A stretch of DNA of 64,000 nt from assembly GCA_019752045.1 (NCBI GenBank), contig JAIEMP010000003.1:434001-498000 (forward strand), given 5' to 3'. This document shows positions 1 through 64,000 of this stretch, piece after piece. Below the pieces are notes generated by a model. The model was given only the letters and a program-made list of their open reading frames with translations, was not told the origin of the DNA and did not search any database. Both the position numbers and the translations under genes were made by a program. Origin of the DNA: Chitinophagaceae bacterium. GTDB taxonomy: Bacteria; Bacteroidota; Bacteroidia; Chitinophagales; Chitinophagaceae. Every line of letters begins with the position of its first letter. Within the stretch, counting starts at the first letter, position 1.

Positions 1-647
1 AACGATTTGTTATCTGGTTTAAAGCCATTGCTGAAAGGAGATTTCAGTGCATATTGTTTCTTATCATGAAAATTGAGATAAGCAATCACATCTCTCGCTG
101 TGCCCATATGACTCATGGCATCCATATGGTTGGGTGTTAAACCGATTTCAATGATCCAATCGGTATACAACTGGAAATAATCAGCGGCAAGTGTGCCAAC
201 CTTTGCATCTTCTTTTAAAATAAGAATGCCTTCATGATTTGTTCCCATGCCAATTTCATCTTCGGCACAAATCATTCCATGACTTTCCACACCTCGAATC
301 TTTGCTTTTTTCATAGTCAACGGATCGCCGTTGATGGGGTAAATGGTTGTTCCAATAGTTGCTACCACTACTTTTTGTCCGACTGCAACATTAGGAGCAC
401 CGCAAACAATTTGTAAAGGATCGCCACTGCCAATATTTACTGTTGTTAAACTTAATTTATCAGCATCAGGATGTTTTACGCAGGTTAATACTTCACCTAT
501 CACCAAGCCTTTTAAACCACCTTTTATTTCTTCATATGGTTCCATACTTTCCACTTCAAGTCCAATAGAAGTGAGGATGCGGCTTAAACGTTCCGGTTCA
601 ACCTGCACAGGAAGATATTCATGCAGCCATTTATAACTGATAGTCAT
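1..647 (-). CDS. pheT: Phenylalanine-tRNA ligase beta subunit, N-terminal part (cut by window edge)
   Basis: The beta subunit of PheRS works with PheS to charge tRNA-Phe in the cytoplasm. The frame opens at an ATG read from 647 (MTISYKWLHEYL) and stays open to base 1, giving about 215 of the roughly 800 residues usual for the family. After a short N-terminal segment typical of PheT comes the EMAP/tRNA-binding OB domain (KHPDADKLS, CGAPN, KAKIRGVESHGM), followed by the GMICAEDEIG segment. An excellent Bacteroidota promoter lies 30 bases upstream. It is divergent from dnaB. Identification is firm; only the remainder of the gene is unseen. Confidence 0.95.
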   Translation of the reverse strand, partial: MTISYKWLHEYLPVQVEPERLSRILTSIGLEVESMEPYEEIKGGLKGLVIGEVLTCVKHPDADKLSLTTVNIGSGDPLQIVCGAPNVAVGQKVVVATIGTTIYPINGDPLTMKKAKIRGVESHGMICAEDEIGMGTNHEGILILKEDAKVGTLAADYFQLYTDWIIEIGLTPNHMDAMSHMGTARDVIAYLNFHDKKQYALKSPFSNGFKPDNKS

Positions 648-1212
648 TCTTTACGCTTCTTTAATTCAGAAAGCTGCAAAGATAATTCTTTGAAGGCTTG
701 CTGCACAAAGGACTTTTAATCAACAGCTGTTTAATAAGTTTAAAAAACGACCGGAAAAAAGGATAACTGAGAGGTATAATCGAAATGTTGTGTAAAAAGA
801 AAAATAAACAGCTGAAAAGATGCACTCCTGTTGATTTCAATGAAAAAAAAGAAGTCGAAAAGACAAAAAAATCCATATTGTAATCGTAGCCATGTAGCCA
901 AAAAACAGAGCGGAAATCTTTTCGCACAGCCTGTGTGGAAATACTGGAAATTACGTCGTAAAATTAATTTAAATTGAAGATAACTGATGGCTTTTGTGTG
1001 GATAGGGTGTAAAAAACGGTGGATAACCTTGGTTTGGATGTGCATAGCTATGGTAAAAATATAGGAGAGGAAATGATTTTTTTGAACGCTCCATTCCCAT
1101 TACATTCGTTCCCCTTTCGTAGGTAACAATTGCTTAACACAGCAAACCGGTTTTGCAAAGCACTACAAACGAAAAGAGTTTTCACCCAAAGCCAAAAACA
1201 GCAGGAACTACA
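648..1212. other. Divergent pheT/dnaB spacer
   Basis: This AT-rich spacer of about 565 bases separates two divergent housekeeping genes. It holds the pheT promoter (677-709). For dnaB there is only a weak candidate: TACATTCG at 1101-1108, with T-rich sequence upstream at 1075-1084. Open frames on the minus strand here are Phe/Phe-Leu-rich products of A/T runs, with no family signature, and I do not treat them as genes. Confidence 0.5.
677..709 (-). promoter_or_regulatory. Promoter for pheT
   Basis: Read on the minus strand this is TTTG, 21 bases, then TATCTTTG. That matches the Bacteroidota sigma-A consensus (TTTG at -33, TAnnTTTG at -7). The -7 box lies 30 bases before the pheT start codon. 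Confidence 0.75.
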
Positions 1213-2802
1213 ATGGATTTAACCAATCTTAATAAAGATCGTAAGTCGAAACGGAAGCCGGTGTTAGACCTTTCAACCATGGTATATGGAAAGGTGCCGC
1301 CGCAGGCAAAAGAATTAGAAGAGGCCGTACTTGGAGCAATTATGCTGGAGAAAAGTGCCTTTGATACGGTGAGTGAAATTTTAAGGCCTGAATGTTTTTA
1401 TGTAGATGCACATCAGCGCATCTTTCGTTGTATGCAGGGGCTTACAACAAAAAGTTCACCTATTGATTTGCTTACAGTAGTGGAAGAATTGAAGTTGAAA
1501 GAAGAACTGGAAATGGTGGGCGGTGCTTACTTTGTAACCCGTTTAACCAATACCGTTGTATCAACAGCAAATATTGAAGCGCATGCACGGATTATTCTGC
1601 AGAAATTTCTGCAAAGAGAACTGATCCGCATCAGCGGCGAAACCATTGGAGATGCATATGAAGAAAGCACCGATGTATTTGATCTGTTAGATGATGCTGA
1701 AAGCAAACTGTTTGAAATTACCAATAACTATCTGCGAAAGAACTTCGATTCATTTGATAATGTATTGATCAAAACCATTCAGCGTATTGAAGATCTCCGG
1801 AATAAAGATGAAGATGTTACCGGTGTGCCTTCCGGCTTTGCAACCATGGATCGTGTAACTTACGGATGGCAGCCAACGGATCTGGTGATTCTTGCAGCAC
1901 GTCCATCAGTTGGTAAAACTGCCTTTGCATTAAACCTTGCACGGAATGCAGCATTGCATCCCACCAAACCAACAGCTGTTGCTTTTTTCTCTTTAGAGAT
2001 GAGTGCATCACAATTGGTGCAACGTATTCTATCTGCCGAAAGTGAAATTATGCTGGAGAAAATCTCCCGTGGTAAACTGGAAGATCATGAAGTACAGCAG
2101 TTGTATAAAAAGGGAATTGAACGGTTAGCTAAAGCGCCTATTTATATTGATGACAGCGCCGCACTGAACATTTTTGAATTAAGAGCTAAAGCAAGAAGAC
2201 TGGTGAACAAACACAATGTAGGAATGATCCTGATTGATTACCTGCAATTGATGAGTGGTGCCAGTGGAAATAAAAATACGAACCGTGAACAGGAGATCAG
2301 CAATATTTCCCGTAACCTAAAAGGATTGGCAAAAGAATTAGGTATTCCCATCATTGCACTCTCACAGTTAAGTCGTGAAGTGGAGAAACGGAAAGAAGGA
2401 AATAAAATGCCGCAGTTAAGTGATCTCCGTGAATCCGGAGCCATTGAACAGGATGCAGATATGGTGATGTTCCTGTATCGTCCGGAATACTATGATATAA
2501 CATCGAACGAGTTTGGCGAAAGCAACCGTGGCGAAACCCATGTACGTATTGCCAAACACAGAAATGGTCAGTTGGAAACCATTAAACTGCGTGCATTGCT
2601 TCACATTCAGAAATTTGTAGAAGATGACTCTGCCGATTTTGGCGGAGGTCCTTTACCCGGCGGTCCGGGCATGTTACCGGGTGGTCCGGGAATGTTGCCG
2701 GGTGGAGGAAACTGGAAGCCTGTTGATGAAGGTGCTAAAGTATTTGTGCAGAAGGGAAGTAAGATGAACGATATGAATTTTGATGAAGAAACGCCTTTTT
2801 AG
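1213..2802 (+). CDS. dnaB: Replicative DNA helicase DnaB
   Basis: DnaB is the hexameric 5'-3' helicase at the replication fork. Residues 30-150 form the N-terminal primase-interaction domain (QAKELEEAVLGAIM) and the RecA-like domain follows. Walker A is ARPSVGKT with its lysine near residue 235. Walker B is MILIDYLQLM. Later motifs are ALSQLSREVEKR and DLRESGAIEQDADM. The C-terminal tail after the ATPase core carries a Gly/Pro/Met-rich stretch with PGGPGML twice, which is not part of the catalytic fold. I chose the ATG at 1213, preceded by AGGAA; a TTG at 1153 in the same frame would add 20 residues of poor quality. Length (529 aa) is slightly long for the family because of the tail. Confidence 0.96.
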   Translation: MDLTNLNKDRKSKRKPVLDLSTMVYGKVPPQAKELEEAVLGAIMLEKSAFDTVSEILRPECFYVDAHQRIFRCMQGLTTKSSPIDLLTVVEELKLKEELEMVGGAYFVTRLTNTVVSTANIEAHARIILQKFLQRELIRISGETIGDAYEESTDVFDLLDDAESKLFEITNNYLRKNFDSFDNVLIKTIQRIEDLRNKDEDVTGVPSGFATMDRVTYGWQPTDLVILAARPSVGKTAFALNLARNAALHPTKPTAVAFFSLEMSASQLVQRILSAESEIMLEKISRGKLEDHEVQQLYKKGIERLAKAPIYIDDSAALNIFELRAKARRLVNKHNVGMILIDYLQLMSGASGNKNTNREQEISNISRNLKGLAKELGIPIIALSQLSREVEKRKEGNKMPQLSDLRESGAIEQDADMVMFLYRPEYYDITSNEFGESNRGETHVRIAKHRNGQLETIKLRALLHIQKFVEDDSADFGGGPLPGGPGMLPGGPGMLPGGGNWKPVDEGAKVFVQKGSKMNDMNFDEETPF

Positions 2803-2836
2803 ATTTTAGATTTTAGATTGCCGATTTTAGATTTGT

Positions 2837-2867
2837 GTCCTGCTAAATTTTTGGCGGGACTTTTTTT
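2837..2867 (+). terminator. Rho-independent terminator after dnaB
   Basis: A 7-bp stem (GTCCTGC with GCGGGAC, one G-U pair) is followed by seven T residues. The T run ends at 2867, directly before the ATG of rsmE at 2868. Just upstream, GATTTTAGA is repeated three times between 2803 and 2835. Confidence 0.75.
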
Positions 2868-3626
2868 ATGGCACTACCTTTTTTTTATATTGATTCATAC
2901 GAAAGCACTTCAGCAACGTTAACGTTAAATGAAGAAACATCAAAGCATGTGGTGCAGGTATTGCGAATGAAAGAAGGCGAGCAGTTAAATCTCACCGATG
3001 GTAAAGGCAATTTATTAACTGCTGTTATCACATCGGCACATAAAAAAAACTGTGTGGTGCAGATACAGGCTGTAAGTCATCAGCCGCAAGCAGAACGAAA
3101 AGTTTCTATCGCCATTTCATTAGTAAAAAATTCCAGCCGATTCGAATGGTTTTTAGAGAAAGCCACAGAGATTGGTGTTGCTGAAATTATTCCATTGATC
3201 TGCAGCAGAACGGAGCGGCAGCATTTCCGTTACGACCGTATGAAAGGAATTGTGGTGAGTGCTATGTTGCAAAGTCAGCAAACATGGTTGCCTGTTTTGC
3301 ATGAGCCTGTAAAATTTGAAGAATATATCCGTCAGACGTCCTCTGCGGAAGAGAATGGCGTGTTGTTCCGTCCGACGGGGACGTCTGACGGATCATTGAA
3401 ACTGATTGCTCATTGTGAAGAAACACAGAAGAATTCAATTACAAATGTTCAAATTGATCAATTTGAACATTCAATTCTACTCATTGGTCCGGAAGGCGAT
3501 TTTACAAGTACTGAAATTGCCGCTGCTATAACAGCAGGTTATCAACCCGTCATGTTAGGCGAAACAAGATTGCGAACAGAAACTGCTGGAGTAGTGGGGG
3601 CAGCTTTACTTTGTATAAGTAAATAG
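2868..3626 (+). CDS. rsmE: 16S rRNA (uracil-1498-N3) methyltransferase RsmE
   Basis: RsmE is a SPOUT-class methyltransferase that makes m3U1498 in 16S rRNA. The N-terminal PUA-like part (HVVQVLRMKEGEQL, DGKG) is followed by the SPOUT domain: KNSSRFEWFLEKATEIGV, RTERQHFRYDR, LLIGPEGDFT, and the knot end LGETRLRTETAGV. The start ATG abuts the T run of the preceding terminator, so the leader is either very short or overlaps the hairpin. Residues about 154-176 (RQTSS...GTSDGS) are encoded by a 67-bp palindromic repeat inserted in frame, where I would expect the helix to run straight on to KLIAHCEE. The function call is secure. Whether the insert is tolerated is inferred from the intact frame. Confidence 0.93.
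   Translation: MALPFFYIDSYESTSATLTLNEETSKHVVQVLRMKEGEQLNLTDGKGNLLTAVITSAHKKNCVVQIQAVSHQPQAERKVSIAISLVKNSSRFEWFLEKATEIGVAEIIPLICSRTERQHFRYDRMKGIVVSAMLQSQQTWLPVLHEPVKFEEYIRQTSSAEENGVLFRPTGTSDGSLKLIAHCEETQKNSITNVQIDQFEHSILLIGPEGDFTSTEIAAAITAGYQPVMLGETRLRTETAGVVGAALLCISK
3327..3393. repeat. Palindromic repeat inside rsmE
   Basis: Perfect 15-bp inverted arms, ATCCGTCAGACGTCC and its complement, flank a 37-base centre within the rsmE frame. The CCGTCAGACG core also occurs in the nuoB-nuoC spacer at 44717-44743, so it belongs to a dispersed family. Confidence 0.8.
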
Positions 3627-3686
3627 AAGGGAGACGTTTTTCCTAACCGTGGTTCACACGGTTGAATGGGGCACCGTAAACAATAC

Positions 3687-4160
3687 TTAGTTTACAATTT
3701 TGTTGGCACAGCTGCTGCTTGCAAAAGCTTCCGGCTTGGCTTTAAATGCAAAGCCCATACCGAGGATATAACCCATGGCTTCACGCAAAGCTTCATTGCT
3801 TTTGAAATGCGGATTGGTATTAATGTCGGCATGTACTTCCATATCTACATCATACACGGTAAACAGATCACAAAGCTCATAAGCAATTTCAATACTTTTT
3901 GCAACTTCTACCAGCATGCGTTCTTTAATGGAATACTTCTGCTTAGTTTTTTCGTTATGAATAAACATAAAGCCTCCATGCCCTTCTCGTAAGAAAACAA
4001 TCACCGTTGCAAATTCAGTTTCGCTGCCTTTTACCTGGCTGTCGGTTCCAATACAAACCTTTAAACGAAACCCTTTGTTTGATTCTCTCACAATGGCTTC
4101 TCGAACTTCTTCTTTAATTGGAAGTTTGATGTGTTCACCGTTAAATCGTCTCCAGTTCAT
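3687..4160 (-). CDS. RNase H-like YkuK family protein (DUF458)
   Basis: This 157-residue protein matches the YkuK/DUF458 family, predicted to have an RNase H-like fold; its substrate is unknown. Visible family features are the early strand VCIGTDSQVKG with an acidic residue, the ERMLVEVAKSIEIAYEL helix and VYDVDMEVHADINTNPHFKSN near the middle. It is convergent with rsmE, with 60 bases between them that include a 7-bp hairpin at 3642-3660 lacking a T run. No signal peptide or membrane segment is present. Family assignment is from sequence recognition only. Confidence 0.75.
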   Translation of the reverse strand: MNWRRFNGEHIKLPIKEEVREAIVRESNKGFRLKVCIGTDSQVKGSETEFATVIVFLREGHGGFMFIHNEKTKQKYSIKERMLVEVAKSIEIAYELCDLFTVYDVDMEVHADINTNPHFKSNEALREAMGYILGMGFAFKAKPEAFASSSCANKIVN

Positions 4161-4378
4161 AAATTATTGTTTTCCTAATTTACGACTATATTTTCAGCAC
4201 TTGCAAGATTGTTGAATGAAGTGTTTATTAACAGCTGGGGATAAGCGAAGAAGACGATGGACCTCAGACGACTGTCAATAGCAGAGCTTTATGTTTGACT
4301 ATTCATCAAATATGGGTGCTGGCTATGTATTGATTTCTCTCCGCCAAATGGCGGAAGATCAAGAGGGGGTAGGGCTGT
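4161..4378. repeat. Spacer with GC hairpin repeat downstream of the CoA-binding gene
   Basis: The 218-base spacer has no gene. At 4337-4377 lies a hairpin, TCCGCCA with TGGCGGA, followed by AGAGGGGGTAGGGC. Read on the minus strand this is the GCCCTACCCCCTCT-plus-hairpin unit that also follows stop codons in the nuo operon. It starts one or two bases after the stop codon of the CoA-binding gene. Confidence 0.65.
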
Positions 4379-4741
4379 TTAATACTGACCTGTGCTCAAC
4401 AGTACAAGCGTACATGCTTCCATTAGTTGAATATTATTTTGTTGGGCCAGTTGTTTCAGCTCTTCATTTTCTGCACCGGGATTAAAAATGATACGTTTCG
4501 GTTTCAGGCTGATAATGTAATCATAATATTCTTTTTGATGTGTGGGGTTGAGATAAACAGTAACTGTATCAATATCTGTATACAAGGACTGGTCTGTTTC
4601 AATTTCTACATCGGCCACAACTGTTTTTGTACGACCGATGGAAACAACCGGATGCCCGTGATTGCGCAGACTGTTTATTGCCAAAAAACTATAGCTCTCA
4701 GGGTTTGAGGAACCACCTAAAACAAGGGTTTTCTTTTTCAT
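4379..4741 (-). CDS. CoA-binding domain protein (YccU type)
   Basis: This 120-residue single-domain Rossmann-like protein belongs to the CoA_binding_2 family. It opens with the nucleotide-binding strand and turn KKTLVLGGSSNPESYSF, then HPVVSIGRTK, the TVYLNPTHQKEYYDYI segment, IIFNPGAENEEL, and ends with EACTLVLLSTGQY, the expected C-terminal pattern with a Cys. The biological role is not established. It is preceded by a TAACTTTA -7-like box very near its start, without a clear -33. It probably forms its own transcription unit, ending in the hairpin repeat. Confidence 0.8.
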   Translation of the reverse strand: MKKKTLVLGGSSNPESYSFLAINSLRNHGHPVVSIGRTKTVVADVEIETDQSLYTDIDTVTVYLNPTHQKEYYDYIISLKPKRIIFNPGAENEELKQLAQQNNIQLMEACTLVLLSTGQY

Positions 4742-4783
4742 AAGTAAAGTTACATGTGTACTTCTGATTTCTTTTATAGCATT

Positions 4784-5224
4784 CTATATGTTCAGATAAA
4801 ATATCAGATTTGTAATAAACATCCATATAAAAATCACAGCAAACGTTACAAACAATGTATTCATCAGCACTTCGCCCACTTTAAAGATTAATTTCTTTGG
4901 TATTTCATACATGGGGTAATAAGCAAATTGTGTTATGAGCTTGCCAGTCCAGTAGGCTGCAATTAAACCGGTGATGGCTACTGCTAATCCGGTACCGTTT
5001 TTTAATTCGCTTGTAAACAGGATAGAGATAAGGCCAAATGAAAAGTTGAGTCCCTGAATATACCGCCCGTACGTTTTAGCAATTTCCTGGTTGAGTGGTT
5101 TTAGTTTTTTAATATCATTATACCAGTCAAACACATGGTGACGGATGTAAGGATATATCATAGCAGTAAACATTTGACCGATAGCACCTGTAACAATGAG
5201 CCAGTTGGGAATTTCGTATTTCAT
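4784..5224 (-). CDS. Hypothetical membrane protein, four predicted helices
   Basis: I do not recognise the family. The 146-residue product has about four hydrophobic segments (near residues 8-25, 58-72, 80-97 and 118-142). A polar loop rich in Lys and Asp (VFDWYNDIKKLKPLN) lies after the first. It follows the membrane protein at 5248-5601 with a 23-base gap on the same strand, so the two are probably co-transcribed. No catalytic motif is visible. Confidence 0.6.
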   Translation of the reverse strand: MKYEIPNWLIVTGAIGQMFTAMIYPYIRHHVFDWYNDIKKLKPLNQEIAKTYGRYIQGLNFSFGLISILFTSELKNGTGLAVAITGLIAAYWTGKLITQFAYYPMYEIPKKLIFKVGEVLMNTLFVTFAVIFIWMFITNLIFYLNI

Positions 5225-5247
5225 AAAAAAATTTCAGATGTGATATA

Positions 5248-5601
5248 TTATTTTAAATGAACAAACGCTTTGAATTTTAATGTTTGCAACTCTTTCCAGC
5301 AGATATACATATAAAACAATGCAAAGAAGGGAGCTGTGTACAACAGGAACCAGAAAGAGAAGCCCGTAGGGAAGAGTAACAACAGAATCAACACTGTCCA
5401 ATGATAATATCGCCTTGTACTTTTCTTTGCAGTAAACCAGTTGTTCAGTTCATGAATGACCATTGAGGTTACCTGCAATGCACCAACAATGAAGTAGGCA
5501 ATGAACAACAGATCGTTTTTTGGAAAAGCAATGATGCTGATGCTGAAAGAAACAATCAGTAAAAGGTTGAGGAAGATTTCCAGTTGTTTATATGTCTTCA
5601 T
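5248..5601 (-). CDS. Hypothetical membrane protein, three to four helices
   Basis: This 117-residue hydrophobic protein has segments near residues 9-25, 29-48, 66-83 and 86-102, with a basic loop (FTAKKSTRRYYHW) between the second and third. It is the first gene of a probable two-gene unit with 4784-5224 and lies downstream of the terminator at 5646-5671. The function is unknown, and I see no link to a named family. Confidence 0.6.
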   Translation of the reverse strand: MKTYKQLEIFLNLLLIVSFSISIIAFPKNDLLFIAYFIVGALQVTSMVIHELNNWFTAKKSTRRYYHWTVLILLLLFPTGFSFWFLLYTAPFFALFYMYICWKELQTLKFKAFVHLK

Positions 5602-5645
5602 TTTTAAGTATTTAAATTTTCAGAAAATAGTGAAAATATTTAATC

Positions 5646-5671
5646 TTAAAAAAGCCGAATAAGATCGGCTT
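5646..5671 (-). terminator. Terminator of the GbsR/MarR regulator gene
   Basis: On the minus strand AAGCCGA and TCGGCTT form a 7-bp stem with a 6-base loop, followed by a T-rich run. It lies 18 bases after the stop codon of the regulator at 5690. Confidence 0.8.
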
Positions 5672-5689
5672 GATTTGTTCTGCGAACGA

Positions 5690-6196
5690 TTATTTAAAGA
5701 GCTTTAATGCAGTACTTAAAAACCAATTTTCATCGCTTTTCACCACCACATCCAGCATGCTGTCTGCATGGGCACCAAATTTTTTAATTCCTGAAATGGT
5801 ATCAAGAAAAACTTTAACCTCTTTATCTTTTTTATCTCCATCCACTTTACTCAACTGATCCATCAGTTTCATCATGGGATCAAGTTCTCTTCTTTTCCGT
5901 TCTTTAATGATTTGCCTGGCTACTTTCCAGATATCTTTTTCTGCAGTGAAATATTCTTTTCGTTCTCCCTGGATCAATACACGATCTACCAATCCCCAAT
6001 CAATCAGGTCACGGATATTCATGTTCACATTACCACGACTGATGTTCAGCTGCGCCATAATATCGTCCTGTGTCAACGGATCCGGACTGATCATCAGCAA
6101 TGCATGTACCTGCGCCATGGTGCGGTTAATGCCCCAATGTGTACCCATGGCTCCCCAAGTACTGATGAATTGCTGTCTGGCTTCTGATAATTTCAT
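5690..6196 (-). CDS. GbsR/MarR family transcriptional regulator
   Basis: This 168-residue DNA-binding protein has a winged helix at residues 25-85: AQVHALLMISPDPLTQDDIMAQLNISRGNVNMNIRDLIDWGLV, then the wing RVLIQGERKEYF. The C-terminal half is helical and probably dimerises. GbsR-type proteins often repress transport or osmolyte genes; the target here is unknown. The gene is flanked by its own promoter and terminator, so it is monocistronic. It sits directly downstream of the polyketide/prenyltransferase operon on the same strand, but its own promoter argues against simple co-transcription. Confidence 0.85.
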   Translation of the reverse strand: MKLSEARQQFISTWGAMGTHWGINRTMAQVHALLMISPDPLTQDDIMAQLNISRGNVNMNIRDLIDWGLVDRVLIQGERKEYFTAEKDIWKVARQIIKERKRRELDPMMKLMDQLSKVDGDKKDKEVKVFLDTISGIKKFGAHADSMLDVVVKSDENWFLSTALKLFK

Positions 6197-6200
6197 GTGT

Positions 6201-6230
6201 CGAATTTAGTGAACAATTTCGAATTTTCAA
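6201..6230 (-). promoter_or_regulatory. Candidate promoter of the GbsR/MarR regulator
   Basis: On the minus strand TTG, 19 bases and TAAATTCG match the local variant TAnnTTCG. The -7 box ends only about five bases before the start codon, so the transcript would be leaderless or nearly so. Confidence 0.4.
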
Positions 6231-6247
6231 TAATTACTGAAAAATAA

Positions 6248-7387
6248 TTATTGAAATGGCCGGCCATGGGTTTGGCGGATGAGTGGAGTTGCAAGAAAAG
6301 GAAATAGCTGAAAGGCTTTTACAAACAGATTGGTTACGGCGCTTTTTCCAAAAAACCGTTGAATATGGCGGCCGGTTTTTAATCTCCCTGCAAATTGCTG
6401 CTGCCATACTTTTTGGTAGTTTGTTTCCATTTGTTCACGGGTAATTTGCTTTTGCAGAAATGCATGCATCTGTTCAAAAGCAAGTTTACTTCCATGCAAG
6501 GCCATGCTCATTCCATTGCCGCAAAGAGGAGTTATCATGCCTGCTGGATCTCCTATCATGAGCACATGATTTTCTACCTGCTGTTTTTGATCAAAGCTGA
6601 TTTGTGAAATGGTTAACGGAGTATGGTATAAAAATTCAGCATTGGTAAAGATTTCTTTGAGGTAAGGATTCCGATGCAGAATTTCTTTTTCCATCTGTTG
6701 AATATTATTTCCGCTCCCGGCAAGATTACGGGCAGTAGTTAAATAACACAAACAACATTTTCCATCTTCAATTTGTGAAATTCCGCAATAACCGTTTTCA
6801 AAGTTGTGCAGTGAAATCAAATCGGCCGGATAGTTGGTTTTAATATGATACTTTACACCAATATAGTTATTAAGCTTGCCCGGCTTTTGCTGTATAAATG
6901 AACGGTTCCACTTTACATCCAGATTACTGCGTTTGCCAAAACTGCCACCTGCTACTTTCGACCTTATTGTTTCAACTGAAGTTTGTATATGAAATTCATT
7001 TGCATCAAAGACAATATCATTCACTTTTGTTTCTTCAAGTACGGTAACGCCTGCTTTTTTTGCCAGTTGAAATAAACACTCATCTAACGTATACCGACTG
7101 ATTCCAAAACCACCAAGTGGCAAAGCATGTGTAAATAAATCTCCTTTGGGAGATGTTACATGCAGTTGTTTAATGATTGGCAGGTTCATGTCTTTTAACG
7201 GAACACCTAACGACTCAATAAAATTCCAGCTTTCCAAGCTGATGTATTCACCACATACTTTGTGGTAAGGATATTTTTCTTTCTCAAACAAAACCACTGC
7301 ATAGCCTGCTTTTGCAGATTGTATAGCAAGTGCCAACCCTGCCAGACCGCCACCAACAACAGCTATATCGTATACCTTATTTGTCAT
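6248..7387 (-). CDS. FAD-dependent oxidoreductase, geranylgeranyl reductase/hydroxylase-like
   Basis: This 379-residue flavoprotein belongs to the geranylgeranyl-reductase/PHBH-like group. The FAD-binding fold begins at residue 7 (IAVVGGGLAGLALA, then LFEKEKYPYHKVCGEYIS) and the second FAD motif is VLMIGDPAGMITPLCGNGMSMAL near residue 280. It is the last gene of a four-gene operon and overlaps the methyltransferase gene by 11 bases. By comparison with the Streptomyces srsABC phenolic-lipid genes (polyketide synthase, methyltransferase, flavin hydroxylase), I infer that it hydroxylates or oxidises the ring of the polyketide product. It could instead reduce a prenyl chain, as true geranylgeranyl reductases do. 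Confidence 0.8.
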   Translation of the reverse strand: MTNKVYDIAVVGGGLAGLALAIQSAKAGYAVVLFEKEKYPYHKVCGEYISLESWNFIESLGVPLKDMNLPIIKQLHVTSPKGDLFTHALPLGGFGISRYTLDECLFQLAKKAGVTVLEETKVNDIVFDANEFHIQTSVETIRSKVAGGSFGKRSNLDVKWNRSFIQQKPGKLNNYIGVKYHIKTNYPADLISLHNFENGYCGISQIEDGKCCLCYLTTARNLAGSGNNIQQMEKEILHRNPYLKEIFTNAEFLYHTPLTISQISFDQKQQVENHVLMIGDPAGMITPLCGNGMSMALHGSKLAFEQMHAFLQKQITREQMETNYQKVWQQQFAGRLKTGRHIQRFFGKSAVTNLFVKAFQLFPFLATPLIRQTHGRPFQ

Positions 7388-8087
7388 GTGTATAAATCAA
7401 GAGCCAGCGAAAGGCCCAGCACCAAAATAATTGATAATTGACAATTGATAATTGTTTAGCAATTACTGTCAGCTCGCTTTTAGTAAATCCTCTCAGCACA
7501 CTTAACGGCGCATCATTTTTCACCAGATATGAACGGGAGAATAGTTTTGTAAGAATGCTGATTGAATAATACGCAAGCGGATGACGATGCAGATCATTGA
7601 TAAAAAAACCAAGTTTCGTATTTTCTTTCATCCAGTTCAATTGTGTGTGCAATTGATCGTTTGTAAAATGATGACAGAATAAAGATGAGAAAATAATATG
7701 CGGTGTTTCATCAAACACAACTGTCATGTAATTGGATGTGATGAATCGGATGCCGTTGTTTTCTTTTCTGCTTTCTGCATAAGAAATACAATGCGGATTG
7801 ATGTCAATACCAATGAGTGTAACAGAAATATTTTTTTTTGCACACCAGTCTCTGATCACACGCAGATTATCACCGCCGCCACAACCTATTTCAGCAATGA
7901 TGTAAGAGGTAATGCCCGGTTTGTTTTTTTTGATCAGTGGTTGTAAGCCAGCGCAAGTAATAGCATGGCCGCCCAGCCATGTATTAATTGTATCCAGCTC
8001 CTGCATATTCTGTTTGATGTCTGCAAACGGAATATCATCTCTGTCGAGCAGTTCTGTTTTATATGATCGTTGAGAAAAATCAGGCAT
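7377..8087 (-). CDS. SAM-dependent methyltransferase of the type III PKS operon
   Basis: This class I methyltransferase of 236 residues carries the SAM-binding motif IAEIGCGGGDN near residues 64-74, the acidic ribose-binding strand IGIDINPHC, and SSLFCHHF as motif IV. It overlaps the polyketide synthase gene by 8 bases and the oxidoreductase gene by 11, so translation is likely coupled. The neighbours suggest O- or C-methylation of a phenolic polyketide. The codons for LSIVNYQL near the C-terminus come from a direct/inverted ATTGATAATTG repeat (7428-7456), so the tail may be recently altered. The substrate cannot be read from sequence. Confidence 0.82.
   Translation of the reverse strand: MPDFSQRSYKTELLDRDDIPFADIKQNMQELDTINTWLGGHAITCAGLQPLIKKNKPGITSYIIAEIGCGGGDNLRVIRDWCAKKNISVTLIGIDINPHCISYAESRKENNGIRFITSNYMTVVFDETPHIIFSSLFCHHFTNDQLHTQLNWMKENTKLGFFINDLHRHPLAYYSISILTKLFSRSYLVKNDAPLSVLRGFTKSELTVIAKQLSIVNYQLFWCWAFRWLLIYTHDK
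7428..7456. repeat. ATTGATAATTG repeat within the methyltransferase gene
   Basis: AATTGATAATTG occurs twice, separated by AC, giving an AT-only stretch within the coding region. The motif has the look of intergenic repeats in related genomes; here it supplies codons near the end of the methyltransferase. Confidence 0.5.
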
Positions 8088-9174
8088 GTGCCGAAGCTAC
8101 AAAAGTTTCCATGGTTAAACCGGGGCCGAATGCTGCGCCAAAAACAGGTGGCTGTTCAGATAAATTTTTTGCATCCATGATTTCTTTCAGTACAAATAAT
8201 ATGGTGGGAGAAGACATGTTGCCATACTCCTTTAATATTTTGTAGCTGGGGTCCGATTCGCCGGTTTGCAGTTGCAGGCTTTTATGAATCGAATCTACAA
8301 TACGTCTTCCACCGGGGTGAATACACCAGCTGCCAATTTCTTCTTTTTTCATGTTGGCATGAGTTAATGCACGCATCACCAACGGTTCAAAATCTTCTTC
8401 AATTAAATCAGGAATATATCCGCTGAGTGTCATTAAAAACCCGGTGCTGGAAAGTTCCCATGCCATATCTCTTTTTCCTTTGGGTACAATCTCACTGTAA
8501 AAACTATTCAGATAAAGACCATCATGTGCATCATCATCATGTACAACCAAAGCTGCAGCGCTGCCATCAGCAAAGAGTAAGGTAGAAGCAATATTATCAG
8601 GACTTGGATCTTTTTGAAAATGCAGCGTGCAGAGTTCTGTGCATACAATCATCACTTTGGCATTTCGCTCGGTTTTGCAGATCGCATCAGCCAGCTTTAA
8701 TCCATGTATGGCTGCATAGCAACCCATAAAGTTGATGGAAGTACGAAAAATATTTTTCGGCAGGTCCATCATATCCATCACCATCAAATCAAGACCCGGC
8801 GCACTCATACCTGTACAACTGACAGTGATCAGATGTGTGATTTCTTTGCCGTGAATATTTCCTTCAATGCAGTTACGGATGGCATCAACCGATAACGGTG
8901 CTGCATAGCGGTTATACCAGCTCATACGGGTTTCAATGTTCGGAAACGGTTCCAGGTTTTCGCTGTGCGGATAAAATTTCCACTCATCCATTTGATGGCT
9001 GTAATCGGGAACAACTGAATAACGTGTTTCAATTTGACTTTGACTGTACAAAAATTTCAACTTTCGGTTTTCAACCGCATCCAGTGCATACACATGCTGC
9101 ATAAAGTTGAGAATATCTTTCTGTGCATGTTTAAATGCAGGAACAGCGGTGCCTATGGATATAATCTTACTCAA
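8080..9174 (-). CDS. Type III polyketide synthase (chalcone/alkylresorcinol synthase family)
   Basis: This homodimeric ketosynthase of 364 residues extends an acyl-CoA starter with malonyl-CoA and cyclises the chain without a carrier protein. The catalytic triad is intact: Cys152 in NFMGCYAAIHGL, His286 in IHPGGRR and Asn319 in EYGNMSSP. The thiolase-fold motifs VSCTGMSAPG and LLFADGSAAALV are in place, and the C-terminal GAAFGPGLTMET segment is typical. It lies second in the operon, overlapping UbiA and the methyltransferase by 8 bases each. The starter unit and product (resorcinol, pyrone or naphthalene) cannot be decided from sequence alone. Confidence 0.92.
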   Translation of the reverse strand: MSKIISIGTAVPAFKHAQKDILNFMQHVYALDAVENRKLKFLYSQSQIETRYSVVPDYSHQMDEWKFYPHSENLEPFPNIETRMSWYNRYAAPLSVDAIRNCIEGNIHGKEITHLITVSCTGMSAPGLDLMVMDMMDLPKNIFRTSINFMGCYAAIHGLKLADAICKTERNAKVMIVCTELCTLHFQKDPSPDNIASTLLFADGSAAALVVHDDDAHDGLYLNSFYSEIVPKGKRDMAWELSSTGFLMTLSGYIPDLIEEDFEPLVMRALTHANMKKEEIGSWCIHPGGRRIVDSIHKSLQLQTGESDPSYKILKEYGNMSSPTILFVLKEIMDAKNLSEQPPVFGAAFGPGLTMETFVASAHA

Positions 9175-10030
9175 AATGATTCATCATTAAAACGGTGATA
9201 AAAGCTGCATTGGTGCAGGTGCTTGCCAATAGATTCATTCGCATGGTATTCACAAAGTCGGCAGCGGTTTCTGTTTTCCACACTTTTGCTGCCCACCAAA
9301 AGAAATAAACGAGAATGGGCAGAAAAAAGATGAGCAAAACAAAGAATTGTTGAAACATTAACGATGAAAAAAACACAGCGGTGAGTACAGCCATTGCCAG
9401 AGAATAAATGCCTGCACAGAATAAGAACGTTTTTTTATAGCCCAGTTTATAGCTGATGGTTTCAACACCATCCTCTTTATCTGTTTTGTGCTGATAAATT
9501 TGAGTAAGCGGATAAAAACCGCCGATTAATAAACTGGCTGCAATCATTGCTAACAGAGGCATGCTTGTTTTTAATCCTTCATGACTTCCATGATACACCA
9601 TCCAGTAAACAAGGCCACCCTGAAAAGTAATGACGGTGAGATAACCAAGCAGCGGATATTTTTTTAAACGGACGCCACGATAACTGTACAGTCTGGACCC
9701 GGTAATATAAATCAATGTGCCTAATGCAAACCATGGACTGATGAATACACTCAGTATAACCGCCAGCAGATCCATTATCACCGTTACATAAAATAGTTGT
9801 TTGGTTGGTTGTAATGGATTTTTTAAACCACCAATAGGAGAGCTGTCTCTATCCATATAACTGTTGTATCCGTTACTGGCAGGATAAACCAGCAGATGTA
9901 AAATGATAAATATCAGAATAGCTCTTGCCCAGTTGATGTGTACCAGTTGGGTTAATGCAAACCAATACACAGGCATTAAGAAAAATGAAAAATGAAATCG
10001 CAGTAATTGTATTGTACTTTTTTTAATCAT
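9167..10030 (-). CDS. UbiA family prenyltransferase
   Basis: This integral membrane enzyme of 287 residues with about eight to nine helices transfers a prenyl group to an aromatic or similar acceptor. The first Asp-rich motif is NGYNSYMDRD (residues 53-62) and the second is KTDKEDGVET with Asp183 and Asp186; both bind Mg-diphosphate. The first gene of the operon, it overlaps the polyketide synthase gene. The 108-base spacer upstream gives no convincing promoter match. Its position next to a type III PKS makes the polyketide the likely acceptor, giving a meroterpenoid or prenylated quinone; that is inference. Confidence 0.88.
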   Translation of the reverse strand: MIKKSTIQLLRFHFSFFLMPVYWFALTQLVHINWARAILIFIILHLLVYPASNGYNSYMDRDSSPIGGLKNPLQPTKQLFYVTVIMDLLAVILSVFISPWFALGTLIYITGSRLYSYRGVRLKKYPLLGYLTVITFQGGLVYWMVYHGSHEGLKTSMPLLAMIAASLLIGGFYPLTQIYQHKTDKEDGVETISYKLGYKKTFLFCAGIYSLAMAVLTAVFFSSLMFQQFFVLLIFFLPILVYFFWWAAKVWKTETAADFVNTMRMNLLASTCTNAAFITVLMMNHFE

Positions 10031-10138
10031 GAAGCAAGGGCTCTTTTTAACCGGCTTTCAATATCGGTTATTTTTCATTAACAGAATCATGCTGATGAAT
10101 GAAACAGTACAATATGGTACACAAACAATACATACCGG

Positions 10139-10879
10139 TTAATACTGATAGAGCAATACCAGTCCGCCGGATTGTTGTTGATAGTAAGGAAGGATCATCC
10201 ATGCTGTTCCCTTCTTTGCTGTAAATTTCTGTTTTATTTTAGGGTAGATCCAGTATGCTGCCTGCACAGAGAGGATGCCCACACCAGCGCCTGCCAGTAC
10301 ATCACTCAGCCAGTGTTTGTTATTATACATCCGCAGATAACCCGTTGTAGCTGCAACCGCATAGCCGGCAATACCATACCATGGTGAACGGTGTTTATAC
10401 TCCAACCGTAAAAATTCTGCAGCAACAAAAGCACTGCTGGTATGTCCTGATGGGAACGACAATCGGTTTGAACTGTCGGGACGTAATTCTTTTGTAAGAT
10501 TTTTTGTTGATACAACAAATGCTGTTGATACCAGCATGCTGATGCCATACAGAAAACTACGATCAACAAAATTGTGTTTGCCTTTAACGCCTGCGATATT
10601 TAAACCATACACAGCAACAGCGGGAGCAAACACAGTATAATCATCTAAATGAAATGGTTGGTGCGGATTGTTTACCCAAACGGCTTGCTTTACATTTTGG
10701 TTGAGTTTGATCAGTGCCGGATTTTTCAACGCTACAAATCCATAAACGATCATGGTTGATGGAATGATGTAAGCAGCAGGTTTTATTGTAAACGGGTTGG
10801 AAGGAGATGCAGTATCAACCTGTGCTGATGCAGAAAGCATAACACTGAATAACATCAAATGAATAAGCCGTAACAGCAT
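10139..10879 (-). CDS. PAP2 family phosphatase with signal peptide
   Basis: This 246-residue protein begins with a cleavable signal peptide (LIHLMLFSVMLSASAQ). The acid-phosphatase signature is complete: KELRPDSSNRLSFPSGHTSSAF near residue 130-150 and YLRMYNNKHWLSDVLAG near 180-195. Members dephosphorylate lipid phosphates or prenyl diphosphates on the outer face of the inner membrane, or act as acid phosphatases. It lies 108 bases upstream of UbiA on the same strand and could serve prenyl-phosphate metabolism, but that is only suggested by position. TATCTTCG at its 5' end could be a -7 box placed right after the pdhC terminator. Confidence 0.87.
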   Translation of the reverse strand: MLLRLIHLMLFSVMLSASAQVDTASPSNPFTIKPAAYIIPSTMIVYGFVALKNPALIKLNQNVKQAVWVNNPHQPFHLDDYTVFAPAVAVYGLNIAGVKGKHNFVDRSFLYGISMLVSTAFVVSTKNLTKELRPDSSNRLSFPSGHTSSAFVAAEFLRLEYKHRSPWYGIAGYAVAATTGYLRMYNNKHWLSDVLAGAGVGILSVQAAYWIYPKIKQKFTAKKGTAWMILPYYQQQSGGLVLLYQY

Positions 10880-10897
10880 GGAACGAAGATAGTATCT

Positions 10898-10931
10898 AAA
10901 AAAGAAGAACCCGTTAACAGGTAACGGGTTC
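10898..10931 (-). terminator. Terminator of the pyruvate dehydrogenase E2 gene
   Basis: A 10-bp stem, GAACCCGTTA with its complement, and a 5-base loop are followed on the minus strand by TTCTTTTTT. It lies 27 bases past the pdhC stop codon and just upstream of the PAP2 gene. Confidence 0.88.
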
Positions 10932-10957
10932 TTTCATTATTTAAAGTGTTTGTTGAT

Positions 10958-12610
10958 TTAAACCAGCATCGTTACCGGATTCTCAATAAACTTCTTGAGT
11001 GTTTGTAAAAAGCTTGCACCAACTGCACCATCAACACTGCGGTGATCGCAGCTCAGGGTTACTTTCATTACATTGGTTGTTCCAAAGCTTCCATCAGCTT
11101 TCTTAATTACAATTTCTTTAATACGGCCCACCGCAAGAATACAACTGTCAGGAGGATTGATGATGGCAGTGAAATCTTCAATATCCATCATACCCAAGTT
11201 TGAAATGGTAAATGTATTACCTGTAAATTCCTGCGGTTGAAGTTTGCCTGTTCTTGCTTTATCGTACAGTCCATTTGCTTCAGCAGCAATCTGACTTAAA
11301 CTTTTTTGATCTGCAAATTTAAACACCGGTACAATCAATCCCTGATCAACTGCAACAGCACTGCCAATATGTATATGATTGTAAGTGCGGATGAATTCGC
11401 CCATCCAGCTGCTGTTTACTGCAGGATGTTTACGCAATGCCATTGCACATGCTTTGATCATCATATCCTGAAAACTGATCTTTACCGGACTGATTGCATT
11501 CATTTGAGCACGGGCCGCCATGGCATTATCCATGTTCAACTCCATTTTCAAATAAAAATGCGGAGCTGTAAACATGCTTTCGCCCAAACGACGTGCAATG
11601 GTTTTACGCATACTGCCATTGGGTGTATCAACAAATCCTTCACCTGCACCGGGTACAAAAGTGCTGAGCGTAGTCGAAGCATTTTTGTTTGCAGTACTGA
11701 GCGTAGTAGAAGTGCTTGCTGCAGCCGGTTTGAAATTATCAACATCAGCTTTTACAATACGGCCACCATCGCCACTGCCTTGTACAGCATGTAAATCAAT
11801 TCCTTTTTCAGCTGCAATTTTCTTTGCAAGTGGTGATGCTTTCAACCTGCCGTTAGAACCTGCTTCGGTTGAAGAAGTATTTGTAGTTGTTGTTGGAGCA
11901 CTTGCAGCAACTTCAGAATTGCTTGCTGCCTGTTGCTTTGCAGCTGCCGGAGGTCCCGGATTTTTTAATGCACTCAACAAACCGCTGATATCTGTACCTG
12001 CTTTACCAATAATTGCAATGACATCATTCACTTTTGCAGCAGTACCTGCTTCAACACCGGTATACAATAATGTGCCATCCACATAGGGAATCACTTCCAT
12101 GGTGGCTTTATCCGTTTCTACATCAGCCAGACTTTCATCTGCCTTCACAGCATCACCGGTTTTTTTGCTCCAGGCAATAATTTTTCCTTCCGTCATGGTA
12201 TCGCTCAGCAATGGCATGCGGATAACTGTAACAGCTAAATTTTTTGCCAAGCTTTCTGCATCAGCACCCGGAGCTACGCTGGTTGCAGCAGGTTGTGCTG
12301 CTGCTGTTTCGGTTGCTGCTGCTGCAGGAGCAGGGGCCGAAGCGCCATCCAGCAGATTCTTATAGTCTTCCCCTTCTTTACCAACAATGGCAATAATTTC
12401 ATTGATCTGTGCGGCTTTACCCTCGGGCACGCCAATGTATAATAAAGTGCCGTCTGCATAACCCACTACTTCCATGGTCGCCTTATCGGTTTCCACATCT
12501 GCCAGCACATCATCACTTTTTACTTTATCGCCAACCTGCTTGTTCCATTTCACTATTTTACCTTCGGTCATGGTATCACTCAGCAGCGGCATACGAATAA
12601 CTTCAGCCAT
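10958..12610 (-). CDS. pdhC: Dihydrolipoamide acetyltransferase, E2 of pyruvate dehydrogenase
   Basis: E2 forms the core of the pyruvate dehydrogenase complex and transfers the acetyl group from lipoamide to CoA. Domains in order: two lipoyl domains, each with the DVETDKATMEV lipoylation site (lysines near residues 44 and 170), Ala/Thr-rich linkers, an E1/E3-binding domain (KASPLAKKIAAEKGIDL), and the catalytic domain ending in LSCDHRSVDGAVGA with the active His. Length 550 aa is normal for a two-lipoyl E2. The linker before the catalytic domain contains a tandem repeat encoding ASTTLST twice. No E1 or E3 gene is adjacent; the gene ends at its own terminator. Confidence 0.95.
   Translation of the reverse strand: MAEVIRMPLLSDTMTEGKIVKWNKQVGDKVKSDDVLADVETDKATMEVVGYADGTLLYIGVPEGKAAQINEIIAIVGKEGEDYKNLLDGASAPAPAAAATETAAAQPAATSVAPGADAESLAKNLAVTVIRMPLLSDTMTEGKIIAWSKKTGDAVKADESLADVETDKATMEVIPYVDGTLLYTGVEAGTAAKVNDVIAIIGKAGTDISGLLSALKNPGPPAAAKQQAASNSEVAASAPTTTTNTSSTEAGSNGRLKASPLAKKIAAEKGIDLHAVQGSGDGGRIVKADVDNFKPAAASTSTTLSTANKNASTTLSTFVPGAGEGFVDTPNGSMRKTIARRLGESMFTAPHFYLKMELNMDNAMAARAQMNAISPVKISFQDMMIKACAMALRKHPAVNSSWMGEFIRTYNHIHIGSAVAVDQGLIVPVFKFADQKSLSQIAAEANGLYDKARTGKLQPQEFTGNTFTISNLGMMDIEDFTAIINPPDSCILAVGRIKEIVIKKADGSFGTTNVMKVTLSCDHRSVDGAVGASFLQTLKKFIENPVTMLV
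11664..11712. repeat. Two copies of CTTCGACTACGCTCAG inside pdhC
   Basis: Read in the sense direction of pdhC, CTTC(G/T)ACTACGCTCAG occurs at 11697-11712 and 11664-11679, exactly 33 bases apart and therefore in the same frame. They encode part of the flexible linker (ASTTLST twice). Confidence 0.7.
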
Positions 12611-12853
12611 ATGTTCAGTTTTTTGAGTCGTAATAAGGGCGTGAAATTAAGGCAAAATAGGGAAATAAGAACCAATCCTTCCATTGCTGCTGCGCCGCCT
12701 GTTATTTTGTGCTGCAGAGAGTGCTTAGAGTGATTGTTTTTTGATGGATGGGTGTCTGTTATTTGTAAGATTTGACAAATCTTTTTATGAAAAATGGCAT
12801 TGAATATGCAACAGTTTCTTTGCTTTGTATGTCAAACTAAAAAATACCTTCTC

Positions 12854-13300
12854 ATGAAACTGTTCCTTACACCTCTTTTTGTTTTGCTGATGATTTCCTG
12901 TACTCCTGAAAAAGAAGTACCCGATACAGCGTTAACAGGCACCTGGCATTTAACAAAAATGGTACGAAAAAGTACAGGCGAAGTAGTGCTGCCTCCTGCG
13001 GGGGCTTTTAAAAACGTATCGCTCACATTTCTTGCCAACGGACAGTTTTACGGCAACACATTGTATAATCTTTTCAGTGAAGGACGATACCGGACAAATG
13101 AAAACAACAACCTGATCTTTGTGAGTTTTGCTTCAACCAAAGTAATGGAAGATGAATGGGGTATTCAGTTTACATCGGTACTCCGCAGTTGCGATTTACA
13201 ATCCATTGCACCTTGTAAACAGCCAACATACAGCATCAGTGGAAAAACAATGACCATTCAATCTGTGATGGATGTGGATTTAATTATGACGAAGCAGTAA
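12854..13300 (+). CDS. Lipoprotein, lipocalin-like
   Basis: The 148-residue product starts with a lipoprotein signal (MKLFLTPLFVLLMISC, lipobox ending at Cys16). The mature part resembles small lipocalin-like lipoproteins of Bacteroidota: LTGTWHLTKM at the start, then alternating strands (VSLTFLANGQFYG, YSISGKTMTI). I chose the ATG at 12854 because it gives a proper signal peptide; an in-frame ATG at 12794 would bury it. It is monocistronic and convergent with dnaX, 4 bases apart. The ligand is unknown. Confidence 0.72.
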   Translation: MKLFLTPLFVLLMISCTPEKEVPDTALTGTWHLTKMVRKSTGEVVLPPAGAFKNVSLTFLANGQFYGNTLYNLFSEGRYRTNENNNLIFVSFASTKVMEDEWGIQFTSVLRSCDLQSIAPCKQPTYSISGKTMTIQSVMDVDLIMTKQ

Positions 13301-13304
13301 CGGA

Positions 13305-15101
13305 TTAATAATCCAGTTCCATATTCAACCGGTCTTTTAATTCTTTTACGAGAGGATATTTTTCTGCCATCCGCATAAACTGTTCTTTGGTGGAGAGCGG
13401 ACGGTCAACCGGATTGTTTTCTTCCGGTGCTTCAATCAGTTCAACATGAATATTAATGGCAGGGTTGAAAAAGAATTGCTGCACATGTTCCAGCAACTGC
13501 ATTTTTTCCTGTTTCAGAAAACCAAGCTGAATATTGCCGGTGCAGATGACTTCAAACATCTCTTCATTCTTCATTCTGCATTCCATCATTTCAAAATTAG
13601 AAGCAACAGAATGTTTGCTGGATGTTTTCAGTTTCAGTAAGTATTCCTGCCAGGCAACTTTTAATTGTTCTTCATCTAAAGGTTTTGCCTGATTGATGTT
13701 GAGATTGTTATCGTCTGCAATTTTCTGACGAATTTTTGATAGTCCACCTCTTACACCACTTGTGGTTGGTACAGTTTGCACAGGATGATTAACGTGGCTG
13801 GCTGTACTGCTTTCTGTTTTGGGATTTGAAATTTGAGTTTTATAATTTTTCTTCTGCTCTTCAACCATTAACCTTGCTTCGCCTGTTCCTTGTACCTTGT
13901 TCTTTGTGCCTTCCGTTTTCTCTTTTACTTCCAGAGGTTTCAATGCCCTGAACTGAACAGCTTTTACTTTATCCGTTACTTTTTTTTTATCAGTTGATAA
14001 ATCAATGGCCTGTTGCAGGTAGGTAAGTTTAATCAACGCCAGCTCAACATGTAAACGTTTGTTGCGTGCCTGTTTGTAATTAATCTCAGCTTCATTCAAT
14101 ACATTCAATGCGCTGATGATATAGGAAGCAGATGTTTTTTTAGCAGCTGCAATGTATTTGTCTTTAAAACTCTCTACTACTTCTAACAGGTTGGCAACTT
14201 TTTCATCTTTGCAAACGAGTAAATTCCTGAAAAACTCAGCCATGGCATTCAGCACCATATCACCTTCAAATCCTTTACGGTTAATATCATCAAACAGCAG
14301 CATGGCATCGGCCAATTGCTGTTGCTGCATGGCATCTAACAGTTTAAAGAAATAATCGGCATCGAGAATATTGAGATGTTCTAATGTATTCTGGTAAGTC
14401 AGTTCGCCATTAGTAAAACTTACAATCTTATCCATGATGCTGAGTGCATCACGCATGCAACCTTCACTCTTTTGTGCAATCACCTGTAAGGCCGGTTTCT
14501 CCGCTTTGATTTCTTCTTTTTCAACGATCTCCTGCAAATGATCAACCGTATCGTTGGTGGTGATGCGTTTGAAATCGAAGATCTGGCAACGGCTTAAAAT
14601 GGTGGGCAGAATTTTATGTTTCTCCGTAGTTGCTAAAATAAAAATAGCATAGGAGGGAGGCTCTTCCAGTGTTTTTAAAAATGCATTGAAGGCACTGGAG
14701 CTGAGCATGTGTACCTCATCAATAATGTACACTTTGTATTTCCCCATCTGTGGTGCAAAACGAACCTGCTCAATCAATGAGCGGATATCATCTACCGAAT
14801 TGTTACTGGCCGCATCGAGTTCATGAATGTTAAGCGATGTGCCTTCGTTAAACGTACGGCAGCTAACACATTTATCACATGCCTCACCGTTGGGTTGAAC
14901 CGCTTCGCAGTTGATGGTCTTTGCCAAAATACGTGCACAGGTGGTTTTGCCCACGCCACGTGGACCGCAAAATAAAAACGCATGCGCCAGCTGGTTGTGG
15001 CTGATGGCGTTTTTAAGTGTGGTGGTAATATGCGATTGACCCACTACTGTATCAAAAGTTTGGGGTCTGTACTTGCGTGCCGAAACAATGAATTTATCCA
15101 T
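13305..15101 (-). CDS. dnaX: DNA polymerase III subunits gamma and tau
   Basis: DnaX is the clamp-loader ATPase of the replisome. Visible are Walker A GPRGVGKTT (Lys52), the zinc module with Cys65, Cys75, Cys78 and Cys81, Walker B DEVHML, and sensor-1/arginine-finger ATTEKHKILPTILSRCQ. Domain III ends near residue 365, followed by a Lys-rich linker and a tau-specific C-terminal domain that would contact polymerase and helicase. Nine A residues (codons 372-374) lie exactly at the domain III/linker border; slippage in either direction meets a stop within about three codons and would give a gamma-like protein of 374-377 residues. Part of the linker (KNKVQGTGEARLM) looks repeat-derived. Length is 598 aa. 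Confidence 0.95.
   Translation of the reverse strand: MDKFIVSARKYRPQTFDTVVGQSHITTTLKNAISHNQLAHAFLFCGPRGVGKTTCARILAKTINCEAVQPNGEACDKCVSCRTFNEGTSLNIHELDAASNNSVDDIRSLIEQVRFAPQMGKYKVYIIDEVHMLSSSAFNAFLKTLEEPPSYAIFILATTEKHKILPTILSRCQIFDFKRITTNDTVDHLQEIVEKEEIKAEKPALQVIAQKSEGCMRDALSIMDKIVSFTNGELTYQNTLEHLNILDADYFFKLLDAMQQQQLADAMLLFDDINRKGFEGDMVLNAMAEFFRNLLVCKDEKVANLLEVVESFKDKYIAAAKKTSASYIISALNVLNEAEINYKQARNKRLHVELALIKLTYLQQAIDLSTDKKKVTDKVKAVQFRALKPLEVKEKTEGTKNKVQGTGEARLMVEEQKKNYKTQISNPKTESSTASHVNHPVQTVPTTSGVRGGLSKIRQKIADDNNLNINQAKPLDEEQLKVAWQEYLLKLKTSSKHSVASNFEMMECRMKNEEMFEVICTGNIQLGFLKQEKMQLLEHVQQFFFNPAINIHVELIEAPEENNPVDRPLSTKEQFMRMAEKYPLVKELKDRLNMELDY
13980..13988 (-). other. A9 slippage tract in dnaX
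   Basis: Nine consecutive A residues on the coding strand make codons 372-374 (Lys-Lys-Lys). One extra A gives Ser-Asn-Gly-stop; one fewer A gives an immediate TAA. Thermus dnaX uses an A9 run for transcriptional slippage to make gamma. A similar role here is inferred. Confidence 0.6.
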
Positions 15102-15258
15102 AACTGCGGGTGCAATTTACTATTTAGGTAAATATCCCGTGAATAAGAATACTAACACAACTCCGGAGATTTTTTTGTGCTGTTTATTGGATGTATAACT
15201 GCAACAATACCGTTTCATGTTTCATGCACGAACTATTGGTTCCGTACGTATGATATTT

Positions 15259-15289
15259 TTTGCTCTTTAACCTGCCTATATTATATTCG
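15259..15289 (+). promoter_or_regulatory. Promoter of the M48 peptidase gene
   Basis: TTTG, 19 bases and TATATTCG fit the Bacteroidota promoter with the TAnnTTCG variant. The -7 box ends 16 bases before the ATG at 15306. Confidence 0.6.
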
Positions 15290-15305
15290 AACTATAAAAT
15301 AAACC

Positions 15306-17432
15306 ATGAACCAACCACCCCCCTTGTACCCAGTAAATCCTGCAGGAGTTAGTGATTCAGTAACGGAACCTTCGGCCTCATTTAAGAGGGAAGTAAAGAA
15401 AGTAATGACTTCCATCTTTCTTTTTTTTGCTGTGTATATTATTATCATGTTGCTGGCAGTAGCATTAGCTATTGGCTGTGTAATGTTAGGCTGGGGAGTT
15501 ATTACCGCCTCTACTCATTTACTTATCATTATTGCAGGAGCAGGTATTATGAGTATTGGGTTGATGGTTGTAATCTTCCTCATCAAGTTTATTTTTTCAA
15601 TTAAGAAAGTAGATGAAGGAGGAATGCTGACTGTTTCAGAAGGCGATCAACCGGAGTTATTTGCGTTCATAAGGCAGCTTACAGAAGATACCCAAACCCA
15701 TTTCCCTAAAAAAATTGTGCTCTCACCCGAAGTAAATGCATCTGTTTTTTATAATGACAGTTTCTGGAGCATGTTCTTTCCTGTAAAAAAGAATTTAATG
15801 ATAGGGCTTGGATTGGTGAATACAGTTACACTCAGTGAATTTAAAGCTGTAATGGCACATGAATTCGGTCATTTTTCACAACGCAGTATGAAGCTTGGAA
15901 GCTTTGTATACAATGTAAATAAAGCTGTTTACAATATGTTGTATGAAAATAATGACTTTGGAAAATTTCTGCATACATGGGGTAACCTTCACTGGGCAAT
16001 CGGCATTTTTGTCTGGATCACTGTTCAAATAATCAAGGGAATTCAATCTGTTTTACAAGGCATGTACAGTTTCATTAATAAAAATTACATGAGCCTGTCC
16101 CGTGAAATGGAATTTCATGCCGATGCTGTTGCAGCAAGTGTCAGCGGCGGTAATAACCTTGCAAGCGCATTAAAAAAACTGGAGATCAGTGATGCCTGTT
16201 AAAATTCAGTTATACAAAAAGCCGATGTATGGTTGAATAACAAACAGGTTTTTGAAAATATTTACGGCAATCATAAAGTAGTCATGCATCAATATGCAGT
16301 TGATTATAATTTGCCTCTGCAGAACGGGGTTCCGTTAGTAAGCGATGAGTTTATAAAGCGTTTTCAATTAAGCAAACTCAATATTAAAAATCAATGGGCT
16401 TCACATCCTGCAACTGAAGACCGTGAGAAGAGATTGGATGAATTGGGTATACATGCAGAAACAGATGAGCGTTCTGCCTGGGTTCTGTTTTCAAATCCGG
16501 AAAAATTGCAGCAACAATTATCTCAGATCATCTATGTGGCTGTACCTGAAGAAATGAAAGAGCAAATAATTGATGAGCAGGTATTCAGAGATAAATATGT
16601 CAATGAAATAAAACTATATCGCTTGCCGGCTGAGTATAACGGTTATTATGATGACAAGCGGATTAACAATGTTGACCTTGAGACACTAACTGCAAAACCA
16701 TATGATGAAGCAATCTGTAAGGAGAAATTTAATACTTTGTTCAGCGATGAAAAAGTAGGGTTGGGGAAACTATTACTCGCAAATGAATCTGACGCAGGTT
16801 TGTTGCAGGCCATCACAGATGGCGGCATTGATACAAAGACTTTTGATTATGATGGTGTTAAGTATGAGAAGAGAGAAGCTGTTGATGTTCTCGCCAAGTT
16901 AAAAATAGAGATTGAACAACAGAAAAAGCAAGAGCAAAGTGATGAGGAAGAAATCATGTCGTTCTTTTTTAAAGCGGCAAAGATGAACAGCGATGCAGAG
17001 TTTGAAATATTAAAGCAATTGTATGTGGCACATTTTGAGAAAAGAAACAGAGCTGATAAACATTATGAAACTGCACAACTGGTTGTAAATACGCTTTCGC
17101 CTTTGTTACAAGGTCAGCAGGTAAGTATTGAAGCTGCAGAAAAAATGGCATCTGAACTAAGGAAGGTAAGTACTGAATTAAAGCTCCAGTTCGGTTATTG
17201 GTTTGATAACGGATTTTTTGATGCGAATGCTGCGTTAAAAGAGAAAGTAGCTCATTTTATGAATGCACAATATCAATATTTCGCCGGCGACAGTTTTATT
17301 GACTTTGAGTTATCGGCAATTCATAAACTGGTAAATGATGTTATTGATGAGTTAGCAGTAGTACAGTTCAAAAGTTTTAAAAACATTCTCGAATATCAAT
17401 ACAAGCTGTATTTAAATGTTGCAGCTGCTTAA
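15306..17432 (+). pseudogene. M48 family metallopeptidase gene interrupted by an in-frame TAA
   Basis: The first 298 codons encode two N-terminal membrane helices (residues 37-60 and 72-100) and a complete M48 zinc site: His185-Glu186-x-x-His189 in AHEFGHFSQ, and Glu269-x-x-x-Asp273 in EFHAD. Codon 299 at 16200-16202 is TAA. Reading on in the same frame gives NSVIQKADVWLNNKQVFENIYG and a further 400 codons without a stop, so the two parts are one gene of about 708 codons split by a nonsense change (TAT or TAC to TAA is the simplest). The second part has no good start of its own. The first part alone keeps all catalytic residues and could still be a short active protease. A sequencing error cannot be excluded. 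Confidence 0.85.
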
Positions 17433-17640
17433 GCTTTTAAACACCAAACGCCGGTTTTAGTTCAATAAAAGTGGGTATTCAAAATCAACTGAGCTGATTT
17501 TTTCTTTTATAAGTAACATCAAAATTGCAGTACATTTAGACAGGTGGCGGGTTTTAAAATCTGATCATTCAGTTGTCAGGTGATTTGTTATAACCTGTTC
17601 TGTATTTCTTTACTTCGGAAATATGTATAATTACTTCGTT

Positions 17641-18654
17641 ATGATTCATAAGCTTCTCTTGAACATACTGTTTCTTTTCTTTTGTTTTGCTGTTGCATCA
17701 GCACAAACACAACAGCCAACCTATGCAGAACGGTTGGGTTATCCTAAAGGGAGTAAAGTGATTATTTTACATGTAGATGATGTTGGCATGAGTTACGAAT
17801 CAAATGCCGGTGCTGTTGAAGCTATGACAAAAGGCATTGCAAACAGCTGCAGTATGATGATGCCTTGCGGCTGGATACCGGGATTTTTTCAGTATCTCAA
17901 AAATAATCCAACAACAGATGCCGGTTTGCATTTAACACTTAACAGCGAATGGAAAGCATACCGTTGGGGACCACTTAGCGGAAGAGAAAAAGTACCCGGT
18001 ATGGTTGATGAAGAAGGAGCGCTGTGGAGCAGTGTAGATAGTACAGTAAAATATGCAACACCCGATGAAGTTGAAATTGAAATCAGAGCGCAGGTTCAAC
18101 GTGCAAGAAACATGGGATTTGAGCCAACACATCTCGACAGTCATATGGGTGCATTATTTGCTTCGCAGCTTTTTTTAGAACGCTATGTGAAAGTGGGCAT
18201 AGAATATCAGATTCCGGTGATGTTTGTTGGCGGGCATGGAACAAATATTGCAGCAGAAAGCAGAACTTCTCCTGCAATGGCTGCACAAATGCGGGAGATG
18301 GGTTCCATGCTCTGGAATGCAGGGCTGCCTGTTCTAGATGATCTGCATGGGCGCAGTTATGACTGGAATTTACCTGCCGGTACTCAGTCAACTGTTGATG
18401 CGTTACGCAAATTCAAAACACAACAATATATCAACGCACTGCAAACATTAAAACCGGGAATTACAATGGTCATCATGCACTGCACAACAAAAACAGAAGT
18501 GTTTCCTGCTATCAGTAATTCTGCAACAACACGGTATGGTGATTTACTTGCAATGACCGATCCCGCACTAAAAGCATTTATCAGTAAAGAGAAAATTATT
18601 TTAACAACCTGGCGGGAGTTAATGGAACGAAGACGAAAGTTGAAGTCGAATTAA
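17641..18654 (+). CDS. ChbG/YdjC family carbohydrate deacetylase, secreted
   Basis: The 337-residue product has a signal peptide (IHKLLLNILFLFFCFAVASAQ) and then the YdjC-type deacetylase fold. Metal ligands are visible in ILHVDDVGMS (Asp-Asp), HLDSHMG and the late VIMHC segment, and DAGLHLTLNSEW is the family's LHL motif. Members remove N-acetyl groups from chito-oligosaccharides; export suggests action in the periplasm or at the surface. I prefer the ATG at 17641, which starts the signal peptide; another ATG lies 18 bases upstream. It stands alone and no sugar-use genes flank it. Confidence 0.85.
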   Translation: MIHKLLLNILFLFFCFAVASAQTQQPTYAERLGYPKGSKVIILHVDDVGMSYESNAGAVEAMTKGIANSCSMMMPCGWIPGFFQYLKNNPTTDAGLHLTLNSEWKAYRWGPLSGREKVPGMVDEEGALWSSVDSTVKYATPDEVEIEIRAQVQRARNMGFEPTHLDSHMGALFASQLFLERYVKVGIEYQIPVMFVGGHGTNIAAESRTSPAMAAQMREMGSMLWNAGLPVLDDLHGRSYDWNLPAGTQSTVDALRKFKTQQYINALQTLKPGITMVIMHCTTKTEVFPAISNSATTRYGDLLAMTDPALKAFISKEKIILTTWRELMERRRKLKSN

Positions 18655-18735
18655 TTCTACAAGATTTACCTGATAGGGCCGATAAGCTTCATGCCAATAA
18701 GTCTAACTTTTTTTAGTAATATTTATTCTTAATTT

Positions 18736-19353
18736 ATGAAAAAAAACATTCTGATTATTTGTTTATTACTTGCAGGCATACCTTATTTAGCAATTGCTCA
18801 AAAAAAGCAATTGCAAGTCTTAGGTGGATGGAGTAAACATGGATCCGGCGACTTAACCGGTTTTTATTATGGGTTTAACTATAGCAAATACGTTAAACCA
18901 AAATTAAGTTGGCAAGTTTCCTTTGAAGGAAATATGTATGATGGCTTTTTCCCGCTTTATTACACTAACCCAAATAGTGGTGTTGAGGTAGATGGATCTT
19001 ACCGCTATTCAATTGCAGGGATACAGTTAGGTTATAATGGTAGATACAGTTTTGTAAAAAAAGCTAATCATGAGGCGATTGTTAGTATTGGTGCATTTTT
19101 AAGGTATCAATCATCGTCTGCAAGTGACGCCATAACAGTTATCTATCCAATCGTAACAAATTTACCTATCCCAGTTTTTTACTTTGAGAATGAAACTCCG
19201 GTAAGAACGGTAGCTGTGGGAGCATACCCAAAAATTGAATACAGTTATACTCTCAAGAAAAAAATAACAATTGGAATGATCGCTGGCTTTCAATTTGACA
19301 CAAATGGAGATAATATTATGAATTTGTCATTAACACTTGGGAAAAGATTTTAA
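18736..19353 (+). CDS. Outer-membrane beta-barrel protein, hypothetical
   Basis: This 205-residue protein has a signal peptide (KKNILIICLLLAGIPYLAIAQ). Alternating aromatic/polar strands (YYGFNYSKY, SWQVSFEGNMY, IEYSYTLKKKITIGM) end in LSLTLGKRF, whose terminal Phe is typical of outer-membrane barrels. I cannot name the family. A T-rich TAACTTTT element lies about 30 bases upstream and may be part of its promoter. Confidence 0.65.
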   Translation: MKKNILIICLLLAGIPYLAIAQKKQLQVLGGWSKHGSGDLTGFYYGFNYSKYVKPKLSWQVSFEGNMYDGFFPLYYTNPNSGVEVDGSYRYSIAGIQLGYNGRYSFVKKANHEAIVSIGAFLRYQSSSASDAITVIYPIVTNLPIPVFYFENETPVRTVAVGAYPKIEYSYTLKKKITIGMIAGFQFDTNGDNIMNLSLTLGKRF

Positions 19354-19381
19354 GGGTATATAAAACATTGTTTTCACTATT

Positions 19382-19429
19382 TCAAAATTTCTTTCTGGCA
19401 AATAAAAAACGATAGGTAACCTGCTCTTC
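19382..19429 (-). pseudogene. Remnant of the 3' end of a second GNAT-like gene
   Basis: On the minus strand this reads EEQVTYRFLFARKKF-stop. The intact neighbour at 19550 ends RRLITYRFLFDRKKEF plus six residues, and 19 bases coding for TYRFLF are identical. The most likely origin is a tandem copy of the neighbour that lost everything but its last codons. Confidence 0.6.
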
Positions 19430-19533
19430 AAAGTCTCCAGACTTTGAAGTTTTATGTTTTCCGTCTCGGACGGAATAAAAAAAATAAGTCTGAAAGACTT
19501 ATTGCAAAGAGCTGCGAAGTCGGGAGACTTTGC
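19426..19533. repeat. Cluster of hairpins built on AAGTCT/AGACTT
   Basis: Four inverted repeats follow one another: 19426-19449 (11-bp arms, 2-base loop), 19459-19475 (7-bp arms), 19483-19503 (9-bp arms) and 19504-19533 (6-bp arms GCAAAG). Three of them contain AAGTCT or AGACTT. They fill the gap between two convergent genes and could terminate transcription from both sides, but their number exceeds that need. Confidence 0.7.
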
Positions 19534-19549
19534 AGAGCCTTAAAAAGGG

Positions 19550-20710
19550 CTACAACACCGGATGCCTCCTAAACTCTTTCTTTCGGTCAAATAAAAAACG
19601 ATAGGTAATTAAACGCCTGCTGATATGGGTACCAAGGCTGGCGGCAATATTCATCATCTTTGGATTAAAGTCGCCGATCCACTGCATTTCATAATCATCA
19701 TATAATTGTTGATCCTGAATGATCTTTGATGCTTCAATGATCATAAATGCATCTACACCTTTACCCTGATGCTCCGGAACAATGCCGAAAATAATTCCCG
19801 TGAATTTTTTATTTCGTCTGGTTGCTTTAATCCATAAGAATTTCAACTTGCCAATCAAATCCAGTCTTCCGTTGAGATATCTGAACCATTGGTTCAGATC
19901 GGGCAGGTTCATCCATACAGCAACAGGTTCATTTTTGTAATAGGTAAACCAGCAAATACGTTCATCCATCACCGGCTTCATGGCATTGAACATGAGGATG
20001 GCTGTTTTTTCTTCCATCTGTTTTAAACCGGCATGACCGGCCCATGCCTTATTATAAACTATACAGAAATCTTTCGCAAATTTTTCCAGTTGATTACTTT
20101 TTATGTGAATCGCTTTGTAATTAGCATCTTCTGCTACCTGCTTATGACGTTCATAAAATTTTTCATCCAGCTTATCTTTTACTTTTAATGAATAACAATA
20201 CTGGTTAAAGAATAATTGAAAGCCATAATGCTCAAACAACTTTTGATAATAAGGCAGATTATAATTCATGCAATAAAGCGGTTGCTGAAAACCTTCCACC
20301 TGCAAACCCCACCAGCGGTCACGCTCTCCAAAGTTGATGGGCCCATCCATTGCCTCCATGCCTTTGCTTTGTAACCAGTTCTTTGCAGTATCAAATAAAA
20401 AATCAGCAGCATTCTGATCGTTGATGCATTCAAAAAAACCAAGACCACCAACCGGCACTTCATCGCCTTTGGATTTATACTTCTTATTGACGAAGGCGGC
20501 TATGCGCCCAATCAACTTTCCATCATCATTCTTTAACACCCAGCGGATTGCTTCACCATGCCGAAAGGCTTTGTTCTTTTTTTCATCAAATACCTGTTCA
20601 ATATCCTTATCCAATGGACGGATCCAATTGGCATCATGCCTGTATAATTCAACAGCTACCTGTAAAAATTCTTTTGCTGAGGATTTATTCACTACGGTCA
20701 TTAGTTGCAT
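19550..20710 (-). CDS. GNAT-superfamily-like hypothetical protein
   Basis: This roughly 386-residue protein belongs to a conserved Bacteroidota family related to N-acetyltransferases. Visible segments are FLQVAVELYRHDANWIRPL near the start, GRIAAFVN, GGLGFFECIND and MDGPINFGERDRWWG in the first half, and FGIVPEHQGKGVDAFM late, which resembles the acetyl-CoA-binding Q/RxxGxG/A loop. No substrate is known. I chose ATG at 20710 (MQLMTVVNK); ATG at 20701 is equally possible, and a longer frame upstream looks non-coding. A short 3' remnant of a second copy lies 120 bases downstream. Confidence 0.7.
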   Translation of the reverse strand: MQLMTVVNKSSAKEFLQVAVELYRHDANWIRPLDKDIEQVFDEKKNKAFRHGEAIRWVLKNDDGKLIGRIAAFVNKKYKSKGDEVPVGGLGFFECINDQNAADFLFDTAKNWLQSKGMEAMDGPINFGERDRWWGLQVEGFQQPLYCMNYNLPYYQKLFEHYGFQLFFNQYCYSLKVKDKLDEKFYERHKQVAEDANYKAIHIKSNQLEKFAKDFCIVYNKAWAGHAGLKQMEEKTAILMFNAMKPVMDERICWFTYYKNEPVAVWMNLPDLNQWFRYLNGRLDLIGKLKFLWIKATRRNKKFTGIIFGIVPEHQGKGVDAFMIIEASKIIQDQQLYDDYEMQWIGDFNPKMMNIAASLGTHISRRLITYRFLFDRKKEFRRHPVL

Positions 20711-20886
20711 AAAGCAAAGGAATGAAAAATTAGTTATCTGCTTTTGAAGAGATATGACCAATGGCTGAAAAATCAAAAGAAACTTCAACCGGAATTTTTT
20801 ATCTTACATAGGATAAACAAAAAAAAATGCAGAACTATTTTTTTACTGCAGCGGTTTTCTCGTTCATTCAACTAAATATCTCGATT

Positions 20887-22389
20887 ATGAAAAAACCTTT
20901 TACTCAAATTAGTCTTTCATTTGCGATCGGATTTAGTTTTCTGATCATCTTTTTTACAAATATTGCAAAAGCTCAGATCACATCAGGCACTTTTGCCCCA
21001 AAAGTAGATTTTGTAACCGGCTCAACCCCCTGGCATGTAACAGTCGCCGATATTGATGGAGACGGCAAACCAGATCTGGTAGTACCAAACAGTGCATCTA
21101 ATAATGTTTCTGTATTACGTAATACCAGCAGCAGCGGAAACATTGTTGCCGGCTCTTTTGCTGCAAAAGTTGATTTTGTTTCAGGTACGGGTCCGGTATC
21201 ATCAGCAGTTGCAGACCTCGACGGTGATGGTAAGCCCGACCTTGCAGTTGGGAATAATACAGGTAATTCCATTTCTGTGTTCCGCAATACCAGTACAAGT
21301 GCTGTTATTGATGCAGGCTCTTTTGCCGCCAAAGTTGATTTTGCAACGGAGACGGTTACACGTCAGGTGATTATTGCAGATATGGACGGCGATGGAAAAA
21401 AAGATATGATTGTTACCAGTGCCAATGTGGTTTCAATCTTTCGTAACAGCAGCACGGTTGGTACTATTAACTCAGGTTCGTTTGCCGTTAAAGTTGACTT
21501 TACAGCAGGGACACAACCATCAGGTGTGGCAGCAGCAGATGTTGATGGGGATAGTAAACTGGATATCATTTTAGTTAACTATTCAAGTAATACGGTATCT
21601 GTTTATCGTAATACCAGTACAGTTGGTACTATTAACACAGGTTCATTTGCAGCGAAGGTTGATTTTACAACCGGAACAAATCCTATTCATTTAGGTGTGC
21701 AGGATCTGGATGGAGACGGTAAACCTGATCTTGCAGTTGTAAATAATAACAGCAGCAATGTATCTGTCTTTCGTAATACCGGTACAGCCGGTACCATTAA
21801 CTCCGGTTCATTTGCTGCAAGGGTTGATTTTACAATAGGGCTCCGTTCAGGTGGCATTGCCATTAAAGATCTTGATGGAGATAACAAACCGGACCTGTCT
21901 GTAACAAATGCATTCAGTAATAATTTTTCTGTTTTACGCAACACTGCCACAACAGGCGTAATTGATGCTAATTCATTTGCTGCTAAAGTTGATTTTGTTA
22001 CAGGCGTAAATCCATTTTTTGTTGCTGCCGCAGACATTGACGGAGATGGCAGTACAGATCTTACTGTTACTAACTTTACAGATAATAATGTATCTGTTTA
22101 CAGAAATACAAGAGTAATAACAGGTTTTGGGTTTGAACCACTGGCTGCACAATTACCCGTTAAACTGCTCAACAATCCTTCACACGGATATTTTACATTG
22201 CAATCAGATATTTCTGTTCAGGGAAAGCTGAACTTGAGAGTAACGGATGTTTATGGAAGGTTGATTGAAACGAGAAACAATATTCAAACAACCACTATTT
22301 CTTTCGGCAACAATTACAGCCCCGGTATTTATTTTGCCACAATAACTGTTGATAAAAAACGGCAGACCTTGAAATTGATTAAGCAATAG
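20887..22389 (+). CDS. Secreted FG-GAP/VCBS repeat protein with type IX sorting domain
   Basis: After a signal peptide (MKKPFTQISLSF...AKAQ) come seven repeats of about 57 residues. Each has a F(A/P)xKVDF strand and a calcium-type loop D(I/L/M/V)DGDGKPDL; together they predict a seven-bladed beta-propeller. The C-terminal 85 residues (LPVKLLNNPSHGYFTL ... GIYFATITVDKKRQTLKLIKQ) form a type A sorting domain for the type IX secretion system. The product should be surface-exposed or released. I chose ATG at 20887, which begins the signal peptide; an upstream ATG at 20827 gives a poor N-terminus. The ligand is unknown. Confidence 0.85.
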   Translation: MKKPFTQISLSFAIGFSFLIIFFTNIAKAQITSGTFAPKVDFVTGSTPWHVTVADIDGDGKPDLVVPNSASNNVSVLRNTSSSGNIVAGSFAAKVDFVSGTGPVSSAVADLDGDGKPDLAVGNNTGNSISVFRNTSTSAVIDAGSFAAKVDFATETVTRQVIIADMDGDGKKDMIVTSANVVSIFRNSSTVGTINSGSFAVKVDFTAGTQPSGVAAADVDGDSKLDIILVNYSSNTVSVYRNTSTVGTINTGSFAAKVDFTTGTNPIHLGVQDLDGDGKPDLAVVNNNSSNVSVFRNTGTAGTINSGSFAARVDFTIGLRSGGIAIKDLDGDNKPDLSVTNAFSNNFSVLRNTATTGVIDANSFAAKVDFVTGVNPFFVAAADIDGDGSTDLTVTNFTDNNVSVYRNTRVITGFGFEPLAAQLPVKLLNNPSHGYFTLQSDISVQGKLNLRVTDVYGRLIETRNNIQTTTISFGNNYSPGIYFATITVDKKRQTLKLIKQ

Positions 22390-22552
22390 ATAATGTTTCA
22401 GCCGGATCTTATTATTTGTTTTTCATGAACGTAATGTTTTAACGTGCCTCTGTTCTTACCGCTTTACATAAGCTGTACTAACAAAAAGAATACTGTTCAG
22501 GGTTTTCTATTCTGAGACTTTTTTGTATTTTATATCTGATCAAAAAACCGGA

Positions 22553-24547
22553 ATGAAACATTTCACTCTTCTCTTTTTATTCTTATTTGCTGCCGGTGAA
22601 TTTTTAATGGCTCAATCTAACAGCATTCAAATTCCTGAAAATGAAATTGAAAGGGTTGAAAATATAATTGACTCTTTTTATCATTATGCTTCATCAGGGT
22701 TGGCTATTAAATCAAACCGGTTAGAATGCAATATACCGGAGCATCGGCAATATTTGTTACAGACAGAGAATCTCAATTTTCCTGAAAGGGCATTGAATAT
22801 TAATAAGGAGCAAAAGCAAACGTATATCCGCCTTTATGCTTTAAATAAACTGGCAACAGCTTTTTATGACAGAAAAGAGTATGCGAAATCTACTTTATAC
22901 TGGGAGGAAGCATTGATTATTTCATTGCAAAATGATTTTACATATGAAGAATTGCACAGTATAAGACCCGCCCTGAATAATAATTTTTTTCTGGCCGGTG
23001 ATTACCTGCATGCCATGAAAATTTCAACTGATGGTCTTGCAAAATCTGAAATGCTCAAAGATACAAACAGGATGATTCATTTTAATAATGTGATCGGGTA
23101 CATACACATGAAGCAAAAGAATTTTATACAGGCCGAGCAATATTTCAATAATGAGTTACAGCTGGCGTGCTTTGTCAATGATCGATCGTCTGAAGCACAT
23201 GCACTATTTAACCAGGCTGATCTTGCATTAGCCCAAAGAAAATACGACATCGCCATTGTTTTTTTGCAAAATTCACAGGAGGCTTATCAATCTTCTAAAT
23301 CTCCATATTTATTCGCCCTCTCTGAAAGAGAAGCCTATATTTCAAACAAGCTGTCTGAAGTATATAAACAGAAAGCTGACTTTCAGAATGCTTTGAAATA
23401 TGCCTTGATTTCTATTAAAAATATTGAAGAAAAAAAAGCGGGATTTAATGCATATGACAGGGCTGGCTATTATATCAATGGTGGAGCTATATATAACAGC
23501 CTCCAAAAACCAGACAGTGCCATTTTGTTTTTACTCGCCGGGATGAAAATTGCTCAACAGATAACTCACCGGGAACACATGCGTGACGCCTGTGAGCAAC
23601 TTGCACTGGCCTATGCGCAGAAAAAAAAGTTTGATAGTGCCTATATATACCACACGTTATTTTCAAGAATAAAAGACAGCATCAACAACGAGAATAATCT
23701 GTACGAAATTTTACAACAGGAAGCAAATCTTAAAATACAGCAACAGCAACAGTTTCAAAAGCTAGCAATAGAAAAACAGAAACTGGGCCGTAATATTATA
23801 ATTGCTGTTGCAATTTTTTCTTTTATAATAATTGGGTTTTTGTACAATCGCCTTCAACTGAGGCAAAAAAACCGTTACCAAATGCAGCTCAACATGCAGC
23901 AGAATGAATTGTTCAACAGTATTGCAGTTATTCAGGATAAGGAACGGAAGCGGATTGCTGAAGACATTCATGATAGCCTTGGTTCTTTATTATCTGCTGC
24001 CAAACTTAAATTGTCTTCTCTTAAAGAAGAACAAACGAATTCTTCAAATAAGGAGTCAGAGAACTGGCAGGTAACTTTTCAATTGCTCGACGAAGCTTCA
24101 GCTGAATTACGTAATATTTCACACAATATTATGCCTGCATCACTTTCAAAACTGGGATTGGTGGCCGCCTTAAAAAACCTGATCAGCCAAATGTCATCTT
24201 CTTCTGCTATACAGATGAATTTTTCGGCGCATGATTTTAAAGAACGAATTAATGAAGCAACTGAAATGAGTATTTACAGAATTGTTTTGGAATTGATTAA
24301 TAATGTTGTAAAGCATGCTAATCCAACAAAAACAACTGTGCAATTAATCAAATACCCTGATTATATTAATATATCTGTTGAGGATAACGGCAAAGGGTTT
24401 GATTTTGAAAGTGAAATGGTTTCAAAAAAAGGAATTGGACTGGATAATATTTTATCAAGAGTTAATTACCTGAAGGGAAAATTAGACATTGATACTTCGC
24501 CGGGAAGGGGTACTACTGTTATTATTGATATACCGAATCCCGTGTGA
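22553..24547 (+). CDS. TPR-containing membrane sensor histidine kinase (HisKA_3 type)
   Basis: This 664-residue protein begins with a signal peptide (MKHFTLLFLFLFAAGEFLMAQ). A periplasmic region of tetratricopeptide-like helices follows (residues 80-390), then one membrane helix near 418-436 (IIIAVAIFSFIIIGFLYN). The cytoplasmic kinase has phospho-acceptor His473 in KRIAEDIHDSLGSLL, the N box ELINNVVKHAN, G1 DNGKGF and G2 KGIGLDNI, and a final GRGTTVIIDIP. It is followed after 63 bases by a NarL-type regulator that should be its partner. What the TPR domain senses is unknown. An in-frame upstream ATG at 22523 is less likely. Confidence 0.92.
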   Translation: MKHFTLLFLFLFAAGEFLMAQSNSIQIPENEIERVENIIDSFYHYASSGLAIKSNRLECNIPEHRQYLLQTENLNFPERALNINKEQKQTYIRLYALNKLATAFYDRKEYAKSTLYWEEALIISLQNDFTYEELHSIRPALNNNFFLAGDYLHAMKISTDGLAKSEMLKDTNRMIHFNNVIGYIHMKQKNFIQAEQYFNNELQLACFVNDRSSEAHALFNQADLALAQRKYDIAIVFLQNSQEAYQSSKSPYLFALSEREAYISNKLSEVYKQKADFQNALKYALISIKNIEEKKAGFNAYDRAGYYINGGAIYNSLQKPDSAILFLLAGMKIAQQITHREHMRDACEQLALAYAQKKKFDSAYIYHTLFSRIKDSINNENNLYEILQQEANLKIQQQQQFQKLAIEKQKLGRNIIIAVAIFSFIIIGFLYNRLQLRQKNRYQMQLNMQQNELFNSIAVIQDKERKRIAEDIHDSLGSLLSAAKLKLSSLKEEQTNSSNKESENWQVTFQLLDEASAELRNISHNIMPASLSKLGLVAALKNLISQMSSSSAIQMNFSAHDFKERINEATEMSIYRIVLELINNVVKHANPTKTTVQLIKYPDYINISVEDNGKGFDFESEMVSKKGIGLDNILSRVNYLKGKLDIDTSPGRGTTVIIDIPNPV

Positions 24548-24548
24548 T

Positions 24549-24570
24549 AAATACCAATATGCTGGTATTT
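24549..24570. promoter_or_regulatory. Palindrome AAATACCA-N6-TGGTATTT, candidate operator
   Basis: Perfect 8-bp half-sites are separated by 6 bases. The right half overlaps the position of the -33 element relative to TATATTTA at 24591. A second copy with the same spacing lies after the regulator gene at 25261-25279. It is a plausible binding site for the LuxR-type regulator encoded between them. Confidence 0.55.
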
Positions 24571-24598
24571 CTGCAGATAGCTTAGAGCAATATATTTA
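24568..24598 (+). promoter_or_regulatory. Candidate promoter of the response regulator gene
   Basis: TTT, 20 bases and TATATTTA (one mismatch to TAnnTTTG) lie just before the gene. The -7 box ends 12 bases upstream of the ATG at 24611, and the -33 position overlaps the palindrome. Confidence 0.4.
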
Positions 24599-24610
24599 CA
24601 ACTGGGTTGT

Positions 24611-25246
24611 ATGAATAAGATAAAAATTTTGATAGCAGATGATCACACCATTCTTCGTGATGGGATTGTATCATTATTACAAACAGAACCGTCTTTTGCT
24701 GTAACCGGAACAGCAGGTAATGGATATGAAGTGATGGAATTAATCCAAAAAAATGAATATAATGTTTGTCTGCTTGATATTAACATGCCCGGGCTCGATG
24801 GTATTGAAACGGCAAAGCTCATTAAAGAAAAAAAACCGGATATTAAAATCATTATGCTTACTACCTATAATGATGGAGAAATAATTTCCGAGATGGTTAA
24901 TATTGGCGTAGCAGGTTACTTACTGAAAAATTCTGACAAAGGGGAATTAATTGAGGCTATTTCTAAAGTAATGAAAGGTCGTCATTATTTCAGCGAAGAA
25001 GTGGAGAATATCATCTTTCAGGGATTAACCCAACATAAATCCAGTGATGTGGTTATGCTTACAGAAAGAGAACTGGAAGTAATGAATCTCCTTGCCAAAG
25101 AATATACAAACGATAAAATTGCTGCAGCCCTCCATATCAGTTACCGTACAGTTGAAACGCACCGTAAAAATATTATGCAGAAAACAAAGGCTCATAATCT
25201 TGCCGGCTTGCTGAAATATGCTTACAGTAAAGGGTTATTAAAATAA
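24611..25246 (+). CDS. NarL/FixJ family response regulator
   Basis: This 211-residue two-domain regulator has a receiver domain (residues 4-120) with acidic pocket Asp10-Asp11, phospho-acceptor Asp56 in CLLDINMPG, the Thr of MLTTY and the Lys of LLKNSDKGEL. The C-terminal LuxR HTH (residues 145-205) reads LTERELEVMNLLAKEYTNDKIAAALHISYRTVETHRKNIM. It should be phosphorylated by the TPR histidine kinase encoded upstream. Palindromes on both sides of the gene suggest autoregulation and control of the three small lipoprotein genes that follow. Confidence 0.93.
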   Translation: MNKIKILIADDHTILRDGIVSLLQTEPSFAVTGTAGNGYEVMELIQKNEYNVCLLDINMPGLDGIETAKLIKEKKPDIKIIMLTTYNDGEIISEMVNIGVAGYLLKNSDKGELIEAISKVMKGRHYFSEEVENIIFQGLTQHKSSDVVMLTERELEVMNLLAKEYTNDKIAAALHISYRTVETHRKNIMQKTKAHNLAGLLKYAYSKGLLK

Positions 25247-25260
25247 TTTATTACGATTGT

Positions 25261-25279
25261 AAATACCAACTTCTTGGTA
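25261..25279. promoter_or_regulatory. Second palindrome AAATACCA-N6-TGGTA
   Basis: The left half-site is identical to that at 24549. The spacer is again 6 bases, and five bases of the right half are kept. It lies about 70 bases before the first Cys-rich lipoprotein gene, upstream of the region where a -33 box would fall. Confidence 0.5.
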
Positions 25280-25284
25280 GACCG

Positions 25285-25306
25285 AAATGCCAAAAACACG
25301 GCATTT
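25285..25306 (+). terminator. Weak hairpin after the response regulator gene
   Basis: AAATGCC and GGCATTT form a 7-bp stem with an 8-base loop, followed by TAAA. There is no long T run, so termination is uncertain. Confidence 0.35.
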
Positions 25307-25349
25307 TAAATTCAAAGTCTGGTTTATAATTTTCTGATAAATTATTTTT

Positions 25350-25610
25350 ATGAAACCAAAATCCTTACAGCACGGGCTCGCAATGGGCTTTAGCACAATT
25401 GTTCTCTGTGTATTTCTGATTATAACAAATTTTGTTGGCTGTATACCCGAAGACGATCCTCCTGCAAGTTCCGGATGCGGAACTGTTATGGGCTGCTGTC
25501 CTGCCACAGGTTGCGGCAGAAACTGGCTGGGCAATAATACCAACAGATGTTATCCTACATCAAACGAGTGTCTTGCAGCAGGAAATAACCGCTGTACACA
25601 ATGTTATTAA
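25350..25610 (+). CDS. Small Cys-rich lipoprotein, unknown function
   Basis: This 86-residue product begins with a hydrophobic segment (FSTIVLCVFLIITNFVGC) that ends in a lipobox-like Cys near residue 31. About 55 mature residues hold eight further cysteines (SGCGTVMGCCPATGCG, NRCYPTSNECL, NRCTQC). The cysteines are spaced as in disulfide-knotted secreted domains. I do not recognise the family. Its place behind a two-component system, with a shared palindrome upstream, suggests regulated export. Confidence 0.6.
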   Translation: MKPKSLQHGLAMGFSTIVLCVFLIITNFVGCIPEDDPPASSGCGTVMGCCPATGCGRNWLGNNTNRCYPTSNECLAAGNNRCTQCY

Positions 25611-25677
25611 TCAGCAGTGCTATCACTGATTTTTTTTACTGAATAAGATAGAAGGTCGTTTCCCAAAAGCACATCAA

Positions 25678-26031
25678 ATGAAATCAATTGAAAAAAAAAT
25701 TGCTTACAGCCCAACTATTTACCGACTGTTTGTTGTGTTTAGTACACTGATCACTATTGTCTCTTTTTTTGGAAGCTCCTGTATTAAAACCGGCACCGGT
25801 GAGAAAAAGTATTATGCCAACTGGAGTTGCGGAAGCTCTACCCAGTGTGCTTCTGTTATGGGAGCCTCACGGGGTACTAACGGACCATTTTGTTCTATCA
25901 GTGATTGTAATGCCTGGAAGCAAAAATATATTCCGGGGAATTGCAATTGTGAAGAAACTGCGGCTTATTCACCTGTAAGAGGAGGAACACCACCGGGTGG
26001 AAGAAGTTGTTTTAAAGTGGGCGATTTCTAA
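25678..26031 (+). CDS. Small Cys-rich lipoprotein, unknown function
   Basis: This 117-residue product has a long N-terminus, a membrane/signal segment (YRLFVVFSTLITIVSFFGSSC) with a lipobox-like Cys near residue 35, and a mature domain with seven more cysteines (WSCGSSTQCASVMG, FCSISDCNAW, GNCNCEE, RSCFKVG). The overall plan resembles its upstream neighbour (25350-25610), including a CxxVMG-like segment, so the two may be distant relatives. The function is unknown. It lies 67 bases after that gene on the same strand. Confidence 0.6.
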   Translation: MKSIEKKIAYSPTIYRLFVVFSTLITIVSFFGSSCIKTGTGEKKYYANWSCGSSTQCASVMGASRGTNGPFCSISDCNAWKQKYIPGNCNCEETAAYSPVRGGTPPGGRSCFKVGDF

Positions 26032-26047
26032 CATCAACTTTAATAAA

Positions 26048-26548
26048 ATGAAAAGCGTATATTTTCTTTCTGCATTGTTCATGAGTTCATTTTTTTTTGG
26101 CGCATGTAAAAAACTCCTTTCTCCTGCCAGAGAGCTTGAAGGAAACTGGGTAACTAAAATTTCGCCCACATTATATTATAACAGTGATTTTTGCGGTACC
26201 TACCGGCGTGTGGCAAGAGCACAAATAGGATTACGATGGGAAATTACAAAAACAGGCACCAATACGATAAGTATTGATATTTATCGTACCAGCTCTTCTT
26301 CTGTTACCTTACTTGTTTCTACCAGTTGTGCACAATATGTTCCTCTTACATTTCCTATATCGGTTAATGGAGAAATCAGTTCATCACAACTTACACTCAC
26401 AGATCAACAGGGAAGAATTGTTGGATCGTTCAGTTTTACCAGTGATATTTTTACCGGCGACTTTAATTCAACCTTTGATAAATTTTGCGGGCTGTACTGC
26501 TCCGGGGTTGATTCTGATTCAAAAGCCATCACTTTAATCAGACAATAG
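26048..26548 (+). CDS. Lipoprotein, unknown function
   Basis: This 166-residue product has a clear lipoprotein signal (MKSVYFLSALFMSSFFFGAC). The mature part is beta-rich: ELEGNWVTKI, IGLRWEITKTGTNTISIDIY, LTLTDQQGRIVGSFSF, GDFNSTFDKFCG, the plan of small lipocalin-like domains, with four or five cysteines. The start at 26048 is chosen for the signal peptide and is 17 bases past the previous stop codon, indicating co-transcription with the Cys-rich genes. Confidence 0.65.
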   Translation: MKSVYFLSALFMSSFFFGACKKLLSPARELEGNWVTKISPTLYYNSDFCGTYRRVARAQIGLRWEITKTGTNTISIDIYRTSSSSVTLLVSTSCAQYVPLTFPISVNGEISSSQLTLTDQQGRIVGSFSFTSDIFTGDFNSTFDKFCGLYCSGVDSDSKAITLIRQ

Positions 26549-26587
26549 TATTTCCCGTAACAGGATTTCAATGAAAACTGTATATTC

Positions 26588-26607
26588 AGGTGATTTTAAA
26601 ATCATCT
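26588..26607. promoter_or_regulatory. Palindrome at the glpK start, candidate operator
   Basis: TGATTTTAAAATCA (26591-26604) is a perfect 14-bp palindrome, extended to 20 bases with one G-T mismatch. It ends 4 bases before the glpK ATG. TATATTCA just upstream (26581-26588) resembles a -7 box, which would put the palindrome at the transcription start, a place expected for a repressor. Confidence 0.4.
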
Positions 26608-26611
26608 GATT

Positions 26612-28099
26612 ATGATGCAATCCTTCATTCTCGCCCTCGACCAGGGAACTACCAGCAGCCGTGCCATTGTGTTTGCTCATGATGGAAGCATTGTGTCTGT
26701 TGCACAAAAAGAATTTAAACAGATATTTCCACAGCCCGGTTGGGTAGAGCATGATCCCGAAGAAATCTGGAGTACACAATTGGGCGTTGCTGCAGAAGCC
26801 ATTACCAAAGCCGGATTAAGTACAGAAAATATTCATGCCATTGGGATCACCAATCAGCGGGAGACAACAGTGGTGTGGGATCGTAAAACCGGCAAGCCTA
26901 TTTACAATGCAATTGTTTGGCAGGACAGACGCACAGCCGATTTCTGCGATGAATTGAAACGAAAGAATCTGCACATTTTAATTCAACAACGAACAGGATT
27001 GGTGGTAGATGCTTACTTCAGCGCATCAAAAGTGAAATGGATTTTAGATAACGTTGAAGGTGCAAGAGCAAGGGCAGAAAAAGGTGAACTCTGTTTTGGT
27101 ACAGTTGATACATGGTTGTTGTGGAATCTTACAAAAGGGCAGGTGCATGCAACTGATGTAAGTAATGCAAGCCGCACCATGCTTATGAATTTACAAACGC
27201 TGCAATGGGATGGTGAACTGGAAAAAATATTCAACATTCCAGGAAACATGTTGCCGCAGATCCGCAGCAGCAGCGAAGTATATGGTACCACACAAAACAT
27301 ACTAACGGCCACCAATATCCCTATTGCAGGAATTGCAGGCGATCAGCAAAGTGCATTGTTCGGTCAGCTATGCACACAACCCGGCATGGTAAAGAATACC
27401 TACGGCACGGGATGTTTTATGCTCATGAATACAGGAGAGAAAGCAGTGGTATCAAAAAATAATTTATTAACCACCGTTGCATGGAAGATCAATGGTAAAA
27501 TAGAATATGCTTTGGAAGGAAGTGTGTTTATTGCAGGCGCAGTGGTGCAATGGCTGCGTGACGGACTCGGCATTATCCGTTCATCAACAGATATTGAAAA
27601 ACTGGCGGCAAAAGTAACCGACACTGATGGTGTATATATGGTGCCGGCATTTACAGGTTTGGGTGCGCCGTATTGGAATCAACATGCAAGAGGAACCATT
27701 GTTGGTATTACAAGAGGAACTACGGCTGCGCATTTTGCCAAAGCGGCACTGGACAGCATTGCCTATCAAACAGCCGATGTGTTAAAAGCCATGGAAGCAG
27801 ATTCGGGTATCGAGATCAAAGAATTAAGGGTAGACGGTGGGGCAACAGTCAATAATCTGTTGATGCAGTTTCAAAGTGATTTGTTGAACACATCGGTTGT
27901 GCGTCCCCGTATTACTGAGACAACTGCATTGGGTGCAGCTTATCTTGCAGGACTTGCAACAGGTTATTGGAATAGTATTGATGAAATTCAGGAACAGTGG
28001 CAGGTTGATCGGAAATTTGAACCGGCCATGGAAGAAGAAAAACGACAAGCTCTTATTGCCGGTTGGGCCAAGGCTGTGAAAGCGGCTATGAGTTATTGA
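26612..28099 (+). CDS. glpK: Glycerol kinase
   Basis: GlpK phosphorylates glycerol to sn-glycerol 3-phosphate with ATP in the cytoplasm. The 495-residue FGGY-family protein shows [14 protein letters not shown] at the N-terminus, [41 protein letters not shown], and the late [21 protein letters not shown] segment. Length matches the family. It opens the glpK-glpD-glpF cluster on the plus strand, with spacers of about 100 bases. A palindrome at the start codon suggests control by a glycerol-responsive repressor not found in the window. The start may equally be the second ATG at 26615. Confidence 0.96.
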
Positions 28100-28202
28100 A
28101 AAGTTTGTAGTTGATAGTTTGTAGTTTCTCAAACTTCAAACTGTTTGATTAATATTGCACTCTTGGCTTAGTAACTACAAACTTTAAACTATAAACTGAT
28201 TC
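28100..28202. repeat. glpK-glpD spacer with AGTTTGTAGTTT inverted repeats
   Basis: GTTTGTAGTTGATAGTTTGTAG near the left end is mirrored by ACTACAAACTTTAAACTATAAAC near the right end, so the spacer can fold on itself. The motif type recurs in AT-rich spacers of this window. No gene is present. Confidence 0.5.
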
Positions 28203-29753
28203 TTGAACCGTTCTCAACAAATACAACAATTAAAAACAACCAACCACTGGGACATCATCATTATTGGTGGTGGTGCAACAGGTTTAGGTGCAGCAGTTGA
28301 TTCCGCAGCCCGTGGTTATAAAACACTGTTGCTGGAACAACATGATTTTGGAAAAGGAACGTCGAGCCGTTCCACCAAACTCATACACGGTGGGGTACGT
28401 TATCTGCAACAGGGCAATTTCCGTTTAGTGCGTGATGCACTCCGTGAACGTGGATTGTTGCTTAAGAATGCACCGCATATTGCTCATCGGTTGAAATTGG
28501 TATTACCTGCTTATCGCTGGTGGGAGAAATTGTATTATGGATTGGGTTTGAAAGTATATAATTTTCTTTCAGCGAAATTGAGTCTTGGTCCGAGTGAAAT
28601 TTTATCCATCAAGAAAACACAGGAATATATTAAAGGTCTTGATGGAAAAAAATTGAGTGGTGGTGTTGTGTATTACGATGGTCAATTTGATGATGCACGT
28701 TTGTGTGTATCACTTGCTTTAACTGCAGCGGATGTAAGTGCAACGGTGTTGAATTATTGCAAGGTCAAAAATCTCATTCATGAGCAAGGTAAAGTTACCG
28801 GTGTACACATTCATGATTGTTTAACCGATGAAACATACGAAGCAAGAGGTACGGTTGTGATCAACGCAACCGGTGTATTTGTAGATGAGGTGTTGCGGAT
28901 GGATGATGATGGATTAACAAGAACCGTATCACCATCACAGGGCATTCATATTGTAGTTGATAAAACATTTTTTCCCGGCGATCAGGCTTTGTTTATACCA
29001 CGTACCGATGATGGGCGTGTGTTGTTCGCAGTTCCATTCCATGATAAAGTAATTATCGGTACAACTGATACTAGTGTTGAGACTGCGGTGATTGAACCAT
29101 TACCTTTGGAAGAGGAGGTGGAGTTTGTGATCAGTCATTTCAATCGCTATGTACATACAGGATTAAAACGCAGCGATGTAAAAAGTGTGTTTGCCGGTTT
29201 GCGTCCGTTGGTGAAAGTGCCGGGACAAAAGAAAACAGCTGTGCTTCCCCGTGATCATACCATTTGGGTATCGAAAGGTGGAATGATTAATATTAGTGGA
29301 GGTAAATGGACAACCTATCGCAAGATGGCGCAGGAAGTTATTTTAAAAGCACACTACGAAGGCGGTTTGGCATACACCCGTTGCCAAACCGAAACGATGA
29401 AGCTGCATGGCTGGATGAAGAAAGTAGATTTTGAAGATCCGCTTCATTATTATGGAAGCGATGCTGCTGCTATTCGCTATTTGCAACATCAGGGTTATTC
29501 TCAACTTATTCATCCCGATCTTCCATACACTGTAGCAGAAGTTTTTTGGGCTGTGGGTAATGAAATGGCGATGACAGTGGAAGATGTATTGAGCAGAAGA
29601 ACAAGAGCATTGATCCTTGATGCAAAGGCTGCCATTGAAGCAGCACCTTTGGTGGCAGATATTATGATGAAAGAATTGAATAAAGATGAAGTGTGGAAAC
29701 AACAGCAGATCGATGCGTTTAAAGAAGTTGCGAAAGGATATGTGTTGAGTTAA
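28203..29753 (+). CDS. glpD: Glycerol-3-phosphate dehydrogenase, FAD-dependent
   Basis: GlpD oxidises glycerol 3-phosphate to dihydroxyacetone phosphate at the inner membrane and passes electrons to quinone. The 516-residue protein has the FAD motif IIIGGGATGLGAAVDSA at residue 20, the signature GTSSRSTKLIHGGVRYLQ, VINATGVFVDEV, VFAGLRPLV and ISGGKWTTYRKMA. The frame begins at TTG (28203); no ATG gives a full N-terminus, so a TTG start is likely. It is second in the glp cluster. Confidence 0.95.
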   Translation: MNRSQQIQQLKTTNHWDIIIIGGGATGLGAAVDSAARGYKTLLLEQHDFGKGTSSRSTKLIHGGVRYLQQGNFRLVRDALRERGLLLKNAPHIAHRLKLVLPAYRWWEKLYYGLGLKVYNFLSAKLSLGPSEILSIKKTQEYIKGLDGKKLSGGVVYYDGQFDDARLCVSLALTAADVSATVLNYCKVKNLIHEQGKVTGVHIHDCLTDETYEARGTVVINATGVFVDEVLRMDDDGLTRTVSPSQGIHIVVDKTFFPGDQALFIPRTDDGRVLFAVPFHDKVIIGTTDTSVETAVIEPLPLEEEVEFVISHFNRYVHTGLKRSDVKSVFAGLRPLVKVPGQKKTAVLPRDHTIWVSKGGMINISGGKWTTYRKMAQEVILKAHYEGGLAYTRCQTETMKLHGWMKKVDFEDPLHYYGSDAAAIRYLQHQGYSQLIHPDLPYTVAEVFWAVGNEMAMTVEDVLSRRTRALILDAKAAIEAAPLVADIMMKELNKDEVWKQQQIDAFKEVAKGYVLS

Positions 29754-29854
29754 TTAAAGTACGAAGTTAGAAGTACAAAGTACCAAACCCCGTCAGCGGT
29801 TGATACAGATAAGAAACAAATCCCATAACGTAAATCTAAAATCAAAAATCCGCC
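29754..29854. repeat. glpD-glpF spacer with short AT-rich repeats
   Basis: GTACGAAGTTAGAAGTACAAAGTACC at the left is a run of GTAC-type repeats. AAATCTAAAATC at 29832-29843 is the complement of the GATTTTAGATTT unit seen behind dnaB. No promoter is evident. Confidence 0.4.
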
Positions 29855-30565
29855 ATGACTCCTTTTCTTGCTGAATTTATCGGCTCCATGTTACTGCTGC
29901 TATTAGGTAACGGTGTAGTTGCTAATGTAGTGCTTGCTAAAACAAAAGGTAACAGTACCGGATTAATTGTTATTGCATTTGGCTGGGCAGTTGCTGTGTT
30001 TGTTGGGGTGTTTAGCAGTGCCACAGTGAGCGGTGCACATTTAAATCCTGCAATCACCATTGCACTTGCAAGTATTGGAAAATTTGAATGGGCTTCTGTT
30101 CCATCTTATATTGCTGCTCAGTTTTTGGGGGCAATGTCGGGCTCTGCATTAATGTGGCTGGCCTACAAACAGCATTTTGATGCAACTGATAATGCTGATG
30201 ATAAATTGGGTGTATTCTGTAATGCACCAGCCATTCCAAATGTATTTTATAATTTACTCACTGAAGCGATTGGCACATTTGCGTTAATGATGGGGGTGTT
30301 GTTTATTACTGCACCGCAAAACAGTTTAGGTGCATTGGATGCATTACCAGTTGCATTGCTCGTTTTGGGGATCGGTTTATGTTTGGGCGGACCAACCGGT
30401 TATGCCATTAATCCTTCACGTGATCTTGGTCCACGAATTATGCATTTTTTATTGCCCATTAAAAACAAACGAAACAGTAACTGGAGTTACAGCTGGATAC
30501 CGGTTGTAGGACCCATTATTGGCGCAGTGATTGCAGCATTTGTATTTCAATTGTTGCAGTCTTAA
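29855..30565 (+). CDS. glpF: Glycerol uptake facilitator (aquaglyceroporin)
   Basis: This 236-residue MIP-family channel of six helices lets glycerol enter the cell. The first pore motif is SGAHLNPAITI. The second is GYAINPSRDLGPRI, where Ser replaces the usual Ala of NPA; the Arg after Asp that forms the selectivity filter of glycerol channels follows in the expected order (NPxRD). It ends the glpKDF cluster and its stop codon lies 3 bases from the convergent phosphatase gene. Confidence 0.92.
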   Translation: MTPFLAEFIGSMLLLLLGNGVVANVVLAKTKGNSTGLIVIAFGWAVAVFVGVFSSATVSGAHLNPAITIALASIGKFEWASVPSYIAAQFLGAMSGSALMWLAYKQHFDATDNADDKLGVFCNAPAIPNVFYNLLTEAIGTFALMMGVLFITAPQNSLGALDALPVALLVLGIGLCLGGPTGYAINPSRDLGPRIMHFLLPIKNKRNSNWSYSWIPVVGPIIGAVIAAFVFQLLQS

Positions 30566-30568
30566 TAC

Positions 30569-31183
30569 TTAACCAACAACTTTCGAAAACACATACAGGC
30601 ATTCCATAGCGATTTGGTTGCTGCGTTCGGTATATTTTTCATCTTGCAGAAGAGTATTGTCAAATGCTTTCGGATCGTTATAAGTGGTGCCGATGCGCAG
30701 ATCACAACCCGGAATGAACGGACAATTATCTTCTGCATCCGAGCAGGTCATGATGGCTGCAAAGTTTTGCGAAGGATTTATTTCGTGATTATAAACTTTC
30801 GAAAAACAAGTTGTGTATTTATCTTCAGCAAAGTACACTTCGTATACAGGATTGTTTGTTTCAGTTGTTTTCTTAACGGTGAATCCTGCTGCCGTAATTG
30901 CCTTGATCGCATTGGGGTTGAATGCCGTTGCTTCTGTACCACCGGAGAATGTTTGCACATTGTCAATGTTGTAATACGCTGCTGCTACTGCTGCCCACAC
31001 TTGACCTAAATGACTACGACGGGAATTGTGCGTACACACATATACTAAGTTGATAGCTTCGTTAGATGTTATTTTTCCGCTGATATAGGCTGCAATTTTT
31101 TCCAGCAGTTCTTTTCGTTCTGCAGGGATTTCTTTAAAGTTATTTATCAACGCTTCGCAGCGCTCCTGTATTGTCTGAAACAT
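30569..31183 (-). CDS. Low-molecular-weight protein tyrosine phosphatase/arsenate reductase-like
   Basis: This 204-residue protein has the phosphatase loop CTHNSRR (Cys50 to Arg56, C-x5-R) near LVYVCTHNSRRSHLGQ, and the acidic loop YNDPKAFD near residue 170. Further cysteines (TTCFS, MTCSDAEDNCPFIPGC) give it the look of the ArsC-like branch of the family. Bacteroidota carry this longer form with an extra N-terminal helix (residues 1-42). Either arsenate reduction or dephosphorylation is possible. The arsenosugar locus in this window makes arsenic chemistry attractive, but it is more than 20 kb away. Confidence 0.75.
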   Translation of the reverse strand: MFQTIQERCEALINNFKEIPAERKELLEKIAAYISGKITSNEAINLVYVCTHNSRRSHLGQVWAAVAAAYYNIDNVQTFSGGTEATAFNPNAIKAITAAGFTVKKTTETNNPVYEVYFAEDKYTTCFSKVYNHEINPSQNFAAIMTCSDAEDNCPFIPGCDLRIGTTYNDPKAFDNTLLQDEKYTERSNQIAMECLYVFSKVVG

Positions 31184-31351
31184 GTTTCTTGATTTTAGCG
31201 TAGTTAATTGAGGACAATATTACGATGCTATAAGCAACTGGTAAATTAATTTCTGGCAAACGGTCTTTATTTTTGAGGTCGCAATTTGTGACCTCAAGTT
31301 TGAACTTAAGCAGTTTCTTTGCTGGCGAAAGTCTGGGTACGGAAATCTTCT
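31184..31351. repeat. Spacer with TTGAGGTC hairpin
   Basis: The spacer contains TTGAGGTC and GACCTCAA at 31273-31297, an 8-bp stem extended by a G-U pair. No T run follows on either strand, so it is more likely a dispersed repeat than a terminator. Confidence 0.5.
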
Positions 31352-31792
31352 TTAAATTAATTGCAGAACTCCATTTGAAATATTTGCTTTAATAGTATTT
31401 ACAGCAGCTAAATGTGTCTTTTGAATATAGGCTTTGCTGCCATCTGTAACTCCAGAATTGAATTCATTTAAGTACTCTGTCGTAATAGTGTTTTCATTTT
31501 TTGTTACTGGATTCACCCACTTCGTTTGTAAAAACCATTTTCTTCCTACTTTCCCTTCAAATGTTTGAAATGAATCAAAACCGAATTGGTTATTATCTTT
31601 TTCTTCTGTGTTTATTTTACTTGCAATGACAATTCCAAATAGTGCGCCTGCAACGCATCCTATTATTGAAAACAAAGGGAATGTTGTTTCTCTGACGCTT
31701 TTCTTTGTTAATGTAGACTCTCCTCCTCCAACCAATAATCCAAGTCCTCCTCCTGCGAGTATACAAATCATGACTATGCCAAAAGATTTCAT
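31352..31792 (-). CDS. Hypothetical membrane-anchored protein
   Basis: This 146-residue product has two N-terminal helices rich in Gly (VMICILAGGGLGLLVGGG at residues 7-24; FSIIGCVAGALFGIVIAS at 41-58), followed by about 85 soluble residues with KWFLQTKWVNPVTKNENTITTEYLNEF. I do not recognise a family. Its flanks are rich in repeats and the gene stands alone. Confidence 0.5.
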   Translation of the reverse strand: MKSFGIVMICILAGGGLGLLVGGGESTLTKKSVRETTFPLFSIIGCVAGALFGIVIASKINTEEKDNNQFGFDSFQTFEGKVGRKWFLQTKWVNPVTKNENTITTEYLNEFNSGVTDGSKAYIQKTHLAAVNTIKANISNGVLQLI

Positions 31793-32222
31793 ATTTTTTC
31801 GTTTGCGTTTAATAATAGTAACCTTTTGTAAAATAGTATTTTTAAAAGATGGGAATTAGGCGACACAATAACGGCAACTGCATAGCCATGATCATCGTTT
31901 GCACAATCGCCGGGTTATAGGTATGCCATACTTGCAAGTGCAAAATAAATTTTAGCAAGCGGTAATAAGTATGGCATACCTAACAGCACCACAGCTTCTC
32001 ATTGCTGCCATGAAACCTGAACCCTGACGAGTGCGACGCAACAGTTGATGCCATATTACACAGCGGCTGACTAACACCTATGCGTTCCTTGTTTTTCTAA
32101 CCGCAATTAGTTTTTTTGATTAACGTCATTCGTCAATGATGCAGTGTCGGGTAAATTCGTTGTTTCAAATCATCTGCATGGAGGTAACAACCAACCTGTT
32201 TTGGGTTATTAATTTCTATCCA
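31793..32222. other. Gene-free spacer of about 430 bases
   Basis: It holds the 65-bp inverted-repeat element at 31918-31982, a GC-richer stretch at 32015-32060 without a frame, and a short AACC/GGTT hairpin near 32190-32206. No coding frame, tRNA or convincing promoter is seen. Confidence 0.5.
31918..31982. repeat. 65-bp element with perfect 16-bp terminal inverted repeats, copy 1
   Basis: The arms are TAGGTATGCCATACTT and its exact complement, separated by 33 bases that begin GCAAG. A second copy with 15-bp arms and the same 33-base spacing lies at 32508-32570. Confidence 0.8.
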
Positions 32223-32471
32223 TCACAATTTATTTCTTGATGCAAGTTCTGCTTTCATTTTTCGAAGGTTGACCAGATTAAGAATGGCAATCGGCATAAA
32301 AGCAAACGGTAAAATAACTGTAGCTGAAAAGCCTTTTTTGGTATAAGTGAAAACAGCAGATATAAACATGATGAGAATGGAGGCTGCAAGAACTGCTACT
32401 GCTCCCGTCATCAGTTTAATGTTTTTCTTTAATTCTTCTTCGGTCATTTCTGAAAGTTGCTTCTGCGCCAT
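32223..32471 (-). CDS. Small two-helix membrane protein
   Basis: This 82-residue product begins with the acidic MAQKQLSEMTEEELKKNIK and has helices at residues 21-42 and 49-66, then a basic tail (RKMKAELASRNKL). It resembles small unnamed Bacteroidota membrane proteins that start SELTxEEL. No function is known. It lies between the two copies of the 63-65 bp inverted-repeat element. Confidence 0.55.
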   Translation of the reverse strand: MAQKQLSEMTEEELKKNIKLMTGAVAVLAASILIMFISAVFTYTKKGFSATVILPFAFMPIAILNLVNLRKMKAELASRNKL

Positions 32472-32507
32472 ATTAGTTGATTAGTTTAATGTTAAAATAG
32501 TAACGTA

Positions 32508-32570
32508 AGGTATGCCATACTTGCAAGAGGATGAACTGGTTTATCATTATGTTTTAAGTATGGCATACCT
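32508..32570. repeat. 63-bp element with perfect 15-bp terminal inverted repeats, copy 2
   Basis: AGGTATGCCATACTT and its complement flank a 33-base centre that again starts GCAAG but then differs from copy 1. It abuts the stop codon of the gene at 32572. Confidence 0.8.
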
Positions 32571-32571
32571 G

Positions 32572-33024
32572 TCAAACTCCAAATTGTTTTAAGTGATGAT
32601 CGAGATGTTTCCACATACTCTTGCCCCATTGCTCAGCCGTAAATCTGCCGAATGTTGGATGCATTTTATCACCAATACCACTTGCTCCTCTTTCATGAAA
32701 CGCTTTTACAATAGAAAGCATTTCTGCTTTTTCTTTTTCAAAATCACGATCATCTTTAACAATAAAATTTGGTGCGGTAGGTAAGCTTTGCCGGTAAGGC
32801 CGGTCGTTATATAACATTGAACTGAAGATCCATCCGATATAACTGATGGGTTTTCGTTTTAGTTTTTTACTCGTGAGTGGAACTTTGTAGGCTTCTTTGC
32901 AATGAGCCAGCATTTGTGCGGCGGTCATCTTGCCCCATTGACGTTCACTCGTTGACGTTAGATTTTGCAGACGGATCATGATCTCGTCGTACGCTTGTTG
33001 ATCAAATAAATTTTTTACTTCCAT
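32572..33024 (-). CDS. DUF1569 family protein (DinB-like fold)
   Basis: This 150-residue protein matches the DUF1569/DinB-like four-helix group. RQWGKMTAAQMLAHCKEAY carries the first His. HPTFGRFTAEQWGKSMWKHLDHHLKQFG at the C-terminus carries the other histidines expected of the metal site. The function of the family is not established; some relatives are thiol-dependent metalloenzymes. The gene overlaps its upstream neighbour (33015) by 10 bases, indicating co-transcription. Confidence 0.75.
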   Translation of the reverse strand: MEVKNLFDQQAYDEIMIRLQNLTSTSERQWGKMTAAQMLAHCKEAYKVPLTSKKLKRKPISYIGWIFSSMLYNDRPYRQSLPTAPNFIVKDDRDFEKEKAEMLSIVKAFHERGASGIGDKMHPTFGRFTAEQWGKSMWKHLDHHLKQFGV

Positions 33025-33425
33025 TGTTGGCTGTTTTCGTCTAAAGAAAAATAAGGGATATGATCGCTGCTTGTTGTTTCTTCCTGTTGCCAGTATGCCA
33101 GAGTAACAGTATGCCCCGCTTTTGTTTTTAATAATCTGCCGAAGATAGCATTGGTTGCATTAAACATCACATCTGTAACGCCAATGGTGAATGTTTCAGG
33201 CATGTCTGCCGGAGTTTCAGCGAAGGCAGATGCCGTTTCTCCCTCAACAGGTTTAGGAGGAGCAGCAACTTTTGGTGGAGGAGATGGAACCACAATTACT
33301 TTATACCGGTTGAATTCAAGTAAGTCTTTTAAAAAAGCAACACGTTCATTGGATGCATTCTTTTGCACGATGGCACATTTTACTCCGTCCAGATCTTCAA
33401 ATTCATGATTTTTATTGATAGCCAT
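33015..33425 (-). CDS. Hypothetical protein with Pro-rich middle
   Basis: The 136-residue product has an N-terminal alpha/beta part (GVKCAIVQKNASNERVAFLKDLLEFNRYKVIVV), a Pro/Ala-rich linker (residues 48-78) and a C-terminal part (TFTIGVTDVMFNATNAIFGRLLKTKAGHTVTLAYWQQ). The linker codons include TCTGCC...GGCAGA, a small palindrome (33205-33230), so part of the linker may be repeat-derived. It is 41 bases after nuoN on the same strand, possibly the last pair of genes of that operon. No family is recognised. Confidence 0.6.
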   Translation of the reverse strand: MAINKNHEFEDLDGVKCAIVQKNASNERVAFLKDLLEFNRYKVIVVPSPPPKVAAPPKPVEGETASAFAETPADMPETFTIGVTDVMFNATNAIFGRLLKTKAGHTVTLAYWQQEETTSSDHIPYFSLDENSQQWK

Positions 33426-33466
33426 AACACGAAAAGTTAAACACGAATTAATCGAATTACACGAAA

Positions 33467-34870
33467 TTATTTTATCAACGAATAAATATATTCATAGGCA
33501 CCACTAACAACTCCGGTAATCACAATACCGGCAACACAAATGGCCATTGCCAGTTTTGGGCTCCAGGTCATCTCCACTTTTGCAATCGGCCTTTCATTCG
33601 CATCCATAAACATAGCTTTGATGATCCGCAGATAATAATAGAGAGATACAACCATATTTAAAGCTGCAATTGTAATGAGCAGGTAATTGTTTCTTCCTGC
33701 ACCTGCCAGTAATAAAAAGAACTTACCAAAGAAACCTGCAGTGGGTGGTATGCCCGCCAATGAAAACAAAGCAATGGCCAATATCCATGTCAACAGTGGA
33801 TTGGTTTTGTAAAACCCTTTGTAGTCATCAATATTTTCTTTTCCTTTTTCGGCACTCACTAAACTGATCACCCCAAATACAGCGAGGTTTGAAAACAGAT
33901 AGATCAATACAAAATATACAACCGAACTGAATCCTTCATGATTACCGCCTGTTATACCAATTAAAATAAAACCTACCTGTGCAATGGATGAGAAGGCAAG
34001 AAATCGTTTGATGTTTTGCTGACGAATGGCAAATAAATTTCCAATGAGCATGGAAAGCACGGCCAGCAAAGCCATCATGTTATACCAGTTGTAAAACAGT
34101 TTATCGAAAACGGTAAACAGCACACTCGTCATTACAAAGATCATACTGCCCTTAGAGATCACGGATAAGTAAGAAGTAACAGCAACAGGCGATCCTTCAT
34201 ACACATCAGCCGTCCATAAATGAAAGGGGACAGCAGAAATTTTAAAACCAAAGCCTGCAATCAACAGAATAAAAGAAAACAAAAACAATGGCTGGGTAGA
34301 TGCTGCTGCCTGCAGATCAGAAAAGTTTAAACTGCCTGCTACACCATAAATCATTGAAATACCAAACAGCAGAAGACCCGATGCAAAAGCTGATGACATG
34401 ATGTATTTCATGGCTGCTTCAGATGAACGTCGTTTGTCCAGATCAAAGTTGGCCAATGCTGCCAGGGGAATACTTGCAAGCTCAAGACCCACATAAAACA
34501 TCAACAGGTTATGACTGCTCAGCATAAAGAACATGCCTAGCAAAGTAGAAAGCATAAGCAGATAAAACTCTGCAATGTGTTCATGTTTCATTAACCAGTT
34601 GTACGATTGCAGAGAAATAATAAGTGTACCCAGGTTGAGCATGTTCTTTTCTAACCTCAACAATTCATTTGTTTGAAACATATCGCCAAACAGATAACCA
34701 AATCCATTAAAGAAAAACCCGGCAGCCAGATTGATCGTTAATAATACATTCACGATCAGTAACAGGTTCTTTGGTTTCCATTCAACAGCACTCAGCTTCA
34801 TGAACAGAAGAATAAAAATGATTGCTGTTAAGAGCAATTCCTGTTGCATTAAAAGAAAAAAATTACTCAT
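33467..34870 (-). CDS. nuoN: NADH-quinone oxidoreductase subunit N
   Basis: This 467-residue, highly hydrophobic proton-pumping subunit of complex I has about 14 helices. Antiporter-family marks are visible: the conserved Glu in FYVGLELASIPLAAL, the Lys in GFKISAVPFHLWTADVYEGSPV, and FLAFSSIAQVGFILIG with its Lys upstream (NIKR). FSLAGIPPTAGFFGKFFL is the late signature. It is the last nuo gene and follows nuoM by 111 bases, in which lies a long hairpin. Confidence 0.94.
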   Translation of the reverse strand: MSNFFLLMQQELLLTAIIFILLFMKLSAVEWKPKNLLLIVNVLLTINLAAGFFFNGFGYLFGDMFQTNELLRLEKNMLNLGTLIISLQSYNWLMKHEHIAEFYLLMLSTLLGMFFMLSSHNLLMFYVGLELASIPLAALANFDLDKRRSSEAAMKYIMSSAFASGLLLFGISMIYGVAGSLNFSDLQAAASTQPLFLFSFILLIAGFGFKISAVPFHLWTADVYEGSPVAVTSYLSVISKGSMIFVMTSVLFTVFDKLFYNWYNMMALLAVLSMLIGNLFAIRQQNIKRFLAFSSIAQVGFILIGITGGNHEGFSSVVYFVLIYLFSNLAVFGVISLVSAEKGKENIDDYKGFYKTNPLLTWILAIALFSLAGIPPTAGFFGKFFLLLAGAGRNNYLLITIAALNMVVSLYYYLRIIKAMFMDANERPIAKVEMTWSPKLAMAICVAGIVITGVVSGAYEYIYSLIK

Positions 34871-34929
34871 CGTTTCAATTTATACCGAATGTGCATTATA
34901 AAAATCCAAACTGTTTACTCTCGGCATAA

Positions 34930-34981
34930 TGCCATCTAAGATTTCCATGCAATCCTTCGGATTTAGGAAATCAAGATGGTA
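34930..34981. repeat. Hairpin between nuoM and nuoN
   Basis: CCATCT and ATTTCC on the left pair with GGAAAT and AGATGG on the right, with AATCC/GGATT at the tip. No T run follows, so transcription into nuoN can continue. Confidence 0.55.
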
Positions 34982-36499
34982 TTACTTTACAAGTCCAATC
35001 TTTTGCATCAGCATTTCTGTTCCCGGATTAATGAGATCGGTAAACCAGAAAGGCACCAGTCCCATCAACAATATTCCAACCAGTAGCAGTACTGCTGCTG
35101 TTTTTTCATTCCACCCTGCATCGGCCCCTCCTCCAACTCCTCCCCAAAGGAGAGGAGAGCTTGTCTCCGGAATTTTAAGTGGTCCGTTAATAACAGAACC
35201 CACAGCTCTTAAAATATATACTGCTGTTACAACAATGGAAGCACAGGCAACAATTGTTGCTGTATGATAAAACGCACCGGCTCTTTGCCAGCTGCCCATG
35301 AACACCGTCATCTCCGCAACAAATCCACTCAAGCCCGGCAAGCCGAGTGAACACAAACCTGCAATCACAAACACCGAAGAAATAAACGGCATCACTTTTA
35401 ATAAGCCGCCCAGTTGTGCAACCTGTCTGGTATGTGTACGTTCATAGATCATACCAATCACAGCAAAGAAAAGGGCCGTCATTAAACCATGACTCACCAT
35501 TTGCAACACCGCACCGTTGATGGATGTTTTAGTTAACATACCAATCCCAAGCAATACAAAACCGCAATGACTTACTGATGAGTAAGCGTTGATGTATTTC
35601 AGATCGGTCTGCATCATGGTGGCAAATGCGCCGTATAAAATAGCAATGCAGGATAAGATGATGATGATGGTTGAATAATGTTCAGCAGCATCAGGCATTA
35701 AATAAGTAGCAACACGTAAACAACCATAACCTCCGAGTTTCATGGATATGCCGGCGAGGAACATAGAAGCTGCTGTTGGTGCACTTGAGTGACCATCGGG
35801 CACCCATGTATGAAATGGAAACAATGCGGTGAAAATGCCAAAGCCAATAAAAGCAAACGGGAAGAATAAATTTTGAAGTGCAGGTGAAATATTCTGTTTA
35901 GAAATTTCAACCAGATCAAATGAATGCATTCCGTTGATACTTGTATTAAAATATAATCCTGATAATCCTACAAACACCAACGCTGAACCGGCCATCAGCA
36001 TCAATGCGAGTTTTAATGCGCTGTATTCTTTCTTGCCGCTTCCCCAGATACCGATCAATAAAAATTTTGGTATCACTGCTACTTCAAGGAAGAAGAACAT
36101 GGTGAACAGATCGAGTGATATAAAGAATCCATAAGCACCTAAACTTAAAAAGAGTAACAGAAAGAAAAATTCTTTGTGCAATTTTTCCTGTTTCCACGAA
36201 ACCAACACACCAGCCAATACTACAAAGGCAGTTAATAAGATCATGGCGAGGGATATGCCATCAACTCCTACATGATAACGGATATTCAGCGCATTGTACC
36301 AGGTGTAATTCTGTTCAAATAAAAATGCAGAGCTGCTGCCAACTCTTTCCTGTAAAAATTGATAAACCAGAAAAAGGCTTAAGCCGAGTTGAGCAACTGC
36401 AGATACCAGCGCAACTGTACGAACCTGTTTCAGTCCTTTTACAATTAATAAGAGGAGTGAAAATGCAAGGGGCAATATGAGCAGTAACGTGAGGTTCAT
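34982..36499 (-). CDS. nuoM: NADH-quinone oxidoreductase subunit M
   Basis: This antiporter-like subunit of complex I has 505 residues and about 14 helices. Key features are LFFFLEVAVIPKFLLIG (conserved Glu), ALFPFHTWVPDGHSSAPTAASMFLAGISMKLGGYG (conserved Lys), KYINAYSSVSHCGFVLLG and LGLPGLSGFVAEMTVFMG. Residues about 445-461 (ETSSPLLWGGVGGGADAG) are encoded by a CTCC...GGAG palindromic repeat (35118-35165) that replaces or extends a loop between the last two helices. It follows the transposase insertion and nuoL. Confidence 0.94.
   Translation of the reverse strand: MNLTLLLILPLAFSLLLLIVKGLKQVRTVALVSAVAQLGLSLFLVYQFLQERVGSSSAFLFEQNYTWYNALNIRYHVGVDGISLAMILLTAFVVLAGVLVSWKQEKLHKEFFFLLLFLSLGAYGFFISLDLFTMFFFLEVAVIPKFLLIGIWGSGKKEYSALKLALMLMAGSALVFVGLSGLYFNTSINGMHSFDLVEISKQNISPALQNLFFPFAFIGFGIFTALFPFHTWVPDGHSSAPTAASMFLAGISMKLGGYGCLRVATYLMPDAAEHYSTIIIILSCIAILYGAFATMMQTDLKYINAYSSVSHCGFVLLGIGMLTKTSINGAVLQMVSHGLMTALFFAVIGMIYERTHTRQVAQLGGLLKVMPFISSVFVIAGLCSLGLPGLSGFVAEMTVFMGSWQRAGAFYHTATIVACASIVVTAVYILRAVGSVINGPLKIPETSSPLLWGGVGGGADAGWNEKTAAVLLLVGILLMGLVPFWFTDLINPGTEMLMQKIGLVK
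35118..35165. repeat. CTCCCCAAAGGAG-type repeat inside nuoM
   Basis: GGCCCCTCCTCCAACTCCTC followed by CCAAAGGAGAGGAG is a member of the family found after stop codons in the nuo operon. Here it is read in frame as SSPLLWGGVGGGA. Confidence 0.7.
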
Positions 36500-36520
36500 T
36501 TTCTGTTATTCATTTTAGTG

Positions 36521-36635
36521 AAGTGCCATCGGCACGCCATGTTAGTAGCCCCAAATGGTAAAGGAGTTGTTGAGCTCCGTAGGAGCGATATGTTGAATTT
36601 GTTAATCATAGAATTCGAATAGATATTTTGGGTTG
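36521..36635. repeat. Left copy of the transposase-flanking repeat
   Basis: It contains the palindromes GTGCC-ATC-GGCAC (36523-36534) and GAGCTCCGTAGGAGC (36572-36586) and runs into the 3' end of the transposase gene. The same order recurs at 37269-37379. Confidence 0.75.
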
Positions 36636-37063
36636 TAATCAATTTCAAATTTTTCCAGAAATTCAAGATATTCCTGCTGGAAGGTTTTTCTTTTATGATG
36701 TTCAGGTTGATTCATAATATAGTTTACAACAGTGGGCGCCTGCGATTTTGAATAACTGAAAGCTCCAAACCCTTCTTGCCAGCTAAATGAGTCCGCAACA
36801 AATTTTTTGTCTTTGAGAAATGAAGAAGAATTTGATTTAATATCTCTTGTTAAGTCTGATATAGACAAATCGGGCTTCATACTCACAAACAAATGGGAAT
36901 GATCGGGCATGCTATGGATTGCATATAATTTTTGCTTCTTATTGTTTACAATACCTGTCATATACATTTGTAATTCCTCTCTGAATGTTTCTTTAATAAA
37001 ATGCTCCCTGCCTTTTACAGCAAACACAATTTGAATGTAGATCTGTGTATATGTGTTTGGCAT
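36602..37063 (-). mobile_element. REP-associated tyrosine transposase (RAYT, IS200/IS605-like)
   Basis: This 153-residue single-domain Y1 transposase has the HUH motif in SMPDHSHLFV (His55, His57) and the catalytic Tyr104 in AFSYSKSQ. RAYTs are chromosomal relatives of IS200/IS605 enzymes that act on short palindromes rather than mobilising themselves freely. Here palindromes of the CTCCGTAGGAG and GCC-ATC-GGC types lie on both sides (36521-36600 and 37070-37350). The gene sits between nuoL and nuoM on the operon strand. A truncated copy of its last ten codons is found at 37346-37379, pointing to a former tandem copy. Confidence 0.9.
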
Positions 37064-37268
37064 TTCGGTTGATTTACATTTCGCTCCTACGGAGCTTGGT
37101 CTATTATTACGTTTTTATGTTCTACTAATATAACGCCCTTCCAGGGCTAAATTTCATTTGTGTTTTTCTACAGATGCTATGACATAGCGCCAAGGGCAGG
37201 CTATACAAGCAGGTCCATCCTTAAGGGTTTCATTTCACTGATGCTTTTCTGCCACTGCATGATTTCTA
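37064..37268. repeat. REP-like palindromes upstream of the transposase gene
   Basis: GCTCCTACGGAGC at 37084-37096 (inverse of the CTCCGTAGGAG unit), GCCCTTCCAGGGC at 37135-37147 and GCTATGACATAGC at 37176-37188 follow in series. Each is a short near-perfect palindrome, as expected for substrates of a RAYT. Confidence 0.7.
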
Positions 37269-37379
37269 AAGTGCCATCGGCACGCCATGTCAATAGGTTT
37301 GAATGTGTGTTTGTTGAGCTCCGTAGGAGCGATATGTTGAATTTGTCAATCATAAAATTCGAATAGATATTTTGGGTTG
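37269..37379 (-). pseudogene. Truncated second copy of the transposase 3' end with its palindromes
   Basis: Read on the minus strand it gives NPKYLFEFYD-stop, identical to the end of the intact transposase, followed by the CTCCGTAGGAG and GCCATCGGC palindromes in the same order as at 36521-36635. It ends 17 bases after the nuoL stop codon. It marks an earlier insertion or a tandem duplication followed by deletion. Confidence 0.75.
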
Positions 37380-37396
37380 CGTCCTTACAGGACTTT

Positions 37397-39373
37397 TTAT
37401 TGTTTCCATAAGTAAATAAAGACAATGACTAATGTTGCAACACCTCCAAAAAAGTAAAGGGCATAGTTTTGAACTTTACCTGATTGTACACCTTTAATGA
37501 GACTGGAGATAGTTGCTGTTGTTGCTGCAATACCATTCATCAACCCATCAACAATATTCCGATCGATCCATGCAGCTGGACGGCCAATAAAATTGAAGAT
37601 GATTTTTTTAGTGATGAACAGATAGATTTCATCAATATAAAATTTCTTATAAGCTGCTTTATAAAAGCCACCCAACATTCTGGAATATTTTTCAGGACAT
37701 TCATTCTCATAAAGGAATAAGTACATGGCAAGACCAATGCCCGCCAATCCAATTGCTACAGGTGCAATAGAAAAACTTAAATGAAAATGCGATTCGAGTG
37801 CTTTGCCATCTGCAGAAACAAATTCGCCAAATGGAATAAAACCGACTCCGATTGTACATACAGCCAAAATAATCAATGGAAGTTTCATAGAGGATGTTCC
37901 TTCGCCATGCACCTCACCTCCCCGAACTTCGTTCCCATCCTTCGCTTTGCTTGAATGCTCCAAAGGAGAGGAGGCTTTATTCCAGAAGATAGAAAAATAC
38001 AAACGGAACATATAAAAAGCAGTTAGTCCGGATGTGAGCAATGCAATCACATACACAATCATACTTGAATTGTATGCGGCCAGCAGAATTTCTTCCTTGC
38101 TGAAGAAGCCGGCAAAAGGCGGTACACCTGCAATAGCAAGACAAGCAATTAAAAAGCTGATATGTGTAATGGGCATGTACTTGCGCAAGCCACCCATATC
38201 TTTCATCTCGTTGCTATGCACCAAATGAATCACTGCTCCTGCGCCAAGAAATAATAATGACTTAAAGAATGCATGCGTGAACAAATGAAACATAGAAGCA
38301 GTATAACCCAGTCCCTGTTCTCCGCCATTACCGCTTACACCTAATGCAAACATCATGTAGCCGATCTGGCTCATGGTAGAGTAGGCGAGCACACGTTTAA
38401 TATCCGTTTGTGTACAGGCGATCACTGCTGCAAATAGTGCGGAGACCAAACCAACAATTGTAATAATGGATAATGCTTCTTCATTAATGGCGAACAAGGG
38501 GAATAATCTTGCAACCAAATAAACGCCGGCCACCACCATTGTTGCAGCATGAATCAATGCAGAAACAGGCGTTGGGCCTTCCATTGCATCGGGTAACCAG
38601 ATATGTAATGGAAACATGGCACTCTTACCTGCACCACCCATAAACACCAGGGTTAATCCCCATGTGATGGCCGATACTCCAATGAATGATGCAGAAGTAA
38701 TGGCAACAAACTGTGATGATTGCTGTGAAGTTAAATTTTGTATGATGGTATTAAAGTCTAAGCTTTCGCCATAAAATGCCAATACTAAAATGCCGATGAG
38801 AAAACCAAGATCAGCAAAGCGTGTAACAATGAATGCTTTTTTTGATGCAGCAACTGCTGAGGGTTTTTGGAAATAATAGCCAATGAGTAAATAAGAGGAG
38901 GCACCTACCAATTCCCAGAACATGTAGATCTGGAAAAGATTGGACGATACCACCAATCCCAACATTGAAAACGTAAACAAGCCAAGGAATGCATAGTAGG
39001 TTGCAAAACGTTCTTCGCCTTTCATATAACCTAAGCTGAAGATGTGCACCATTAACGAAACAAATGTTACTACCACCAACATCATCACCGAAATGGGATC
39101 GAGAATAATTCCCATGTCAATTGATACATTCTCAGAAAATGACAACCATGTAAATTTAAATGCCGTGATGGTTTGATACGTGTCTGCAACCTTCCCATCA
39201 ACAAAGAAATATTGATAAGCTGTGTAAATAGAAAGCACAGTTGAAATCAACAGTAAGCCGGTTCCGATCATGCCTGCTGATTGATTCATGTATTTCCTGC
39301 CAAACAACCCCAGCAACACAAATGCTGCAAGCGGCAGTAGGGGAATCAATGCGATGTATGATGAGTAATTCAT
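37397..39373 (-). CDS. nuoL: NADH-quinone oxidoreductase subunit L
   Basis: This largest antiporter-like subunit of complex I has 658 residues, about 16 helices and the long C-terminal lateral helix region. Marks include FWELVGASSYLLIGYYF, GGAGKSAMFPLHIWLPDAMEGPTPVSALIHAATMVVAGVYL, KRVLAYSTMSQIGYM and GVPPFAGFFSKEEIL. Residues about 465-490 (KASSPLEHSSKAKDGNEVRGGEVHGEG) form a polar loop encoded by a repeat of the CTCC...GGAG family (37905-37980). The codons GAG...GAGG match the family core. Confidence 0.94.
   Translation of the reverse strand: MNYSSYIALIPLLPLAAFVLLGLFGRKYMNQSAGMIGTGLLLISTVLSIYTAYQYFFVDGKVADTYQTITAFKFTWLSFSENVSIDMGIILDPISVMMLVVVTFVSLMVHIFSLGYMKGEERFATYYAFLGLFTFSMLGLVVSSNLFQIYMFWELVGASSYLLIGYYFQKPSAVAASKKAFIVTRFADLGFLIGILVLAFYGESLDFNTIIQNLTSQQSSQFVAITSASFIGVSAITWGLTLVFMGGAGKSAMFPLHIWLPDAMEGPTPVSALIHAATMVVAGVYLVARLFPLFAINEEALSIITIVGLVSALFAAVIACTQTDIKRVLAYSTMSQIGYMMFALGVSGNGGEQGLGYTASMFHLFTHAFFKSLLFLGAGAVIHLVHSNEMKDMGGLRKYMPITHISFLIACLAIAGVPPFAGFFSKEEILLAAYNSSMIVYVIALLTSGLTAFYMFRLYFSIFWNKASSPLEHSSKAKDGNEVRGGEVHGEGTSSMKLPLIILAVCTIGVGFIPFGEFVSADGKALESHFHLSFSIAPVAIGLAGIGLAMYLFLYENECPEKYSRMLGGFYKAAYKKFYIDEIYLFITKKIIFNFIGRPAAWIDRNIVDGLMNGIAATTATISSLIKGVQSGKVQNYALYFFGGVATLVIVFIYLWKQ
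37905..37980. repeat. Repeat of the nuo spacer family inside nuoL
   Basis: GCACCTCACCTCCCCGAAC at the left and TCCAAAGGAGAGGAGGCTTT at the right resemble the start-proximal and stop-proximal spacer hairpins. Read in frame they give a Glu/Lys/Gly-rich loop. Confidence 0.55.
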
Positions 39374-39681
39374 ATAAAGGCCTCACCCTCGTTCCCTCTC
39401 CGGTAGAGAGGGAGGCCGGGCTTTTATTTTTTAATTGAACAATAGTTTTTACACATTTAGGCCTCACCCTCGTTCCCTCTCCAACAGAGAGGGAGGCCAA
39501 GCTTTATCAATCAATTTATCTATAGCAATTAAGCCTGTCCGAACGTTGTTCATCCGGGCGGACATTTCATCTTTTTTGTGTTTTGTCAACAAATAGCTTG
39601 TTATTAATCATTCTCTTCATCAAGTTGGCCCTGTGCCTTGCTATCCTCTCCGCCGTGGCGGAGGAGTTAGAGGGGGCCGTC
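39374..39681. repeat. nuoK-nuoL spacer: composite of four repeat hairpins
   Basis: The 308-base spacer holds no gene. In plus-strand order it has two copies of the GGCCTCACCCTCGTTCCCTC hairpin (39379-39417 and 39460-39498), a GTCCG/CGGAC hairpin (39535-39570) and the stop-proximal unit with CTCCGCC-GT-GGCGGAG, then GTTAGAGGGGGCC (39621-39678). On the sense (minus) strand, order is stop codon, GGCCCCCTCTAAC hairpin, AT-rich linker, GAGGGTGAGGC hairpin, start codon. Confidence 0.8.
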
Positions 39682-39990
39682 TTAATATTTCATTTCCGTT
39701 GCATCTTCTACATCAATGGATTTATGACTGCGGTAGAGATTGATGATAATCGCAATCGCTACGGCTGCTTCTGCAGCTGCAATCGTAATAATAAAGATGG
39801 TAAAGAAGATGCCGTCTAATTTCTCAGGATATAAATATTTATTGAACGTTACAAAGTTGATGTTAACGCTGTTCAGCATCAGTTCGATGGACATAAGCAT
39901 GGTGATCATGTTACGACGTGTAAACAATCCGTACATGCCGATAAAAAATAAGGCTGTGCTTACAAACAAAATATGAGAAATAGGAATCAT
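39682..39990 (-). CDS. nuoK: NADH-quinone oxidoreductase subunit K
   Basis: This 102-residue complex I subunit has three helices. The conserved Glu in helix 2 is in MSIELMLNSVNINF and that in helix 3 in IITIAAAEAAVAIAIIINLYR. It lies between nuoJ and nuoL on the minus strand. Its stop codon is followed by the repeat composite of the nuoK-nuoL spacer. Length is normal. Confidence 0.94.
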   Translation of the reverse strand: MIPISHILFVSTALFFIGMYGLFTRRNMITMLMSIELMLNSVNINFVTFNKYLYPEKLDGIFFTIFIITIAAAEAAVAIAIIINLYRSHKSIDVEDATEMKY

Positions 39991-40130
39991 AAAGCTTCCT
40001 CCAAACTTTCCCTCTTGGGGAATTCGTTTTGTGTTCGTTTCAAAATAAAGTTGTATCCTGTCATTATTATAAGCTTTAAATACTGTTCAATTTATTTATA
40101 AAAGTCAAATAAGTTGGCCTTGTGTTCTGG
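39991..40130. repeat. nuoJ-nuoK spacer
   Basis: This 140-base spacer contains CTTCCTCCAAAC...CCCTCTTGGGG near the nuoK start and TAAGTTGGCCTTGTG at 40110, the AT-side arm of the stop-proximal repeat. The GC-rich core of that repeat lies inside the nuoJ 3' end (see 40131-40206). Confidence 0.6.
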
Positions 40131-40206
40131 CTAAGTCTCCTCCTTTGGGGGAGATTTAGAGGGGGCTTCTTTATCCCCTCCTTTGGAGGGGCTTGGGGAG
40201 GCCGCA
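40131..40206. repeat. Two repeat units forming the nuoJ 3' end
   Basis: CTCCTCCTTTGGGGGAG followed by ATTTAGAGGGGGC (40137-40166), and CCCCTCCTTTGGAGGGGCTTGGGGAGGCC (40174-40202), lie head to tail. The nuoJ stop codon TAG at 40131-40133 is inside the first unit. Confidence 0.75.
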
Positions 40207-40691
40207 ATTACAATACAACCGATCATAGCAGCGAGCAATAAAATACTCACTACTTCAAACGGAAGAGAAAAGCCGCCCTGCTCTGTATTGAGCATGGCAT
40301 TGCCTATTCTTGCAACACTATTATCAAATACTACTGACTTTGGTTTAAATCCATAGCGGTCAATAAGCATATAAGTGAATGCGAAACCAAATACAACTGC
40401 CAACGCACCTGCAATCATGCGCATCATTGGTGCTTTTTGCATTTCTTTTCCTGATTGCTGTGTAAGAAAGATGGAAAAAATAATGAGGACTACAATACCA
40501 CCCACATACACCACAATCTGAACAGCCGCAATAAATTCAACTTCCATCCAGAAGTATAATCCTGAAATACCAATGAGTGAGAACAACAACCAAATGGCAG
40601 AACGAAAGATCTTCCTGCTGGTAACAGACAGGATGCCCATGCCAAGAATAAAGGCAGAAAGAATGTAAAATATAATTTGTGATGCAGTCAT
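40131..40691 (-). CDS. nuoJ: NADH-quinone oxidoreductase subunit J
   Basis: This 186-residue complex I subunit has five helices, including the pi-bulge helix region IVVYVGGIVVLIIFSIFL. I chose the ATG at 40691 (MTASQIIFYIL); a longer frame upstream is read through a spacer hairpin and is not credible. The last 24 or so residues (ASPSPSKGGDKEAPSKSPPKEET) follow the final helix and are encoded entirely by two repeat units (40131-40206), so the native C-terminus has been extended or replaced by repeat-derived sequence. Confidence 0.92.
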   Translation of the reverse strand: MTASQIIFYILSAFILGMGILSVTSRKIFRSAIWLLFSLIGISGLYFWMEVEFIAAVQIVVYVGGIVVLIIFSIFLTQQSGKEMQKAPMMRMIAGALAVVFGFAFTYMLIDRYGFKPKSVVFDNSVARIGNAMLNTEQGGFSLPFEVVSILLLAAMIGCIVIAASPSPSKGGDKEAPSKSPPKEET

Positions 40692-40907
40692 GGCCTCATC
40701 CTCGGTCTCCCGAAGTTTCGGGAGAGGCCGAGCCGTTATTTTTAAATTAAACAATAGTAATTCAGCCTGTCCGAACGTTGTTCATCCGGGCGGGCATTTC
40801 ATCTTTTCTTTTCAATCAACAACTTCCTATTTCATCTACATCTTTCATAAGCTGGTCTTGTGCCTTGCTATTCTCCCCCCCCTCCGGGGGAGTTAGAGGG
40901 GGCTTTC
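40692..40907. repeat. nuoI-nuoJ spacer: three repeat hairpins
   Basis: GGCCTCATCCTCGGTCTCCC with GGGAGAGGCC (40692-40729) abuts the nuoJ ATG. A GTCCG/CGGGC unit lies at 40766-40800. The stop-proximal unit TAAGCTGG...CTCCGGGGGAGTTAGAGGGGGC (40848-40904) begins a few bases after the nuoI stop codon. Confidence 0.8.
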
Positions 40908-41393
40908 CTATTCAACACCCGCCCTGATCTTTGATCCATCATGATTCAATTTCTTTGTCAACTTGCTTCGGTCAAACACACTATGTTCAAATGTTTGATC
41001 CATTTTAATGGCGCCGGTTGGACAAGCTTCAATACACAGGTTGCAAAACGTACAGAGTTCAAGATGATACACAAATGTGTCAATGGCTTTTTTCTTCTTG
41101 CCTGTTTCTTCATCTACATCAAACTTGGTTACAATCTTGATTGTTGCATTGGGGCACGCCAGTTCGCAGGCTGTACAACCGGTGCAGGCATGTTCATTGT
41201 TTTCATCATGAATCATTACTACCTCGCCTCTGAAACGTTCAGGTAACTGCAGTGTATCCCTGTTATCAGGATACTGTTGAGTAATGATCTCTTTATGATG
41301 CGTAAAATAGTAGCCGGTACGACGCATACCTGTTGCCAGCGACTTTATCGCACCAAATACTTCTTTTATGTAGTTAACTAAAAACATAAGCAA
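40908..41393 (-). CDS. nuoI: NADH-quinone oxidoreductase subunit I
   Basis: This 161-residue peripheral-arm subunit carries clusters N6a and N6b, which pass electrons towards NuoB. Two CxxCxxCxxxCP motifs are complete: Cys70, Cys73, Cys76, Cys80 (CTGCTACELACP) and Cys114, Cys117, Cys120, Cys124 (CTFCNLCIEACP). It has a short basic N-terminal extension (GAIKSLATGMRRTGYYF). The start may be the ATG at 41393 or the one six bases inside. Confidence 0.94.
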   Translation of the reverse strand: MLMFLVNYIKEVFGAIKSLATGMRRTGYYFTHHKEIITQQYPDNRDTLQLPERFRGEVVMIHDENNEHACTGCTACELACPNATIKIVTKFDVDEETGKKKKAIDTFVYHLELCTFCNLCIEACPTGAIKMDQTFEHSVFDRSKLTKKLNHDGSKIRAGVE

Positions 41394-41575
41394 CCCACCC
41401 CTGCACCCCTCCCAAGAGGGGAAACCAGGCTTTATTTTTTTTGTTCAACAATTGTAAATAGACTTTTCATCTTTTTCATTCTATTCATCAAGTACACTAT
41501 TACTCAACATCTTTTCTAAGCTGGCCTTGAGCCTAGCTATTCTCCCCCTCCGGGGGAGTTAGAGGGGGCTTGCCT
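41394..41575. repeat. nuoH-nuoI spacer with two repeat hairpins
   Basis: CACCCCTCCCAAGAGGGG (41411-41428) lies near the nuoI start. TAAGCTGGCCTTGAGCCTAG, then CCCCCTCCGGGGGAG and TTAGAGGGGGC, lie at 41517-41569, next to the nuoH stop codon. The linker is AT-rich. Confidence 0.75.
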
Positions 41576-42652
41576 CTAAAAATGCCACCCCATAATTGCC
41601 ATCAAGGTTACCAGTAATAAATTAAATAAACTGATGGGTAATAAATATTTCCATTCGAGATTCAGTAACTGATCAATGCGGAGCCGTGGGAAGGTCCACC
41701 TGAACCACATGATCACAAAAATTAAAAAGAACGTCTTACCCATAAACCACACAATGCCCGGTATATAATCCATTACATGATTAAACTGTGTATTACTGCC
41801 AAAATGCAATGGCATCCATCCGCCTAAGAATAAGGTTGCACCAACTGCACATACAATAAAAATATTGACATACTCTGCAAGGAAAAACAATGCGAATTTC
41901 ATTCCGGAGTATTCTGTATGAAAGCCCGCCGTTAATTCACTCTCAGCTTCTGCAAGATCAAATGGTGCACGGTTGGTTTCGGCAGTGATGGCAATAATAA
42001 AAATTACAAATGCAATCAGCACCGGAATATGTCCTTTAAATAACCACCAGCCATTTTCCTGCGAAGCAACAATATCCGATATGCGCAAGCTTCCGGTTAA
42101 TACAACAATTGCAATGACGGAAAGACCTGCACTTAATTCATAGCTTACAATCTGTGCACCGCTGCGCATGGCACCTAATAATGAATATTTATTATTGCTT
42201 GCCCATCCGGCCATTAAAATACCAATCACACTTACAGAAGAAACAGCTGTAATAAATAATACACCAATATTTATATCCCATATCTGAAAACCTTTGGAGA
42301 AAGCCAATGGCGCAAGAATCACCATGGCAATGATCATGACAATAAACGGCGCAAGATTAAAAAGAAACTTATCTGCACCATCGGGAGTCATTCCTTCTTT
42401 TACGATCAGCTTTAGTGTATCGGCAACAGTTTGAAACATTCCTTTGGGCCCAACACGGTTAGGTCCTAAACGTACTTGCATATAAGCCGATACTTTCCGT
42501 TCCATCATGATCAGCACCAATCCAAGAATGGAGAATAAACCAATGGCTAAAAGTGCAATAAGTACACTTTCAATAAGGAATGTTGCAGTAGCACCAAACT
42601 GCTGGTACAACCACACATCAAGATCATCGGTTATGTTTTCTAAACTGGGCAT
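41576..42652 (-). CDS. nuoH: NADH-quinone oxidoreductase subunit H
   Basis: This 358-residue membrane subunit of eight helices forms the quinone chamber. Signatures are MMERKVSAYMQVRLGPNRVGPKG near residue 50, EGMTPDGADK, AETNRAPFDLAEAESELTAGFHTEYSGM and RWTFPRLRIDQLLNLEWKYLLP. It lies directly after nuoD in the operon; the genes that normally separate them (nuoE, nuoF, nuoG) are absent. Confidence 0.95.
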   Translation of the reverse strand: MPSLENITDDLDVWLYQQFGATATFLIESVLIALLAIGLFSILGLVLIMMERKVSAYMQVRLGPNRVGPKGMFQTVADTLKLIVKEGMTPDGADKFLFNLAPFIVMIIAMVILAPLAFSKGFQIWDINIGVLFITAVSSVSVIGILMAGWASNNKYSLLGAMRSGAQIVSYELSAGLSVIAIVVLTGSLRISDIVASQENGWWLFKGHIPVLIAFVIFIIAITAETNRAPFDLAEAESELTAGFHTEYSGMKFALFFLAEYVNIFIVCAVGATLFLGGWMPLHFGSNTQFNHVMDYIPGIVWFMGKTFFLIFVIMWFRWTFPRLRIDQLLNLEWKYLLPISLFNLLLVTLMAIMGWHF

Positions 42653-42859
42653 TTGTTAACCTTACCCTTAGTCCCTCTCCAATAGAGAAGGATGCCGGGT
42701 TTTCATTTTATGATTTATACTTTATGATTCTTCTTTTCAAAAATCATCATTTATCATCCATCAAATACAGCTTAGATAAGCTGGCATTGTGCCTTGATAT
42801 CCCTCCCCCCCCCGTCCGAACGGCTTGGCCGGGCGGGCTTTGGGGGAGATGTAGGGGGC
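42653..42859. repeat. nuoD-nuoH spacer, where nuoEFG would be expected
   Basis: The spacer is 207 bases and has no coding remnant of nuoE, nuoF or nuoG that I can see. It contains the start-proximal type (CCTTACCCTTAGTCCCTCTCC...GAGAAGGATGCC, 42660-42698) and a double stop-proximal unit (42773-42860) in which a GTCCGAACGGCTTGGCCGGGC piece is nested within the CTCCCC...GGGGGAG hairpin. Confidence 0.75.
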
Positions 42860-44023
42860 CTATCTGTCAATATCCGGTATCACTAAATCAAGTGATCCCA
42901 TGATGGCAATTAAGTCGCCGATCTTTCCACCTCTGGCCATATGATCCAACGCACTTAAATTACTAAAGCCGGGTGAACGGAACTTGATCCTGTATGGAGT
43001 TGTTCCGCCTTCACTTACAATATAAACACCAAACTCACCACGTGCTGTTTCAACACGACTATAGTATTCGCCTTTTGGCAATTTCAATACTGCTTTTGTT
43101 TTTGCCTGGAACTCACCTTCGGGAACCTGGTCAATCAGTTGCTCAATAATAGAAAGTGATTGACGCATTTCTTTCATCCGCACCATATAGCGTGCATAAC
43201 AATCGCCACCGGTTTCTATCACTTCATCAAACTGCAATTTATTATATACTTCGTAAGGGTATAATTTACGTATATCACAAACTACATTGCTTCCTCTTGC
43301 AACAGGGCCTGTGCAACCATAAGAAACAGCATCTGCTGCAGATAAAACTCCAACGCCCTGCATTCTGTTTTTGAAAATGATATTATCGGTTAACAATTCA
43401 TCATACTCATCAATTTTTAATTTGAATTGTTTGATGAACTCATGTACCCTTCGTTGAAAATTAGGATGCAGATCGGCCATTACGCCACCCGGCACCATAT
43501 AATTCATGGTTAACCTTGTGCCACAGGTTTCTTCAAAAATATCGTTGATCAGTTCCCGTTCACGAAAAGCATGAAAGAAAGGAGTAAGTGCACCCACATC
43601 CATTCCCAATGCTCCCCACCAGAGCTGATGCGAAGCAAGCCTGGTTAATTCATCCATTAATACACGGATCACCTGTGCACGTTCAGGAACTTCAATCTGT
43701 AATCCTTTTTCAACACATAAACAACAACCATGGTTGTTGATATGTGAAGAGAGATAATCCATTTTACTCGTTACATAAATAAACTGGCGGAAGGTTAAGC
43801 TTTCGCACATCTTTTCAATGGAACGATGGATATAACCAAGATGCGGTTCTACCTTTTTAATGGTTTCACCATTTAATGTAATCACCAAGTGCAACACACC
43901 ATGTGTAGATGGATGTTGCGGTCCTACATTAATGATGAGATCGCCGGCCCCCTCTAAATCTCCTCCGCCGTTTAGCGGAGAGACTTGTGTAGCATCTTGT
44001 AATATTTCTGTTTGTCTGTACAT
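42860..44023 (-). CDS. nuoD: NADH-quinone oxidoreductase subunit D
   Basis: This 387-residue 49-kDa-type subunit forms the quinone site with NuoB. Signatures are INVGPQHPSTHGVLHL, EPHLGYIHRSIEK, DYLSSHINNHGCCLCVEKG, GALTPFFHAFRERE and the C-terminal GSLDLVIPDIDR. The N-terminal residues 13-26 (QVSPLNGGGDLEGA) are encoded by a repeat (43946-43987) and are not conserved. NuoC and NuoD are separate genes here, not fused. Confidence 0.95.
   Translation of the reverse strand: MYRQTEILQDATQVSPLNGGGDLEGAGDLIINVGPQHPSTHGVLHLVITLNGETIKKVEPHLGYIHRSIEKMCESLTFRQFIYVTSKMDYLSSHINNHGCCLCVEKGLQIEVPERAQVIRVLMDELTRLASHQLWWGALGMDVGALTPFFHAFRERELINDIFEETCGTRLTMNYMVPGGVMADLHPNFQRRVHEFIKQFKLKIDEYDELLTDNIIFKNRMQGVGVLSAADAVSYGCTGPVARGSNVVCDIRKLYPYEVYNKLQFDEVIETGGDCYARYMVRMKEMRQSLSIIEQLIDQVPEGEFQAKTKAVLKLPKGEYYSRVETARGEFGVYIVSEGGTTPYRIKFRSPGFSNLSALDHMARGGKIGDLIAIMGSLDLVIPDIDR
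43946..43987. repeat. Repeat unit inside the nuoD 5' end
   Basis: GGCCCCCTCTAAATCTCCTC followed by CGCCGTTTAGCGGAG is the stop-proximal spacer family, here read as codons 13-26 of nuoD. Confidence 0.75.
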
Positions 44024-44211
44024 AGCCTCACCCTCGTTCCCTCTCCGGTAGAGAGGGAGGCCGGGCTTTTATTTTTTTAATATAACTTTTGTAATTCAGC
44101 ATTTCGGCTTTTGTTATTCTTAGCATCAAATTTCAAAGTCTTAAAATTTATTAAATTCTCCGTTAAGCTGGGCAAGTGCCATGCAGTTCCCCCTTCAGGG
44201 GGCGGAGGGGG
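44024..44211. repeat. nuoC-nuoD spacer with two repeat hairpins
   Basis: The start-proximal unit (CCTCACCCTCGTTCCCTCTC, then CGGTAGAGAGGGAGGCC) occupies 44024-44059 and touches the nuoD ATG. Read on the sense strand it ends GAGGGTGAGGCT-ATG. The stop-proximal unit TAAGCTGGGCAAGTGCC...CCCCCTTCAGGGGG (44164-44211) touches the nuoC stop codon. Confidence 0.8.
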
Positions 44212-44670
44212 TTACAGTTTTATCATATTCACCGCATCTTCAAAATCTTTCCGTAACGGATTTTTTCCTTCCCATCCATCAGGTAAAATCAATAAACGCA
44301 GATCAGGATGATTAAGAAAATTAACGCCAAACAATTCATACACTTCACGTTCATGAAACTCTGCTGTGCGCCAGATATGTGAAACGGTTTCTATTTCAGG
44401 ACTTGTTCTGTTTAACTCCACTTTCATCACCAATGGTTGACGATGTGCTGTGGAAGTAAAATGATAGACCATCTGCAAATTGGTTTTCCAATCAATACAG
44501 GTTAAGGAAAACATATAATCGAAATTGAGATCAGGATGATTACGAATGATCTCTGCATTTGATAAGAATTTATCTGCAGCAACAGTCATACTGAGCCATT
44601 CGCTACTTTCATCAAGAGTAGCTGTGGGGATGATTTCAGTAAGCTTGTTTTTTAATTCTTCTTTTGTCAT
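44212..44670 (-). CDS. nuoC: NADH-quinone oxidoreductase subunit C
   Basis: This 152-residue 30-kDa-type subunit is part of the connecting arm of complex I. Signatures are MFSLTCIDWKTNLQMVYHF, EIETVSHIWRTAEFHEREVYELFGVNFLNHPDLRLLILPDGWEG near the end and PLRKDF. I chose ATG at 44670 (MTKEELKNKL); a longer frame from 44718 starts inside a repeat and is unlikely. Confidence 0.94.
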   Translation of the reverse strand: MTKEELKNKLTEIIPTATLDESSEWLSMTVAADKFLSNAEIIRNHPDLNFDYMFSLTCIDWKTNLQMVYHFTSTAHRQPLVMKVELNRTSPEIETVSHIWRTAEFHEREVYELFGVNFLNHPDLRLLILPDGWEGKNPLRKDFEDAVNMIKL

Positions 44671-44716
44671 AACTGTATGCAACCAACATCTTTTTCTATT
44701 GAACTTTCTTTCTTGC

Positions 44717-44743
44717 ATCCGTCAGACGAGGGCGTCAGACGGG
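44717..44743. repeat. CCGTCAGACG repeat in the nuoB-nuoC spacer
   Basis: ATCCGTCAGACGAGGGCGTC and the following AGACGGGG carry two CGTCAGACG units. The same core forms the arms of the palindrome inside rsmE. Confidence 0.65.
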
Positions 44744-44752
44744 GCGTTTGTC

Positions 44753-45304
44753 TTAGGCAACTTTCATTTCGTCTCTGATCTGTTCTCTTGTCATACCACT
44801 CTTAATTTTTTCCTGTAGTTGAATCATGGCATGCAGCAAGGCTTCCGGTCTTGGCGGACAACCGGCCACATACACATCAACAGGAATCACATGATCAGCA
44901 CCTTTTACAACTGAATACGTATTGTAAAAAAAAGGACCACCGCTGGTAGCACATGCGCCCATGGCCACTACATATTTCGGATCGGCCATTTGATCGTACA
45001 ATCGTTTCAATACAGGAGCCATTTTATTTACAATGGTGCCTGCAATAATAATCACATCAGCCTGTCGAGGTGTAGCCCTTGCCACTTCAAAACCAAAACG
45101 GCTCCAGTCGTATTTTGCTGCAGCCGTACTCATCATTTCAATGGCACAACAACTGGTGCCAAATACCAATGGCCATAATGAATTGCTGCGTGCCCAGTTG
45201 ATCACATCATCCAAACGGCTGGTTAATACACCACCAGTTGGGGTTTGATGCACATCACCCGGAAAGCCTCCTGCAATTGTCTGAATATTTTTTACTTCAT
45301 CCAT
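44753..45304 (-). CDS. nuoB: NADH-quinone oxidoreductase subunit B
   Basis: This 183-residue subunit carries the terminal cluster N2 next to the quinone site. All four ligands are present: Cys52-Cys53 ([11 protein letters not shown]), Cys118 (MGACATSGG) and Cys149 ([12 protein letters not shown]). [29 protein letters not shown] is the family's core segment. It lies after nuoA with a 75-base spacer that holds another GC hairpin. Confidence 0.95.
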
Positions 45305-45340
45305 TTTTTAAACTCAATTCGTGTACATATATTATTTCAT

Positions 45341-45377
45341 CCATGTTCAGGTTCCCCTTTAGGGGCGGAGTGGCTTT
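45341..45377. repeat. Stop-proximal repeat in the nuoA-nuoB spacer
   Basis: CATGTTCAGGTTCCCCTTTAGGGGCGGAGTGGC is a diverged member of the spacer family, located just past the nuoA stop codon on the sense strand. Confidence 0.6.
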
Positions 45378-45379
45378 TC

Positions 45380-45730
45380 TTATTGCCATTTCAACGCACC
45401 TTTTTTGTGTGCGTATAAAAAACCCATAAACAGGATGAAGAGAAAAATCACTGCTTCAACTAATGCAATCCAACCTGTACCTTTTACAACCACGGCCCAG
45501 GGGTATAAAAAAATCAACTCCACATCAAAAATTAAAAAGAGAAGTGCAAAGAGATAATAGCCTACGTTAAACTGAATCCAGCTGGGTCCACGGGTAGGAA
45601 CACCACATTCGTAAGCTTCGCCTTTTTGCTTATTCTTGGTTGCTTTCAACACAACTTTTGAAATGAGCAATGCAATGCCGGCAAAGGCAACAGCAGCAAT
45701 CATTAATACAATGAGTGAAGATGCACCCAT
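45380..45730 (-). CDS. nuoA: NADH-quinone oxidoreductase subunit A
   Basis: This 116-residue complex I subunit has three helices, with the conserved YECGVPTRGPSW loop and the acidic FDVELIFLYPWAVV helix. It is the first nuo gene. TATATTCG, read on the minus strand at 45751-45758, could be its -7 box, 20 bases before the ATG, but no clear -33 is found at the right distance. Confidence 0.94.
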   Translation of the reverse strand: MGASSLIVLMIAAVAFAGIALLISKVVLKATKNKQKGEAYECGVPTRGPSWIQFNVGYYLFALLFLIFDVELIFLYPWAVVVKGTGWIALVEAVIFLFILFMGFLYAHKKGALKWQ

Positions 45731-45835
45731 AAAAATTTATTTAAGTTAAACGAATATAACAACTAGTTTTTATACTTGTACTGATTGATGTGAACTGTGG
45801 ATATGTTAACCATCATGTATAAAAATTTCTTTCAC

Positions 45836-46555
45836 TTAGCCATAAAGCTCCTGATGAATTGCTTTTTTATCGTAGCCCATATCCATGATGCGTTTTTTTG
45901 TTTCATCAATCATGGCCTTCCATCCGCACAAATAAAATTTTGCAGGTTGTCGGTTGCTGCAAAGCTCTTCATAAATGGGATGTACATAACCGCTGCGCCC
46001 TTCCCACTGTTCTCTGGAGAGAGTTGGGATATAATGAAAGCCGGGGCAATCCTTCTGTAATTGAGTGAGCTCTTCATAATACAGCAGATCTTCTTTTTTA
46101 CGTGTGCCGAACAACAGATAAATATTGTTGTGCGGTATATGATGTAACTGAATATACTGCGACATACTGCGGAAAGGTGCAATACCTGTACCTGTACAAA
46201 TAAAGAAGAGATCGGTATCAATCGGGTCGGGCAATGTAAATACACCCATAGCGCCACGTACCGGTAATTCTGTTCCCACCACTGCATTTGCAAAAAGCCA
46301 GGTGGTGCCGGCACCCGCTTCATTTAATACAATAAGGAGTTCAAATACATTGCTGCCATCGGGCCAGGATGCAATGCTGTAGCTGCGTAAACGCTTACTC
46401 TGCTGTTCGTGAATGGGAAATTCGAGCTGAACAAACTGACCCGGCTTGAAATCAAATGTATCCAGCTCAGCAAGCTGAATCCAGTAACGTTTTGTATTAG
46501 GAGTTTCATCAACAATACGGATGATGGTACCCGTTCGCCAGGGTTGAAGCGCCAT
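45836..46555 (-). CDS. Ferredoxin-NADP reductase-like FAD oxidoreductase
   Basis: This 239-residue flavoprotein has the FNR fold. FAD-binding residues 55-60 (RLRSYSIAS) and the preceding beta-barrel (KPGQFVQLEF) are in place. The NAD(P)-binding half shows FICTGTGIAPFRSM and LLFGTRKKEDLLYYEEL, then FYLCGWKAMIDETKK. It has no 2Fe-2S domain. FNR-type enzymes exchange electrons between NAD(P)H and ferredoxin or flavodoxin. It lies 105 bases upstream of nuoA on the same strand. Because the operon lacks the NADH-oxidising subunits, I note the possibility that it supplies or drains reduced ferredoxin for this complex I, but nothing in the sequence proves a link. Confidence 0.85.
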   Translation of the reverse strand: MALQPWRTGTIIRIVDETPNTKRYWIQLAELDTFDFKPGQFVQLEFPIHEQQSKRLRSYSIASWPDGSNVFELLIVLNEAGAGTTWLFANAVVGTELPVRGAMGVFTLPDPIDTDLFFICTGTGIAPFRSMSQYIQLHHIPHNNIYLLFGTRKKEDLLYYEELTQLQKDCPGFHYIPTLSREQWEGRSGYVHPIYEELCSNRQPAKFYLCGWKAMIDETKKRIMDMGYDKKAIHQELYG

Positions 46556-46715
46556 TGGTTTATAGTTTAATAGTCCAATTTATTTTATCTGAAGGGTATT
46601 TCCTAAAACTTTTTCATGATTTTAATCATTGGGGATATTCTTTTGATTATTTAACCAGTAATCCGCTTTCATTTTTCAAAGATCATTTGTAGTTTGTTGT
46701 ATAAACCTTATCAAC

Positions 46716-47183
46716 ATGTTCAGCTCCAGTTCAAGTTTCGGGAGAACATTCATTCCCGTTATACTAGTTGTTGTTTTACTTGCATCCTGTAAAGTAACCC
46801 TGCTTGCTCCATATGATGAAATAACCGACAAGACCATCACGGAGATGCAGGAAATGACCTCCACTTTTTTTGTTGCATTAGAAAGTGAACCCGAGAATAC
46901 TCAATTGAAATACGACAATCAAAAACAATTTTATCAGCAGTTAAAAGTAAAAGCAGCAACTGTGCGTATCCGTAATGCAGCCATTGATAAAAATAAAATC
47001 ATGGTGGGTATGATCAATGAGCTGGAAGCAAATATTGGCCGGCTGCAGCAACTGCATAAAGGAAAACCCAACGGCATGCTGCTACCGCAAGAAGTAAAAC
47101 TGCTGAAAGAAACCTTTGAAACGCAGTACGGCGCCATTATTTATTTTTTAATGGCGTTGAAACAACGGGCGAAAACTTCCTGA
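46716..47183 (+). CDS. Hypothetical lipoprotein
   Basis: This 155-residue lipoprotein has lipobox VVLLASC at residue 25 and a helical mature part rich in Gln and Glu (YDNQKQFYQQLKVKAATVRIRNAAIDKNK, MINELEANIGRLQQLHKG). It has no catalytic motif. It is followed after 48 bases by a small protein gene that may be co-transcribed. I do not recognise the family. Confidence 0.6.
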   Translation: MFSSSSSFGRTFIPVILVVVLLASCKVTLLAPYDEITDKTITEMQEMTSTFFVALESEPENTQLKYDNQKQFYQQLKVKAATVRIRNAAIDKNKIMVGMINELEANIGRLQQLHKGKPNGMLLPQEVKLLKETFETQYGAIIYFLMALKQRAKTS

Positions 47184-47231
47184 AACTGATTCCACTTTTT
47201 ATTTTCCATTTTTCACTTTCAATTTTATCAT

Positions 47232-47561
47232 ATGCCACTCGATACACAACAATTAGTAAATGACATGCTGGGTGCTGCCAAACTAAACCTTGGTAAATTC
47301 TGGAAGCAGGCCAAACCCTTTGCAGAAAATGAAACACTCAATATGGCCAACAAACTGTTGATGATTGAACAGCTAAAGCTGGAAGGCAAGATTACCAAAG
47401 AAGAAGCGCTGCTTCATATTGACATACAGAAAAGTGCTTTCCGTACGGTGCTGCTCTCCATTAAAGGGCTGGGCTTGATTGCCGTTGAAGGAACCATCAA
47501 TGCTGCACTGGGTTCCATTGCTAAAGTGGTGAACAAGGCGTTGGGGTGGGGGTTGTTGTGA
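47232..47561 (+). CDS. Hypothetical small protein
   Basis: This 109-residue product lacks a signal peptide. Helical segments LNMANKLLMIEQLKLEGKITKEEALLHIDIQKSAF and a Gly/Ala-rich C-terminus (KGLGLIAVEGTINAALGSIAKVVNKALGWG) could associate with membranes. The function is unknown. It is likely to be in an operon with the lipoprotein gene upstream. Confidence 0.55.
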   Translation: MPLDTQQLVNDMLGAAKLNLGKFWKQAKPFAENETLNMANKLLMIEQLKLEGKITKEEALLHIDIQKSAFRTVLLSIKGLGLIAVEGTINAALGSIAKVVNKALGWGLL

Positions 47562-47928
47562 AAAGGGTATTTTGATATATCTAATAAGTAATACTAAATT
47601 TTGTTTTGAACAATTTAGCTTAAGGTTTAAATATTGATTTTATGAAGACCGAATTCGAATTAAACTAAACCATTTGTTTAGGCAAGAAAACTTCCTTTTT
47701 CTATTGAAAAAATTAATTCCTACAAAGTATTATTGAAGCCGGCTGCCACTCCAAAATATTAACCTGTCTATTTTTTCGGGTGTTTTCACCCTCATGTTCC
47801 GGTTAAGATACCCTTGTCAAGGATCTGGTGATTTTAGAATATTTATGTCAGAAAAGTGAGACCAAATTTTAATGGTCTAACCCGGGAGGCCGAAAACGGG
47901 CTCAAGAGTAGGCATAAATATATTTTCT
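47562..47928 (+). other. Spacer with three hairpins upstream of the outer-membrane protein gene
   Basis: No gene is seen in these 367 bases. Hairpins lie at 47778-47791 (GGGTG/CACCC, TTTT loop), 47859-47878 (AGACCA/TGGTCT) and 47886-47903 (GAG-CCG/CGG-CTC, AAAA loop). The last two sit 25-70 bases before the ATG at 47929 and could fold in the leader of its mRNA. I recognise no known riboswitch. Confidence 0.4.
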
Positions 47929-48957
47929 ATGTTTAAGAACTTCCTGCTTTTAGTAATTCTCGCAATGCCTATTATTATTCAGGCACAGAATATATTACCA
48001 GTATTTAAAGGTAGACCTACCGTCATGCAAAAAGTACAGCTTCAGGTTTCAAAAAACGAAAAGGAAATAGCGAAACTTACCAAAGAAAAAAAGAATCTTT
48101 CAACATTTGAGTTTTCTAAAGAGGAGCAAAAGACAAGGCAAGAAAAGCTGACTTTTAAAATCGACTCTATACTTTTTAAAATCGATTCGCTTAACTCAAT
48201 AACAAATCTATCCAACAGATACTCTATATTAACCTTTTATGGATCGGCAGCAGTTGGAGCTGGTACTGATTTTTTGAGTACGATAACTTCTACAGGACAG
48301 TTGAATGCTATCGTTAATCCTTTTGGAAATACATTTGTAGGAATCGGAGCAAACCTGCTTTTTGCCAACCCTGACAAAGGGGTTAATAAAGATTCTGTTG
48401 ATTTCAAATCGCTTATGTTTCCGGAGACGGGAAATTTTGGTGTGCTGGCATCATTTTCACAAAAAATTCACTTGAAATCAAAAACTCAACCAGATGCTAA
48501 TAATGAATTCAGACAGCATTTTTTAGTGCCGCAGTTTTCATTCGCATACAGAAGAGTTGCCATTGACACAATTTCCACCGGGTTTAAAGTATTGAATTAC
48601 AATATTGGGTTTAAATACCAATTAGAAGGGATGACTAAAGATTCAAATCAAATTGCTTTTTCTATAATGCCTTATTATCATTTTTTCAATATTCCAAATG
48701 AAGATGTCTCTGTTTTTCACAAATTTGTTGATGATTCCTTATTTGCAAATATTAATAAGGGAGCGGCAATACAAGCGATTGGTATTAAAACAACACTTCA
48801 ATATACATCATTTTTATTCTTTTTTGATTTCAGATATACTTTGAAGACGGCTAAAAATATGATTGATGGTAATCCTTTCAAAGGAACACTTGTTAATATC
48901 GGTTTTGCAACGAATATAAATATGCCGCTTACAAAAAAGAAAAAGGAAGACGATTAA
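47929..48957 (+). CDS. Predicted outer-membrane protein with coiled coil
   Basis: This 342-residue protein has a signal peptide (MFKNFLLLVILAMPIIIQAQ), a Lys/Glu-rich coiled-coil stretch (residues 35-90: VQLQVSKNEKEIAKLTKEKKN), and then about 220 residues of alternating strands (FGVLASFSQKIHLKS, HFLVPQFSFAYRRVAI, FLFFFDFRYTLK) typical of a beta-barrel. The C-terminus ends in a Lys/Asp tail rather than Phe. I cannot name it. A bidirectional terminator overlaps its 3' end. Confidence 0.6.
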   Translation: MFKNFLLLVILAMPIIIQAQNILPVFKGRPTVMQKVQLQVSKNEKEIAKLTKEKKNLSTFEFSKEEQKTRQEKLTFKIDSILFKIDSLNSITNLSNRYSILTFYGSAAVGAGTDFLSTITSTGQLNAIVNPFGNTFVGIGANLLFANPDKGVNKDSVDFKSLMFPETGNFGVLASFSQKIHLKSKTQPDANNEFRQHFLVPQFSFAYRRVAIDTISTGFKVLNYNIGFKYQLEGMTKDSNQIAFSIMPYYHFFNIPNEDVSVFHKFVDDSLFANINKGAAIQAIGIKTTLQYTSFLFFFDFRYTLKTAKNMIDGNPFKGTLVNIGFATNINMPLTKKKKEDD

Positions 48958-48971
48958 TAGTCTTCCTTTTT
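48941..48971. terminator. Bidirectional terminator overlapping the stop codon
   Basis: AAAAGGAAGAC and GTCTTCCTTTT form an 11-bp stem with an 8-base loop; T runs are provided on both strands. It contains the stop codon of the gene at 47929-48957 and lies 18 bases past the end of the convergent hydrolase gene. Confidence 0.85.
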
Positions 48972-48988
48972 AAAAAATGTTTATTGTC

Positions 48989-49819
48989 TTACTTCTTAAA
49001 CACCCCACCCAAAAACTCTTTCATATCCTTCCAGCTGGCAGTATCAGCAGCTGCATTATACTTAATGGGTATGTTGAATTTTTCGCCCATGGCTGTTGCA
49101 TTGGGGTTGGTGAATGCATGAACTGCATCAGGATATTCTTTAAACGTATAGGCAACTCCTGTAGAATCCATTTCCTTTTTAAACTTTGCCACTTCTTCTG
49201 CAGGTACAAAGGGATCGGTAGCACCATGACAAACCAAAATCTTCGATTTCAGTAAGTCCTTGTTTAAAGGAGTGCCAATTACGTTGCCATGGAAACTTAC
49301 CACAGCTTTTAAATCAATCCCCATGCGGGCCGTATTCAAAACCATAGCACCTCCAAAACAATAACCGATTGCAGCAATGTTTGCTGCATCTGTTTGTGCA
49401 TAGGTCTTCATTTTTGCAATGGCTGCTTCAATTCGGGTTTTTGCCATTTGCGGATTTTGATAAAATGGAGTGGCAAACGCACCGGCACTATCGGGGTTAT
49501 CGGCTGTTTTGCCGTTACCATACATGTCAATTGCCATGGCAATATAACCGAGCTTAGCCAGTTCACGGGCACGCATCATGCCGTAATCATTCAAACCCCA
49601 CCACTCAGGCACAACCAAAACAGCAGGACGGATGCCTTCTATATTTTCATCATACACTACAAACCCGTTCATGGTTACACTATCGCCCATATAAGTAATC
49701 TTTTCTTCTTTCAACTTTGGTTCTTTTATTTCGGCCGCTTTGTCTGTTGCATTATTGCAGGCAACAAAGAATAGCAGCATCAACGGTAAAACAAACTTTA
49801 CTGAGAGTATCTTTTTCAT
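48989..49819 (-). CDS. Dienelactone hydrolase family lipoprotein
   Basis: This 276-residue alpha/beta hydrolase follows a lipoprotein signal (KFVLPLMLLFFVAC). The triad is Cys in GYCFGGAM, Asp in CHGATDPFVP and His in DAVHAFTNP, the dienelactone hydrolase pattern with a Cys nucleophile. VVPEWWGLNDYGMMRARELAKLGYIAMAIDMYG is the typical early segment. It should act in the periplasm on an unknown ester. TATATTCG at 49849-49856 (minus strand) is a candidate -7 box. Confidence 0.85.
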   Translation of the reverse strand: MKKILSVKFVLPLMLLFFVACNNATDKAAEIKEPKLKEEKITYMGDSVTMNGFVVYDENIEGIRPAVLVVPEWWGLNDYGMMRARELAKLGYIAMAIDMYGNGKTADNPDSAGAFATPFYQNPQMAKTRIEAAIAKMKTYAQTDAANIAAIGYCFGGAMVLNTARMGIDLKAVVSFHGNVIGTPLNKDLLKSKILVCHGATDPFVPAEEVAKFKKEMDSTGVAYTFKEYPDAVHAFTNPNATAMGEKFNIPIKYNAAADTASWKDMKEFLGGVFKK

Positions 49820-50012
49820 AATAATCAGTTTATAAATTTAAATGTGGACGAATATAACCGCAAAGAGTAGAAAAAGTTGCAATGACAATGTCATGTTTGT
49901 CAAATAACGCCAATACAGAGGGGTCGGTGCAGCTTTCATCAGCCTGTTGAAAGAAGCAAAACTCCGGCCAGCCCCCAAATTTTCCCCAATCTCAAATTTT
50001 CAGATCTTCTAA

Positions 50013-50043
50013 TTGGACAATTACCCCTCCTCCCTTACCTTTG
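50013..50043 (+). promoter_or_regulatory. Promoter of atpD
   Basis: TTG, 20 bases and TACCTTTG match the Bacteroidota consensus exactly at the -7 box. The box ends 39 bases before the atpD ATG. Confidence 0.8.
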
Positions 50044-50058
50044 CGGCCTGAATAATAA

Positions 50059-51582
<1,524 letters not shown>

Positions 51583-51734
51583 GCCCCCTAAATCCCCCAA
51601 AGGGGGAGTTGGAAAGGCAACAGTAAAAGTATTTTCGAACAGTTCTTTTATCATTATTTCAAAATAAAATAAACCGCTTACATCTTTAGGGCTGTGAGTG
51701 GTGTTCCTCCCCTTTGGGGAGGTTAGGAGGGGCC
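51583..51734. repeat. atpD-atpC spacer with stop- and start-proximal repeat hairpins
   Basis: GGCCCCCTAAATCCCCCAAA and the following GGGGGAG begin at the base after the atpD stop codon. CCTCCCC-TTT-GGGGAGG (51706-51722) lies before atpC and is followed by TTAGGAGGGGCC-ATG, so the repeat supplies the Shine-Dalgarno sequence. The layout is the same as in the nuo spacers. Confidence 0.8.
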
Positions 51735-51986
51735 ATGAATTTAGAAATATTAACTCCACTCGGAAAAACATATAGCGGCGAGGTAATTGGTGTACAGTTA
51801 CCAGGTATTGCCGGTAGCTTCGAAGTGCTGGATAACCACGCTCCGTTGGTGAGTGCATTAAAAGCCGGACAATTAAAAATTCTGGTTGAAAAAAACCGCA
51901 ACGAACTGTATAAAATACAAGGTGGTTTTGTAGAAGTGCTGAACAACAAAGTAACCGTGCTGATTGAAGGAAGTGAAGCTGTGTAA
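51735..51986 (+). CDS. atpC: F1-ATP synthase subunit epsilon, short form
   Basis: This 83-residue protein corresponds to the N-terminal beta-sandwich of epsilon (MNLEILTPLGKTYSG, LPGIAGSFEVLDNHAPLVSAL, YKIQGGFVEVLNNKVTVL). The C-terminal two-helix domain, which brakes ATP hydrolysis in longer homologues, is absent. Short epsilon subunits are known in Bacteroidota, so this is not necessarily a truncation. ATG at 51735 follows AGGAGG at a good distance. It ends at a strong terminator. Confidence 0.93.
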   Translation: MNLEILTPLGKTYSGEVIGVQLPGIAGSFEVLDNHAPLVSALKAGQLKILVEKNRNELYKIQGGFVEVLNNKVTVLIEGSEAV

Positions 51987-52010
51987 ACAGATTTAGATAA
52001 GTTTAAAAAG

Positions 52011-52039
52011 TCCCGTCAAGAAATTGATGGGATTTTTTT
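52011..52039 (+). terminator. Terminator of atpDC
   Basis: TCCCGTCAA and TTGATGGGA form a 9-bp stem (one G-U pair) with a GAAA tetraloop, followed by seven T residues. Confidence 0.9.
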
Positions 52040-52061
52040 ATCTTACAACAAATCTCTTCAT

Positions 52062-52412
52062 ATGAAATACATCCTCCTCTTCATTTTTATGTGCTCCGCC
52101 GCTATTTGCAATGCACAAACTCAACGAATCAAAGACCTGTTGCGTGAAGGTGGCGACATCAATGCCTCGCATTATACAAAAGCACAGGAAGTAAGGAACC
52201 GTCAATCGATTATTCTAGAAAATGCTGATGAAAAAATGCTGTTGCATTTGAATGGTAAGCTTCACATTCTAAAAGGAGCAGCCTCGGTGCTGTATCTGGT
52301 CGAGCCCAATAAAATCAAATGCATGGAGATTGTTACAGATGAAAAAAAGATAGCAGACTACACGAAAGATGCAAGTATCAAAAAACTAATCATTATTGAA
52401 ACGAAGGAATAA
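52062..52412 (+). CDS. Small secreted protein, unknown
   Basis: This 116-residue product has a signal peptide (MKYILLFIFMCSAAICNAQ) and a compact mature domain (RIKDLLREGGDINASHYTKAQEVRNRQSIILENADEKMLLHLNGKLHILKG). It begins 22 bases after the atpDC terminator and ends before another terminator at 52503, so it is its own transcription unit. No family is recognised. Confidence 0.55.
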   Translation: MKYILLFIFMCSAAICNAQTQRIKDLLREGGDINASHYTKAQEVRNRQSIILENADEKMLLHLNGKLHILKGAASVLYLVEPNKIKCMEIVTDEKKIADYTKDASIKKLIIIETKE

Positions 52413-52502
52413 CGGTAGTCGGTAGCGCATGGTTGAAAACTGTACTGAATAATAAGATAATCGTTAGGCATGCAAAAAAATAGACCTTTAAAAAGAGTGA
52501 TC

Positions 52503-52530
52503 AACCGCAGCTATACGCTGCGGTTTTTTT
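52503..52530 (+). terminator. Terminator between the small secreted protein and the glycosyltransferase gene
   Basis: AACCGCAGC and GCTGCGGTT form a 9-bp stem with a 5-base loop, followed by a T run. It separates the ATP synthase region from the arsenosugar locus. Confidence 0.85.
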
Positions 52531-52566
52531 CTGCATCCTGCTTATCTTCATCCCCAATTCAACTGC

Positions 52567-53253
52567 ATGATCTCAGTCATCATTCCTGTTTACAATGAAG
52601 AAAATACCATTGCATCACTGGTCACTTACCTGAAGCAACATGGTGGTTCTTTGCTGCAGGAAATAATTGTATGCGATGCTGCAAGTACCGATTCAACTAA
52701 GAAAGAAGCCACCAAAGCAGGAGCAACCGTTGTTGTATCGCCGGAAAAAGGAAGAGGTGCTCAGTTAAACTATGGCGCATCAAAAGCAAGCGGTTCGGTC
52801 TTTTATTTTGTACATGCCGATGTGTTTCCGCCGCAAAGTTTTGCAAGCGATATTCAAAGTGCTGTGAGGGAGGGGTATGGATTAGGACGATACCGTACTA
52901 CCTTCAACACAAAAAAATGGTATGTGAAAATGATGTCGATTTTTTCTCGGTTCGATTGGTTTGCCTGTTATGGCGGCGATCAAACTCTGTTTGTAACCAA
53001 AGAATTATTTCACGCAACGGGTGGCTACCGAAACGATATGCGGGTAATGGAAGATTATGAATTTGTTGTACGAGCAAGAAAACAGAGCCGCTATAAAATT
53101 TTCAGCAAGGGCGCATTGATTTCAGACCGGAAATATGATAAGAACAGTTGGTGGAAAGTGCAGAAAGCAAACAGCACCATGATGCGGATGTATAAAAAAG
53201 GGGCATCGCAGGATGAAATGATTCAACTTTATAAACGCATGCTCAATTGGTAA
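52567..53253 (+). CDS. TIGR04283-type glycosyltransferase of arsenosugar loci
   Basis: This 228-residue family 2 glycosyltransferase opens with ISVIIPVYNEENTI, then VCDAASTDSTKKEA, SPEKGRGAQLNYGASKASG and FVHADVFPP (metal-binding DxD-like), and later VMEDYEFVVRARK. This arrangement is that of TIGR04283, a transferase that co-occurs with the ArsS radical SAM protein; it is thought to take part in building or decorating arsenosugars. The ArsS, ArsM and TIGR04282 genes follow within 10 kb on the opposite strand, which supports the call. Confidence 0.85.
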   Translation: MISVIIPVYNEENTIASLVTYLKQHGGSLLQEIIVCDAASTDSTKKEATKAGATVVVSPEKGRGAQLNYGASKASGSVFYFVHADVFPPQSFASDIQSAVREGYGLGRYRTTFNTKKWYVKMMSIFSRFDWFACYGGDQTLFVTKELFHATGGYRNDMRVMEDYEFVVRARKQSRYKIFSKGALISDRKYDKNSWWKVQKANSTMMRMYKKGASQDEMIQLYKRMLNW

Positions 53254-53301
53254 ATACGAAAAACTAATATCTTCACGCTTTCGTAAATAAAAACAAGCTT
53301 C

Positions 53302-54360
53302 ATGAAAAGGATCATCAGTGGTATTCAGCAGGTAGGAATTGGTGTAACAAATGCAGATGAAGCATTTATCTGGTACAATAAACATTTTGGAACGGATGTA
53401 GTGGTGTTTAAAGATGCTGCACGTGCCGAATTGATGAAACGTTATACAGGTGGTGAAGGGCATGAGCGGTATGCCATTCTTGCTTTGAATATGCAGGGTG
53501 GTGGTGGGTTTGAAATTTGGGAATACCGCAGCCGCAAATCGCAGCCGGCAGCATTTGAAGTGAAGTTGGGCGATACCGGTATTTTCGTGATCAAGATCAA
53601 ATGCAAAAATGTAAAAGCTGCTTATGCTGAATATCAGAAAGCAAGATTGAATTTGTTGAGTGCACCAAAAGAAAATCCGGGTGGTATTGAATCATTCTTT
53701 CTGAAAGATCCATACGGCAACATCTTTGAAATAATGGCCGATGACAATTGGTTTAGCGATACCGGACGACATACTGGTGGCGTTTGTGGCATAACCATTG
53801 GTGTTAGTTCTATTGCAAAAGCAATTCCGTTTTATGAAAAAGTGTTGGGCTACGATAAGCAATTGTTTTTAGATGAAGGTCATTACGATGAGTTCAGCAA
53901 CATACCCGGTGGTCAACATCATTTTAAACGGGTAATGCTGGGACATACACGTAAACAGGAAGGTGCTTTTTCAAAATTACTTGGTCCAACTTATGTAGAG
54001 TTGATTGAAGTAACAGACCGTACACCTAAACAAATTTTTGAAAACCGTTACTGGGGCGATCAGGGATATATTCATGTATGCTTTGATATCAATGGTTATG
54101 AAGAACACGAACGCATCTGCAACGAAAATGGATTTCCATTTACAGTAGATAGTGCCAACAATTTTGATATGGGCGAAGCAGCCGGTCATTTTTCTTACAA
54201 CGAAGATCCGGATGGTACCTGGATCGAATATGTAGAAACACATCGGGTACCCATTCTGAAAAAAATAGGATGGTATTTAAATTTAAAAAACAGGAAGCCT
54301 GAAAAGCCGTTACCCAACTGGATGGTAAAAAGTCTGAGTTTCTCAAGGGTGAAAGTGTAG
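53302..54360 (+). CDS. Two-domain VOC (glyoxalase-fold) protein
   Basis: This 352-residue protein has two vicinal-oxygen-chelate modules: residues 5-145 (ISGIQQVGIGVTNADEAFIWYNKHFG, ending FFLKDPYGNIFEIM) and 160-315 (GVCGITIGVSSIAKAIPFYEKVLGYD, ending YNEDPDGTWIEYVET). His/Glu metal ligands are visible in HVCFDI and WIEYVE. Members include dioxygenases, isomerases and lyases; the reaction cannot be decided. It is in an apparent operon between the TIGR04283 glycosyltransferase and a BamA-like gene (gap 16 bases to the latter), so a role in the same pathway is possible. Confidence 0.8.
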   Translation: MKRIISGIQQVGIGVTNADEAFIWYNKHFGTDVVVFKDAARAELMKRYTGGEGHERYAILALNMQGGGGFEIWEYRSRKSQPAAFEVKLGDTGIFVIKIKCKNVKAAYAEYQKARLNLLSAPKENPGGIESFFLKDPYGNIFEIMADDNWFSDTGRHTGGVCGITIGVSSIAKAIPFYEKVLGYDKQLFLDEGHYDEFSNIPGGQHHFKRVMLGHTRKQEGAFSKLLGPTYVELIEVTDRTPKQIFENRYWGDQGYIHVCFDINGYEEHERICNENGFPFTVDSANNFDMGEAAGHFSYNEDPDGTWIEYVETHRVPILKKIGWYLNLKNRKPEKPLPNWMVKSLSFSRVKV

Positions 54361-54376
54361 CAGGCGCAACATAATT

Positions 54377-55453
54377 ATGCGATTTATTTTTTTTGCAGTT
54401 ATTGTCTTATCAGTTACTACGAATGTTTTTTCGCAAGACAGCAGCAGAAAAAATAAACCTCGTCGTTTAACTGCATTTCCTGTTGTGTTCTATTCGCCCG
54501 AAACAAGCGTAGCCGTTGGTGGATTTTCAGCCTATACATTCCGGAATAAAAAAGACACTGCCCAACGTTATCCTTCACAAATACAGTTTGGCGCAGCGTA
54601 CACCTTTAACAAGCAACTGTTATTATTTGCACCGTTTCGTATTTACACACCGGGCAGTAAGTTCACCGCTTATGGCGAAGTGGGGTATTACAAGTACTCG
54701 TATTTCTTTTTCGGAATCGGAAATGAACAGCCTGCTGATTACAAAGAATTATACAAAGTCAATTATCCGAGACTACGCCTGAATGTGTTGCGTAAGATCA
54801 ATCCAAAACTCTATGCGGGGCTACGTTACTGGTTAGAAGATTATCGTGTTGTGGAAACAGAACCAGGCAAGCAACTGGCAAGTGGAACAATCGAAGGAAG
54901 TAAACAAAGTTTTGTTTCGGGTATTGGTCCTGCATTAAATTACGATACCCGTGATAATATTTTCTTTGCTTCATCAGGTGTATTTGTTGATGCAGGTGTA
55001 CAGTTTTATGGTAACGCAACCGGGAGCAACTATCAATACAATCGTTACACGCTTGATGCCTCCACTTATATTTCAACCAAACAAAAAAATGTGTGGGCTT
55101 TTAATTTGTTTGCTGATTTTGTTGATGGCACTGCACCTTTCAGTCAACTGGCTTTGTTGGGAGGCAATAAAAAAATGCGTGGATTTTATGAAGGAAGATA
55201 CCGTGATAACAATCTCCTCGCAATTGGTACTGAGTATCGTTTTAAAATATACAGGCGATTTGGCGGAACGGCATTTGCTAATGCAGGAGCTGTTAATGAT
55301 CAATTCAAAAATATAGTTGAACAGATTCGTACAACGTATGGTGCAGGGCTTCGTTTTGCCTTAAACCCATCAGAAAAAATAAACCTGCGTTTAGACGCAG
55401 GTTTTGGAAAAAATTCAACCGCTTTTTATTTCACCATTGGAGAAGCTTTCTGA
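54377..55453 (+). CDS. BamA/Omp85-like outer-membrane protein
   Basis: This 358-residue beta-barrel protein has a signal peptide (FIFFAVIVLSVTTNVFSQ). The barrel matches the surface-antigen domain: FYSPETSVAVGGFSAYTF near the start, GPALNYDTRDNIFFASSG in the middle, LLGGNKKMRGFYEGRYRD (the Omp85 RGF motif) and a C-terminal FYFTIGEAF ending in Phe. It has no POTRA domains, unlike true BamA. Its 3' end overlaps the convergent TIGR04282 gene by 28 bases, and a terminator for that gene lies within its last 80 bases. Confidence 0.8.
   Translation: MRFIFFAVIVLSVTTNVFSQDSSRKNKPRRLTAFPVVFYSPETSVAVGGFSAYTFRNKKDTAQRYPSQIQFGAAYTFNKQLLLFAPFRIYTPGSKFTAYGEVGYYKYSYFFFGIGNEQPADYKELYKVNYPRLRLNVLRKINPKLYAGLRYWLEDYRVVETEPGKQLASGTIEGSKQSFVSGIGPALNYDTRDNIFFASSGVFVDAGVQFYGNATGSNYQYNRYTLDASTYISTKQKNVWAFNLFADFVDGTAPFSQLALLGGNKKMRGFYEGRYRDNNLLAIGTEYRFKIYRRFGGTAFANAGAVNDQFKNIVEQIRTTYGAGLRFALNPSEKINLRLDAGFGKNSTAFYFTIGEAF
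55374..55405 (-). terminator. Terminator of the arsenosugar operon, embedded in the BamA-like gene
   Basis: AAACCTGCGT and ACGCAGGTTT form a perfect 10-bp stem with a 4-base loop. On the minus strand it is followed by ATTTTTT. It lies inside the coding sequence of the convergent gene (codons for NLRLDAG), 21-52 bases past the TIGR04282 stop codon. Confidence 0.8.
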
Positions 55454-56052
55454 TAATCGAGTAATGCTTTCAATTCTTCCCAATCGGTGAGTGTATCTAC
55501 ATCTCTTAATTGTTCTGTTAATGCAACCGTTAACCCGGCTTCTGCTGCATCGTTGATAGTTCTGTTGAAAACGCTATCAGTACTCCATGCTTTATTACTG
55601 AAGAATGGTTGATGAACAGCACGCAAACCAAGCAGGTAATATCCACCATCATCAACAGGACCAATACATACATCGTGTGTTTCTAATAATTCAAATGCAT
55701 GGTTCAGGTGATTAGTGGAGAGTTGCGGGCAATCACTGCCAATGATCAAGACCTGTTCATATCTCAACTCAAACAAGAACGAAAAAGCATGCTGCATCCG
55801 TTCGCCCAAATCATCTCCCTGTTGCAATTGTTTGTAAAAAGAATTTGTTTTCCAAAGATCCAGTCGTTTAATCTTATCTGCATAAAAAATAAACTTATCT
55901 GCTGAGGCGGGCAGTAAAACATCATGCGTATGCTGCAACAGCAGACGGTAAACATCAACTGCTGCAGCATCGCCAATATCCTTTGCCAGTCTGGTTTTCA
56001 CTTTGCCCGGTTCCGGATTTTTTACAAATACAATAATTGCCTTCTTATTCAT
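55426..56052 (-). CDS. TIGR04282-type glycosyltransferase of arsenosugar loci
   Basis: This 208-residue nucleotidyl/glycosyltransferase-like protein reads KKAIIVFVKNPEPGKVKTRLAKDIG at the N-terminus, then LGERMQHAFSFLF, VLIIGSDCPQLSTNHLNHAFELL, and IGPVDDGGYYLLGLR, all standard for TIGR04282. It is the last gene of the minus-strand operon, 12 bases after arsM. The family co-occurs with ArsS and TIGR04283. It overlaps the 3' end of the BamA-like gene. Confidence 0.87.
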   Translation of the reverse strand: MNKKAIIVFVKNPEPGKVKTRLAKDIGDAAAVDVYRLLLQHTHDVLLPASADKFIFYADKIKRLDLWKTNSFYKQLQQGDDLGERMQHAFSFLFELRYEQVLIIGSDCPQLSTNHLNHAFELLETHDVCIGPVDDGGYYLLGLRAVHQPFFSNKAWSTDSVFNRTINDAAEAGLTVALTEQLRDVDTLTDWEELKALLDYQKASPMVK

Positions 56053-56064
56053 TTATGTTTAACA

Positions 56065-57039
56065 TTAGCAGCATCCACCGCCGTCGTAAAACCAGGTGGA
56101 GCCTGAAATATAAATATCTTCACGGTTCAATGCGGCCAAAGCTGCTGCTGTTTTATCGCATACAGACAATGGTTGGTTGGGTAATAATACATGCCCGTTC
56201 TCGTCATCAAAACATTCATCGTTTCCAAAATAAATCGCTGTCTTTCCGGTAAAGACACAAGGACCATCGGCAGGCATTGGATCTTTAATAGCACATACTT
56301 CTACACTTTCAATAAAGAGCATTTCATTGGTATCATAATTCTTTGGATCAAGAATACGATACGGACGCTTGGCTCTGATTTCTACTGTACCAAATCCGGC
56401 GTCGGTAATCATTTTTATATAATCCCACAATGGTAAAGAACCACTTAAACACAAAGCCCGCAAACGTTCATCTTCACGCAGGTTTTCCGGAATATCTTGC
56501 TCACAAGTTGGATCACTCATCACCAAACGGCCTCTTGGTTTTAATACACGATACATTTCTTCTAATGCCAGCTTCAATTCTTCGTGTTTAAAAATATTGA
56601 AGAGACAGTTTTGTGCAGCCACATCTATACTGCTGTCTTCAACCGGCAAATTCAATGCATCTCCTTTTCTAAGATCTACAAACTCCGAACGGAACCATGG
56701 ATTTTTTCGTTCAGCTTCTGCAAAGTTGTCACGGCTTGCCTGCAACATTTCATCCACGACATCAACACCTACCACACCTTTCAACTGGCGACTGAAATAG
56801 GCAAACTGCAACAACTCTATTCCTCCGCCAACACCAACATACAATATCCTTGGATTATTCACGAGGTCTCTTGGATGAACGGTACTGCCGCATCCGTAAT
56901 TCATCTGTTGCATACGTACCGGAATATCTAATCCGGGCAATTGCCAAATGGGTGTAGTGGTGCAGCACAAACCAACCTGCGGATTTTCAGCTGCTTCTTT
57001 GTAAACGTTTTTGGTTGTTTCGAGATAAGTAGTACTCAT
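56065..57039 (-). CDS. arsM: Arsenite methyltransferase ArsM of the arsenosugar type
   Basis: ArsM adds methyl groups from SAM to As(III) in the cytoplasm. The 324-residue protein has SAM motif I ILYVGVGGGIELL (residues 65-77). The As(III)-binding cysteines are probably Cys145 (QNCLFN) and Cys197 (LRALCLSG), with Cys50 in NYGCGS as a third. An extra Cys-Cys pair stands at 25-26 and another at the very C-terminus (GGCC). The C-terminal 80 residues (CAIKDPMPADGPCVFTG) are typical of the arsenosugar-associated branch. I chose the ATG at 57039; a longer frame would overlap the transporter gene. Confidence 0.92.
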   Translation of the reverse strand: MSTTYLETTKNVYKEAAENPQVGLCCTTTPIWQLPGLDIPVRMQQMNYGCGSTVHPRDLVNNPRILYVGVGGGIELLQFAYFSRQLKGVVGVDVVDEMLQASRDNFAEAERKNPWFRSEFVDLRKGDALNLPVEDSSIDVAAQNCLFNIFKHEELKLALEEMYRVLKPRGRLVMSDPTCEQDIPENLREDERLRALCLSGSLPLWDYIKMITDAGFGTVEIRAKRPYRILDPKNYDTNEMLFIESVEVCAIKDPMPADGPCVFTGKTAIYFGNDECFDDENGHVLLPNQPLSVCDKTAAALAALNREDIYISGSTWFYDGGGCC

Positions 57040-57065
57040 TTTCTTTTTTTTGTTTTTGGTGAGTG

Positions 57066-58046
57066 TTAGTGGATATACGATGAAATTAAAAAAATAGTTG
57101 CGCTGATAAGGGCTGCAATTGGAAGCGTAAGCAGCCACGACAATCCTATCCCTGCTATTTCACGGGTGTTTGCGGTTTTAGCAAACAAACCAATTCCATA
57201 AATGCTGCCAACAGATACATGTGTGGTAGAAACAGGTAAACCAAATTTACTGGCAACAATTACCAATGTTCCTGTAACCATATTTGCCAACAAGCCCTGT
57301 TGTGGTGAAAGACTTGTAATTTTTTTACTCATGGTCTCGGCAATTTTTCGGGCATTGATTAATCCGCCTGTTGCCATTACAATTGCAAGGAGCAAAAAGT
57401 TGATGGGCAAACTGAAATAGGTGGAAAGTAATAACAACGAGATCAGTTTCGGAGTATCATTCAATCCTCTTGCAAAGCTCACTACACCTGCACTGAGAAA
57501 ATGGAGTGGGTTAATGAGTGATCCATTATTAGTAAGTGTTAAGCCAGACAGTGCATAATGCGGTTTCTTTTTGGTGTTGCTTATTTTATACAGGATACCA
57601 GTTAACATAATTGCAATAAGCGGACTGATGAGTAAGGGAAGAAAAAATGTTTTTCCTAATACACTAAAATCAACATTGCGACCGGAAGCAACAATGCCGG
57701 CACCAACTAATGCACCCACTAATCCATGTGTGGTTGATACAGGAAATCCTGAAAATGTTGCCAGTAGAATAGTGATGCCCGTTCCTCCGGCAACAGCCAG
57801 TACAAATTCTTTTGTCTGTAATATTTCATCCGGCACCAAACCTTTACCCGAAAAATTTTTAACCAAACCGTTAGCCAGAAAAAAAGAACAGAGTGAACCT
57901 GCAAATGTAAATAATGTTGCAAGCAGCAGCGCCTGTTTGTAATTTAATGTACCGCTTCCCCATAAGGTGGCAGTCCCTTTAAAATTATCATTGGCACCAT
58001 TGGCGTATGTAAGTAAAAGCACTGCACAGAATATGAGAAAAGTCAT
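57066..58046 (-). CDS. Inorganic phosphate transporter, PiT family
   Basis: This 326-residue transporter of about ten helices has the duplicated PiT signature: YANGANDNFKGTATLWGS near the start and ARGLNDTPKL in the second half. Paired loops are GFPVSTTHGLVGALVG and GLPVSTTHVSVGSIYG. Members take up phosphate with a cation and also carry arsenate. Its place between the TonB receptor gene and arsM (gaps 9 and 26 bases) argues that here it moves arsenate, phosphate or both for the arsenosugar pathway. Confidence 0.9.
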   Translation of the reverse strand: MTFLIFCAVLLLTYANGANDNFKGTATLWGSGTLNYKQALLLATLFTFAGSLCSFFLANGLVKNFSGKGLVPDEILQTKEFVLAVAGGTGITILLATFSGFPVSTTHGLVGALVGAGIVASGRNVDFSVLGKTFFLPLLISPLIAIMLTGILYKISNTKKKPHYALSGLTLTNNGSLINPLHFLSAGVVSFARGLNDTPKLISLLLLSTYFSLPINFLLLAIVMATGGLINARKIAETMSKKITSLSPQQGLLANMVTGTLVIVASKFGLPVSTTHVSVGSIYGIGLFAKTANTREIAGIGLSWLLTLPIAALISATIFLISSYIH

Positions 58047-58055
58047 GTGTTGAAA

Positions 58056-61000
58056 TTAAAAACTGTAACGAATACTGAGTAATCCCTGCGCTCTGGAGAG
58101 CAGCGCATCGTATTGCCAGGCTGTTGTTTGAGGATTAGAAAAATTGAGTTCCGGTTGTAATGAACTGTTCACTCTTGCAACTGTGAGTAACTGATAACTG
58201 CTGTTTAAAATATTTGGTACATAATATTGCCGGCCCCAGTTTTTTGATATTAGATTGGAAAGATTAAATACATCTAATGAAACACCAAGCGTATGGCTTT
58301 GTTCTTTCAACCCAAGTTGTATTGCATACATCAGCTTCATATCCAGTTGCTGATTCCATGGAGTACGTGCCCCATTTCGTTCTGCATATTGTCCTCTTCG
58401 TTTGCTGAGGTAGGCATCACGTTCAATATAACTGTTCAACTGTTGCCATTGTGCAGCAGCAGTTGTTATAATATTTCCACTTGCATCTTTTATATCTGCT
58501 AAATTACTTTCAGCCTGAGTGCTTGGAATAAAAATGAGATCGTTGTTAGGCGATCCATCACGATTAATATCACCAATATAAGTGTAGGTAAACGGACTGC
58601 CGGATTGAAGCGTGTAAACAAAGATCACATTTACACTGCTGCGTTTCCATTTGTAATTGTATTGCAGATTGCTGATACTACGATGACGCAGATCAAAATT
58701 GGAATAAGATAATGCCGGAGCATTGGGCAAAATAGTTTGATTGAATTCCCAATTTGCCTGCGGCGAAACACGCACACCATTGGAAACATCTTTTGATACG
58801 CCGTAGGTATAAGAAGTAAAGAATTGAAAGGATTTGATGCGTTTACCTGCAGTAACAGAAAGTTGATAGCGGTAACCTTGGTTGGTATTGGTTAGCAGAA
58901 ATACATTGGTGAAAGAAGCGTTTATTTTCTGTGCATTTCCATTGCCGAGATACACTGTTCTGTTATCAGCTGCTCCGGTTAAACGGGCAGTACTGTCTTT
59001 TAGATTAATGGTTTTATACAATACATCATTTAATGTTTTTGTATAAACAGCTTCAGCAGATAACGACCAGCCATGTTCATTTTTCCAATCAATACCGATG
59101 CTGTTGCGGAACACCTGTGGTAATTTGTAATTATTATCGAGCAGATTTATTTCACGTATTCCGGGCTGATACGTTGCTGCAACCTGTGCCACATCGTTGA
59201 TCAATGGCACTGTGCCTGTTGGACGAACATCTACATTGCCATAAGTTGTACCACTATTATAATATGGATAGGCGAGCCATGCAAATGGCATACGGCCATT
59301 AAAGATGCCGCTTCCACCTCTCAGTACCAGTTGTTGTTTGCCATCTATATTCCAATTGAAACCAATGCGTGGTGCAATTTGCGGATAAGGGTTGTTGCTG
59401 TTTGAAAAATTTTCGAACCCTTTTGTTTTTGTTACATCAGGATTTACAGCCGGCCGGTCGGGGTAAGCTGTAAAATCAAAACGGATACCTGCTGTTAAAC
59501 GAAAGTTTTTGTTCAAAGCAAATTCATCCTGTATATATTGACTGAGCAAAAACACACGAAAGCTGGCTGATGGATTATTTCGGTTGAACTGATAATCGTT
59601 ATTCTGTAAGTTGTACACTCCACGTATGCGGCTTGGCCGATCGGCATAAAAATCATCTACACTTCTGTAGGCCCAACGTCCGTTAAAGGCAGTAAGGAAG
59701 CGATAGTCAATATTATAAAATTCATTGTGTGTACCAACAGTAATGGTATGTTTTCTGCGATAAAACGTAAGGTTGTCGGTAAGTTCAAATGTTTTTAAAT
59801 TTAAACCATACACAGCCGCTTCACGGTAAGCACCCAGATAAATGGTGTTGGCAGTGTTGTAAGTAATTTCAATATGCGGAAAAAAATCTCCTTTGATCCG
59901 GCGTTCATCTTTTGTATGAGTAAATCCTATAATCAGGTTGTTGGAGAGACGGTTAGAGAAATTCGATTTTGCTTCAAACACTGCACTATGTGTTTTGCTG
60001 CTGTGACGAAAGCCCTGACTACCGAAGTTGAGAATATTGGCTGAGCGTTCATTGTTATCTGCAAAAGCCTGTACATAGTTATGTCGGATGCTCAGCTTAT
60101 GAACACTGTTTACATTCCAATCGAACTTTGCAAAAAATTTATCGCTGTTGATTTTTAAACTAACATCCTGATACGAACCCAGATCATAATTATAACGGGA
60201 TTGAACAGTATCGTACAATGCTTTTGCAAGTTGAAACGGAATAGCAGAACCATTGCTGCCCGGTGCAAATGCAACCGGTTCATTTCTTCTGGCAATTTCA
60301 ATGGCAGTAAAATAAAAAAGTTTGTTCTTGATAATGGGACCGCCTAAGCGAAAACCTGTTTGATAATCAGAAAAGTTTTGAATCCGTTCACGTTTAGCAT
60401 CGGCTGTTGGTCCCGTGAGCCATTGATTTCTTCCAGAAAAAAAAGCAGAACCTGAAAACCTGTTGGTGCCGCTTCTTGTAACTGCGTTGATGCTGCCACC
60501 TGTAAAGTTTCCTAACGTAACTGTATATGGTGATACTTCTACCTGTACTTCCTGTATAGCTTCCAAACTGATGGGTTGTGTTTTTGCCAAACCACCCGGC
60601 GTGCCTGATGCTAACGACCCGCCAGCACCACTTGCAGGTTCAGTAAAACCAAATGCATCATTCAACGCAGCACCATCAATGCTTAAATTATTATAGCGAT
60701 AGTTGGTACCACTTAAACTGTTGCCATTTGCCTGCGGACTTAAACGAGTAAAATCCTGCAGGCTTCTGCTGATGGTAGGAAAATTTTCAAGCTGACTTTT
60801 TGAGATAGAAGTACCGGCACCTGTTCTGCGGATGATTTTTTTATTGCTTCTTATAATGATGTCTTCTAAAGATGCAGCAACTGGTTGCAACACACAATTT
60901 ATATTTTCTGTGTTCCCTAAACTGAGTTGAATATCAGAAAGTGTGTCACTTGCAAATCCGATACAGGAAAAAATGATGCTGTATGGTCCGCCGCTTTTAA

Positions 61001-61229
61001 GATTAGGTAAGTTGTAGGTGCCGCCTTTTTGAGTAACAGTTGTATAAATTGATCTTGTTGGTTCATGAATAGCCTGCACGGTAATTTTATCAAGCTCTTC
61101 GCCATTTTCTGCTTTTACATTGCCACGTATGCCGGCGCTTGTAAGCTGCGCAGTACTTTGAAATGTAAAGAACATATACAATACTGTTACAGCTGCAATT
61201 CTCCTTGTGAGAGAACGCAACAGCATCAT
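58056..61229 (-). CDS. TonB-dependent receptor with carboxypeptidase-like N-terminal domain
   Basis: This outer-membrane transporter of about 1057 residues begins with a signal peptide (LLRSLTRRIAAVTVLYMFFTFQSTAQ). A carboxypeptidase-regulatory-like domain follows (GIRGNVKAENGEELDKITVQA, residues 40-120), then the plug (NFPTISRSLQDFTRLSPQANG, YRYNNLSIDGAALNDAF) and a long 22-stranded barrel, ending in LLSIRYSF with terminal Phe. No SusD partner is next to it. The ligand is unknown. Location within the ars operon suggests an organoarsenical or a cofactor. ATG at 61229 is preferred; 61262 is an alternative. Confidence 0.88.
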   Translation of the reverse strand: MMLLRSLTRRIAAVTVLYMFFTFQSTAQLTSAGIRGNVKAENGEELDKITVQAIHEPTRSIYTTVTQKGGTYNLPNLKSGGPYSIIFSCIGFASDTLSDIQLSLGNTENINCVLQPVAASLEDIIIRSNKKIIRRTGAGTSISKSQLENFPTISRSLQDFTRLSPQANGNSLSGTNYRYNNLSIDGAALNDAFGFTEPASGAGGSLASGTPGGLAKTQPISLEAIQEVQVEVSPYTVTLGNFTGGSINAVTRSGTNRFSGSAFFSGRNQWLTGPTADAKRERIQNFSDYQTGFRLGGPIIKNKLFYFTAIEIARRNEPVAFAPGSNGSAIPFQLAKALYDTVQSRYNYDLGSYQDVSLKINSDKFFAKFDWNVNSVHKLSIRHNYVQAFADNNERSANILNFGSQGFRHSSKTHSAVFEAKSNFSNRLSNNLIIGFTHTKDERRIKGDFFPHIEITYNTANTIYLGAYREAAVYGLNLKTFELTDNLTFYRRKHTITVGTHNEFYNIDYRFLTAFNGRWAYRSVDDFYADRPSRIRGVYNLQNNDYQFNRNNPSASFRVFLLSQYIQDEFALNKNFRLTAGIRFDFTAYPDRPAVNPDVTKTKGFENFSNSNNPYPQIAPRIGFNWNIDGKQQLVLRGGSGIFNGRMPFAWLAYPYYNSGTTYGNVDVRPTGTVPLINDVAQVAATYQPGIREINLLDNNYKLPQVFRNSIGIDWKNEHGWSLSAEAVYTKTLNDVLYKTINLKDSTARLTGAADNRTVYLGNGNAQKINASFTNVFLLTNTNQGYRYQLSVTAGKRIKSFQFFTSYTYGVSKDVSNGVRVSPQANWEFNQTILPNAPALSYSNFDLRHRSISNLQYNYKWKRSSVNVIFVYTLQSGSPFTYTYIGDINRDGSPNNDLIFIPSTQAESNLADIKDASGNIITTAAAQWQQLNSYIERDAYLSKRRGQYAERNGARTPWNQQLDMKLMYAIQLGLKEQSHTLGVSLDVFNLSNLISKNWGRQYYVPNILNSSYQLLTVARVNSSLQPELNFSNPQTTAWQYDALLSRAQGLLSIRYSF

Positions 61230-61348
61230 TTTGTATAGATTTGCAGGAACAATTTTCAACATACTACAGTAATTACCTCTTCGTATAAACGAGTTAGTTG
61301 TACAGCCGGTTTTGTTTACAACCCATTTATGAAAGGGATATGGTTAGC

Positions 61349-62416
61349 CTACGCAACTGCTCCCCCGCAACTGCTTCCCATGCCTGCTGTACAGCCATAG
61401 CAATGTTGATTGATAATGATTTCTCTGTTGCTTAATACTTCTGCATTGAACGTAGATAAATGTTGCGATTCCTTGCACGAAACTTTCATCTCCAGCATCT
61501 GATTAAAATCACAATCATAGATATAACCATCCCATCCAATCGAAAGTGTTGTGCGGCACATGACGTTTGCAGCAGCCGAAGGATTAAATGCAGCAATCAG
61601 TTTCTCCATGTACTTCTCATAGTTCTCTGTTTGCAACAGATAATCGAGATAACGGCTGATGGGCATATTGGTAATGGTAAACAGCGAATTGAAAACGATA
61701 TTGAAATCTTTTTTCAAAGCTGCTTTGTATTCTTTTTCTAAGGTTGTTTGTGGTGCAGGTAAAAATGCACCTGCGGGATTATAAACGAGGTTGAGAATTA
61801 ATCCTGTGCCTTCTACACCATAACCAACGTCATTCAACATTTGCAAAGCTTTGATGGAATCATCAAACACACCATCGCCACGCTGACGGTCTGTACGGTC
61901 TTTTGAATAGAAGGGGAGTGATGAAGCAACTTCAATCTGATGCTGTTTGAAAAATTGGGGCAAATCATGAAAACGTTTATTGGCAAGGATGATGGTGAGA
62001 TTACAACGGACGATGATATGCTTGCCCAGTTTTTTGATCTCTTCTACAAACCAACGGAAATCAGGATTCAACTCCGGTGCACCACCTGTTAAATCAACTG
62101 TTTTAAACGAAGGGTTGTCTGCAAGAATATCCAAACACAACTGCATGGTTTCACGGGTCATGATTTCTTTACGGTCGGGTCCTGCATCTACATGGCAATG
62201 TTTACACACCTGATTACACATTTTACCCACGTTAATCTGGAATATTTCAAGATTAGTTGATTGTAATGGGTACATTCCAATCGTTTCCAGTTTTTGCTGA
62301 AAGGGTACAATGCGGTATTCGTGTCCGTTATAGCCATGTTCCAGTATATCAATCTGTTCATGTACATCTGCTAAACTGTTGCCCTGTGCTTTTAATGATT
62401 TCGTAGTACTGCTCAT
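61349..62416 (-). CDS. arsS: Arsenosugar biosynthesis radical SAM protein ArsS
   Basis: This 355-residue radical SAM enzyme has the cluster motif Cys67-x3-Cys71-x2-Cys74 (CNQVCKHCH) and the glycine-rich DLTGGAPELNP motif. Other early signatures are GPDRKEIMTRETMQLCLDIL and VRCNLTIIL. The C-terminal Cys-rich domain (CRTTLSIGWDGYIYDCDFNQML, then CYGCTAGMGSSCGG) is that of TIGR04167. In some species the residue in the last motif is selenocysteine; here the codon is TGC. ArsS is thought to transfer the deoxyadenosyl moiety to methylated arsenic, starting the arsenosugar. Confidence 0.93.
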   Translation of the reverse strand: MSSTTKSLKAQGNSLADVHEQIDILEHGYNGHEYRIVPFQQKLETIGMYPLQSTNLEIFQINVGKMCNQVCKHCHVDAGPDRKEIMTRETMQLCLDILADNPSFKTVDLTGGAPELNPDFRWFVEEIKKLGKHIIVRCNLTIILANKRFHDLPQFFKQHQIEVASSLPFYSKDRTDRQRGDGVFDDSIKALQMLNDVGYGVEGTGLILNLVYNPAGAFLPAPQTTLEKEYKAALKKDFNIVFNSLFTITNMPISRYLDYLLQTENYEKYMEKLIAAFNPSAAANVMCRTTLSIGWDGYIYDCDFNQMLEMKVSCKESQHLSTFNAEVLSNREIIINQHCYGCTAGMGSSCGGAVA

Positions 62417-62457
62417 CTGTAATTTAATTGGTGGTTGGTAATTTTTTGGGTTTGGTT

Positions 62458-62793
62458 TTACATTGCAATCTCTTTCACCTTGTTCATCATTTGTACGCCA
62501 TGAACGAGGGCTGCACCGCCTTTAATGGCTGCTGCTACATGCACAGCTTCCATCATCTGCGCTTCGTTCCATCCTTTTTCAAAGGCATCGCTGCTGTAGG
62601 CATCAATACAATAAGGGCATTGCACTGCATGTGCTACAGCTAAAGCAATCAATGATTTTTCTCTGGCAGTCAAGGCACTGTCTGCAAAAGCAGCGCCGTA
62701 CCATGAAAAAAACTTGTCTGCAAGGTCTTTCTGGTATTCACCGATTTTTCCAAATTTGCCGAGATCTTCAGCATTGTAATAATGATTGTGCAT
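62458..62793 (-). CDS. AhpD-like (carboxymuconolactone decarboxylase family) protein of arsenosugar loci
   Basis: This 111-residue helical protein has the redox pair Cys59-x-x-Cys62 in AHAVQCPYCIDAYSSDA, with the preceding His55 and Glu45 of ALTAREKSLIALA as the AhpD-type proton relay. Families of this type are annotated as arsenosugar biosynthesis-associated peroxidase-like proteins. It lies between the redoxin-DUF547 gene and arsS with gaps of 10 and 41 bases. A thiol-redox role toward arsenic species is inferred. Confidence 0.87.
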   Translation of the reverse strand: MHNHYYNAEDLGKFGKIGEYQKDLADKFFSWYGAAFADSALTAREKSLIALAVAHAVQCPYCIDAYSSDAFEKGWNEAQMMEAVHVAAAIKGGAALVHGVQMMNKVKEIAM

Positions 62794-62803
62794 GTTGTTG
62801 ATT

Positions 62804-64000
62804 TTAGTTCTGGTAATTGTTTAAGTATAAAGTCCAGTCGTAAGACTTAAATTTAATTTTCGGTTTTACAGTATCGGGGATAATTGCTTTTTCTTTCAAT
62901 AATTTCCGCATTCCTTTTTTGCCGCCAAAATCATTTCGAAACCAGCCCATAATTGCAGACAGTTTTACAATATTCATCTCCTTATCATATTCAGCTTCTC
63001 CGGTAAGATATGCTGTTGCAGCTATGTCTAATTGTTTGTTTAAGTTTTCAGGATTATAAAACGCAATGGGCGGACAGCTTTTTGCACCGCAATTCAATGC
63101 AAAATGTATACGGTAATCCAGTTTGTTTACACGTAGTTCTTTTTCTGTTTTTCCGGGAAACAGGTTGCTCAAATAGCCACCGCTCCATTTAATTTTTGAA
63201 CGACGTAAAAAGCCATGTTCAATATCATCCAGGCTTAATTGCAAGCCTGCAATATTTAATTGTCTGCTTTTGAAGAAAGCACTTCTGCTTTTGTAGGCTT
63301 CGGGGTTCTTACTCAATGTAGCCTGCACATAACCGTTATAGAGGTTAATCCAAAATGCTTTCTTTTCATCGTCGGTTTGCAATTGATTCACAAGATCGGA
63401 TAAAGAGACTGTTTGAAGTTGCTGTTCAAATACAGCTGTGCTTTCACCTGTTTTAGCAGCATACATATAGTCCTGCGAAATGCGTACCAGTGTATTTGTA
63501 CTCCTGTACTTCGTATTCATTACTTCGTTAAAATTTGTTTTGGGCGTTTCTGTAACAGGAACTTTTATTTCAGCTGCATCAGATTTTTTCAGCCAGTTTT
63601 CTATGTCATTTTCTGTAATTGCTGCAGCTTCAGTTACAGCAATTAATTTTCCATCTTTAAGAATAACGGTGTAAGGATATGCAGGTGGTTGAAATAAATT
63701 AGTAATGCTGTTATCTTCATCAGCCACAACAGGGAGCGAAAATCCCTTTCGGGCGGCAAGAAATTTTTGCAGGCGGGCCTCCTCTTCATTGGAGATAAGC
63801 ACAACAACTAATTGCTCTTTGAATTTTTGCTGTAATGCAGTTAACGACGGCAATGCCTTGATACAGGGAACACACCAGGTGCCAAAAAAATCGAGCAGTA
63901 TCAACTGACTTTTTTTATCGTTAATATCATTGAGTGGCTGAGCTGTGTTTAAAGATTTCCGGATCACAATCTTTTGCACCCGATCTCCAACTTTATATCC
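62804..64000 (-). CDS. Redoxin-DUF547 fusion protein (cut by window edge)
   Basis: The frame is open to the last base of the window, so the true start lies beyond 64000; the first visible residues are GYKVGDRVQKIVIR. The N-terminal half is a TlpA/thioredoxin-like domain with the active site FFGTWCVPCIKALPSL, and KDGKLIAVTEAA. The C-terminal half (from about residue 160) is DUF547: KKAFWINLYNGYVQATL, HGFLRRSKIKWSGGYLSN, DYRIHFALNCGAKSCPPIAFYNPENL. It is the first gene of the ars operon visible here. A role in thiol chemistry or metal handling is plausible but unproven. Confidence 0.85.
   Translation of the reverse strand, partial: GYKVGDRVQKIVIRKSLNTAQPLNDINDKKSQLILLDFFGTWCVPCIKALPSLTALQQKFKEQLVVVLISNEEEARLQKFLAARKGFSLPVVADEDNSITNLFQPPAYPYTVILKDGKLIAVTEAAAITENDIENWLKKSDAAEIKVPVTETPKTNFNEVMNTKYRSTNTLVRISQDYMYAAKTGESTAVFEQQLQTVSLSDLVNQLQTDDEKKAFWINLYNGYVQATLSKNPEAYKSRSAFFKSRQLNIAGLQLSLDDIEHGFLRRSKIKWSGGYLSNLFPGKTEKELRVNKLDYRIHFALNCGAKSCPPIAFYNPENLNKQLDIAATAYLTGEAEYDKEMNIVKLSAIMGWFRNDFGGKKGMRKLLKEKAIIPDTVKPKIKFKSYDWTLYLNNYQN

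Follow-up and report, generated by a model that had tools for sequence, protein, structure and literature searches.

The window, a 64,000-nt stretch of a Chitinophagaceae bacterium genome (GCA_019752045.1, contig JAIEMP010000003.1, positions 434,001–498,000), carries a nuo operon on its minus strand. A preliminary description had proposed that the nuoC/D, D/H, H/I, I/J and K/L spacers share one layout, and reading the minus (sense) strand confirms this: each runs from a stop-side hairpin with a conserved arm, through an A-rich linker, to a start-side hairpin (two start-side units at nuoK/L). The features are:

39379..39432, minus strand: outer start-side hairpin (R1 unit) of nuoK/L, 5 nt before the nuoL ATG
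39460..39513, minus strand: second, inner start-side hairpin of nuoK/L
39537..39562, minus strand: GTCCG-type palindrome in the nuoK/L linker
39619..39677, minus strand: stop-side hairpin with AAGGCACAAGGCCAGCTTA-like arm (R2 unit) of nuoK/L, 4 nt past the nuoK stop
40108..40166, minus strand: stop-side unit of nuoJ/K; the called nuoJ frame terminates within it
40692..40744, minus strand: start-side hairpin of nuoI/J, inner stem replaced, abutting an ATG of nuoJ
40769..40794, minus strand: GTCCG-type palindrome in the nuoI/J linker
40846..40903, minus strand: stop-side unit of nuoI/J, 4 nt past the nuoI stop
41397..41441, minus strand: divergent start-side hairpin of nuoH/I (weak model match, E 0.73)
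41515..41569, minus strand: stop-side unit of nuoH/I, 6 nt past the nuoH stop
42658..42711, minus strand: start-side hairpin of nuoD/H, 5 nt before the nuoH ATG
42775..42859, minus strand: stop-side unit of nuoD/H, abutting the nuoD stop, with a GTCCG palindrome nested in its loop
43946..43984, minus strand: 39-nt in-frame hairpin within nuoD, encoding the 13 residues VSPLNGGGDLEGA, missing in the closest relative (G012)
44024..44077, minus strand: start-side hairpin of nuoC/D, abutting the nuoD ATG
44162..44212, minus strand: divergent stop-side unit (CCCCCTCCGCCCCC) of nuoC/D, abutting the nuoC stop
45350..45374, minus strand: stop-side-like hairpin of nuoA/B, identified by eye, without a start-side partner

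The nuoJ/K unit (for which no start-side partner was found), the nuoA/B hairpin and the in-frame nuoD hairpin are additional to those first listed, and the nuoB/C spacer holds a palindrome of a different type. An Rfam scan of the window gave no match at gathering thresholds. The hairpins had been argued not all to be terminators, which a simple sense-strand scan (hairpin plus T run) bears out: no terminator-like site coincides with the nuo hairpins, and the one weak match falls in the D/H linker. Intrinsic terminators on this strand were accordingly rejected.

Models of the two units match 64 stop-side and 39 start-side copies (E ≤ 0.01) in the 4.16 Mb genome; an exact-pattern search allowing one mismatch gave 28 matches, against 0 for a reversed control. 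In alignments fitted to the models themselves, stem covariation in both units is by most measures above that of shuffled and slid controls; the number of pair types in the stop-side unit does not go beyond controls (176 of 500 shuffles reach the observed value). For pairing we entered 46 of 64 R1 and 66 of 93 R2 matches, including all at E ≤ 0.01 (39 and 64, respectively). This yielded 19 composites on the same strand and in fixed order, with nuo enriched (5 of the 19); opposite-strand pairs within 600 nt were absent among the 112 matches compared. Several of the weaker matches kept (seven start-side, two stop-side) were chosen for a nearby partner, which favours pairs. Four start-side and two stop-side weak matches lie inside the 19 composites, and without those worse than E 0.01 there are 13, 12 of them between same-strand genes. 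A composite spans ~150–300 bp (left hairpin and conserved arm, A-rich linker, right hairpin), with further palindromes nested within the hairpins. The units had been described as two families with fixed positions. The fixed order stands, but constant order and orientation in 19 composites replace two independent families with the two ends of a single composite.

Ordered placement with respect to stop and start codons had also been claimed, random placement genome-wide being named as the result that would speak against it. Random placement would put 4.7% of intergenic stop-side units between −11 and +11 nt of a same-strand stop, whereas 36 of 44 are found there, so placement departs from chance. 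In 10 of these 36 the gene ends within the first 9–11 nt of the unit, which therefore supplies the stop. With the element removed, the residual gap between flanking genes is ≤15 nt for 12 of 17 composites (8 of 12 on strong matches alone), where 0.8% is expected weighted by length (p = 2.6e-22) and 25% counting gaps (p = 1e-4); the excess loses significance (p = 0.14) when the comparison set is spacers ≤50 nt, each given a count of one. Gene boundaries here come from our own ORF caller, negative distances were set to 0 and the start was taken as the first in-frame start codon past the unit. Composites between same-strand genes lie in sense orientation in 17 of 18 cases. The proposed tie of the start-side unit to start codons is not exclusive, as 9 of 34 intergenic copies face an antisense gene, five of them abutting its stop.

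Twenty of the 64 stop-side units lie in frame inside genes, 18 genes in all. Ten are sense and ten antisense, which might have indicated random orientation; their peptides show otherwise, the sense copies reading as left ends and the antisense copies as right ends of sense-oriented elements. The conserved arm is present in several cases. Compared with solved structures, HemF carries ~53 extra residues and LeuRS ~142. By eye, elements recur at similar places of LeuRS and MetH in several genera, which is suggestive of homing. No intein (Hint) splicing domain was found in the one host examined, LeuRS at locus L106, where Pfam (E ≤ 1e-8) gives only synthetase and nuclease domains.

Relatives provide empty and filled versions of the same sites, and composite presence varies between close relatives. 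The nuoK/L gap is 3–4 nt in G003, G007, G010 and G013 versus 185–308 nt in G000, G001, G004 and G012; relatives' gaps elsewhere in this operon are 3 nt (C/D), 6–9 nt (H/I) and 28 nt (I/J). Within suf, junction p5/p6 is an overlapping TGATG in G000, G003, G007 and G013, and in G012 it holds a composite, and the ends of both genes are replaced. Empty sites are not uniformly small, given the 28 nt of nuoI/J and, in compact relatives, gaps of 70–79 nt at nuoD/H, 76–80 nt at suf p2/p3 and 32–41 nt at suf p1/p2. No clear target-site duplication was seen by eye at the nuoK/L, nuoH/I, nuoD and suf sites.

Elsewhere in the family, the same units flank DUF559 nuclease genes. Across 117 family genomes, DUF559 is present in 38 of 44 with the unit (six lack a visible DUF559) but in 22 of 73 that lack it (p = 3e-9). 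Some per-genome searches scored only 48–49 candidates under strict filters, so absences in those searches are soft. We assembled 34 DUF559 loci (five from this genome and the 29 best matches elsewhere), counting 36 of 105 model matches (E ≤ 0.01, short core-only matches excluded). Of these, 28 fall within 300 nt of the DUF559 domain, a density 13.6 times that elsewhere in the same loci, and 22 of the 28 have the outer end outward (six point the wrong way); 17 of the 34 loci have no counted unit nearby. Among ten loci whose flanks were printed, L162 has no such hairpin and L166 has another kind; L151 and L164, cut by contig ends, were left out of the reading. Inverted hairpin ends were observed at DUF559 elements. 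The two read closely in G000 (Acs, LeuRS) have a stop-type hairpin at both sides, whereas nuo composites pair stop with start, and the DUF559 elements that were read showed no copy of the conserved arm of the composites. The nuo copies carry no nuclease. Downstream of the same gene, which by eye we take to be argF-like, a DUF559 element lies in G010 where G000 carries a composite without nuclease.

Catalytic residues of EDxHD nucleases follow an E-x-D-xxx-H motif. Twenty-four DUF559 domains have 14 invariant residues in common, and the domain matches the EDxHD homing endonuclease I-Bth0305I in both profile (E = 2e-5) and fold (E = 9e-5), with TM scores of 0.73/0.77 and 0.61/0.65 for the two chains. 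DUF559 relatives thus combine a relation to I-Bth0305I with conserved residues, as expected of an EDxHD catalytic domain. In nuclease-bearing members the DUF559 gene, placed between hairpins of the same kinds, would encode an EDxHD/Vsr-like homing-type endonuclease. A DUF559 gene found with inteins is assigned to the EDxHD family in PMC9403480; unlike EDxHD homing endonucleases, the nuclease here is bounded by hairpins, in the host frame or free between genes.

Because units lie in frame inside genes, flank DUF559 nuclease genes and co-occur with them, the repeats appear to be mobile elements that have hairpin ends and a link to homing nucleases, and not a device for regulating nuo. We consider it likely that the nuo spacers hold copies of a mobile hairpin-ended composite, part of a wider family with DUF559-bearing members and spread by nuclease cutting and repair. 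The DUF559 nuclease would cut a target within a gene or at a stop–start junction, and repair of the break would copy the hairpin-ended element in, sometimes with loss of a few flanking bases. Only copies leaving both genes working would survive, because their ends are open in frame or bring their own stop and leave an ATG at the border. Those in nuo would be nuclease-less derivatives, mobilized in trans or left by decay, and any effect on nuo mRNA a side effect. Mobilization by DUF559 is inferred.

The chief alternative to such mobile elements is that the units are functional operon parts placed by selection, the stop-side unit protecting or processing 3′ ends or stalling ribosomes at the stop codon, and the start-side unit setting translation initiation. 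The covarying stems, sense orientation and very tight distance to stops would fit, the distance lying in the range (within 15 nt of the stop) for which PMC12306157 cites ribosome stalling by E. coli REPs. Nonetheless, a role specific to cistron ends, as first suggested, is not upheld: the same units lie in frame inside genes, relatives' gaps at the same junctions are much shorter and units flank nuclease genes. Variable presence among close relatives and palindromes nested in the hairpins also count against operon parts, which we regard as unlikely. Somewhat less probable still are REP/BIME-like palindromes moved by a Y1 (RAYT-type) transposase, with DUF559 genes as later passengers invading them. 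The genome has eight Y1 matches, several flanked by their own palindromes, and positions close to stops and within ORFs are known for REPs elsewhere as well (PMC3733652). Yet six of the eight Y1 flanks were read and hold other palindromes or none, as the preliminary description had held for the annotated transposase; we rejected Y1 as mobilizer given the missing nuo-type hairpins. The raised hairpin density beside DUF559 genes and co-occurrence with DUF559 across genera likewise oppose it. Non-adaptive spread through host recombination or replication slippage between GC-rich palindromes, with purifying selection alone creating the junction bias, seems very improbable. Gene-breaking copies must indeed be removed by selection, the hairpins visibly acquire nested palindromes and per-gap counts among spacers ≤50 nt do not differ significantly, but selection alone does not easily explain the ~90-fold length-weighted excess of gaps ≤15 nt, insertion into an overlapping stop–start or the DUF559 link.

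Several known repeats resemble the mobile composite. Rickettsia palindromic elements, ~150 bp and in frame inside unrelated metabolic genes (as PMC10969869 describes), have the same in-frame insertion into unrelated conserved genes (20 units in 18 genes here). Compared by description, the elements here differ in also filling operon stop–start junctions as two-hairpin composites and in having kinds of ends in common with a nuclease gene. REP/BIME sequences are small multicopy palindromes, some near stops, supplying the stop codon or within ORFs (PMC3733652 and PMC12306157). Our units are likewise multicopy small extragenic palindromes near stop codons, but with two different hairpins, fixed order, a conserved arm and the DUF559 link. 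In contrast to REP/RAYT systems they have no cognate Y1 gene (six of eight Y1 flanks read), and visual inspection of the aligned units reveals no GTAG or CGTC end tag. BOX/ERIC/MITE-type elements are modular, non-autonomous, and intergenic or in-frame. Such elements, named in PMC10969869, are like ours in these respects, but here neither a partner IS transposase nor a clear target-site duplication was found. A search of the literature library returned no description of the elements in this genome.

A generalization goes further, and is in our judgement an even bet: these would be a class of selfish elements that respect reading frames, in which an EDxHD (DUF559) nuclease between hairpins homes in frame into conserved genes without splicing, and into stop–start junctions with its ends as stop/start borders, while nuclease-less copies colonize whole operons such as nuo. 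Selfish DNA might in this manner, perhaps not described before, spread while leaving genes intact. If the mobile-element reading is right, DUF559 genes of this kind gain a role, one class of GC-rich repeat in the family is accounted for, and it becomes clear how mobile DNA can get into essential operons and, with no splicing domain, into essential proteins such as LeuRS. Gene calls and comparisons of proteins would also be affected, since stretches of housekeeping proteins here are encoded by elements. A testable question is whether the nuclease chooses the stop–start junction or selection leaves only such copies. One suf junction holds a GxxExxY nuclease family with CCACAGAG inverted ends; this family may likewise home to stop–start junctions, and with a second nuclease family doing so, stop–start junctions in these bacteria would be a niche that mobile DNA uses generally.

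The nuo operon, read on the minus strand, has five spacers (C/D, D/H, H/I, I/J and K/L) that share one layout, as the preliminary description stated: a stop-side hairpin with a AAGGCACAAGGCCAGCTTA-like arm, an A-rich linker and a start-side hairpin, whose end is typically GAGGGTGAGGCC, immediately 5′ of ATG. The linker holds a GTCCG palindrome in two of these spacers. J/K carries the stop-side unit only, A/B has a stop-side-like hairpin, and a 39-nt hairpin lies in frame within nuoD, absent from the closest relative found (G012). The features in the window are as follows.

36602–37063: Y1 (IS200-like) transposase, downstream of nuoL and accompanied by palindromes of its own, CGCTCCTACGGAGC and TGGCGTGCCGATGGCAC
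39374–45377, minus strand: the five nuo spacers of common layout
39537–39562 and 40769–40794: GTCCG palindrome, at the same linker place (AAATG^CTTAATTAC)
42806–42845: nested palindromes within the hairpins
44719–44752: nuoB/C spacer, with a different palindrome (CCGTCAGACGAGGGCGTCAGACGGGGCG), a type also present (by eye) in one suf spacer of the source genome

Nesting of this kind recurs at loci L030, L038, L193 and L207, and includes CGTCATTGCGAG-type repeat and GTCCG palindromes. The GTCCG palindrome is also present at locus L024, where the stretch examined has neither of the two end hairpins close by. Relatives G009 and G013 have a small ExbD-like gene (named by eye) between nuoD and nuoH (L083, L086).

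Unit models find 39 copies of the start-side unit (R1) and 64 of the stop-side unit (R2) at E ≤ 0.01 in the 4.16 Mb source genome. The units pair on one strand and in fixed order (R2, linker, R1) in 19 composites, five within nuo; six hits weaker than E 0.01 are included, without which there are 13 composites. Among the 112 hits compared, no opposite-strand R1/R2 pair lies within 600 nt, and only two pairs are in reversed order, each spanning a nuo gene. The stop-side and start-side units, originally read as two families, are instead the ends of one composite. By most measures the R1 and R2 stems covary more than shuffled or slid controls do, in alignments that had been fitted to the models.

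The ordered placement proposed for these units holds genome-wide. Forty-four R2 units are intergenic; 41 of them have a same-strand gene upstream, and in 36 the distance to that gene's stop codon is between −11 and +11 nt (4.7% expected if units fell at random within those spacers). In 10 of these 36 the gene ends within the first 9–11 nt of the unit, which thus supplies the stop codon. Among 25 intergenic R1 units upstream of a same-strand gene, nine end ≤6 nt and 19 ≤35 nt from the start codon. Nine further intergenic R1 units face an antisense gene, five abutting its stop codon, so the start-side end also marks a gene border and not starts alone. The residual gap, left once the composite is subtracted from the spacer, is 0–15 nt in 12 of 17 composites between same-strand genes (8/12 on strong matches alone); genome-wide, gaps this short account for 0.8% of the bases in same-strand spacers and for 25% of spacers by count. 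Limited to spacers ≤50 nt, a length-weighted test is still significant (p 3e-9), and the per-gap test finds no significant short-gap excess of composites (p 0.14).

The remaining 20 R2 units lie in frame within 18 genes: HemF, TrpF, a class I tRNA synthetase, MgsA/RarA, two E1 dehydrogenases, an ABC transporter, UvrD, an Lhr-like helicase, MetH, LeuRS, GcvP, MetRS, homoserine kinase, gamma-glutamyltransferase, TrpE, IspG and acetyl-CoA synthetase (by Pfam or NCBIfam). All 10 sense copies translate as left ends (for example, APSNSPEGGE) and all 10 antisense copies as right ends (SPGGDLEGA); the arm reads KAQGQL, with AQGQL, TQGQL or AQPL variants in several copies. Compared with solved structures, HemF gains ~53 residues and LeuRS ~142 before host sequence resumes. 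Such in-frame copies are not expected of a cistron-end device, the role first suggested for the units. MetH carries an element with a DUF559 nuclease domain in G064 and G036; in the source genome, what appears to be the same site has a short element-like stretch (L156, L157, L101; by eye), suggestive of in situ loss of the nuclease.

DUF559 occurs in five genes of the source genome, two in frame within Acs and LeuRS, and in 60 of 117 family genomes. It is present in 38 of the 44 genomes having a unit (Fisher p 3e-9, over genomes that are not fully independent and in which weak unit matches can go undetected). Across 34 loci, 28 of 36 unit hits counted fall within 300 nt of the domain, at 13.6 times the density in the rest of the same loci; 22 of the 28 point their outer end outward, and 17 loci have at least one unit near the domain. 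Flanks of ten DUF559 loci were inspected: L162 is without such a hairpin and L166 has another kind. The domain sits in frames of ≥250 aa at 22 of 32 readable loci (11 LeuRS-like by eye) and in 48 of 99 matches at E ≤ 1e-20. Three free-standing copies (L148, L160, L171) appear by eye to occupy a stop-to-ATG junction, as composites do. One argF-like gene (name assigned by eye) is followed by a DUF559 element in G010 and a nuclease-less composite in the source genome. Fourteen residues are invariant across 24 domains. Among solved relatives the endonuclease-like protein 3hrl ranks best; I-Bth0305I is matched by the profile too (E 2e-5), and the predicted fold (pLDDT 91) resembles it with TM 0.73/0.77 on one chain and 0.61/0.65 on the second, the Vsr match being weaker. 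DUF559 is named in 14 papers of the open-access library searched. Published passages describe a Caulobacter DUF559 protein as Vsr-like (PMC12907096), EDxHD enzymes (PMC3943268) and a DUF559 gene within the EDxHD homing family (PMC9403480), as well as REPs close to stop codons and in-frame palindromes in Rickettsia (PMC3733652, PMC12306157, PMC10969869). In these passages DUF559 is nowhere tied to palindromic ends.

Relatives supply empty sites, the same junctions without the composite. Within the genus, compact relatives have nuo gaps of 3 nt at C/D (G001, G003, G007, G013; to ATG, by eye), 6–9 nt at H/I (G003, G007, G013; the range set by choice of start), 3–4 nt at K/L (G003, G007, G010, G013), 28 nt at I/J (G003, G007, G010, G013) and 70–79 nt at D/H (G003, G007, G010), while J/K is an overlapping ATGA (by eye). 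K/L spans 185–308 nt, with a composite, in G000 (the source genome), G001, G004 and G012. Across 80 named NuoH loci, gaps are ≤15 nt at 42 of 75 K/L and 66 of 77 J/K junctions; several long spacers contain the same hairpins as the nuo composites. In suf, p4/p5 measures 5 nt in G007, G010 and G013, as against about 190 nt in G000 and G012; p5/p6 is an overlapping TGATG in G000, G003, G007 and G013, 21–22 nt in G001 and G010, and in G012 a composite has taken the place of the final p5 codons and the initial p6 codons. Against a simple rule of tiny empty gaps count p2/p3, with 76–80 nt of other sequence (G001, G007, G013), and p1/p2, with 32–41 nt (G001, G003, G013).

The nuo repeats, which recur in ordered placement, have empty sites in relatives and are linked to DUF559, are best read as members, lacking the nuclease, of a mobile family that has hairpin ends and a link to DUF559 and that survives at stop-start junctions and in frame. 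DUF559 would cleave and home, and would mobilise nuclease-less copies in trans. Junctions may be targeted by the nuclease, or selection may spare only copies there. Targeting is somewhat favoured by the length-weighted gap statistics and by the copy inserted at an overlapping stop-start, but not by the per-gap comparison or by D/H and I/J, whose empty sites are longer.

In G007, G010 and G012 two suf genes are separated by a GxxExxY nuclease gene with CCACAGAGACAC-type inverted ends (L255:4081–4534; matching junctions L257, L259); the G007 copy matches TIGR04256 (E 7e-45), an internal stop interrupts the G012 copy, and the junction is 30–33 nt in G013 and G003. Other inverted-repeat spacers (CTCACAGATT...AATCTGTGAG and CCACAGAG...CTCTGTGG) occupy the same suf junctions of relatives (L254, L255, L258; by eye).
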